Shown one piece after another: positions 1 through 38,590 of a stretch of DNA of 38,590 bases (the first letter of the stretch is position 1; every line of letters begins with the position of its first letter). Source of the DNA: an uncultured Pseudomonadota bacterium (lineage in GTDB: Bacteria > Pseudomonadota > Gammaproteobacteria > Steroidobacterales > Steroidobacteraceae); assembly GCA_903890265.1 (NCBI GenBank), contig CAITAM010000443.1:1-38590 (forward strand). The letters are read 5' to 3'. The notes beneath the pieces were generated by a model. The model was given only the letters and a program-made list of their open reading frames with translations. It ran no database searches and was not told the DNA's origin. A program made the position numbers and the translations under genes.

Positions 1-1
1 C

Positions 2-367
2 GCCGTGCTGGTCGTGGTCGGCAATACGATCCGCCTCGACATCGACGTACGCCGTCCGGAAATCGAGGTCACGAAGCTCGTCGGCGGATCGGACGCGTTC
101 GTCCGCCGGCCCTTCCTCTACGGCGGCCTCTGGTACGGCCTCGGCGGCGGACTGGTCGCCGCGCTCGTGGTCAGCGCCTTCCGTCTCGGGCTGTCCGGTC
201 CGGTGCAGCGGGTTGCCGCCGCCTACGGCAGCCGCTTCACGCTGCAGGGGCTCGACGCCGCCGCGGTGGCGGTGCTGATCGGCGGTGGCGCGGCGCTCGG
301 CTGGGCCGGGGCGTACGTGGCCGCCACCTGGCACCTGCGCCGGATCGAGCCGTCGGGGGAGCACTGA
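2..367 (+). CDS. ftsX: Cell division protein FtsX, C-terminal part (truncated by window start)
   Basis: C-terminal permease-like sequence (IRLDIDVRRPEIEVTKLVGGSDAFVRRPFLYGGLWYGLGGG) typical of FtsX; immediately upstream of rpoH as in the common ftsYEX-rpoH order. Confidence 0.88.
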   Translation, partial: AVLVVVGNTIRLDIDVRRPEIEVTKLVGGSDAFVRRPFLYGGLWYGLGGGLVAALVVSAFRLGLSGPVQRVAAAYGSRFTLQGLDAAAVAVLIGGGAALGWAGAYVAATWHLRRIEPSGEH

Positions 368-430
368 GGGGCCGGCAACCTCCTAAATCGTTGTATGTAA
401 ATAACTTTTAGTCATGAACTTTGGCCGGCA

Positions 431-457
431 TTAGCACTCAAACTGGGGGAGTGCTAA
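431..457. promoter_or_regulatory. CIRCE element (HrcA operator): TTAGCACTC-N9-GAGTGCTAA
   Basis: Exact match to the CIRCE inverted repeat TTAGCACTC AAACTGGGG GAGTGCTAA, 53 bp upstream of the rpoH ATG. Confidence 0.93.
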
Positions 458-510
458 GCTCATGTCCGGCCTGAAGCCGGCCAACCATCCTGTATGGGAG
501 TCGCGAGCTC

Positions 511-1392
<882 letters not shown>

Positions 1393-1426
1393 ACGCCGCG
1401 CCAAGGCGACGGGTCAGGACCGCGGC

Positions 1427-2722
1427 TCAGGCGGAAATCGCGGCCTCCCGAACGGCGCGCGTCACGGCGGCGTGAACCTCGCGGTCAAGCGGGTCGGGCA
1501 CGAGATCGGTGCCCGGCGCGCGCGCCGCGATCGCGTGCGCCGCCGCCATCAGCATCGCGTCTGAAAAATGCGTCGCCCGTGCCTCGAGGGCGCCGGCAAA
1601 GAGGCCGGGGAAGCCGAGCACGTTATTGATCCCCTTGCCGTCAGCCGCGAACGCCGCGCCGCGCTGCAGCGCCACGATCGGCTCGATTTCGGGGTCGGGA
1701 TTCGACAGCGCGAGAATGATCTGCCCGGGGCGGACCAGTTCGGGGCGGATCAGGCCGCGCACGCCGGTGGTGGCGATGACGATGTCGGCGTCCTGCATGA
1801 TGCCCTCGATCGTCGACGGAATGCCGCCGAGGGCCGCCAGTCGCTCGAACGCCAGTGGATTTCGGTCGGCACCGAGTACCGCGCCCACCCCGTGCGCCCG
1901 CAGGAGGCGCACGATGCCAAGGCCCGCCGCACCGAGACCGATCTGGCCGATCACGCTCTTCTCCAGCGTCCTGCCGACCCGACGCGCCGCGTTGTGCAGC
2001 GCCGCCAGCGCGACCACTGCCGTGCCGTGCTGGTCATCGTGCAGCACGGGCTTGTTGAGCCGGGTACGCAGCTTTTCCTCAATCGTGAAACAGTGCGGTG
2101 CGGCGAAATCCTCAAGCTGGATCGCGCCGAACGACTGCTCCACACCCGTGATGATATCGACCACGCGATCCGGGTCCTTGTCGGTCAGCAGCAGCGGTAT
2201 GCCGGTCAGGTCCACCAGCGTCGCAAAGAGCGCCGCCTTGCCCTCCATGACCGGCAGGCCGGCCAGCGGACCGATGTCGCCGAGCCCGAGTATGGCCGTG
2301 CCGTTGGTGACGACACCGACGGTGCGACCGATATTCGTGTACTCGTAGGCGCGCTCGGGCTCGGCGCGGATGGCGAGGCAGACGCGGGCGACGCCCGGCG
2401 TGTAGACGTCGCGCAGAACCTGCAGCGTGTTGATCGGCAGCGTAGCCGTCATGCGGATCTTGCCGCCGCGGTGGCGATTGAAGACGCGATCCGACTTGCC
2501 AACGAACTGTGCCGTCGGCAGTGCATCGATCCGTGCGTAGAGGTCCGGGTCCGCCAGCTCGTCCATCTCGAGCGTGATTTCCCACAGCGTGCGCCCCTGC
2601 TCGCGACGGACGGCGGACAGGTGCTCGATGACAAGACCCGCCTCGGCGATGACCTGCAGCACCTTGGCGAGACTGCCCGCCTGGTGCACGGTCTCGACCA
2701 TCAGTATTTCGGGTATCTTCAT
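1427..2722 (-). CDS. NAD(P)-dependent malic enzyme with N-terminal ACT domain
   Basis: N-terminal ACT-like segment (ILMVETVHQAGSLAKVLQVIAEAG) followed by malic enzyme motifs (VYTPGVARVC, LLTDKDPDRVVDII, VLHDDQHGTAVVALAAL, GLGAAGLGIVRLL). Confidence 0.9.
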   Translation of the reverse strand: MKIPEILMVETVHQAGSLAKVLQVIAEAGLVIEHLSAVRREQGRTLWEITLEMDELADPDLYARIDALPTAQFVGKSDRVFNRHRGGKIRMTATLPINTLQVLRDVYTPGVARVCLAIRAEPERAYEYTNIGRTVGVVTNGTAILGLGDIGPLAGLPVMEGKAALFATLVDLTGIPLLLTDKDPDRVVDIITGVEQSFGAIQLEDFAAPHCFTIEEKLRTRLNKPVLHDDQHGTAVVALAALHNAARRVGRTLEKSVIGQIGLGAAGLGIVRLLRAHGVGAVLGADRNPLAFERLAALGGIPSTIEGIMQDADIVIATTGVRGLIRPELVRPGQIILALSNPDPEIEPIVALQRGAAFAADGKGINNVLGFPGLFAGALEARATHFSDAMLMAAAHAIAARAPGTDLVPDPLDREVHAAVTRAVREAAISA

Positions 2723-3657
2723 TACGCACCTTCTCCGTTGGTAGCAGCAGGGCCCGGCCCGGGGGCCAGTGCCGTGGCTGCCGCAAATACTTCCGTATGC
2801 AGCTCGGCCGTTGCCAGTGGCGTCGGCGCGTAGCCGCCAGCCAGCGTGATCACCGTCGGCAGTCCCGCCGCCCGCAGGCGGGACAGCACGTGCCGTTCGC
2901 GGGCGGCCAGTCCCGCGCGGGTCAGCGCCAGACGACCGTACCTGTCACCGGCCACCACGTCGACTCCGGCGAGATAAAAAGCGATGTCCGCCGACGCCTC
3001 GGCGACCGCCCGCTCGAGCGCGGGCGCGAGTGCCGACAGGTATTCCTCGTCGCCCGTCCCGTCAGCCAGTGCCACGTCGAGACTGGACGGCGGTTTGACC
3101 GCGGGGTAGTTGTTGCTGCCGTGCAGCGAGAGGGTATAGACGGTCGGATCGTGGGCATAGAGGCTCGCGTTGCCGTTGCCCTGGTGGACATCGAGATCGA
3201 CGATCAGGAAGCGACGCGCGAGGCCCTCCGCGCGCAGGGCCTCGATCGCGATCGCCACGTCGTTCAGGACGCAGAACCCCTCGCCATGGTCGGCAAATGC
3301 GTGATGCGTGCCGCCCGCGAGGTTCGCCGCCAGTCCGTCATCGAGCGCGGCGCGGGCGGCAAGGCAGGTACCGGCTGCCGCGAGACGGGAGCGACGCCAC
3401 AGGCGCGCGGACCACGGCACGCCAAGCCGGCGCACCTCGGCGGCACTCAGCGTGCCCTGCTCGAGACTGTCCAGGTAGGCTGCCGTGTGCACGCGGTCGA
3501 GCAGGGGCCGCGGCGCCTCGTCGGGCGTCATCACCTCGCCTGCGTGCAGCAGGCCACGCTCGAGGAGCAGCCCGTGCAGCAGGGGGTACTTGCCCATCGG
3601 ATAGGGATGGGTCGGTCCGAGATCGACCCGGTAGTCGGCATGAAAACTCGCGCGCAT
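2722..3657 (-). CDS. Histone deacetylase superfamily protein (AcuC/HDAC-like)
   Basis: Motifs GGTHHAFADHGEGFCVLNDVAIA, DLDVHQGNGNA, YLAGVDVVAGDRYGRL, LAGGYAP. Confidence 0.92.
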   Translation of the reverse strand: MRASFHADYRVDLGPTHPYPMGKYPLLHGLLLERGLLHAGEVMTPDEAPRPLLDRVHTAAYLDSLEQGTLSAAEVRRLGVPWSARLWRRSRLAAAGTCLAARAALDDGLAANLAGGTHHAFADHGEGFCVLNDVAIAIEALRAEGLARRFLIVDLDVHQGNGNASLYAHDPTVYTLSLHGSNNYPAVKPPSSLDVALADGTGDEEYLSALAPALERAVAEASADIAFYLAGVDVVAGDRYGRLALTRAGLAARERHVLSRLRAAGLPTVITLAGGYAPTPLATAELHTEVFAAATALAPGPGPAATNGEGA

Positions 3658-3735
3658 CGTCCCTCATCCGGACGGTGCGAACGCCGCCACCGCGCCGATT
3701 ATAGCGCCACGCGCCGCGGCCGCCGACCCGACCGG

Positions 3736-5172
<1,437 letters not shown>

Positions 5173-8100
5173 TCAGGCGGCGCGCCGCAGGTTTTCAATC
5201 AGTGTGTCGATGGCCGATGCCTTGGCTTTTACCAGCCAGAACTTCGGCAGATAGGCCCGGAAGTCGTTCAGTACCTCGCGCCCGAGCGCGCTGTCCGTGG
5301 CCTCGACGTGGGTCTCGATCAGCGCCCTCAGATGCTGCAGGTGCTGCTCCATGCCTTCCACCGAGATGCGGTGGATGTCGACAAGTTCGTGGTTGTACCG
5401 ATCGACGAAGTCCCTCTCCGTGTCGAGCACGTAGGCGAATCCGCCGGTGAAGCCGGCAGCGAAATTGAGGCCCGTGCGACCGAGGACGCAGACCACGCCG
5501 CCCGTCATGTACTCGCAGCAGTGATCACCGGCCCCTTCGATGACCGCGATCGCGCCGGAGTTGCGCACCGCAAAGCGCTCGCCGGCGCCGCCGGCCGCAA
5601 ACAGCTCGCCGCCGGTTGCTCCGTACAGGCAGGTATTGCCGATGATCGGCCAGGCACCGACCTGCTGCGCCGCCGACTGCGCCGGGGGCTTGAGCACGAT
5701 GCGGCCGGCCGCCATTCCCTTGCCGACGTAGTCGTTCGCGTCACCCTCGACGTAGAGATGCAGGCCGCCGGCATTCCAAACCCCGAGGCTCTGGCCGGCG
5801 GAGCCGACCAGCCGCACCTCGACGGGCCGGTCGCTCATGCCGTAATTACCGTAACGGCGGGCGATTTCGCCGGACAGGCGGGCCCCGATCGAGCGGTGGT
5901 AGTTGTACACGTCGTAGCGGAAGGTGCCGCCCGAACGCGCCTCGATGGCAGGCAGGATATCGGCGACCATCCGCCGGGCGAGGTCATCCCCCTCGCTCGG
6001 CGCATTGCGCTCGACATGACAGAAGCGCGCCACGTCGTCGGCGACACCCGCCGTCGAGAGCAGTGGCGAGAGATCGAGGCCCCGCTGCCGATCGGTATCG
6101 CCGCGGGACGTGACGAGCAGGTCGGTGCGCCCGACGAGGTCGTCGAAGCGCGCGACGCCAAGCTGCGCCATGATCTCGCGGCACTCCTCGGCCACGAAGC
6201 GGAAGTAGTTCTCGACCATGGCGGGCAGACCGAGGAAGAACTTCGTCCTGAGCACGTCGTTCTGCGTCGCGACGCCGGTAGCGCAGTTGTTGAGGTGGCA
6301 GATCCTGAGGTACTTGCAGCCCAGCGCGACCATCGGTGCCGTGCCGAAGCCAAACGACTCCGCGCCGAGCAGCGCCGCCTTGATCACGTCCAGCCCGGTT
6401 TTCAGGCCACCGTCGGCCTGCAGGCGCACGCGCTCGCGCATCCCGTTGATGCGCAGGGTCTGCTGGGTCTCGGCAAGCCCAAGCTCCCAGGGCGAGCCGG
6501 CGTATTTGATCGACGACAGCGGCGAGGCGCCCGTTCCGCCGTCGTAACCGGAGATCGTGATGAGATCGGCATAGGCTTTGGCCACGCCGGCCGCCACGGT
6601 GCCAACGCCGGGCTCGGCCACGAGCTTCACCGACACGAGCGCCGCCGGATTGACCTCCTTGAGGTCGTAGATCAGCTGGGCGAGATCCTCGATGGAATAA
6701 ATGTCATGGTGCGGCGGTGGTGAAATCAGGCCGACGCCCGGCTTCGCGAAGCGCAGCTTCGCGATCATCTCGTTCACCTTGTGCCCGGGCAGCTGCCCGC
6801 CCTCGCCAGGCTTCGCACCCTGGGCGATCTTGATCTGCAGAACCTCGGCACTGACCAGGTACTCGGCGGTCACGCCGAACCGGCCGGACGCCACCTGCTT
6901 GATCTTGGAATTGCGCTCCGTGCCGCGACGGACCGGGTCTTCGCCACCTTCGCCGGAGTTCGACCGCGCACCGAGACGGTTCATCGCGATCGCCAGCGCC
7001 TCGTGCGCCTCGGGCGACAGGGCGCCAAGCGACATGCCGGCAGAGTCGAAACGACGCAGGATGCTGTCGACCGGCTCGACCTCGTCCAGCGGGATGGGCG
7101 CGGCGCCCGGCGACAGCTTGAACAGGTCGCGCAGGCAGGTCACGGGCCGCTCGTTCACGAGCGTGGCGTAGCGTCGGTAGTCCTCGTACGCGCCGCTGTT
7201 GACCGCTTTCTGCAGGGTCAGCACCACGTCCGGATTGTAGGCGTGGTACTCGCCGCCATGGACGTACTTCAGCAGCCCGCCCTGCTCCAGGGGCTCACCC
7301 GCGGCAAAGGCCCGCCGGGCAAGCTCGGCCTGGTCCGCATTGAGGTCCTTGAATCCGGCGCCGCCGATCCGACTGACCGTGCCTGCAAAGCAGGCACTGA
7401 CAACCTCCTCGGCAAGGCCGACGATCTCAAACAGCTGGGCACTGCGGTAACTGGCGATGGTCGCTATTCCCATCTTCGACATGATCTTCAAGAGACCCTT
7501 GCGGATGGCGCGCCGGTAGCTGCGACCGATTTCGGCCCGTGCCGCTTCGTCCATGCGAACGGTACGCCGGTGCATCATGTCGTACAGCGTCTGGTACGCC
7601 ATGTACGGGTAGACGGCCGTCGCCCCGTAGCCGATCAGGCAGGCGAAGTGATGCGGATCCCGCGCCGAGCCGGTCTCCACCAGCAGGTTGCACTTGCTGC
7701 GCAATCCCGCCCGGACCAGCCGCTGATGCACGGCACCGGTGGCGAGCAGCGCGTGCACCGGCATCATTCCCTCGACCAGGTAGCGGTCGGACAGCAGCAG
7801 CACGAGCTTGCCCGCCTCGGCCGCGGCTTCGGCCTCGTCGCAGATGCGCTCAAGGGCCGTTTCCAATGACCCGTCCAGCGGGTACTGCAGGCTGATGAAT
7901 GCGTGCGGCACGCCGTGCGCATCGAGTGCCACGATCTGGCGCAGCTTGCGCTGCGACAGGATCGGGGAGTTGAGGACGATCTGCTTGGCGTGCTCCGCGC
8001 TCGGCAGGAAGATGTTGCACTCGGGCCCGATCTGCGTCTGCAGGGACATCACCAGCGCCTCGCGCAGCGGATCGATGGGCGGGTTCGTCACCTGCGCGAA

Positions 8101-9687
8101 CTGCTGGCGGAAGTAGTCGTACACGGAGCGGACCCGGCCGGACAGGACCGGCATGGGCGTGTCGTCGCCCATGGAACCCACGGCCTCGCTTTCATCCTCG
8201 GCCAGCACGCGGATGATCTCGTCGCGCTCCTCCGCGGTGATGTTGAACATCTTCTGGAAGAACAGCAGCGTGCTGCGATCCATCGGTTCCGCCGCAAGGC
8301 GCATGTCGACGAGATCGGTCTCGAGGTAACGCACACCGCGCTTCAGCCACGTCTTGTACGGATGACGGCTCTTGATGATGTCGTCGATGGCCTGCCATTC
8401 GTGCAGGTCGCCGGTATCGAGGTCGAGTGCGATCATCTCGCCCGGACCCAGCCTGCCCTTGCGGACCACATCGTCCGGGGCGTAATCCCAGACACCGATC
8501 TCGGAGGCAACCGTCAGGTGCCGGTCGCGGGTGATCACCCAGCGCGCCGGCCGCAGTCCGTTACGGTCGAGCGTGCACGCGGCATAGCGGCCATCGCACA
8601 TCACGAGCGCCGCGGGGCCGTCCCACGGCTCCATGTGCGTGGCATAGAACTCGTAGAACGCACGGGCATCGGGATCGATCGTATCCACCGCCGCCCAGGC
8701 CGGCGGCACGAGAATGCGGCTCGCCTGCAGGACGTCGAGCCCGCCCATGAGGAGCACCTCGAGCATGTTGTCCAGCGTCTGCGAATCGGAGCCGGACAGC
8801 GACACGAGCGGTGCGAGTTCGCGCAGCTCCGGCAGCAGCGGCGAGCGCAGCAGGGGTCCGCGCGACACCGCCCAGTTGCGATTCCCCTGAATGGTGTTGA
8901 TCTCGCCGTTGTGCGCGAGCAGCCGGTAGGGGTGTGCAAGCCGCCACTGCGGCGTCGTGTTCGTGGAAAAGCGCTGGTGAACGATGGCCACCGAGGACGC
9001 GAGACGGGGATCGGCGAGGTCGGGGTAGAACTCGGCGAGGTGACGGGGCATCACCATGCCCTTGTAGACGATGGTCGCGGATGACAGCGAGACGACGTAG
9101 AACGACGGGTCGATCTTCTCGGCGGCCTTCTCGCAGCGGCGTCGGACCACGAACAGGCGGCGATTGAACGTGGCCTCGTCGTATTCCGGCGGGCAGTCGA
9201 CGAACAGCTGCTCGATCCGCGGCATCGTCTTCAGCGCCTGATCGCCACAGGCCGACGGGTTGACCGGCACCACTCGCCAGCCGGCCAGCCGGAGCCCCTC
9301 CTGCTCAAGTTCGCGTGCGAGGAGCCCCTTGCAACGGGCGGCAAGATCGCCGAACGGTGACAGGAAGACGAGGCCGGCGGCGAAGCGGGAGGCAAGGCCG
9401 ATCCCGGCCTCGGCGGCGGCGGCACGCAGGAATGCCGTCGGCTGCTTCAGCAGGATGCCGCAGCCGTCACCGGTCTTGCCGTCGGCGGCGATCGCGCCGC
9501 GGTGTTCAAGCCGCGTCAGCGACACGAGCGCGGTTTGCACCAGCCAGTGGCTCGCGACATTGTCGATGTTGGCCAGCAGACCGAACCCGCAGCTGTCGCG
9601 CTCGAAGCACGGTTGGTACAGGCCACGATCCACGGCATCCTGGACGGGTGGGGTGCCGGCGCGCGGCAACGGTCGTTCGGTAGGCAT
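5173..9687 (-). CDS. gltB: Glutamate synthase large subunit
   Basis: [11 protein letters not shown] glutaminase N-terminus, FMN and 3Fe-4S region ([13 protein letters not shown]), GXGXG C-terminal repeats. Start set at internal ATG 9687 (MPTERP...) preceded by GAGGA rather than the ORF-track start 9786. Confidence 0.95.
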
Positions 9688-9785
9688 CGCAATCCTCGTG
9701 GTTCGAGCGGACGGCCAGTGCAGCCGTGCCAGATCGCCCTCCCCCCAGCCGGTCAGAGAATCCACGATCTCACCGGTCCCGGTCA

Positions 9786-9802
9786 ATGCTGCAAAGCAGC
9801 AT
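9786..9802. repeat. Perfect 17-bp dyad ATGCTGC-AAA-GCAGCAT between divergent gltB and GGDEF-EAL genes
   Basis: Read directly from sequence; 7-bp arms with 3-bp centre. Confidence 0.75.
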
Positions 9803-9885
9803 CTATGTTGCAGTGCGGCAAGCCACGCCGATTCAAGAGCTTCTTTACGGGGCCGATAACGACGTCACGGCGCAGGCCTCAACCC

Positions 9886-11475
9886 ATGCTGGAAAATCCA
9901 CTGTCCATGCACGCACCGCCTGCCTCCCATCCAGCGCATCCGGACCGGGTCCTGCTCGTCGGCCGGGACGGCTCCGTCCTTCGCGAGGAGGGCACGACCT
10001 ACGCCACGCTGACGCCGCCGGATCAGTCCCTGGTCGACGCCACGTTCCGGCGGATCGCCCAGCGCGCCATCAAGACCCGTCAGGCGATCGAGACCACGCT
10101 CGCCATCGCCGGCGGGTCGCTTCAGCTTCGTGCAAGTCCGCTGGGCCCGGATCGTGCCCTGTGCGTGCTGCGCGCGGGAGGCGCCGCCAGCGGCGACGAC
10201 GCGCCGGGCAGCTGGCTCGCTCGCCCGGCATTCGTCAGCCGGCTGCAGGAGGCTATCGATGACGCGCAGCTGCGCGAAGTCACGCTCGGGGTCGCTACCA
10301 TCGAGCTCGACGGTCTCGCCCAGGTGGCCCGGATCTTTGACAACGACGTGGCGCGCCAGGTGTTCGACGCCGCGCTCCGCCGCAGTGCCGAGTTCATCCG
10401 GGGTGACGACCCCGGTACGACGTTCGGTGGCGTCATCGGTGCGACGACCCTCGGGCTCAAGATGCCCTGCACGGACCGCCACGAGCTCCTCGCGGCCGTG
10501 AGCCGGGTCCTCACCGCGCTGAGTGAACCGGTCCAGATCGGCGATGCGCAGTTCCAGCTGTCGCCCTACGCCGGTATCGCCGAGCTCGGGCGCGACGGGC
10601 GGGTCTCAAGCTCGCTGCTGGCCCAGGCACGGCATGCCGCGGCCGAGGCGCTGGCCACCGCCTCGCGCACGCCGTTGTTCGCGAGCAGCGCGGCACCAAA
10701 ATCGCGCGCGCCGACGTCGGATGTCGCGCGTGAGCTGCAGACCGCCATACGCGATGGCAGCATCCGGCTGCGCTACCTGCCCCGCCATGACCTCGAGTCC
10801 GGGCGGCGGGTCGCCTGGGTCGGCTACCTGCGCTGGCAGCATCCGCTGCGCGGCGAGATATCGGCCACCGAGTGCCTGAGTATCGCCGAGGCGACGGGCC
10901 TGTCGAAGGCGCTGTCGAAGGCGCTGCTCGCCTCCGTGGCGCGCGACTGCACCGCGTTGCTGGCCGATGAACCCGACGACGTGCGCCTTTCCCTCGGCGC
11001 GCTGCGCCATCACGTGCTGGACGAGGCCTTCGTCGAGGACATTGCCGACCTGACCGCGAGCCCCCGACTGCCGGCGACACGCCTTGAACTGCGGATTTCC
11101 GAACGGACGTTTGTTGCGACCGACACCGGGACGCTGCGGACCTTTGCGGATGCCGGCATCCAGCTCATCGTCGACGAGGTGGGCCGCGCGCTGCTGCCCC
11201 TCGACCGGCTCGCGCGCGCACCGCTCTTCGGCATGCAGCTGGACCGCGCGTGGGCCGTGGCGGCGAGCAGCGACGCCGTCGCTCGCCGGGTCAGCGAAGC
11301 CGCCATCGGTGTCGCGCGCGCCCTCGGCCTGATCGCGATCGCCAGCGGCATCGACGACGAGGCGCAGCGCGCCACCCTGCTGGCGCTGGGCTGCCAGCAC
11401 GGCATCGGCGACCTGTACGCCGGCACCGCCGCGGAGCCGCGCATCGCCGCGCAAGGCGTGAACCGGTCGATCTAG
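9886..11475 (+). CDS. Degenerate GGDEF-EAL domain protein (probable non-catalytic c-di-GMP-related protein)
   Basis: Overall GGDEF-EAL layout, with EAL replaced in YLRWQHPLRGEISATECLSIAEATGLS, DDFGTGYSS replaced by VDEVGRALLPLDRL, KIDR-like MQLDRAW, GIDDEAQRATLLALGCQHGIGDLYAG. GGDEF core replaced by FGGVIGATTLGL. Start assigned at ATG 9886. Confidence 0.78.
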   Translation: MLENPLSMHAPPASHPAHPDRVLLVGRDGSVLREEGTTYATLTPPDQSLVDATFRRIAQRAIKTRQAIETTLAIAGGSLQLRASPLGPDRALCVLRAGGAASGDDAPGSWLARPAFVSRLQEAIDDAQLREVTLGVATIELDGLAQVARIFDNDVARQVFDAALRRSAEFIRGDDPGTTFGGVIGATTLGLKMPCTDRHELLAAVSRVLTALSEPVQIGDAQFQLSPYAGIAELGRDGRVSSSLLAQARHAAAEALATASRTPLFASSAAPKSRAPTSDVARELQTAIRDGSIRLRYLPRHDLESGRRVAWVGYLRWQHPLRGEISATECLSIAEATGLSKALSKALLASVARDCTALLADEPDDVRLSLGALRHHVLDEAFVEDIADLTASPRLPATRLELRISERTFVATDTGTLRTFADAGIQLIVDEVGRALLPLDRLARAPLFGMQLDRAWAVAASSDAVARRVSEAAIGVARALGLIAIASGIDDEAQRATLLALGCQHGIGDLYAGTAAEPRIAAQGVNRSI

Positions 11476-11691
11476 TACCGGACCCGTTCCACCCAGCAAT
11501 TTCCGGCGCGCATCGTGACGTGGTCGGCAGGCCGCGCAGCCGTGCGCGGCTAGACTCGGTCGAGGGTCTACGGCCGGCGCCTGCTCCAGCGGTCATGAAG
11601 CGGCGGCCGGCGTGCCCGTCTGCCTGCCGGCGACCCGCGGAGACCCCGGGTTGCGCATGACGGGCAGGCTTCGCGCCCAGTCGGACTCAGC

Positions 11692-14600
11692 ATGAACTAT
11701 CGGCAACTACTCGGCAGCTTGGCAGCCAGGCGCGCGCGACTGCAGCGCAGGGTGGCGGCTTGCCTCGCAGCGGCCGCCCTCGTGGCCGCGTGGCCGGCGC
11801 TGTCCGCGGAACCCGGTGCCGATGCCCGACCCATACCGTTCGAGCACCTGACCGCAGCCGATGGACTGCCGCAGGGGACCGTGCACTCGACGATCGAGGA
11901 CTCCCAGGGGTTCATCTGGATCGGTACCGAGGACGGCCTCGTCCGCTTCGACGGCAGGGAAGTCTATCGTTACGCCCACTCGCCGCGGGACCGGGCCGGC
12001 TTGCCGGGCAGTTTCGTGCAGAAGATCGTCGAGGACGCGAAGCACGACCTCTGGATCGCGTTACCGGGCGCCGGCGTCGCGCACTGGAGTCGCGCCACCG
12101 ACACGTTCCGTGTCTACGGCCACGCGAGGAGCTCATCACCCGGGCTGTCCAGCGACAGCGTCAGCGCCATCGCGTTCGACCCGCAGGGCCGGCTGTGGAT
12201 CGGTACCAAGGACACCGGCATCGACGTCCTCGATCCGGCAACCGAAAAAGTCACGCACCTCGGCCACGACTCGAACGTGCTCGATTCCCTGCGCAGCGAT
12301 CACGTCACGGCCCTGTTGTGGGACGCCACCAACACGCTCTGGGTGGGCACCGAGACCGGGCTCGACCGGCTGAAGCAGGGCGGCAGGGGCTTCGTCCACG
12401 CCGATCCGCTGCGCGGCGCCGCCGACACCGAAGTCCGCCAGATCGTCCGCGACCGCTCGGGCAGCATCTGGGTGGCGACCGACGGCGCCGGCCTCGTCCG
12501 GCTCGATGCCGCGGGCAATCTCGAACGCGCCTACCGTCACTCCGCCGGTGATCCGGCGTCACTGGCCAGTGATGTCGTGCGCACCGTGCTCGAGGACAGC
12601 GAAGGCCATATCTGGATTGGTACGGCCGACGGACTCGATCTCCTCGACCGGCGTTCCAACCGCTTCGCCCACTACCGGCACGACGCCGGGGACCCCGCCT
12701 CGCTGCGGGACTCCGACATCCTCTCGCTGTACGAGGGCACCGGCGGGCTCATGTGGGTGGGTACGCGCAGTGGCGGTGTCAGCCGGTGGAACCGGCACGG
12801 CTGGGAGCTCGGCGCTCAGCGCCCGGAGTGGCTGGCCGGTGGCGGCGTCACGGCCTTTGCCGACGGGCCCGGGCGCTCGCTCTGGGTCGCGTCACTCGGC
12901 CGCGGGCTCGCGAGGCTCGATCCCGAGACCGGTGCGTGGACGAATATCGACACGGTGGTCGGCCGGCGCGATGCGCTGGGCGAGCGCAACGTCATGGCGG
13001 TGCATCTCGACCGCCACGGCGCGCTGTGGATCGGCACCATGAAAAACGGCCTGAAGACCCTCTCCGCCGACGGCCACCTCAGCAGTTTTCCGGTTCGTCC
13101 CGGTGACCCCTACGCGACGAGCGCGGCGGGGATTCAGACGATCTACGAGGCAGGCGACGGCCGGCTCTGGGTGGGCCTGCACGGCGGCGGCGTCAATATC
13201 GTCGACCCCGAGTCCGGGCGCGTCGTCCAGCTGCCGTTTGCGAAGGACGAGCCTGGCGCGATCAGCGCGCCGGACGTCACCGCCATCGCCCAGGACCAGA
13301 CCGGCAACTTCTGGGTCGGCACGGAGTCCGGTGGCCTGAACCTCGTCGACCGGAACGGTCGCGTGCAGCGCGTGTTCCGCCACGACCCGGATGACCCGAC
13401 CAGCCTGTCGTCGAATACGATCTACGCGCTCATGGTGGACTCCGAGGGGCGGGTGTGGGTGACGCCGGAGAGCGGCGGCCTGCAGCAGATTGCCGGCACC
13501 AGTAACGCGCCGAACACCATCCGCTTCATGAGCATTGCCACGGGCGGCACGCTCGGCAGCGACCAGATCTACGGCATCCTCGAAGACACCACCGGGCGAC
13601 TGTGGCTGAGCGGCAACGCGGGGCTGACGCGTTACGACCCGCGCGACCGCTCGGTGAAGTCCTTCCATGTCGAGCAGGGTGCGCAGGGCGAGGAGTTCAA
13701 CTACAACGCCTACCACCAGCTGCGCGATGGGCGCCTCTGCTTCGGCGGCCCGGGTGGCTTCAACGTGTTCGACCCAACCAAGCTGACGGAGCATGCGGAG
13801 CCGCCGCGGGTCGCGCTGACCTCGATTGCCGTCATGGGCCGCCCTATCGAGCACAAGCTTCCCTACTGGGAAATCGATCATGTCGATCTGAGTGCCGACG
13901 CGAGCATCGTCTCGCTCGATTTCGCGGCGCTGGACTTCACGTCGATCAAGCGCAACCAGCTTTCCTACCGGATGGCTGGCCTGACCGACACCTGGATCGA
14001 CCTTGGCACACAGACCCGCATAACGCTGACAAACCTCGAGCCCGGCGACCACGTCCTCGAGGTGCGCGGGGCAAGCCGCAATTCCGGCTGGTCCAAATCG
14101 CCGCTCCGGCTGCAGATCCATCGCGAGCCGCCGTTCTGGCGTTCGCCGCTGGCCTACGCCTCCTATGCCCTGCTCTCGCTGGCACTGATCGCGTGGCTCC
14201 TGCAACTGCAGCGCAACCGCACCCGCGCCACGCTGCAGGCGCAGGCGCGCCTCGAGGCCGAGGTCGCTGCCCGGACCCGTGACCTGCAGGAAACCAACCG
14301 CGAACTGCAGCTGGCCGCGCAGGCCCGAAGCAGCATCCTTGCCCGCATGAGCCATGAGCTTCGGACACCGATGAACGGCGTCGTCGGCATGACGGAACTG
14401 CTGCTGCGGACCCCGCAGAGCACCACGCAGGAGCGCTTGACGCGCACCATCCGTTCGTCGGCGGATCTGCTGCTGCACATCCTGAATGACCTTCTCGATT
14501 TGTCGAAGGCGCAGGCGGACAAGATCAAGCTCGAGTCGCTGCCGCTCGACATCGGCCTCATCCTCGAAGAGTCGGCGGCACTTTTCACCGGTGCGGCACG

Positions 14601-16242
14601 CGAGAAGAACGTCGATCTCGTCGTCTGCCCGCCACTCGTCCCGGCCCGCACGCTGATCGGCGATCCGCTGCGCATTCGCCAGATCCTCCTCAACCTGATC
14701 GGCAACGCCGTGAAGTTCACCGATTACGGTGAGGTGGTCGCCTGCGCCGATATCGAGCAGGTCAACGACGACCGGGCCCAGCTCGTGCTTACCGTCACCG
14801 ATACCGGCATCGGCATGGACCCGGACGCGATCGAGCGGGTCTTCGAGCCGTTCGCGCAGGCCGATGAGTCAACGACCCGCCGCTTCGGCGGCACGGGCCT
14901 CGGGCTTGCGATCTGCCGCGAGCTGTCGCGCCTGATGGACGGCACCATCACGGTCGAGAGCACCCCGGGGCGCGGCTCCAAGTTCATCGTCAAGCTGCAG
15001 CTGGCGTCGGCAGGCATCGAGGTCGGCAGCCTGGCGAATGCGCCGCTGCGGGGGTCGGTCGTCATTCTGTCGCACAGCCCATCGCTCGCCGACGCGCTGG
15101 CCCGCCAAATCAGCAACTTCGGCCTGCGCCGCATGAGCCCGTCGGGCGGCCTCGGCGACCCGTTCGTCGGCGCAGGCGCCCTGATCGTCGATGCATCGAC
15201 GCACGCGCCGGATCTGCGCAAGTTCGTCGCTGAATCGGATCCGCGACTGTCGAGTCTGGTCGTGATCGCGACCGCCGCCGAGGCTGCCGCGCTCGGGCTG
15301 TCGGCGCGCCTGTCGCCGGCGCAGATCGTCGCTCGTCCGGTGCCGCGCGACGCACTCTACAGCGCGATCTACTATGCCACCCACGGTACGCATGACGCGC
15401 TGGCGGGCGATGCCTCGTCGACCAGCACGCGCCTGCCGATGATGCGCGGGCACGTCCTCGTCGTCGAAGACGACGCGGTCAACGCGGAAGTTGCGCTGGG
15501 CTACCTTGAGGCTCTCGGCTGTTCCTCGGTGTGGGTGCAGTCGGGCGCGCTTGCCGTCGAGCGCTTCACGACGGACAGCTACGACCTCGTGCTGATGGAT
15601 CTCAACATGCCGGACATGGACGGGTTCGAGACCGCGCGGCGCCTGCGCGCACTCGGCGAGTCGCGCCGGCGCATCCCCATCGTGGCACTGACGGCGCACG
15701 ATCGCGCCCGATTCGGCGACGCCTGCACGCAGGCCGGCATGGACGACATCCTGACCAAGCCGTACACCTTCGACGGCTGTGCGTCCATGCTGCGCCGCTG
15801 GCTCGGTCCGACCGGCGACCAGGTCGATGCGACCGGCGAGCGGCCGGCGCCTTTCGTGCTCGGCGCGGCGGACTACGACAGTCTCGATGTCGTCGACCCC
15901 GCGGTCGCGGACCAGCTGCACGCGGTCGTCGCCAAGGGCGCCGCCAGCCTCTACGCACGCCTGACGGACCTGTTCTGTTCGATCTCGCCCGCCGAGCTTG
16001 AGCGACTGAACGGGGCACTCGCGTGCGGCGACCTCGCCACCGCCGGTGCGATCTGCCACCGGCTTCGTGCAAGCTCCGGAAATCTCGGCGCGCTCGCGTT
16101 CTCGCGCGCGGTGGGTGAACTCGAGGAGCGCTGTGACGCCGGGGACCTCGAGGGAGCACTCGCCATCAACACGCTGGTGACCCGTGCGCATCCGCACCTC
16201 CTCGCGGCGATCCGCGCGAATCTGCTGCGGGCGAGCGCCTGA
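11692..16242 (+). CDS. Hybrid sensor histidine kinase: signal peptide, Reg_prop beta-propeller repeats, Y_Y_Y domain, TM, HisKA, HATPase_c, REC, HPt
   Basis: Multiple IWIGT/LWVGT repeats; ARMSHELRTPMNGVVGM H-box; NLIGNAVKFTDYGEV N-box; GGTGLGLAIC; REC VLVVEDDAVN/LVLMDLNMPDMDG/LTKPYT; HPt ICHRLRASSGNLGA. Confidence 0.94.
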   Translation: MNYRQLLGSLAARRARLQRRVAACLAAAALVAAWPALSAEPGADARPIPFEHLTAADGLPQGTVHSTIEDSQGFIWIGTEDGLVRFDGREVYRYAHSPRDRAGLPGSFVQKIVEDAKHDLWIALPGAGVAHWSRATDTFRVYGHARSSSPGLSSDSVSAIAFDPQGRLWIGTKDTGIDVLDPATEKVTHLGHDSNVLDSLRSDHVTALLWDATNTLWVGTETGLDRLKQGGRGFVHADPLRGAADTEVRQIVRDRSGSIWVATDGAGLVRLDAAGNLERAYRHSAGDPASLASDVVRTVLEDSEGHIWIGTADGLDLLDRRSNRFAHYRHDAGDPASLRDSDILSLYEGTGGLMWVGTRSGGVSRWNRHGWELGAQRPEWLAGGGVTAFADGPGRSLWVASLGRGLARLDPETGAWTNIDTVVGRRDALGERNVMAVHLDRHGALWIGTMKNGLKTLSADGHLSSFPVRPGDPYATSAAGIQTIYEAGDGRLWVGLHGGGVNIVDPESGRVVQLPFAKDEPGAISAPDVTAIAQDQTGNFWVGTESGGLNLVDRNGRVQRVFRHDPDDPTSLSSNTIYALMVDSEGRVWVTPESGGLQQIAGTSNAPNTIRFMSIATGGTLGSDQIYGILEDTTGRLWLSGNAGLTRYDPRDRSVKSFHVEQGAQGEEFNYNAYHQLRDGRLCFGGPGGFNVFDPTKLTEHAEPPRVALTSIAVMGRPIEHKLPYWEIDHVDLSADASIVSLDFAALDFTSIKRNQLSYRMAGLTDTWIDLGTQTRITLTNLEPGDHVLEVRGASRNSGWSKSPLRLQIHREPPFWRSPLAYASYALLSLALIAWLLQLQRNRTRATLQAQARLEAEVAARTRDLQETNRELQLAAQARSSILARMSHELRTPMNGVVGMTELLLRTPQSTTQERLTRTIRSSADLLLHILNDLLDLSKAQADKIKLESLPLDIGLILEESAALFTGAAREKNVDLVVCPPLVPARTLIGDPLRIRQILLNLIGNAVKFTDYGEVVACADIEQVNDDRAQLVLTVTDTGIGMDPDAIERVFEPFAQADESTTRRFGGTGLGLAICRELSRLMDGTITVESTPGRGSKFIVKLQLASAGIEVGSLANAPLRGSVVILSHSPSLADALARQISNFGLRRMSPSGGLGDPFVGAGALIVDASTHAPDLRKFVAESDPRLSSLVVIATAAEAAALGLSARLSPAQIVARPVPRDALYSAIYYATHGTHDALAGDASSTSTRLPMMRGHVLVVEDDAVNAEVALGYLEALGCSSVWVQSGALAVERFTTDSYDLVLMDLNMPDMDGFETARRLRALGESRRRIPIVALTAHDRARFGDACTQAGMDDILTKPYTFDGCASMLRRWLGPTGDQVDATGERPAPFVLGAADYDSLDVVDPAVADQLHAVVAKGAASLYARLTDLFCSISPAELERLNGALACGDLATAGAICHRLRASSGNLGALAFSRAVGELEERCDAGDLEGALAINTLVTRAHPHLLAAIRANLLRASA

Positions 16243-16329
16243 CGGCCGCGCCGAGACAGGCCCCTATCCATCGGGTAGCCTTTGCCGCTGCAGGCAGCGT
16301 GCCTGGGGCGCGAAGCGGTGAGGCAGGCC

Positions 16330-18186
16330 ATGGGCGACGGAATCAGCCGACGGGATTTCATGAACGGCGTCGCCTTTGCGGCCGCCGCCGGCGGTCTCGC
16401 CGTTCCGGGCGCGGTCCTCGCCGGTGACGAGGGCTATCCGCCGGCCCGAACCGGGCTGCGTGGCAGCCACCCGGGATCGTTCGAGGTCGCGCACAGCCTG
16501 CGGGACGGCCAGCGACCGGATTACTCGGGCGTGGTCCCTGACCAGCATTACGACGTCGTCATCGTCGGTGCGGGCCTGTCGGGTCTCGCCGCCGCCTACT
16601 ACCTGCGCCAGCATCAGCCCCGTTCGAGGGTCCTGCTGCTGGACACCAATGACGACTTCGGTGGCCACGCCAAGCGTAACGAGCTGACGGTCGACGGCCG
16701 GCTGCGAATCGGCTACGGCGGCACGCAGTCGATCGACGGACCGAAGAAGAACTATTCGCCCGTCGCACGGCGGCTGCTGGATGACCTTGGCATCCGGCTG
16801 GAGCGATTCAACACCGCCTACGACTCGTCGGTGTACGAACGGCACGGCCTGACCCGGGGCACTTTCTTCAAGGCCGAGAAATTCGGCACCGACCGACTGG
16901 TCCGGCAGACATTCGGTCGCTGGGACGACGTGTACGAGGGTCTGCCGCCGGGCCAGGAGGACCGCCTGCGGGCCTACCTCTCCGAGGTGCCGGTGAGCGA
17001 CGCGGCGCGCCGCAAGCTGGAGGAGATGTACCTGTCGGAGCGGGACGTACTCGCCGGCCACAGCCCGGAGGAATGCCAGCGCATCCTGAACTCGATGAGC
17101 TGCGCCGACTTCCTGCGCCGTTACTGGGATGCCACCGACGAGGTCATCGCCGTGCTGCAGACCCGCACCCACTCGCTGTGGGCGGTCGGCATCGATGCGG
17201 TCCCGGCCAGCATGACGCGCGGCATGCCGGGCTTTCGCGGCATCCGGGTCCCCGACGCCGAGCAGAACGACGAGCCGTACATCTACCACTTCCCCGACGG
17301 GAACGCGTCGATCGCGCGACTGCTGGTTCGCCGGCTGCTGCCGGCGTCGATTCCGGGCCACACGATGGAGGACATCGTCACGGCACGGGTCGATTACGCC
17401 GCCCTCGACAGCCCCGGCGCACCGGTCGCCATCCGGCTGAACTCAACCGCCGTCGCGGTGAAAAACACGCCCTCCGGCGTCGAGCTGACCTACGTCCACC
17501 GGGGGGTGCCGCGCAAGGTCACGGCGGGCCACGCGATCCTGGCCTGCTACCACGCGATCGTGCCTTATCTCACCGCCGGCGAGATCGACGCCGAACAGGC
17601 ACGGGCGATGCACGACAACGTGCGGGCACCGCTCGTCTACGTCACGCTCGGTGTCCGCAACTGGCGTGCCTTCAAGAATCTGGGCGTCGCCTACATCGCC
17701 AATCCCGGCGGCAAGTACGAGGTGTATCTCGACTACCCCGTCAGCCTCGGCGCGTACCAGTTCTCGCGCGGTCCGGACGAGCCGACCTGCCTGCACCTCG
17801 AGCACACGCCGTGCCTGCCCAACAGCGGGCTCGACATGCGCGGCCAGTACCGGGCGGGGCGGGCGTGGCTGTACGCGGCTTCCTTCGAGGAGATGGAAGC
17901 CGATATCCGCGACGAGCTGACGCGGATGCTGGGCGCGGGCGGATTCGACTTCGATCGCGACGTGGCCGGCATCACGATCAATCGCTGGCCGCACGGCTAC
18001 GCCTATTCGCCCACGCCGCTCTACGACCCGACTCCCGTCCAGGAAGCGCGCGCGGAACGGGCCCGGCGCCGCATCGGACGAATCTCCATGGCCGGCTCGG
18101 ACTCGGCGTGGCAGGCCTACACGAACGCGGCGATCGACGAGGCGCACCGCGCCGTGCTCGAAGTCACGGGCCGGGCGCGCGTCTGA
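16330..18186 (+). CDS. Tat-exported FAD-dependent oxidoreductase, spermidine-dehydrogenase (SpdH)-like
   Basis: SRRDFMNGVAFAAAAGGLAVPGAVLA Tat-like signal; VVIVGAGLSGLAAAYYL dinucleotide-binding motif; start at ATG 16330. Confidence 0.75.
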   Translation: MGDGISRRDFMNGVAFAAAAGGLAVPGAVLAGDEGYPPARTGLRGSHPGSFEVAHSLRDGQRPDYSGVVPDQHYDVVIVGAGLSGLAAAYYLRQHQPRSRVLLLDTNDDFGGHAKRNELTVDGRLRIGYGGTQSIDGPKKNYSPVARRLLDDLGIRLERFNTAYDSSVYERHGLTRGTFFKAEKFGTDRLVRQTFGRWDDVYEGLPPGQEDRLRAYLSEVPVSDAARRKLEEMYLSERDVLAGHSPEECQRILNSMSCADFLRRYWDATDEVIAVLQTRTHSLWAVGIDAVPASMTRGMPGFRGIRVPDAEQNDEPYIYHFPDGNASIARLLVRRLLPASIPGHTMEDIVTARVDYAALDSPGAPVAIRLNSTAVAVKNTPSGVELTYVHRGVPRKVTAGHAILACYHAIVPYLTAGEIDAEQARAMHDNVRAPLVYVTLGVRNWRAFKNLGVAYIANPGGKYEVYLDYPVSLGAYQFSRGPDEPTCLHLEHTPCLPNSGLDMRGQYRAGRAWLYAASFEEMEADIRDELTRMLGAGGFDFDRDVAGITINRWPHGYAYSPTPLYDPTPVQEARAERARRRIGRISMAGSDSAWQAYTNAAIDEAHRAVLEVTGRARV

Positions 18187-18189
18187 CCG

Positions 18190-18804
18190 TCAGCCGGCCC
18201 CGTTGAAGGCCAGCTGGCTGAAGGACCGTGACTCCGGGTCGTAGAGCACGCCCCAGAAGCTCGTGCCACCGTCGCAGGCGATGACGGGGGTCTGCTTCCA
18301 GTCGATGGCATCCGGCCCGGACGACGGGGGCTCGGGGAAACCGTTCACGTAGATGAGCCGCCGGCCGCCGCGGATCACGCCGGCGTACTGCCGGTAGTAC
18401 TTCAGTGCGTCGTCGAGCGCTGCCGAGGGGCTGCAGCAGGCCGCCGCGCGCTGGCCCTTGAGGTGCTTGAGGTCGGCCTCGAGGCGGCGCAGGTCACGGG
18501 CGCTCGGGACCCACGAACCGGTAATGCGCGGCACCGCCCGGGAGCACTGCTGGACGACCGCCGCCGCCTGGGCCTCGGGCAGCAGCACCGCGTGGACCGG
18601 CGGCGGCGGCGCGTGGGCGGCCAGGGCCGCCGGTGCCGTGGCAAGCGCCGACAGAATGGCAGCGCCGCAAAAAAAAGGCGCCGCTGGCCCGGGGGTACAG
18701 GCAGCGCGGCGCCGAGAGCGACCTTCAGGGGGAATGAAGATACAAGTGCTTCGAAGCAAGAGGCGTGCCAAGTCTGGGAAGGAAATAAAACCACCTAGAT
18801 TCAT
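18190..18804 (-). CDS. Hypothetical, probably exported small protein; start uncertain
   Basis: C-terminal part looks coding (DAIDWKQTPVIACDGGTSFWGVLYDPESRSFSQLAFNGAG) with hydrophobic leader-like FFCGAAILSALATAPAALA-AHA. The nearest upstream in-frame ATG (18804) has no clear SD and lies upstream of a sigma-54 promoter, so the 5' end is unreliable. Confidence 0.5.
   Translation of the reverse strand: MNLGGFISFPDLARLLLRSTCIFIPPEGRSRRRAACTPGPAAPFFCGAAILSALATAPAALAAHAPPPPVHAVLLPEAQAAAVVQQCSRAVPRITGSWVPSARDLRRLEADLKHLKGQRAAACCSPSAALDDALKYYRQYAGVIRGGRRLIYVNGFPEPPSSGPDAIDWKQTPVIACDGGTSFWGVLYDPESRSFSQLAFNGAG
18669..18713 (-). terminator. Rho-independent terminator-like hairpin followed by T8
   Basis: Minus strand GGCGCCGCGCTG-CCTGTACCCCCGGGC-CAGCGGCGCC-TTTTTTTT (6+4 bp stem with a 2-nt bulge). 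Confidence 0.75.
18669..18743 (-). ncRNA. Predicted ~75-nt small RNA, sigma-54 dependent, two hairpins with C-rich loops
   Basis: Bounded by sigma-54 promoter (18755-18771) and GC-rich hairpin plus T8 terminator; hairpin 1 AUCUUCA-UUCCCCC-UGAAGGU, hairpin 2 GGCGCCGCGCUG...CAGCGGCGCC with CCCCC in loop. Confidence 0.6.
18755..18771 (-). promoter_or_regulatory. Sigma-54 -24/-12 promoter TTGGCACG-CCTC-TTGCT
   Basis: Matches consensus YTGGCACG-N4-TTGCW at all specified positions, with GG-N10-GC spacing. Confidence 0.8.
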
Positions 18805-18856
18805 AAAGTTAGGCCCGAACGCGATCCTATCCCAGCACTGCCCGATGTGCCCATCG

Positions 18857-18873
18857 GCGTCACTTTGTGACGC
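18857..18873. promoter_or_regulatory. Perfect 17-bp palindrome GCGTCAC-TTT-GTGACGC, candidate bacterial enhancer-binding protein site
   Basis: Centre about 96 bp upstream of the -24 element of the sigma-54 promoter; intergenic. Confidence 0.55.
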
Positions 18874-18898
18874 GTCGGGGCAGCGCCGGGTGAGCCGC

Positions 18899-19882
18899 TC
18901 AGGGTTCTCCTGCCGCCAGTTCGCCCGCCACCCAGGCGTCTGCCGCCGTCGGCCCGCGAAACGACACCATAAACCCGCAGTGCCCGCCACAGTGTGCCAC
19001 GTGCAGTCTCAGCGCACGGCCAGCCGGCAGGCGCTCGAGGTCGTCGGCGGCAATGATCGGGTCGTCGAGTGCGGCAAGGATACTGGATGGGACCGTGAGG
19101 GACGACAGCCGCTCGCCGGTCAGGGCGTAGCCGTCGAGGTAGCTCTGCAGCGACGGGAATCCGGTGTAGGCGTGAACCAGCCTCTCCGTCATCTCGGTCA
19201 GGGTCGCACCGCCGGCGTGACGGTCGATGTCAGCGTAAAGCCGCGGCCACGCCGCGGCCTTGGCACGCAGCGAGCGCCGCCATTTGCGAATGAAGTAACG
19301 CCGGTACACGCTCGGCCCCGCATCGAGACCGGCGAGGGTTCGCGCCGGATCCAGCACCGGACAAATGGCGAGGGCGCGGTCCACGGTGCCTGCGGGGGCG
19401 TCCGCGGCGACGCGAAGCGCGAAATTGCCGCCGAGCGAGAACCCGACCACCGCCAGGCGGGACGGCGCGTAACGCTCGCGCACGGCTCGGACGGCGCCGA
19501 TCACCTCGGCCAGCCGGCAGGAGTGGAATACGCCGGGGTTCAGCGCGACGCTGCCACCGTGATCGCGCAGGTTGAGGCGCACCACTGCATGGCCCGCGGC
19601 GTGCAGCGTGCCAGCCATCGACAGCACATAGGACGAGTCCGCACTGCCCTCCCAGCCGTGGATGACCACCGCCAGCGCTCGGCCGGCCTGGCCCGCGGCA
19701 TACCAGGCCGACAGGCGGTCGCCGTCACCGCAATCGAGGACCAGCGATTCGCTGCGCGCGAGGAGCGGCCTCGCCCGCGACTGCACGAACAAGCGGCGCG
19801 GCCCCTGGCTGACAAGGATCGTCTGCGCGTGCGGGCCGGCGATCCAGCGCGGCGGACTGAAGCGAAACGGCTGTCGGGTCAC
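18899..19882 (-). CDS. YheT-family alpha/beta hydrolase
   Basis: HGWEGSADSSYVLSMAGTL, RLNLRDHGGS, VGFSLGGNFALR nucleophile elbow; PHAQTIL N-terminus. Confidence 0.9.
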   Translation of the reverse strand: MTRQPFRFSPPRWIAGPHAQTILVSQGPRRLFVQSRARPLLARSESLVLDCGDGDRLSAWYAAGQAGRALAVVIHGWEGSADSSYVLSMAGTLHAAGHAVVRLNLRDHGGSVALNPGVFHSCRLAEVIGAVRAVRERYAPSRLAVVGFSLGGNFALRVAADAPAGTVDRALAICPVLDPARTLAGLDAGPSVYRRYFIRKWRRSLRAKAAAWPRLYADIDRHAGGATLTEMTERLVHAYTGFPSLQSYLDGYALTGERLSSLTVPSSILAALDDPIIAADDLERLPAGRALRLHVAHCGGHCGFMVSFRGPTAADAWVAGELAAGEP

Positions 19883-21264
19883 GGTCCGGCAGCGGGCGTA
19901 AAGCGCATCTCCACCAGCTGCTTGGCCATCGCCGCCTGGTTCCAGGTGGCGGCATTCACCTCACCCGCCGGCGGATAGCCGCCACCCTTCGCGTGCGCGA
20001 CATGCTGCAGCACGACGCCGATCCGGCCCTGATCGGTGCGCGCAACCGCGGCGAGGTAGTCGGTAAACGCCGGCGAGGCGCGCTGCGACCCCTTCAGGGC
20101 ATCGTCCGCCGGGTTGCCGAGGACGTCGCAATGGGACGCCGGCATGTCGTCGGGTGCCAGCGCGTAGCCCTCCGCCGGATTGCCGGTCAGGCAGAAGTCG
20201 GCGGCGAAGCTCGTGACTCGTACCGTGCCGCTGGCACCGCGGCGCTCGAGCTCGGTGATGAGACCGCGCAGCGCGCCGAGGCGCGCGTCAGCGAGCGGCA
20301 GCTCGCCGTAGCCGTAATGTTCGATGAGGTTCGTCTCGGCCGCGGGCGGCGTCCCGGCGAGGCCGTTGTCGGTGCGCGGCGCGGCGGCCGCGTCGGGCGC
20401 CGGCGCGGCCGTCCTCGTCGCCTCGGCCTTCGTTGCCTCGACCCTCGTTGCCTCGACGCGCGCGCTCGCCTCGAGGGTCGACACCTGCGCCTCGGCGGCA
20501 CGCCGCGCCGCATGCTCGGACCAGGCAACGTAGCCGCTTACCGCCGACACGAGCGCCAGCAGCACGCAAAGCCACGGCCAGGGATTCGCCCGGTGGGCAA
20601 CCGCCGGCACGGCGGCCGGCGCCGTGACCACGGCGGGCGGCCGCTCGGCCGCGAGGCGCGCCGCCAGTCCGTCGACGGTGCCGAGCAGGAAACGCCTGAG
20701 CTCCGCGGACTGCGCGCTGAACAGCGGCTCCACGGCCTCGCGGAGTGCCGCCGGATCGACGGCCGCCCGGACCACGGCGGCAGGCTCGGCCTCGGGCGCG
20801 GCGGGCGGCGGTGTCGCGTCGAGCAGCAGCGGCTGCTGGGCCGTGTCCTCGACGGTGCCCGACGAGCGTTGCGGCAGCAGGTGCAACTGCTCGAGGGCAC
20901 GGGCGACATCGGCCAGTCCCAGTTGCTTTGGCAGGACGCCGGCGGCACCGAGCGCGCGAGCCTGGCCGAGGTACAGGTCACCCCCCTGGGACGTGTACAT
21001 CAGCACCGGAATACTCGCCGTGCGCGGATCGTTCTTGATCGCCTGGACCGCCTGGAAGCCGTCCATGCTCGGCATCAGATGATCCATGAAGATCACGTCC
21101 GGCCGCGCCTCGCCAAGGCGCGTGAGCGCTTCCTCGGCCGATTCCGCGGTATCTACCGCGAAGTCGTATTTCTCGAGAATCTTGCTGAGTACGACCCGTG
21201 CAGACTTCGAATCATCAACGATCAAAGCGCGCTTCTGCACGTTCCGGGGCACCGAGTGGAGCAA
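19879..21264 (-). CDS. Response-regulator receiver domain fused to TM helix, coiled coil and putative periplasmic domain
   Basis: REC motifs (LIVDDSKSARVVLSKIL, VIFMDHLMPSMDGFQAV, PVLMYTS, GVLPKQ); TM WPWLCVLLALVSAVSGYVAW; ATGA overlap with downstream yheT-like gene. Confidence 0.82.
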   Translation of the reverse strand: MLHSVPRNVQKRALIVDDSKSARVVLSKILEKYDFAVDTAESAEEALTRLGEARPDVIFMDHLMPSMDGFQAVQAIKNDPRTASIPVLMYTSQGGDLYLGQARALGAAGVLPKQLGLADVARALEQLHLLPQRSSGTVEDTAQQPLLLDATPPPAAPEAEPAAVVRAAVDPAALREAVEPLFSAQSAELRRFLLGTVDGLAARLAAERPPAVVTAPAAVPAVAHRANPWPWLCVLLALVSAVSGYVAWSEHAARRAAEAQVSTLEASARVEATRVEATKAEATRTAAPAPDAAAAPRTDNGLAGTPPAAETNLIEHYGYGELPLADARLGALRGLITELERRGASGTVRVTSFAADFCLTGNPAEGYALAPDDMPASHCDVLGNPADDALKGSQRASPAFTDYLAAVARTDQGRIGVVLQHVAHAKGGGYPPAGEVNAATWNQAAMAKQLVEMRFTPAAGP

Positions 21265-21337
21265 GTGGAGTCCGATCTTACCTGATCCCCCGCCGCCGTC
21301 TCCTGCCGGCGGCCGCTACCCGCCGTCCAGCGGGTAT

Positions 21338-22234
21338 TCAGCCAAAGCGCGCTGCGGTGATCTCGCCGTCGACCACGCCGACCACGCCGCCCCCGACCCG
21401 GACCTCGATCGCACGGCTGGTGCGGATCGCCCGCAAATGCAGCAACGACGGCCGCGCGAGATGGGCACCCTGCTCGACCCGGACCGCCACCGCATCGTCA
21501 CCGCAGTAACCGGTCTCAACGAGCCAGGCCGCGAGGCACGCGCCCGCACTGCCGGTGGCCGCGTCTTCGGCCTCACCGAAATAGTCGAAGAACGCCCTGG
21601 CCGAAAAGTCGCTGCGCCGGTCGGCGCCGCCGGGGGCAAAGGCAAACACGGCCCGCGCCTCGACCCGGTCGGACACGCCCTTGAGCGCGGCGAGGTTAAG
21701 CACCGCGCGCGCGAGAGCCGCACGGGTCCGCACCGGCACGATGAGATAGCCAAGCCCCGCGGTCACCTCAAGGGCCGGATGCCTGCCGTCGATGTCCGCG
21801 GCCTTCAGCCCGAGCAGGTCCCCGGCTTGTTTGCGCGTCAGCGCGCCGCCGATCGCAGGCACCGGGTGTCGCATCCAGTACAGCTCGCGTGAGCCCGACT
21901 TTTCCAGCACCACCGGGACCCGCGCGGCCGGGAAGTCCAGCATGATGCGCCTCGTCTGCGGGCTGCTCACGAGCTGGCGCAGGACGTGCGCCGTGCCAAG
22001 CGCGGGATGACCGGCGAAGGGCAGTTCGCGCACGGGGGTAAAAATTCGCACGGGCCAGGCGCCGCGGACCGGCGCCGTCGCCGTTACAAAGGTCGTCTCC
22101 GAGAAGTTCATCTCGCGTGCGAACGACAGCATTTGCCGGCTGCTGAGTCCGTCCGCACCCAGCACGACGGCCAGTGAGTTGCCGGCAAACGGCTTGTCGG
22201 TAAAGACGTCGACGATGTGAAGCTTGCGCCGCAT
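21338..22234 (-). CDS. PhzF-family isomerase/epimerase-like protein
   Basis: VDVFTDKPFAGNSLAVVL, REMNFSETTFV, GHPALGTAHVL, EDAATGSAGACLAAWL. Start at 22234 (MRRKLHIVDVF). Confidence 0.92.
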   Translation of the reverse strand: MRRKLHIVDVFTDKPFAGNSLAVVLGADGLSSRQMLSFAREMNFSETTFVTATAPVRGAWPVRIFTPVRELPFAGHPALGTAHVLRQLVSSPQTRRIMLDFPAARVPVVLEKSGSRELYWMRHPVPAIGGALTRKQAGDLLGLKAADIDGRHPALEVTAGLGYLIVPVRTRAALARAVLNLAALKGVSDRVEARAVFAFAPGGADRRSDFSARAFFDYFGEAEDAATGSAGACLAAWLVETGYCGDDAVAVRVEQGAHLARPSLLHLRAIRTSRAIEVRVGGGVVGVVDGEITAARFG

Positions 22235-22385
22235 GGGACACCTGCAGAGGTAGGATCCCAGAGAGTAGGCAAACGCGCGCACGGCGACCGCGAAACAACT
22301 CGCGTTTCCGCACTTGATATAACGCGCGCGGCGAAGTGCGCGCCGACCAGGCCCGACGCACCGGATGGCGCGTCGGTGACGGGAC

Positions 22386-23192
22386 CTACTCCCGAAGCCC
22401 CGTGCCGCGGTTCATCAGGGTGACGGCGACCGCGAACAGCGCGGCCGCGAGCGCCGTCATGATCGCAATACTCAGCGTCACGTCGACGTCCGAGACGCCG
22501 AGGAAGCCGTAGCGGAAGCTGTTCACCATGTACAGGATCGGGTTCAGGTGCGATGCGCGCTGCGCCCACGGCGGCAGCAGGCTGATCGAGTAGAAGACCC
22601 CGCCAAGGTAGGTGAGCGGCGTGAGGATGAACGTCGGGAACCAGGAAATGTGATCGAAGTTCTTGGCAAACACGCCGTTGATGAAGCCGCCCAGCGAAAA
22701 CGTGATGGAGGTCAGCAGCACCGCCAGCACGATGATGCCGACATGATGGACCGTCAGGTGGGTGAAAAACAGCGCAACGACCGTCACGCAGCCGCCGACG
22801 AGGAAGCCGCGCACGAGACCGCCCGTGACGTAACCGAGGACGATCAGCCAGTTCGGCAGCGGTGAGACGAGGAGTTCCTCGATGTGTTTACCGAAGCGGG
22901 CACCGAAGAAGGAGGAGACCACGTTGCCGAAGGAGTTGGTGATGACGGACATCATGATCAGTCCGGGCGCGATGTACTGCATGTAATCGTAGCCCCCCAT
23001 CGCGCCGATCCGCTTGCCGATGAGGCTGCCGAAGATGACGAAGTAGAGTGTCGCCGTCACGGCCGGCGGCAGGAGCGTCTGCGCCCAGATGCGGACGATC
23101 CGATGGAACTCGCGCCGGACAATCGTCTCGAACCCGATCCAGTCCTTGCGCGCAATGCTGCCGGCGACGCCCGGTACGCGGTTGTCGCTCAC
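22386..23192 (-). CDS. ABC-2 type transporter permease (YadH-like)
   Basis: Hydrophobic ABC-2 permease pattern; 4-bp overlap with upstream ATPase gene. Confidence 0.88.
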   Translation of the reverse strand: MSDNRVPGVAGSIARKDWIGFETIVRREFHRIVRIWAQTLLPPAVTATLYFVIFGSLIGKRIGAMGGYDYMQYIAPGLIMMSVITNSFGNVVSSFFGARFGKHIEELLVSPLPNWLIVLGYVTGGLVRGFLVGGCVTVVALFFTHLTVHHVGIIVLAVLLTSITFSLGGFINGVFAKNFDHISWFPTFILTPLTYLGGVFYSISLLPPWAQRASHLNPILYMVNSFRYGFLGVSDVDVTLSIAIMTALAAALFAVAVTLMNRGTGLRE

Positions 23193-24121
23193 GACGCCGC
23201 CCCTTCGGCAGGTGTGTGGCTGACGAGGCGCATGAAGAGTTCCTCGAGCCGGTTGACCTTGTTACGCATCGAGACGGTGTCGATGCCCTGCGCGGCAAGC
23301 CGGACGAAGATGTCATTCAGGCCACGGTCCTTGGTCACGTCGATCTCCAGCGTGTTCGGATCCACGAGCCGACAGGCGTAGCCCGCCAGCACTGGCGCAG
23401 CCGACAGCGGCGCACGCACGTTGACGACGAAGGTTTCCGCCTGCAGCTTCATGAGCACGTTGCTCATGAGGTCGTTTTCGATGATGCGGCCCTTGTCGAT
23501 GATCGCCACCTGGCGGCAGAGCGTCTCGGCCTCCTCGAGGTAGTGGGTCGTCAGGATGATCGTCACGCCACGCTCGTTCGTTTCCCGCAGAAACTCCCAC
23601 ATCGTCCGGCGGATCTCGATATCCACCCCGGCGGTGGGTTCATCGAGTATCAGGAGCTGCGGTTCGTGCACGAGCGCTCGCGCAATCATCAGCCGGCGCT
23701 TCATCCCGCCCGAGAGGGCGCGGGCAATGCTGTTGCGCTTCTCCCACAGACTCAGCTTCTTCAGGTAGGTCTCCGCGCGCTCCCGCGCGATGTGCCGCGG
23801 AATGCCGTAGAACCCTGCCTGGTTGGTCAGGATCGACTCGCAGGTCTCGAACTGGTTGAAGTTGATTTCCTGCGGCACCACGCCGATGCACGACTTGGCC
23901 CGTTCGAGCTCCGTGTCGATGTCGTAGCCAAAGACCGAGACGCGCCCACCGCTCTTGCGCACCAGCGAGGTGACAATGCCGATCGTCGTGGTCTTGCCGG
24001 CGCCGTTCGGGCCGAGCAGGGCGAAGAAGTCGCCCGGCCGGACCCGAAGGTCAATGCCCTTCAGCGCCTCGACCCCGTTGGCGTAACGTTTGGTCAGCTG
24101 AGCGATCGCAAGAGCGTCCAT
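23189..24121 (-). CDS. ABC transporter ATP-binding protein (YadG-like)
   Basis: Walker A GPNGAGKTTTIG, signature LSGGMKRRLMIARAL, Walker B LLILDEPTAGVD. Confidence 0.95.
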   Translation of the reverse strand: MDALAIAQLTKRYANGVEALKGIDLRVRPGDFFALLGPNGAGKTTTIGIVTSLVRKSGGRVSVFGYDIDTELERAKSCIGVVPQEINFNQFETCESILTNQAGFYGIPRHIARERAETYLKKLSLWEKRNSIARALSGGMKRRLMIARALVHEPQLLILDEPTAGVDIEIRRTMWEFLRETNERGVTIILTTHYLEEAETLCRQVAIIDKGRIIENDLMSNVLMKLQAETFVVNVRAPLSAAPVLAGYACRLVDPNTLEIDVTKDRGLNDIFVRLAAQGIDTVSMRNKVNRLEELFMRLVSHTPAEGAAS

Positions 24122-24204
24122 GGAGCCTCAATTACGCGGAAGTGCGCGCAGGGTACGGTGTCGCCGCGCCCAACCGCAACTCAGCAGAGCCCGGTCACTG
24201 GCCG

Positions 24205-24858
24205 TTAAGGGCGCTTCGGCCCGCCGCTTTGGCGCTTGGGCAGGCTGTCCGCCGCGAGGAGCTGCAGCCCAAGGAGGCGCACCGCCGTCAGCTGCTGGAC
24301 GTTGCCGGTGGCGGCCGCGTCGGCCAGTGCCAGCCAAAAGCCCGTGTGGTCCGGCCAGCGAGCGCCGACAAACGGCGCGACCGACTCGGCGACCCCGTCC
24401 AGTGCAGTCAGCGGCAGGCCACGCCAGACATCCACCACCGCGGGCGCCACGCCGAGCGCGAGGGGTGCTGCCTGGTCGCGCGCCCTGACCAGGTGCCAGG
24501 TGAGGAAAACGGCCAGGCGGCAAAACGCAGCCAGCGGCGCGGCGGCGGGGACCGCGCCGTGGCCGCCGCCCACCACCCGACGCCAGAAGGCCGCGTCGTC
24601 AAAGCGCAGATCGAACAGCGGAAACGGGCTTTCCGCGGCGACGGTGAGCGCCTGCGGCGGCAGTGACGCGAGCAGGCCGGCGGCGCCGAACGCGCCAGTC
24701 CGGCCGGCAGGATCGGGCCCCTCCGCGCGGGGAATGACGGCGAAGAAGGCTCGATTGAGGTCGTGCAGGGTGCGCACCATCTGCGAATCGAGCACGCGCC
24801 GATTGCCGGGGACCAGGGGCGCGCCCTGGTCGCGAACGCCGTCGGTAGGCAGCCACAT
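24205..24858 (-). CDS. FlhD-like protein, apparent tandem duplication of FlhD-like unit
   Basis: MVRTLHDLNRAFFAVI and LLASLPPQALTVAAESPFPLFDLRFD resemble E. coli FlhD ([39 protein letters not shown]). The second half repeats LPLTALDGVAESVAPFVGARWPD...FW. Start at 24858 with GGAG upstream. Confidence 0.65.
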   Translation of the reverse strand: MWLPTDGVRDQGAPLVPGNRRVLDSQMVRTLHDLNRAFFAVIPRAEGPDPAGRTGAFGAAGLLASLPPQALTVAAESPFPLFDLRFDDAAFWRRVVGGGHGAVPAAAPLAAFCRLAVFLTWHLVRARDQAAPLALGVAPAVVDVWRGLPLTALDGVAESVAPFVGARWPDHTGFWLALADAAATGNVQQLTAVRLLGLQLLAADSLPKRQSGGPKRP

Positions 24859-24933
24859 GGATTGGTCTCCGCGCCGTTTCTCTGGAATTGGAGCCGAAAT
24901 CGTCGCTGGTCGGACACCCAAGCCCAACGTATA

Positions 24934-24957
24934 TTTTTGGTGTATTTATACCAAAAA
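24934..24957. promoter_or_regulatory. AT-rich inverted repeat TTTTTGGTGTA-TT-TATACCAAAAA in the divergent intergenic region
   Basis: 11-bp arms with one G-T mismatch; centred between the FlhD-like and FlhC-like start codons. Confidence 0.65.
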
Positions 24958-24986
24958 ATAACCGCCCGACGACCGAGGGGAACGCG

Positions 24987-25559
24987 ATGCGCCTGACGGA
25001 TGACCGCTACAGCCGCGACTGGCGGCGGATGGAACTGGCCGTGCGAATGATCGGCCACGAGGCGCGCACCGGCACGATCCGGCAGTGGACGGGGCTGTCG
25101 GACGACCGAATCCGCAAGCTCTACCGCACGTACCTCGAGTCCGCCCCGGCCACCACCCCGGTGCGCCGGCACCGCGGCAAAACCCCGACCCAGACCGGTT
25201 ATTTCCTGCGCAACCGCGAACTGCGGCGGCACGCGGCGCTGCTTGCCGGCATCTATACGCGGCTTGGATTGCTCGATCTCGACGCGGTGACCGGCCTTCC
25301 GGTTCGCCGCGGTCCCCCGCTCGCGTGGGCGCCGCTCGCGCTGACCGCCTACGAGGCCTACCTTGATCTGTGTCCGGCGGTGCGCATTTCCTTCGAACAC
25401 GCGAGCCAGCTACTGAACGCGCTGTGGATCGCCACCGAGCTCGATCTGGCACCCTGCTGCCGGTGCTCGGCCCTGATGCTGGTCGACCGGCTGCGTCGTT
25501 CGGCGAGTCCGTGCACCTTTTGTGAGACACCGGCGCCCGGCGGTTCGGCAGACGGCTGA
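24987..25559 (+). CDS. FlhC-like transcriptional regulator
   Basis: MELAVRMIGHEARTGTIRQWTGLSDDRIRKLYRTYL (cf. FlhC [32 protein letters not shown]), YEAYLDLCP, and C-terminal CCRC...CTFC cysteines as in FlhC zinc site. Start 24987 with GAGGGG SD. Confidence 0.82.
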   Translation: MRLTDDRYSRDWRRMELAVRMIGHEARTGTIRQWTGLSDDRIRKLYRTYLESAPATTPVRRHRGKTPTQTGYFLRNRELRRHAALLAGIYTRLGLLDLDAVTGLPVRRGPPLAWAPLALTAYEAYLDLCPAVRISFEHASQLLNALWIATELDLAPCCRCSALMLVDRLRRSASPCTFCETPAPGGSADG

Positions 25560-25588
25560 GCGACTGTCGAGAGAATGCAGCACAGGTA

Positions 25589-25613
25589 ACGCTAGACTCC
25601 TCACGCTAGACTC
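25589..25613 (+). repeat. Tandem direct repeat ACGCTAGACTC-(3 nt)-ACGCTAGACTC upstream of nudC
   Basis: Two identical 11-mers, each containing a TAGACT (-10-like) hexamer. Confidence 0.6.
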
Positions 25614-25650
25614 GCCGCAGGCCCGCGCAGATCCCGACGGTGACCCCGCC

Positions 25651-26595
25651 ATGCACGATCGATCCCCTCGCCGCGCCCCGCACCTGTACGCGGGACCTTA
25701 TCTCGACCGCGGCGGCGACAAGCGAAAGGACGCGGCGTGGATCGAGGCCGCCCTGCACGCGCCGCAGGCCCGCTTTGTGCCGGTCTGGCGCAGCCTGAAC
25801 CTCGTGACCGTCAGTGACGCACGGCGGGCCGTGCTCTACCCGAAAGCCGCGATCAGCCCCTGGCTGTCGCACCAGCCCCCCATCTTTCTCGGCCAGTTCC
25901 GCGAACACGCGTGTTTCGCCGTGGAACTGCCGGCGACCGATCAGCCGTCGCTGGAGGGTGACTTCGTCGACCTGCGCCTGGCGGGCGGCGACCTCGAGGC
26001 GGACGAGGCGGGCCTGCTGGCCTACGCGCGGGCTCTGGTTTACTGGCGCTCCCGGCACCGGTTCTGCGGTGCCTGTGGCGCCGCCACGCGCCCGACGGAT
26101 GGCGGGCAGGTGATGACCTGCACGAGCGAATCCTGCGCGCAGCAGAGCTTTCCGCGCCTTGACCCGGCCATCATCGTGCTGGTGTCGGACGGTGAGCGGG
26201 CCCTGCTCGGCCGCCAGGCCTCGTGGCCTGCGGGGCGCTACTCGACGCTCGCGGGATTCGTCGAGCCGGGGGAGTCGCTGGAAGACGCGGTCGTGCGCGA
26301 GGTGGCCGAAGAGGCGGGCGTCGCCGTCACCCACCTCCACTACCACTCGTCCCAGCCCTGGCCGTTTCCGTCGTCGCTGATGGTCGGCTTTGAGGCCGGT
26401 GCCGCGGCTGACGAGCCGGTGGTGGGTGAAGAGCTTGAGGACGCGCGCTGGTTCACCCGCGCAGAGATCGCCGCGGGCGTCATCAAGCTGCCACCGAGGC
26501 TGTCGATCTCGTTCCGCCTCATCGAGCACTGGTACGACGCCGAGGGCTACAGCCTCGGTACGGATCTGGACAGGCTGGCAGGCCGCGCTCGTTGA
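25651..26595 (+). CDS. nudC: NADH pyrophosphatase (NudC-type Nudix hydrolase)
   Basis: Zn ribbon FCGACGAATRPTDGGQVMTCTSESCAQ and Nudix box GFVEPGESLEDAVVREVAEEAGV. Confidence 0.94.
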   Translation: MHDRSPRRAPHLYAGPYLDRGGDKRKDAAWIEAALHAPQARFVPVWRSLNLVTVSDARRAVLYPKAAISPWLSHQPPIFLGQFREHACFAVELPATDQPSLEGDFVDLRLAGGDLEADEAGLLAYARALVYWRSRHRFCGACGAATRPTDGGQVMTCTSESCAQQSFPRLDPAIIVLVSDGERALLGRQASWPAGRYSTLAGFVEPGESLEDAVVREVAEEAGVAVTHLHYHSSQPWPFPSSLMVGFEAGAAADEPVVGEELEDARWFTRAEIAAGVIKLPPRLSISFRLIEHWYDAEGYSLGTDLDRLAGRAR

Positions 26596-27371
26596 TCCCG
26601 CCGCTGGCGCTCGCGGCCACGGTAGCCGCCGCCTTTGCCGCCGGCGTCATTGATGCGATGGTGGGTGGCGGCGGCCTGCTGCAGCTGCCCGCGCTTTTCG
26701 CTGCCCTGCCCGGCACCGCACCGCCCACGCTGCTCGGCACCAGCAAGCTCGCCGGATTCATGGGCACCGGGGCGGCTGCGTGGCGTTACGGGCGTCACGT
26801 CCCGCTGCCCGCCCGGGTCATTGCCCCCGGCTGCGCGCTCGGTATCGCCGGCGGACTGCTGGGTGCCGCGCTCGCGACGCACACAAGCCCCGCCCTCTAC
26901 CGACCACTGGTACCGGTACTGCTCATTACCGTGCTGCTGCTCTCGCTCGCCGCGCGCGGCTTCGGTCTCGCACACCAGCCGCGCTACGACGGCCGCCGGC
27001 TGCCGGCCGCCCTCGCCGGCGTGAGCCTCATCGCCGTGTACGACGGCTTCTTCGGCCCCGGCACCGGCACGTTCCTGATGTTCATGCTCATACGCGTGCT
27101 GGGCTTTGATTTCCTGCATGCCTCGGCCATGGCGAGGGTCCTGAACGTCGCGACCAACCTCGCCGCACTGGCGTGGTTCTGCGCGCACGGCACCGTACTG
27201 CCCGCGCTGGGCTTGACTATGGGCGTGGCCAACGTCTGCGGCGCGCTGATCGGGACGCGCCTTGCACTGCGCGGCGGCTCGCCGCTGGTGCGCAAAGCCT
27301 TTGTCTTCGTGGTCGCGCTGCTCATTGTCAAAACGGCCGTTGATGCGTGGCCCTTGTTCCGGTTGCCGTGA
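26592..27371 (+). CDS. TSUP family (TauE/SafE-like) permease
   Basis: AAGVIDAMVGGGGLLQLPALFAALPGTAPPTLLGTSKLAGFMGT; multi-TM; TTG start overlapping the nudC stop. Confidence 0.9.
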   Translation: MIPPLALAATVAAAFAAGVIDAMVGGGGLLQLPALFAALPGTAPPTLLGTSKLAGFMGTGAAAWRYGRHVPLPARVIAPGCALGIAGGLLGAALATHTSPALYRPLVPVLLITVLLLSLAARGFGLAHQPRYDGRRLPAALAGVSLIAVYDGFFGPGTGTFLMFMLIRVLGFDFLHASAMARVLNVATNLAALAWFCAHGTVLPALGLTMGVANVCGALIGTRLALRGGSPLVRKAFVFVVALLIVKTAVDAWPLFRLP

Positions 27372-27416
27372 CGGCGTCACCCGACCGGGCGAGCCAAGCG
27401 TGTATCCTCCTGCCGC

Positions 27417-28127
27417 ATGTGTCTGCTGGTGCTCGCCTACCAAGTCCTCGCCGACTGCCCGCTGCTGCTCGCCGGCAACCGCGACGAGCAGCACGCCCGC
27501 GCGAGCGCGCCGCTGCAGTGGTGGCCGGACGGCGACCTGGTTGCCGGCCGTGACCTCGTCGCCGGCGGGACGTGGCTCGGCGCCGCGCGCGACGGGCGGT
27601 TCGCGGTCGTGACCAACTTCCCGACGCTGCCGGCACCGGCCAACGCGCCCTCGCGCGGCCAGCTGGTGCCCGGGTTTCTGCGCACCCGCGCCACCCCACT
27701 CGAGTACCTCGATGAACTCAGCCGCCAGGGCGCGCGCTATGCCGGATTTACGCTGCTGGTCGGCGATACGACCGGAGTAGCCTGCTACTCGAATGCGGAC
27801 CAGGTCGTGCGCGCGTTGTCTGCCGGTGTATACGGCATCGGCAACGGCCCCCTGAACGAGGACCGCCGGCGCCTGAACGATGCCCGCTCGGAAGTCACCG
27901 GGCTGCTGAACGGCGGGCGGGCCGACACCGCTTCGCTCGTTGACCTGTTCCGCCGTGCCGACGGTGTTCGTGGCGAGACACCGTTTCTGAGCGCCGGCGC
28001 CTATGGCACCCGATGCACCAGCGTGCTGCGGCTTTCTGGCACGAGCATGTCACTCGAAGAAGTGGCTTACGGGCCGGACGGCACCGTGGCGACGACCTCT
28101 GCCGAACGCTGGACGCTGGCGCCCTGA
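27417..28127 (+). CDS. NRDE (TANGO2-like) family protein
   Basis: MCLLVLAYQ...LLLAGNRDEQHARASAPLQWW; GIGNGPLN; GTRCTSVL. Confidence 0.92.
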   Translation: MCLLVLAYQVLADCPLLLAGNRDEQHARASAPLQWWPDGDLVAGRDLVAGGTWLGAARDGRFAVVTNFPTLPAPANAPSRGQLVPGFLRTRATPLEYLDELSRQGARYAGFTLLVGDTTGVACYSNADQVVRALSAGVYGIGNGPLNEDRRRLNDARSEVTGLLNGGRADTASLVDLFRRADGVRGETPFLSAGAYGTRCTSVLRLSGTSMSLEEVAYGPDGTVATTSAERWTLAP

Positions 28128-28134
28128 CGCTCCC

Positions 28135-29952
28135 GTGCAGCGCACTGGCCTGAATCGATTCGGCGTGGTCGGCGCGGGCCTTGCTGCCCTCCTGGCGACG
28201 GCGCCCGCGCCGGCCGAAATCCGCGTGGACATCGACGGCGTGAGCGGCGCCGAGCGTGCCAACGTGCTGGCCTACCTCAGTCTGCAGCGCTACCGGACGC
28301 AGCAGGATCTGGACGAGGCGACGCTGCTGCGACTGGAAGCGCGGGCGGTGGATGAAGTCGGCGAGGCGCTGCAGCCGTTCGGTTACTACGAGCCCACCGT
28401 GCGCACCGAATTGCGCCGCGAGGGCGCCGACTGGGTTGCCCGGGTCACGATTCGCCTCGGCGAACCGACCGTCATCGCCGAGGCCTCGGTGAGCGTTACC
28501 GGACCCGGCAGCGAGGACAGCAGCCTGACCCAGATCATGGCCGAGAACCGTATCGTGCAGGGTGCACGGGTCAATCATCAGACCTATGACCGGCTGAAGA
28601 ACGAACTGCTGCGGCGGGCGATCTCGCGCGGCTATCTCGACGCCCACTACGAAAGGAGCGAATTGCTCGTTGATCGCGACAGGCACGAGGCCCGCGCCTA
28701 CCTTGCCCTGCTCACCGGCGAACGGTACCGGTTCGGGCGCATCACGGTCGACCAGGACCGGCTCAACGAAGGACTGATGCGCCGCTACCTGCGCATCCAC
28801 GAGGGCGAGTGGTTTGACTCCGGCCAGCTGCTTCGTACCCAGTTCGCGCTCGACGACTCCGCCTACTTCGGCAGTGTCGAAGTGCTGCCGGGCGAGCGCG
28901 ACACGACGGCACTCACGATCCCGGTCGTGATCACCGCACGGGGCGCGAAACGCAACAAGTACACCGTCGGTGTCGGTTACTCCACCGACCAGCTCTGGCG
29001 AGTCACCGGTACGTGGGACAATCGGCTGCTCAACGACGCGGGACACCGGTTCCGCGCCGACATGGCCGTCGGCACCAAGGCACAGAGCTACGGCGTCACG
29101 TACACCATCCCGGTCGGCGACCCGGCGCTCGAAAAACTCGAGTTCGGCGCCACTCAGCTCTACGAGTCGCCCGGCGACGTGCACTCGATCACGTCGCTCT
29201 TGCATGCCGGCCTGACCCAGGTCAGGGGGCAGTGGCAGTACGTGCCGTTTGTCGACTTCGCGCACACCGAGAGTCAGATCGCCGGCTCCAATTCGACCCA
29301 GAACCTGCTGGTTCCCGGCATCACGATTGCCCAGGTGCCGCGCGGCTTCATGAGCAACTCCGGCTCGCAAAGCAGCATCATCGGTTCGACCCCGGGCTCC
29401 ACCAGTGTCGGCGGCAGCACGTCGGTCGCGGCGGGGGACTCGACCGGGCTGTTCGCCGAGATCCTTGGCACCGGCGAATCGCTGCACTCGGACGTGCGGT
29501 TCCTGCGCTGGCGGATCCGCGATACGTTCCAGTACGGTCTGGCGCCCAAGTGGCGACTCGTGCTCCGCGGCGAAGTCGGCATGACGTTTGTGCAGGATTT
29601 CGCGCAGATGCCGATCAATTACCGCTTCTTTACCGGTGGCGACCAGTCGGTGCGCGGCTATGCCTACGAGTCCCTCTCGCCGACGGACAGCCTGGGACAG
29701 AAGTCGGGCGGCAAGGATCTCCTGGTTGCGAGCACGGAGGTTGACCGCGACATCAGGCCGAACGTCGCCGTCGCGGTCTTCGTCGACGGTGGCAACGCAC
29801 TGATGCGCTTCGGCGACCCGCTCGCCTACGGCGCCGGCGTTGGCATCCGCTACCGCCTGCCGTTTCTGAGCCTCGGCATCGACGTGGCGAAGCCGCTCTC
29901 GAACGGCGGTGGCAGTCCCCGGCTGCACCTCAACATTGCCCCGGTGTTCTGA
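28135..29952 (+). CDS. tamA: Autotransporter/translocation assembly outer-membrane protein TamA (BamA/Omp85 family)
   Basis: POTRA-like N-terminus (EIRVDIDGVSGAERANVLAYLSL), FFTGGDQSVRGYAYESLSP barrel motif; followed by tamB. GTG start proposed at 28135. Confidence 0.93.
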   Translation: MQRTGLNRFGVVGAGLAALLATAPAPAEIRVDIDGVSGAERANVLAYLSLQRYRTQQDLDEATLLRLEARAVDEVGEALQPFGYYEPTVRTELRREGADWVARVTIRLGEPTVIAEASVSVTGPGSEDSSLTQIMAENRIVQGARVNHQTYDRLKNELLRRAISRGYLDAHYERSELLVDRDRHEARAYLALLTGERYRFGRITVDQDRLNEGLMRRYLRIHEGEWFDSGQLLRTQFALDDSAYFGSVEVLPGERDTTALTIPVVITARGAKRNKYTVGVGYSTDQLWRVTGTWDNRLLNDAGHRFRADMAVGTKAQSYGVTYTIPVGDPALEKLEFGATQLYESPGDVHSITSLLHAGLTQVRGQWQYVPFVDFAHTESQIAGSNSTQNLLVPGITIAQVPRGFMSNSGSQSSIIGSTPGSTSVGGSTSVAAGDSTGLFAEILGTGESLHSDVRFLRWRIRDTFQYGLAPKWRLVLRGEVGMTFVQDFAQMPINYRFFTGGDQSVRGYAYESLSPTDSLGQKSGGKDLLVASTEVDRDIRPNVAVAVFVDGGNALMRFGDPLAYGAGVGIRYRLPFLSLGIDVAKPLSNGGGSPRLHLNIAPVF

Positions 29953-32900
29953 TGACGCGCGCGATTCTCCGTCGCTGGCTGCTGCGCACTCTGGCCGTCA
30001 TCGGGGTCGTTGTCGTGCTGCTCGGCGGCCTCGCTTACTACCTGACGGCGACGGGACCCGGGTTCCGCCAGCTGGTCGCACTGATTGACCGCCTGCCCGG
30101 CATCAAGCTGAAGGGTGAAGAGGTGTCCGGGACGCCCGCGCAGGGGCTGACCGCGGGGCGGCTCAGCATTGACCTCGAGCGCCTGCACGTCGAGATCGGT
30201 GGCTTGCGGCTGCGACTGCGGCCGCTGGCACTGTTGGGGGCACGCATCGACTTCGCCGAGGCCTCGGCCGCCTCGGTGGTGATCGACCTGCACACGCAGC
30301 CGAAGCACCCGACGACGAATACCGATTTCCTGCCGCGGGGACTGCGGCTGTCTGCCGACGCGATCGGCATCGGCCTGCTGCGGGTCCGCTCGGACGGCGA
30401 TGCACTGTTCACGGCACGCGATGTGCGCGGCGCCGTGCGGCTCAATGCCACGGAGCTTCGGGCGCGCGATCTGGCCGCGGATGCCGGCGCCTACCGGGTC
30501 GGCGGCAGCGTCGCGCTTCATTCGGGCGACCCGATCGGACTCGACGGGGAGCTGACCGTGCGGGCACGGGTTGGCAGTGACGATGCCATCGTCGCCGCGC
30601 TCATCGGTGGCACCCTCGACCGGCTGACCGTGCAGGCCGACGGCGAGCGGCCCCGGGGCATTCGCTTTCTGGGCGCTGTCGATCTTCGCGAACGCGTCCA
30701 CGTGGCCGGTCGCCTGAGCATCGACACGAAGGATCTCGCGCCGCTCACGGGCAGTACCGCATCGGGACCGGTCGCTGGCAACCTTGACGTCAGTTACGAC
30801 AGTCAGGTCTTCGTCATTGGTGGCACCGTCGCCATGGAACGCCTGCCGCTGGGCAAACTGGCCGTGGCTGCGAGGGGCAGCTACCGCCCGGGCGTGCTCA
30901 CGCTCGACAGCGCCGAGCTTCGCCAGCTGGCGGGCAGCGCGACGGTCACGGCACGCGCACGCGTCGACCTCGAGCCCGCGACCGTGCTGTCCGTCGACGC
31001 CGCCTGGAGCAACGTCAGCTGGCCGCCGCTCGGCCGGGCCACGGTGACGAGCCCCCGCGGCAACGTGCGGGTCGTCGGCCCCCTGGATCTCCTTGATGTT
31101 CTCGTCACCGGTGATCTCAGGTCGCCGGCGCTGCCGCAGGCGACCGTGGACGGCAATCTGACCGTGGAACCGGGCAGAGTCACCCTGAAACGCCTCATCG
31201 CCCGCACGCTGGGCGGCGCGGTTACCGCGAGCGGCGCGGCGGACCTCGGCGGGGCCCGCGCGTGGACGGCCGAGGTCGCTTTGAAAGGCGTCAATCCCGG
31301 ACAGCTGCGGCCGATGCTCGCCGGTCGCGTCGACGCCGCACTGAGCGCGAAGGGTACCGGGTTCGACCCCTATGGCAGCTGGCAGGCGACCCTCCACTCG
31401 GTGGGCGGCACCCTGCGCGGACACCCGGTTCGCGGCTCCGGCGGCGTGACGATGCAAGGCGGCGAGCTCGCGCTTGATCACCTGGCGCTCAGCCTCGCGA
31501 GCCTGCATGCCAGCGCCAACGGCCGGCTCGGCAAGACCAGCGTGCTGTCGGTCGACGCGTCGGTCAGCGATATCGGCGAGTTCATCGCCGATTCCCATGG
31601 CAGCGCGGACATTCGCGGCACGTACAGCTCGGACCGTGCGGCCGAGGCGCTGCAGGGCGACGCGCACGCGCGCGGCCTGCGCGTGGGCACGATCGGCGTG
31701 GAAGCACTGAGCGCGCACGCCGACATCGACTCGTCACGCACCTCCACATCCACCCTCGCACTCTCCGCGCAGCGGATCGTCGCGGCCGGGCAGACGATCG
31801 AAGGCCTCACCGTCGAAGGCCACGGCATCGCGACGGACCACGGCGTCGGACTGTCGGTCACGGCACCGGCAGCCACGCTCGTACTGCACGCGCACGGCGC
31901 GTACGGCGATGGCGTGGAGACGCTGCACGTTGACGAAGCCACCGAGCACGGGGTCAGGTCCCCGACGCTCACGCTCGAGACTCCGACCACCCTCACCGTG
32001 GGCCATGGCCACGCGGCCCTCGAGCGGACCTGCCTGCGCGCGGACGCGATGCGGCTTTGCGCGGCCGCTGACTGGAAGAACGGCGCGCCCTGGTCGGCGT
32101 CCCTGAGCGCCGATTCGGTACCGCTTCGCCTGCTCCCGGTGCCGGTCCGGGCCGGCAGCGAGCTCCTGGGGTCGCTGTCAGTCAGTGCCGCTGCGCACGG
32201 TGCGCCAGACAGGGCAGTCACGGCAACGCTGCGGGCCGACCTGCAATCCGCCGGCTTGCGCTACCGGCTGACCAGCGGCCGCGATGAAGAAGTGATGTTC
32301 GGCACGGGCGTCGTCGAGGCCAGCGCGGACGAGGCCGCCGTCGTGGTCCGGGCCGGGCTGCAGAACAGCACGGACACCTTCCTCGATTTCTCGGCACACG
32401 CCCCCCGCACCGATTCCGTGCCGCTGGCGCGGGAGCCGATCGACGGGCGCCTGCAGCTCAGGACCCGGGAACTCGGTCTCGCACCGCTGCTGCTGCGGGA
32501 GCTCGACCGGCTGACCGGGCTGCTGGAAGCGGACCTGCACCTTGGCGGTACGCTGGCGGCACCCGAGGTAGCCGGGCACGTCGCCGTCAGCGACGGCGAG
32601 GCCGACATCTACCTGTCCAACCTCCTCCTCAAGCAGATCAATGCGCGGGCGACCTTCACCGGCAATCGGCTGGACATCGACGGCAGCGCCCGCGCGGGCG
32701 ATGGCACGCTGTCGTCCACCGGCACCGTGGCCTGGGAGAACGGCAAGCCGGTCGGCGACCTGCGGTTCAAGGGCGAGAACCTGCTGCTGGCCAATCTGCC
32801 GGAGGCGCGGGTAGTGGCCTCGCCGAACCTGTCCATCAAACTCGGCGACGGCGTGCTGCGGATCAGCGGCGACGTGCGCATTCCGAGCGCGCGGATCACG

Positions 32901-33671
32901 CCGAAGGACCTGTCGAATGCGGTTCGGGTGTCACCCGACCAGGTGTTCGCCGGCGGCACGGTCCGTAGCGACGCGGCGCCGCTGCGCACGGAGACGGTCG
33001 TGCGCCTTGACGTCGGTCCCGACGTGAAACTCAACGCGTACGGACTGAAGGGCCTGCTGCAGGGTACGGTGACGGTTTCGGCCCACAATGACGATCAGGT
33101 CGTGGGCACGGGTGAACTGGAGGTCAAGGACGGGCATTACCTCGCCTATGCCCGTGACATGGACATCGAGCGGGGTCGGCTGATCTTTCGCGGTGGCGCC
33201 GTGGATGACGCGGGCATCGACGTCAGGGCGTCGCGCAAGCTGCCGGGATACACCGCGGGCGTGAACGTGCGCGGCACGCTGCAGACGCCACAGATCTCGT
33301 TCTTCTCGGACCCACCCCTGCCGCAGAGCCAGATCGCCTCGCTGCTGATCGTCGGCCAGACGCCCGACGCGCTGCAGAACGGCGGCGGTGCCGGCAGCCT
33401 TCTCGCCGCCCAGGGTGGCGCCCTCCTCGTCGGCGACTACACGCATTACCTTGGCATCGACCAGATGACGGTCGAGGCCGATTCGAACAACGGCACGGCG
33501 CTCGTGCTCGGCAAGTTCCTGACCCCGCGGCTCTACGTCAGCTACGGGATCAGCCTGGCCCAGGCCATCAATACGCTGAAACTGCGCTACACCATCGGCG
33601 ACAACTGGGTGGTCAACACCGAAAGCGGCCTGAACCACAGCGCGGACGTGCAATACAGCTTCCAGCGTTAG
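29952..33671 (+). CDS. tamB: Translocation and assembly module protein TamB
   Basis: Single N-terminal TM, AsmA/TamB-like repetitive beta sequence, C-terminal DUF490 region (LGIDQMTVEADSNNGTALVLGKFLTPRLYVSYGISL); TAATG-type junction with tamA. Confidence 0.95.
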   Translation: MTRAILRRWLLRTLAVIGVVVVLLGGLAYYLTATGPGFRQLVALIDRLPGIKLKGEEVSGTPAQGLTAGRLSIDLERLHVEIGGLRLRLRPLALLGARIDFAEASAASVVIDLHTQPKHPTTNTDFLPRGLRLSADAIGIGLLRVRSDGDALFTARDVRGAVRLNATELRARDLAADAGAYRVGGSVALHSGDPIGLDGELTVRARVGSDDAIVAALIGGTLDRLTVQADGERPRGIRFLGAVDLRERVHVAGRLSIDTKDLAPLTGSTASGPVAGNLDVSYDSQVFVIGGTVAMERLPLGKLAVAARGSYRPGVLTLDSAELRQLAGSATVTARARVDLEPATVLSVDAAWSNVSWPPLGRATVTSPRGNVRVVGPLDLLDVLVTGDLRSPALPQATVDGNLTVEPGRVTLKRLIARTLGGAVTASGAADLGGARAWTAEVALKGVNPGQLRPMLAGRVDAALSAKGTGFDPYGSWQATLHSVGGTLRGHPVRGSGGVTMQGGELALDHLALSLASLHASANGRLGKTSVLSVDASVSDIGEFIADSHGSADIRGTYSSDRAAEALQGDAHARGLRVGTIGVEALSAHADIDSSRTSTSTLALSAQRIVAAGQTIEGLTVEGHGIATDHGVGLSVTAPAATLVLHAHGAYGDGVETLHVDEATEHGVRSPTLTLETPTTLTVGHGHAALERTCLRADAMRLCAAADWKNGAPWSASLSADSVPLRLLPVPVRAGSELLGSLSVSAAAHGAPDRAVTATLRADLQSAGLRYRLTSGRDEEVMFGTGVVEASADEAAVVVRAGLQNSTDTFLDFSAHAPRTDSVPLAREPIDGRLQLRTRELGLAPLLLRELDRLTGLLEADLHLGGTLAAPEVAGHVAVSDGEADIYLSNLLLKQINARATFTGNRLDIDGSARAGDGTLSSTGTVAWENGKPVGDLRFKGENLLLANLPEARVVASPNLSIKLGDGVLRISGDVRIPSARITPKDLSNAVRVSPDQVFAGGTVRSDAAPLRTETVVRLDVGPDVKLNAYGLKGLLQGTVTVSAHNDDQVVGTGELEVKDGHYLAYARDMDIERGRLIFRGGAVDDAGIDVRASRKLPGYTAGVNVRGTLQTPQISFFSDPPLPQSQIASLLIVGQTPDALQNGGGAGSLLAAQGGALLVGDYTHYLGIDQMTVEADSNNGTALVLGKFLTPRLYVSYGISLAQAINTLKLRYTIGDNWVVNTESGLNHSADVQYSFQR

Positions 33672-33697
33672 CCGCGCGGAGGTGGTTGACCCCGGGC

Positions 33698-33730
33698 GCA
33701 TAAAAATGCACCATGCGTGCAAATTTATGC
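33698..33730. promoter_or_regulatory. Near-perfect 33-bp dyad, candidate ARG box(es) for ArgR autoregulation
   Basis: GCATAAAAATGCACCATGCGTGCAAATTTATGC, almost self-complementary, AT-rich cores; overlaps the argR start region. Confidence 0.7.
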
Positions 33731-34182
33731 AGAACGGCACCTCACCATCCCCCGATGCCCGGCGCGAGGCCCTGCGCGGAATCCTGCGCGCCTCCCCTTC
33801 CCGCCGCCAGGCCGACCTCGTCCGCGAGCTGAAGGCGCTCGGCTTCGCCGTCACCCAGTCCAGCGTCAGCCGCGACCTGCGCGAGCTCGGCGTGGCACGG
33901 ATCGGCGATCGCTACGTGCTGGCCGAGGACGCGAGCCCTGGCGCGACGCCCTTCGGGGTGCTCGCGGGCTTTGTCCGCGAGGTGCTGACCGCCGGCCCGA
34001 ACCTCACCGTCGTGAAAACGACGGTTGGCACGGCGCAGAGCGTCGCCGTGGCCATCGACCGTGACCGCTGGCCCGAGGTGGTGGGCACGATTTCCGGGGA
34101 CGACACCATCTTCATCGCAAGCGACGATCAGCAGGCGCAGCAGCGCCTCGTGCTGCGCCTGCGCACTACCTTCAACGTCTGA
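33727..34182 (+). CDS. argR: Arginine repressor
   Basis: ADLVRELKALGFAVTQSSVSRDLRELGVARIGDRYVL winged helix; C-terminal GTISGDDTIFI. Start could alternatively be 33706 or GTG 33682. Confidence 0.93.
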   Translation: MQNGTSPSPDARREALRGILRASPSRRQADLVRELKALGFAVTQSSVSRDLRELGVARIGDRYVLAEDASPGATPFGVLAGFVREVLTAGPNLTVVKTTVGTAQSVAVAIDRDRWPEVVGTISGDDTIFIASDDQQAQQRLVLRLRTTFNV

Positions 34183-34191
34183 GGCCTGTTC

Positions 34192-35418
34192 ATGACTGAC
34201 TCACGCACCGCTGGCGCGGAACCCATCCTGCTGGCTTTTTCCGGCGGGCTCGACACGTCCTTTTGCGTGCCCTGGCTGCGCGAGACGTACGACCGTCCGG
34301 TGATCACGGTGACCGTCGACACGGGCGGTATCGATGCCGACGCCGCGCGCGTGCTGGCCGAACGCTCGGCGCAGCTCGGCGCCGTCGCGCATCACATTGT
34401 CGATGCACGACAGGCCTACTGGGACCGGGTACTGAAGTTCCTCGTCATGGCCAATGCGAGACGCGGCCAGATGTATCCCCTGTGCGTGGGTGCCGAGCGC
34501 GTGCTGCAGGCGCAGACCATTGCCGACCTGGCGCTGAAGCTCGGCACGCGGACCGTCGCGCACGGCTGCACCGCCGCCGGCAATGACCAGGTCCGCTTCG
34601 AGGTCGCGTTGCGGACGCTGGCGCCGGGCCTCGAAATCCTGGCGCCGGTACGCGACCAGGCGTTCAAGCGTCCGGAGCAGCTCGCCTTTCTGGAAGCGCG
34701 GCAGCTGCCCGTACCGCCCTTCGGTGCGGCCTACTCGGTCAACCGCGGGCTGTGGGGAGTGACCATCGGCGGCCGCGAGACCCTGACCTCCGACGGCTCG
34801 ATCCCCGACCATGCCTGGGTACTTGGCCCCAGGGCCTTCAGCGAACCCCTGCCGCCGGCCAGCCACCACCTGCGCTTCGAGCAGGGCGTGCCCACCGCGC
34901 TCGACGGCAAGGCACTGTCGCCGGTCGCGCTCATCGAGGCACTGGAGTCCATGGGCGGTCCCTACGGTATTGGCCGTGGCATCCACCTCGGCGACACGGT
35001 CATCGGCACGAAGGGTCGGGTGGCCTACGAAGCGCCCGCCGCCGAAATGATCCTCGTCGCGCACCGCGAACTCGAAAAGCTCGTCCTCACCGGCCGCCAG
35101 ATCCGGGTGAAGGACTCGGTTGCCGGGCCCTACGCCGACCTGGTGCACGAGGGCCAGCACCTCGATCCGGTGTGCCGGGACATCGAGGCGCTCCTGCTGT
35201 CGTCGCAGACCCGGGTCAGTGGCGAGGTGAAGCTGCTGCTTCGCCCGGGCGCGCTGTTCGTCGAGGGAGTCACGTCGCCGTACTCGCTGATGACCGTCTC
35301 CAAGGGCGTGTACGGCGAAGCCGCCGGCGAGTGGTCAGCCGCTGACGCGCTCGGTTACTCGAAAATGCTCGCCCTGCCGAGCATGTTCCACGCCCGGGCC
35401 GGCAGGGTCCCGTCATGA
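34192..35418 (+). CDS. argG: Argininosuccinate synthase
   Basis: LAFSGGLDTSFCVPWL, HGCTAAGNDQVRFE, YSVNRGLWG, IHLGDTVIGTKGRVAYEAPAA, CRDIEALLLSSQ. Confidence 0.95.
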   Translation: MTDSRTAGAEPILLAFSGGLDTSFCVPWLRETYDRPVITVTVDTGGIDADAARVLAERSAQLGAVAHHIVDARQAYWDRVLKFLVMANARRGQMYPLCVGAERVLQAQTIADLALKLGTRTVAHGCTAAGNDQVRFEVALRTLAPGLEILAPVRDQAFKRPEQLAFLEARQLPVPPFGAAYSVNRGLWGVTIGGRETLTSDGSIPDHAWVLGPRAFSEPLPPASHHLRFEQGVPTALDGKALSPVALIEALESMGGPYGIGRGIHLGDTVIGTKGRVAYEAPAAEMILVAHRELEKLVLTGRQIRVKDSVAGPYADLVHEGQHLDPVCRDIEALLLSSQTRVSGEVKLLLRPGALFVEGVTSPYSLMTVSKGVYGEAAGEWSAADALGYSKMLALPSMFHARAGRVPS

Positions 35419-36494
35419 AAAGCGTGGTCGTCGACAAGATCGCCTCGGTTACCCAGGGTTGTTCGCTCGGTCGGGAACTGCGCATCAGCGCCGACATTCC
35501 CTGCGCCGAAGGCGTCGTTCTCGTCGTCGAAATACTGACCTCGAAGAACACCTACAACATGCTCGAACTCACCAGCGGCCGAATGGCGAAGGTGGCGAAG
35601 GGCGACATCGTCGTCGGCGCGCTTGGACACCGCAATGCGCTCTTTGGCTACTCGGGCCACGTCCCGGAGCAGCTCAAGGTCGGCGATACCGTGCAGATGC
35701 TGAACATCGGCGGCGTGCTTGGAATCTGCGACTCCGCCAACCCCGACAAGGGCAAGCCGTTCGACTGCCGCGTGCTCGGCGTCGTGCTGCAGTTCCCGTT
35801 CCTCGGCGAGCGGATCGGCGTGCCGGCCCGGGTCGGAATGCACTCGCTCGACCTTGGCGCGGCCCTCGATACCCGAAACGTGCCGGTCATCGCGCTCGCG
35901 GGATCGTGCATGGAAGCGGGCAAGACCGCGGCCGCCTGTGCGCTGATTGCGCGCCTGCGGCATCGTGGCGTGCAGGTGCACGCCTTCAAGGCCACCGGCG
36001 TGTCGCTGCGCCGGGACATCCTTGCTATGGAAGACGCCGGTGCCCGTCGTACGGCCATATTCACCGACTTCGGCGTCGTCACGACCACCGATGCCGTCGG
36101 CCCGGCGCTGACACGGACCATGCTGACGGAGCTGTGCAAGGGCGAGCCTGACGTGGTCGTCTTCGAGCTCGGCGACGGCCTGCTCGGCACGTACGGCGTC
36201 GAAGCCATCCTCTCGGCACCGGATATCGCGCGCCAGCTCACGGCCGTGATTCTCTCCGCAAACGATCCCGTCGCGGCGTGGGGCGGCGTCAAGCTGCTGC
36301 GCGAGCGATTCGGCATCGAGCCCGCGCTCGTCACGGGCCCCGCGACCGACAACCAGGTGGGCGTCGACATCGTCGAGCGGCGGGTCGGGGTCAAGGCCAT
36401 CAACGCGCTCGGCAACTCAGCGGCTTTCGGCGACCACATGCTCGGCCTCGTGCTGCCCGACTTCATCCCGCCGCACGGCGCGCCAGGCGCATGA
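35415..36494 (+). CDS. P-loop protein of unknown function, DUF1611/DgcN-like, embedded in the arg operon
   Basis: P-loop-like GSCMEAGKTAAACALIARLRHRGVQVHAFKATGVS, later VVVFELGDGLLGTYGVEAIL; 4-bp overlaps with both argG and argC. Confidence 0.6.
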   Translation: MKSVVVDKIASVTQGCSLGRELRISADIPCAEGVVLVVEILTSKNTYNMLELTSGRMAKVAKGDIVVGALGHRNALFGYSGHVPEQLKVGDTVQMLNIGGVLGICDSANPDKGKPFDCRVLGVVLQFPFLGERIGVPARVGMHSLDLGAALDTRNVPVIALAGSCMEAGKTAAACALIARLRHRGVQVHAFKATGVSLRRDILAMEDAGARRTAIFTDFGVVTTTDAVGPALTRTMLTELCKGEPDVVVFELGDGLLGTYGVEAILSAPDIARQLTAVILSANDPVAAWGGVKLLRERFGIEPALVTGPATDNQVGVDIVERRVGVKAINALGNSAAFGDHMLGLVLPDFIPPHGAPGA

Positions 36495-37555
36495 GCCCGC
36501 CCGACGCACGCGCGATCCCCGCCTTCGTCCTGGGCGGAACCGGCTACGTGGCCGGCGAACTCCTGCGCCTGATCGCCGGCCACCCGCGCTTTCGCTTCGC
36601 CGGCATCGCCTCCGACTCCCGCCCGGGAACGGCGATCGATGCCGCTTTCCCCCACCTCGGCCCGGCGTACCGCGGCGGCGTTTTCACCAGCGTCGATTCG
36701 CTGCTGGACGATCTGTCGGCCTGCGAGTCGGCGGCACTGTTCTGCGCCGCGCCGCACGGCGCCGCCGCCGCCCTCGTCGCGCGCGCGCTCCTGGCACGCA
36801 CACGGGCGCTGCATATCGTCGACCTATCGGCCGATCACCGGTTCCGCACTGCCGCCGCCTACGAAGCCGTCTACGGCGCGCAGGCCGCGGGCGATGAGCA
36901 GCTCGCCCGCTTCACGTGCGCGGTTCCCGAGCATGTCGCGGTGGTGCCCGACACCCACATCGCGCATCCGGGCTGCTTCGCGACCGCGATGCTGCTCGCG
37001 CTCGTGCCCCTGCTGACTCACGGTGTGATTGATTCCGACGTCTACGTCAGTGGCGTAACGGGCAGCACGGGCTCGGGCCGCACGCCGGTCGCCGGGACCC
37101 ATCACCCGGACCGGCATGGCGACTACTACGCCTACAAGGCGCTCGCCCACCGGCACGCGCCCGAAGTACGCGCGGTCGCCGCCGGGCTCACCGGCGTTGA
37201 CTGCCGGCTGCACTTCGTCCCTCACTCCGGGCCCTTCGCACGCGGCATCGAGATCACGCTGCAGGCGCGCCTGCGCCAGCCGATGAGCGGGGCAGACGTC
37301 AGTGCGCTGTACGCCGAGTTCTACCGTACCAGTCCGTTTGTCGGCGTGTCGGCACGCGAACCGCACATCAAGGAAGTGGCCGGCAGCAACTACGCGCGCC
37401 TCTGCGCGACGACCGCGGATGGCAGCATCGCCGTGCAGTCGGTCATCGACAACCTGACCAAGGGGGCGGCCGGCGGCGCCGTGCAGTGGATGAACCGGCT
37501 GTTCGCACTCCCCGACGAGACCGGCCTCACCGCGCCGGCAGCAGGATGGACCTGA
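36491..37555 (+). CDS. argC: N-acetyl-gamma-glutamyl-phosphate reductase (or succinyl analogue)
   Basis: FVLGGTGYVAGELLRLIAGHP, LSADHRFR, IAHPGCFATAMLLALVPLL, SGVTGSTGSGRTP. Confidence 0.93.
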   Translation: MSPPDARAIPAFVLGGTGYVAGELLRLIAGHPRFRFAGIASDSRPGTAIDAAFPHLGPAYRGGVFTSVDSLLDDLSACESAALFCAAPHGAAAALVARALLARTRALHIVDLSADHRFRTAAAYEAVYGAQAAGDEQLARFTCAVPEHVAVVPDTHIAHPGCFATAMLLALVPLLTHGVIDSDVYVSGVTGSTGSGRTPVAGTHHPDRHGDYYAYKALAHRHAPEVRAVAAGLTGVDCRLHFVPHSGPFARGIEITLQARLRQPMSGADVSALYAEFYRTSPFVGVSAREPHIKEVAGSNYARLCATTADGSIAVQSVIDNLTKGAAGGAVQWMNRLFALPDETGLTAPAAGWT

Positions 37556-38568
37556 CGATGGTCGACAACGGCACTCACCTCATTGACCTCGCGGACCTGT
37601 CCCGTGACGAGGTCACGGCCCTGGTCGACCTCGCCGCGCGGCTGCGGTCCCACCCGGAACCGGCGGCACTCGCGGGCAAGGTGCTGGGACTCGTCTTTTT
37701 CAATCCGTCGCTGCGCACGCTCGCCTCGACCCAGGCGGGCATGGCGAAGCTCGGTGGCAGCTCCTTCGTCATCACGCCCGGCGCCGGTACCTGGCAGCTG
37801 GAGTCGCGCCTTGGGGTGCGCATGGACGGTGCCTGTGCCGAACACGTCCGGGAAGGACTGCCGGTGCTCGCCTCGTTCTGCGACGCGCTCGGAATCCGCG
37901 CCTTCGCCGCCGGCAAGGACTTGGCCGCGGACCTTGCCGACACGGAGTTTCGCGCCATGGCGGCCGTGGTGCCGGGCCCGCTGATCAATCTCGAGTCGGC
38001 GATCGCGCACCCCATGCAGGGTCTTGCCGACTGGCGGACGCTCGACGACCTCGGCGTGCCGCGCCACTCCCGGTTCGTGCTGAGCTGGGTCAATCACCCG
38101 CGGGCACTGCCGCTCGCCGTGCCCGCGACCACCGTGCACATGGCCGCGCTGCGTGGCCACGAGGTGGTCGTGCTGCGGCCCGACGGCTATGCACTGCCAC
38201 CCGAGGTGATGCAGCGGGCCCGCGACGCCGCTGCGATCGGCGGCGGTTCCGTCACCGAGACGACGGACCGGGCGGCGGCTTTGCGCGGCGCCTCGATCGT
38301 CTACGCGAAGGAATGGGGCTCGCCGCTCCATTACGGCGACGCGACCGCCGAGGCCGCGTTGCGCGCGCCGCTGGCCGAGTGGCAGGTCGACGAGTCCTGG
38401 TTCGCCGGCAGCGCGGCCGACTGCCGTTTCATGCACTGCCTCCCGGTCCGGCGCAACGTGGCCGTCGCCGACGCGGTGCTGGACGGCGGGCGCAGCGTGG
38501 TTCTCACCGAGGCCAACAACCGACTATGGACGCAGATGGCGGTCCTCTACCGTCTGCTTCGAGGCTGA
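37546..38568 (+). CDS. argF': N-acyl-L-ornithine carbamoyltransferase (AOTCase/SOTCase family, ArgF')
   Basis: LGLVFFNPSLRTL, GTWQLESRLGVRMDGACAEHV, VLSWVNHPRALPLAVP, VYAKEWG, FMHCLPVRRNV. Confidence 0.9.
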   Translation: MDLTMVDNGTHLIDLADLSRDEVTALVDLAARLRSHPEPAALAGKVLGLVFFNPSLRTLASTQAGMAKLGGSSFVITPGAGTWQLESRLGVRMDGACAEHVREGLPVLASFCDALGIRAFAAGKDLAADLADTEFRAMAAVVPGPLINLESAIAHPMQGLADWRTLDDLGVPRHSRFVLSWVNHPRALPLAVPATTVHMAALRGHEVVVLRPDGYALPPEVMQRARDAAAIGGGSVTETTDRAAALRGASIVYAKEWGSPLHYGDATAEAALRAPLAEWQVDESWFAGSAADCRFMHCLPVRRNVAVADAVLDGGRSVVLTEANNRLWTQMAVLYRLLRG

Positions 38569-38590
38569 GCGAGGACGCAACCGCGCGTCC

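Follow-up and report, generated by a model that had tools for sequence, protein, structure and literature searches.

What is the short unit that lies on the minus strand between an alpha/beta hydrolase gene and a secreted open reading frame (ORF) in the window, by which we mean the whole stretch of 38,590 nucleotides that was analysed, from an uncultured member of the Steroidobacteraceae? An earlier note, made from the letters alone, had read it as a sigma-54-dependent small RNA with two C-rich hairpin loops. Comparative evidence across many genera supports that reading, and we are all but certain that the unit is a genuine gene for a small regulatory RNA, in a bacterial family about which little is known. 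The fuller reading that we favor, with a probability of about 0.72, is that it represents a stand-alone sRNA gene of the PilS-PilR/sigma-54 regulon, whose C loops would lower the translation of target mRNAs.

The full-consensus sigma-54 promoter is where the note had placed it: TTGGCACGCCTCTTGCT occupies positions 18771-18755 of the minus strand, with its -24 and -12 elements in the arrangement TTGGCACG-CCTC-TTGCT, and it is kept across the Steroidobacteraceae family loci. About 12 nt past it, also as described, comes a compact unit of 75 nt (18743-18669, minus strand), closed by a run of eight T residues at 18676-18669. When the start is derived from the -12/-24 spacing, it falls near 18744 and the predicted sRNA has a length of about 76 nt (18744-18669, minus strand), an extent consistent with the fold and with the two covariance models, R1 and R2, introduced below. 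The predicted RNA has a folding energy of -32.9 kcal/mol (z -4.2), and none of 200 shuffles folds equally well.

Two C-loop hairpins appear in this fold. In hairpin 1, AUCUUCA-[UUCCCCC]-UGAAGGU (18741-18721, minus strand), the UUCCCCC is wholly looped, as the note had proposed for both hairpins. The intrinsic terminator hairpin (18713-18677, minus strand) also has a C-rich loop; it folds as GGCGCCGC/GCGGCGCC, inside which lie a 5-bp stem and the loop UACCCC, so that the last C of its C5 is paired and the claim of CCCCC in both loops has to be amended there. The longer terminator stem that had been drawn is an alternative pairing to the computed fold.

Within the window, the promoter motif alone has no significance, since two copies with one mismatch are observed and 2.6 are expected. 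Over the 3.44-Mb genome, the full 17-nt consensus occurs four times, and the reversed control contains none. A second genome of the same genus (G001, locus L003) retains the -24/-12 element, the terminator stem, an ACCCCC loop and the T-run, here of seven residues, and hairpin 1 is 100% identical over all 24 nt, which adds to the fold evidence for both hairpins. Where the two loci differ, the changes lie within the terminator arms and in the stretch from the -12 element to the start. The RNA is absent from G002, of the same genus as the window.

Model R1, a covariance model made from the window and G001 RNAs only and with the promoter left out, found matches in 49 of the 217 genomes of the Steroidobacteraceae (GTDB family) searched. 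A TGGC[AG][CT]N5TTGC element lies at most 110 nt upstream in 21 of the 28 best non-seed R1 matches, a count that tests the sigma-54 claim independently. For model R2 we took 18 relatives and excluded the window; with E no higher than 0.01 it matches 89 of the 217 family genomes, and it recovers the window with an E-value of 2e-4, ranking second among 369 genomes of the class. Of the 85 loci that were compiled, 63 have a sigma-54 element with one mismatch or none within 160 nt, against 1.7% of control windows; when the interval is extended to 480 nt, an element of the family type is present at 82 of the 85, in all 17 genera represented, with 0.6% in the opposite-strand control. Since part of these loci went into building R2, whose training set included some promoter-anchored sequences, the R1 figure is cleaner than the R2 figures. 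Many of the genomes compared are metagenome assemblies.

At least four C residues are found in the 5′ part of 53 of the 63 sigma-54 members, in the terminator loop of 58, and in both places in 49; by this comparison of relatives, the C-rich loops are kept by selection. Hairpin 1 of other genera has the same layout with different stem letters (GCGAACA...UGUUCGC). Covariation in the closest alignment is slight, at two of 19 pairs, and was counted on 18 close relatives because MAFFT misplaced the window's hairpin arm when the window was in the alignment. The note had held that a lack of conservation in relatives would tell against the sRNA. This objection falls, because the covariance search finds promoter, hairpins, C loops and T-run kept together in many genera. 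Judged by these matches, the window unit is one member of an RNA family.

How far does the family extend? At class level, R2 gave only weak matches outside the Steroidobacteraceae, without a sigma-54 element, and therefore we claim no spread beyond the family. Second R2 matches in the window's own genome (C367 and C433) were rejected, as they have neither promoter nor C loops. A pattern scan of all GTDB species, in which the promoter and the terminator arms were required and the C loop was not, returned 73 stretches. Most of these are chance matches without C loops and T-run; in about two dozen there is a T-run and both hairpins contain CCCC, and these come from gammaproteobacterial or other proteobacterial metagenome assemblies, one of them from the Steroidobacteraceae.

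The surroundings of the RNA vary within the family. In some stand-alone members (L209, L215, L217, L219, L222-L224, L231, L234, L250, L251 and L258), the leader is longer and hairpin 1 follows the -12 element at a distance of 70-116 nt; in two loci that were folded, L051 and L058, the longer leader adds a hairpin without a C-rich loop. In most g18, g23 and g10 relatives (for example L060, L046 and L107), the sRNA gene lies directly 3′ of what appears by eye to be a SPOR-domain-like gene, and in the window genus it sits after the alpha/beta hydrolase gene. Since the upstream neighbor differs, the locus has moved.

A sigma-54 promoter calls attention to the DNA upstream of it. The palindrome TGAC-N7-GTCA and/or GTCA-N5-TGAC is found upstream of 59 of the 63 family promoters; in controls the frequency is 0.5%. 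The window copy, GCGTCACAAAGTGACGC (18873-18857, minus strand), is the only one in the window, where none is expected; it is kept in G001, and we propose it as a PilR enhancer. Both in the window and in those 59 promoters, the activator site falls in the upstream interval, 80-200 nt, that is expected for a sigma-54-dependent sRNA gene. Between palindrome and promoter there is an IHF-like element, YAANNNNTTGATW, which 62% of promoters match with one mismatch or none, as compared with 3.5% of shuffles; 38 of 39 copies have one orientation, mostly 31 nt before TGGC. The window copy, TAACTTTATGAAT (18811-18799, minus strand), is weak or degenerate, with two mismatches, at -41, and that of G001 has one.

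When the 217 family genomes were searched blindly for GTGACANTTNNNGTCAC, 28 sites came up; a sigma-54 promoter lies downstream of 19, and each of the 19 belongs either to a pilA gene or to a member of the sRNA family. Contig C234 of the window's own genome carries pilS (PF25323 6TM_PilS match, 6.5e-26), pilR, the adjoining pilA and a second pilin gene, pilA2. The upstream regions of the sRNA and of pilA have a 15-mer core, CGTCACTTTGTGACG, in common, which lies about 87 bp upstream of the promoter for the sRNA and about 97 bp upstream of the pilA promoter, TTGGCACGGTGCTTGCT. The pilA promoter, too, is one of the four full-consensus sigma-54 sites in the genome; the remaining two precede genes that look flagellar by eye. 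The sRNA and pilA are thus alike in activator palindrome, IHF-like region and sigma-54 promoter. Since the 15-mer is common to the sRNA and to a pilA gene that lies beside pilR and pilS, the activator of the sRNA is probably PilR. Neither the PilR step, the IHF-like site and the pilA co-regulation, nor the small-ORF form discussed below, had been seen in the earlier note.

Might another activator bind a similar palindrome by chance and drive the same C-loop sRNA? The window's own genome has about 11 sigma-54 activator domains. Moreover, known PilR sites are of the GTCT/TGTC type, not exactly GTCA, and the GTCA half-sites match the published PilR hallmark, TGTN11AGA with GTCT elements, only loosely (PMC6058289). 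Against this, the palindrome search led to the sigma-54 promoters of pilA and the sRNA only, and pilR and pilS stand next to the pilA gene that has the 15-mer in common with the sRNA. We therefore consider a different activator unlikely, although it is the most serious of the alternatives. The main text of the RNA-seq paper on PilSR of P. aeruginosa mentions no sRNA (PMC6058289), and in the literature searched, of incomplete coverage, we found no report of an sRNA under PilR.

Because its control region matches that of the main type IV pilin gene, the RNA is probably made with the pili. The cell would then probably produce it together with pili, with the C-rich loops turning other genes down.

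A different use of the same promoter would be to serve the downstream gene, with the RNA as a leader or attenuator of the secreted-protein ORF that ends at 18190 and with the terminator as its gate. The ORF is indeed kept in G001, and downstream genes of other genera are often on the same strand, but the downstream gene changes completely between genera while the RNA stays: a secreted protein, a DnaJ-like protein, an RND adaptor and an M16 peptidase are encoded there, depending on the genus. The terminator is also strong, with seven or eight T residues, and the RNA is conserved in the manner of a mature product. These observations make a leader improbable. As to the ORF itself (18190-18660 of the window), it looks secreted, is kept in G001, and has no clear ATG, GTG or TTG start past the terminator.

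The form of the transcript is not the same everywhere. In g7, g11, g14, g17, g24 and part of g4, the hairpins with C loops stand farther from the sigma-54 promoter, which precedes them by 200-350 nt, and in most of these genera an ORF of 60-100 codons occupies the space between. The main type of small protein (...IVDPVSREVVGYEMEM...) is found in 30 of the 217 genomes; its genes mostly have a sigma-54 promoter 6-44 nt ahead of the start, and a C-loop terminator often follows the stop codon. Judged by this arrangement, the C-loop RNA would have a gene of its own in some genera and would form the 3′ end of the mRNA for the small protein elsewhere. Genomes G208 and G209 have the RNA at one locus and the small ORF at another. 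The conserved protein of L291-L309, L047, L053 and L054 has about 70-100 residues and is predicted to be beta-rich (pLDDT 85); the promoters of these genes carry the sRNA-type activator motif. Searches with the small protein gave no credible match in Pfam, none in NCBIfam, and none with E below 0.001 in a fold search.

The genera in which a C-loop hairpin follows a small ORF on one transcript lend something to the idea of an ordinary conserved terminator or 3′ UTR with no regulatory role in trans. However, the RNA is all that the promoter drives in the window and in the majority of genera, and the C-rich loops found in both parts of 49 of the 63 members are unneeded for termination; we give this explanation very little weight, marginally less than the leader. 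Least probable is that the conserved stretch is coding, as an N-terminal signal region of the downstream ORF: both genus members have the same frame open across the RNA and a 6-nt indel preserves it, but we rejected this explanation on the codon-position changes, which are even (7, 7 and 9) and make 10 of 14 changed codons non-synonymous, while conservation tracks the stems and C loops rather than codons, relatives retain the RNA without the downstream gene, and the sole near in-frame start falls within the -12 element.

How, then, would an sRNA of the PilR regulon work? In the scheme that we propose, phosphorylated PilR would bind the palindrome at 18857-18873, and DNA bending, probably by IHF, would bring it to the sigma-54 RNA polymerase at 18771-18755. 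An RNA of about 76 nt would be transcribed and would end at its own terminator, and its two C-rich hairpin loops would base-pair with target mRNAs at G-rich ribosome-binding regions, lowering their translation as sX13 does. Produced together with the major pilin, the RNA would form a post-transcriptional arm of the type IV pilus program, possibly a feedback. It is tempting to go further and propose that pilin or surface sensing switches on both the pilin and a C-loop RNA that damps genes with G-rich sites, and that this RNA and the mRNA for the PilR-controlled small protein are alternative forms of a single evolving transcript; we offer this tentatively, at slightly less than even odds.

The pairing of the C loops with Shine-Dalgarno regions is suggested by analogy with known RNAs. 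A scan for GGGGGAA-N3-10-ATG gave 31 sites against four in the reversed control, an excess that reflects ribosome sites in general. The only GGGGGAA candidate that recurs in both genus members is hppA, and the hppA-like mRNA is accordingly a candidate target of the hairpin 1 loop. In these hppA-like proton-pump genes (L317 in G000 and L333 in G001), GGGGGAA stands just 5′ of the start codon. Because the scan named no pilus gene among its candidates, feedback on the pili is put forward by analogy with sX13, whose example suggests that pilus genes are perhaps among the targets damped.

The parallel with sX13 (RF02232, Xanthomonadaceae), which the earlier note had drawn, is apt for the architecture: both are small RNAs with CCCC or CCCCC hairpin loops, the last hairpin being the terminator. 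While sX13 has three C-loop hairpins and the window RNA two, three are found in the relatives at L084, L100 and L107. Through its C-rich loops, which pair with G-rich motifs, sX13 represses hfq and genes of the type IV pilus; its gene is constitutive and lies beside polA (PMC3771888). The window RNA has other neighbors, the alpha/beta hydrolase gene and the secreted ORF, and has a sigma-54 promoter with an activator site, whereas at the sX13 loci examined (L192-L194) the closest sigma-54 element within 300 nt has at least three mismatches. Rfam gave no match to the window at the gathering score, the sX13 and Qrr families included; relatives score at most 27 bits against the sX13 cut-off of 50, and none of 197 genomes of the order has an sX13 above it. 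Sub-threshold matches of relatives to sX13 and ncS54 were counted as resemblance only, and assignment to RF02232 was rejected on the score, the two hairpins and the sigma-54 promoter.

In the Vibrio Qrr system, sigma-54 and an activator of the response-regulator type drive a short RNA. This second parallel of the note holds for sigma-54 control and fails in all else: there is no synteny, the loops are others, and the activator is LuxO, as opposed to one of PilR type here. GlnZ and NrsZ are sRNAs under NtrC and sigma-54, and GlnZ derives from a 3′ UTR (PMC9731577). They resemble the window RNA as non-coding arms of a sigma-54 two-component regulon, and the origin of GlnZ recalls the small-ORF members; they differ in serving the nitrogen regulon instead of pili and in having unrelated sequence and structure.

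Small RNAs controlled by sigma-54 are few, and we found none under PilR in the literature searched. The present case would join the transcriptional switch for pili to post-transcriptional control through C-rich loops; for sX13, which affects pilus genes, no transcriptional link to pili is known. The case would also be an example of an sRNA that stands alone in some genera and forms the 3′ end of a small-protein mRNA elsewhere.

Other C-loop RNAs were encountered on the way. Two genomes of the class, G543 and G650, have sX13-like multi-hairpin C-loop RNAs without a sigma-54 promoter (L196, L201 and L172), and G650 contains two different C-loop units about 500 nt apart. In Desulfuromonadales (Deltaproteobacteria), a separate recurrent unit with a TGGCAC-N5-TTGC promoter (L103, L106, L124 and L140) ends in the terminator GCGCCG...CUCUCUCCCC(C)...CGGCGC plus a T-run, and is possibly another sigma-54 C-loop RNA.
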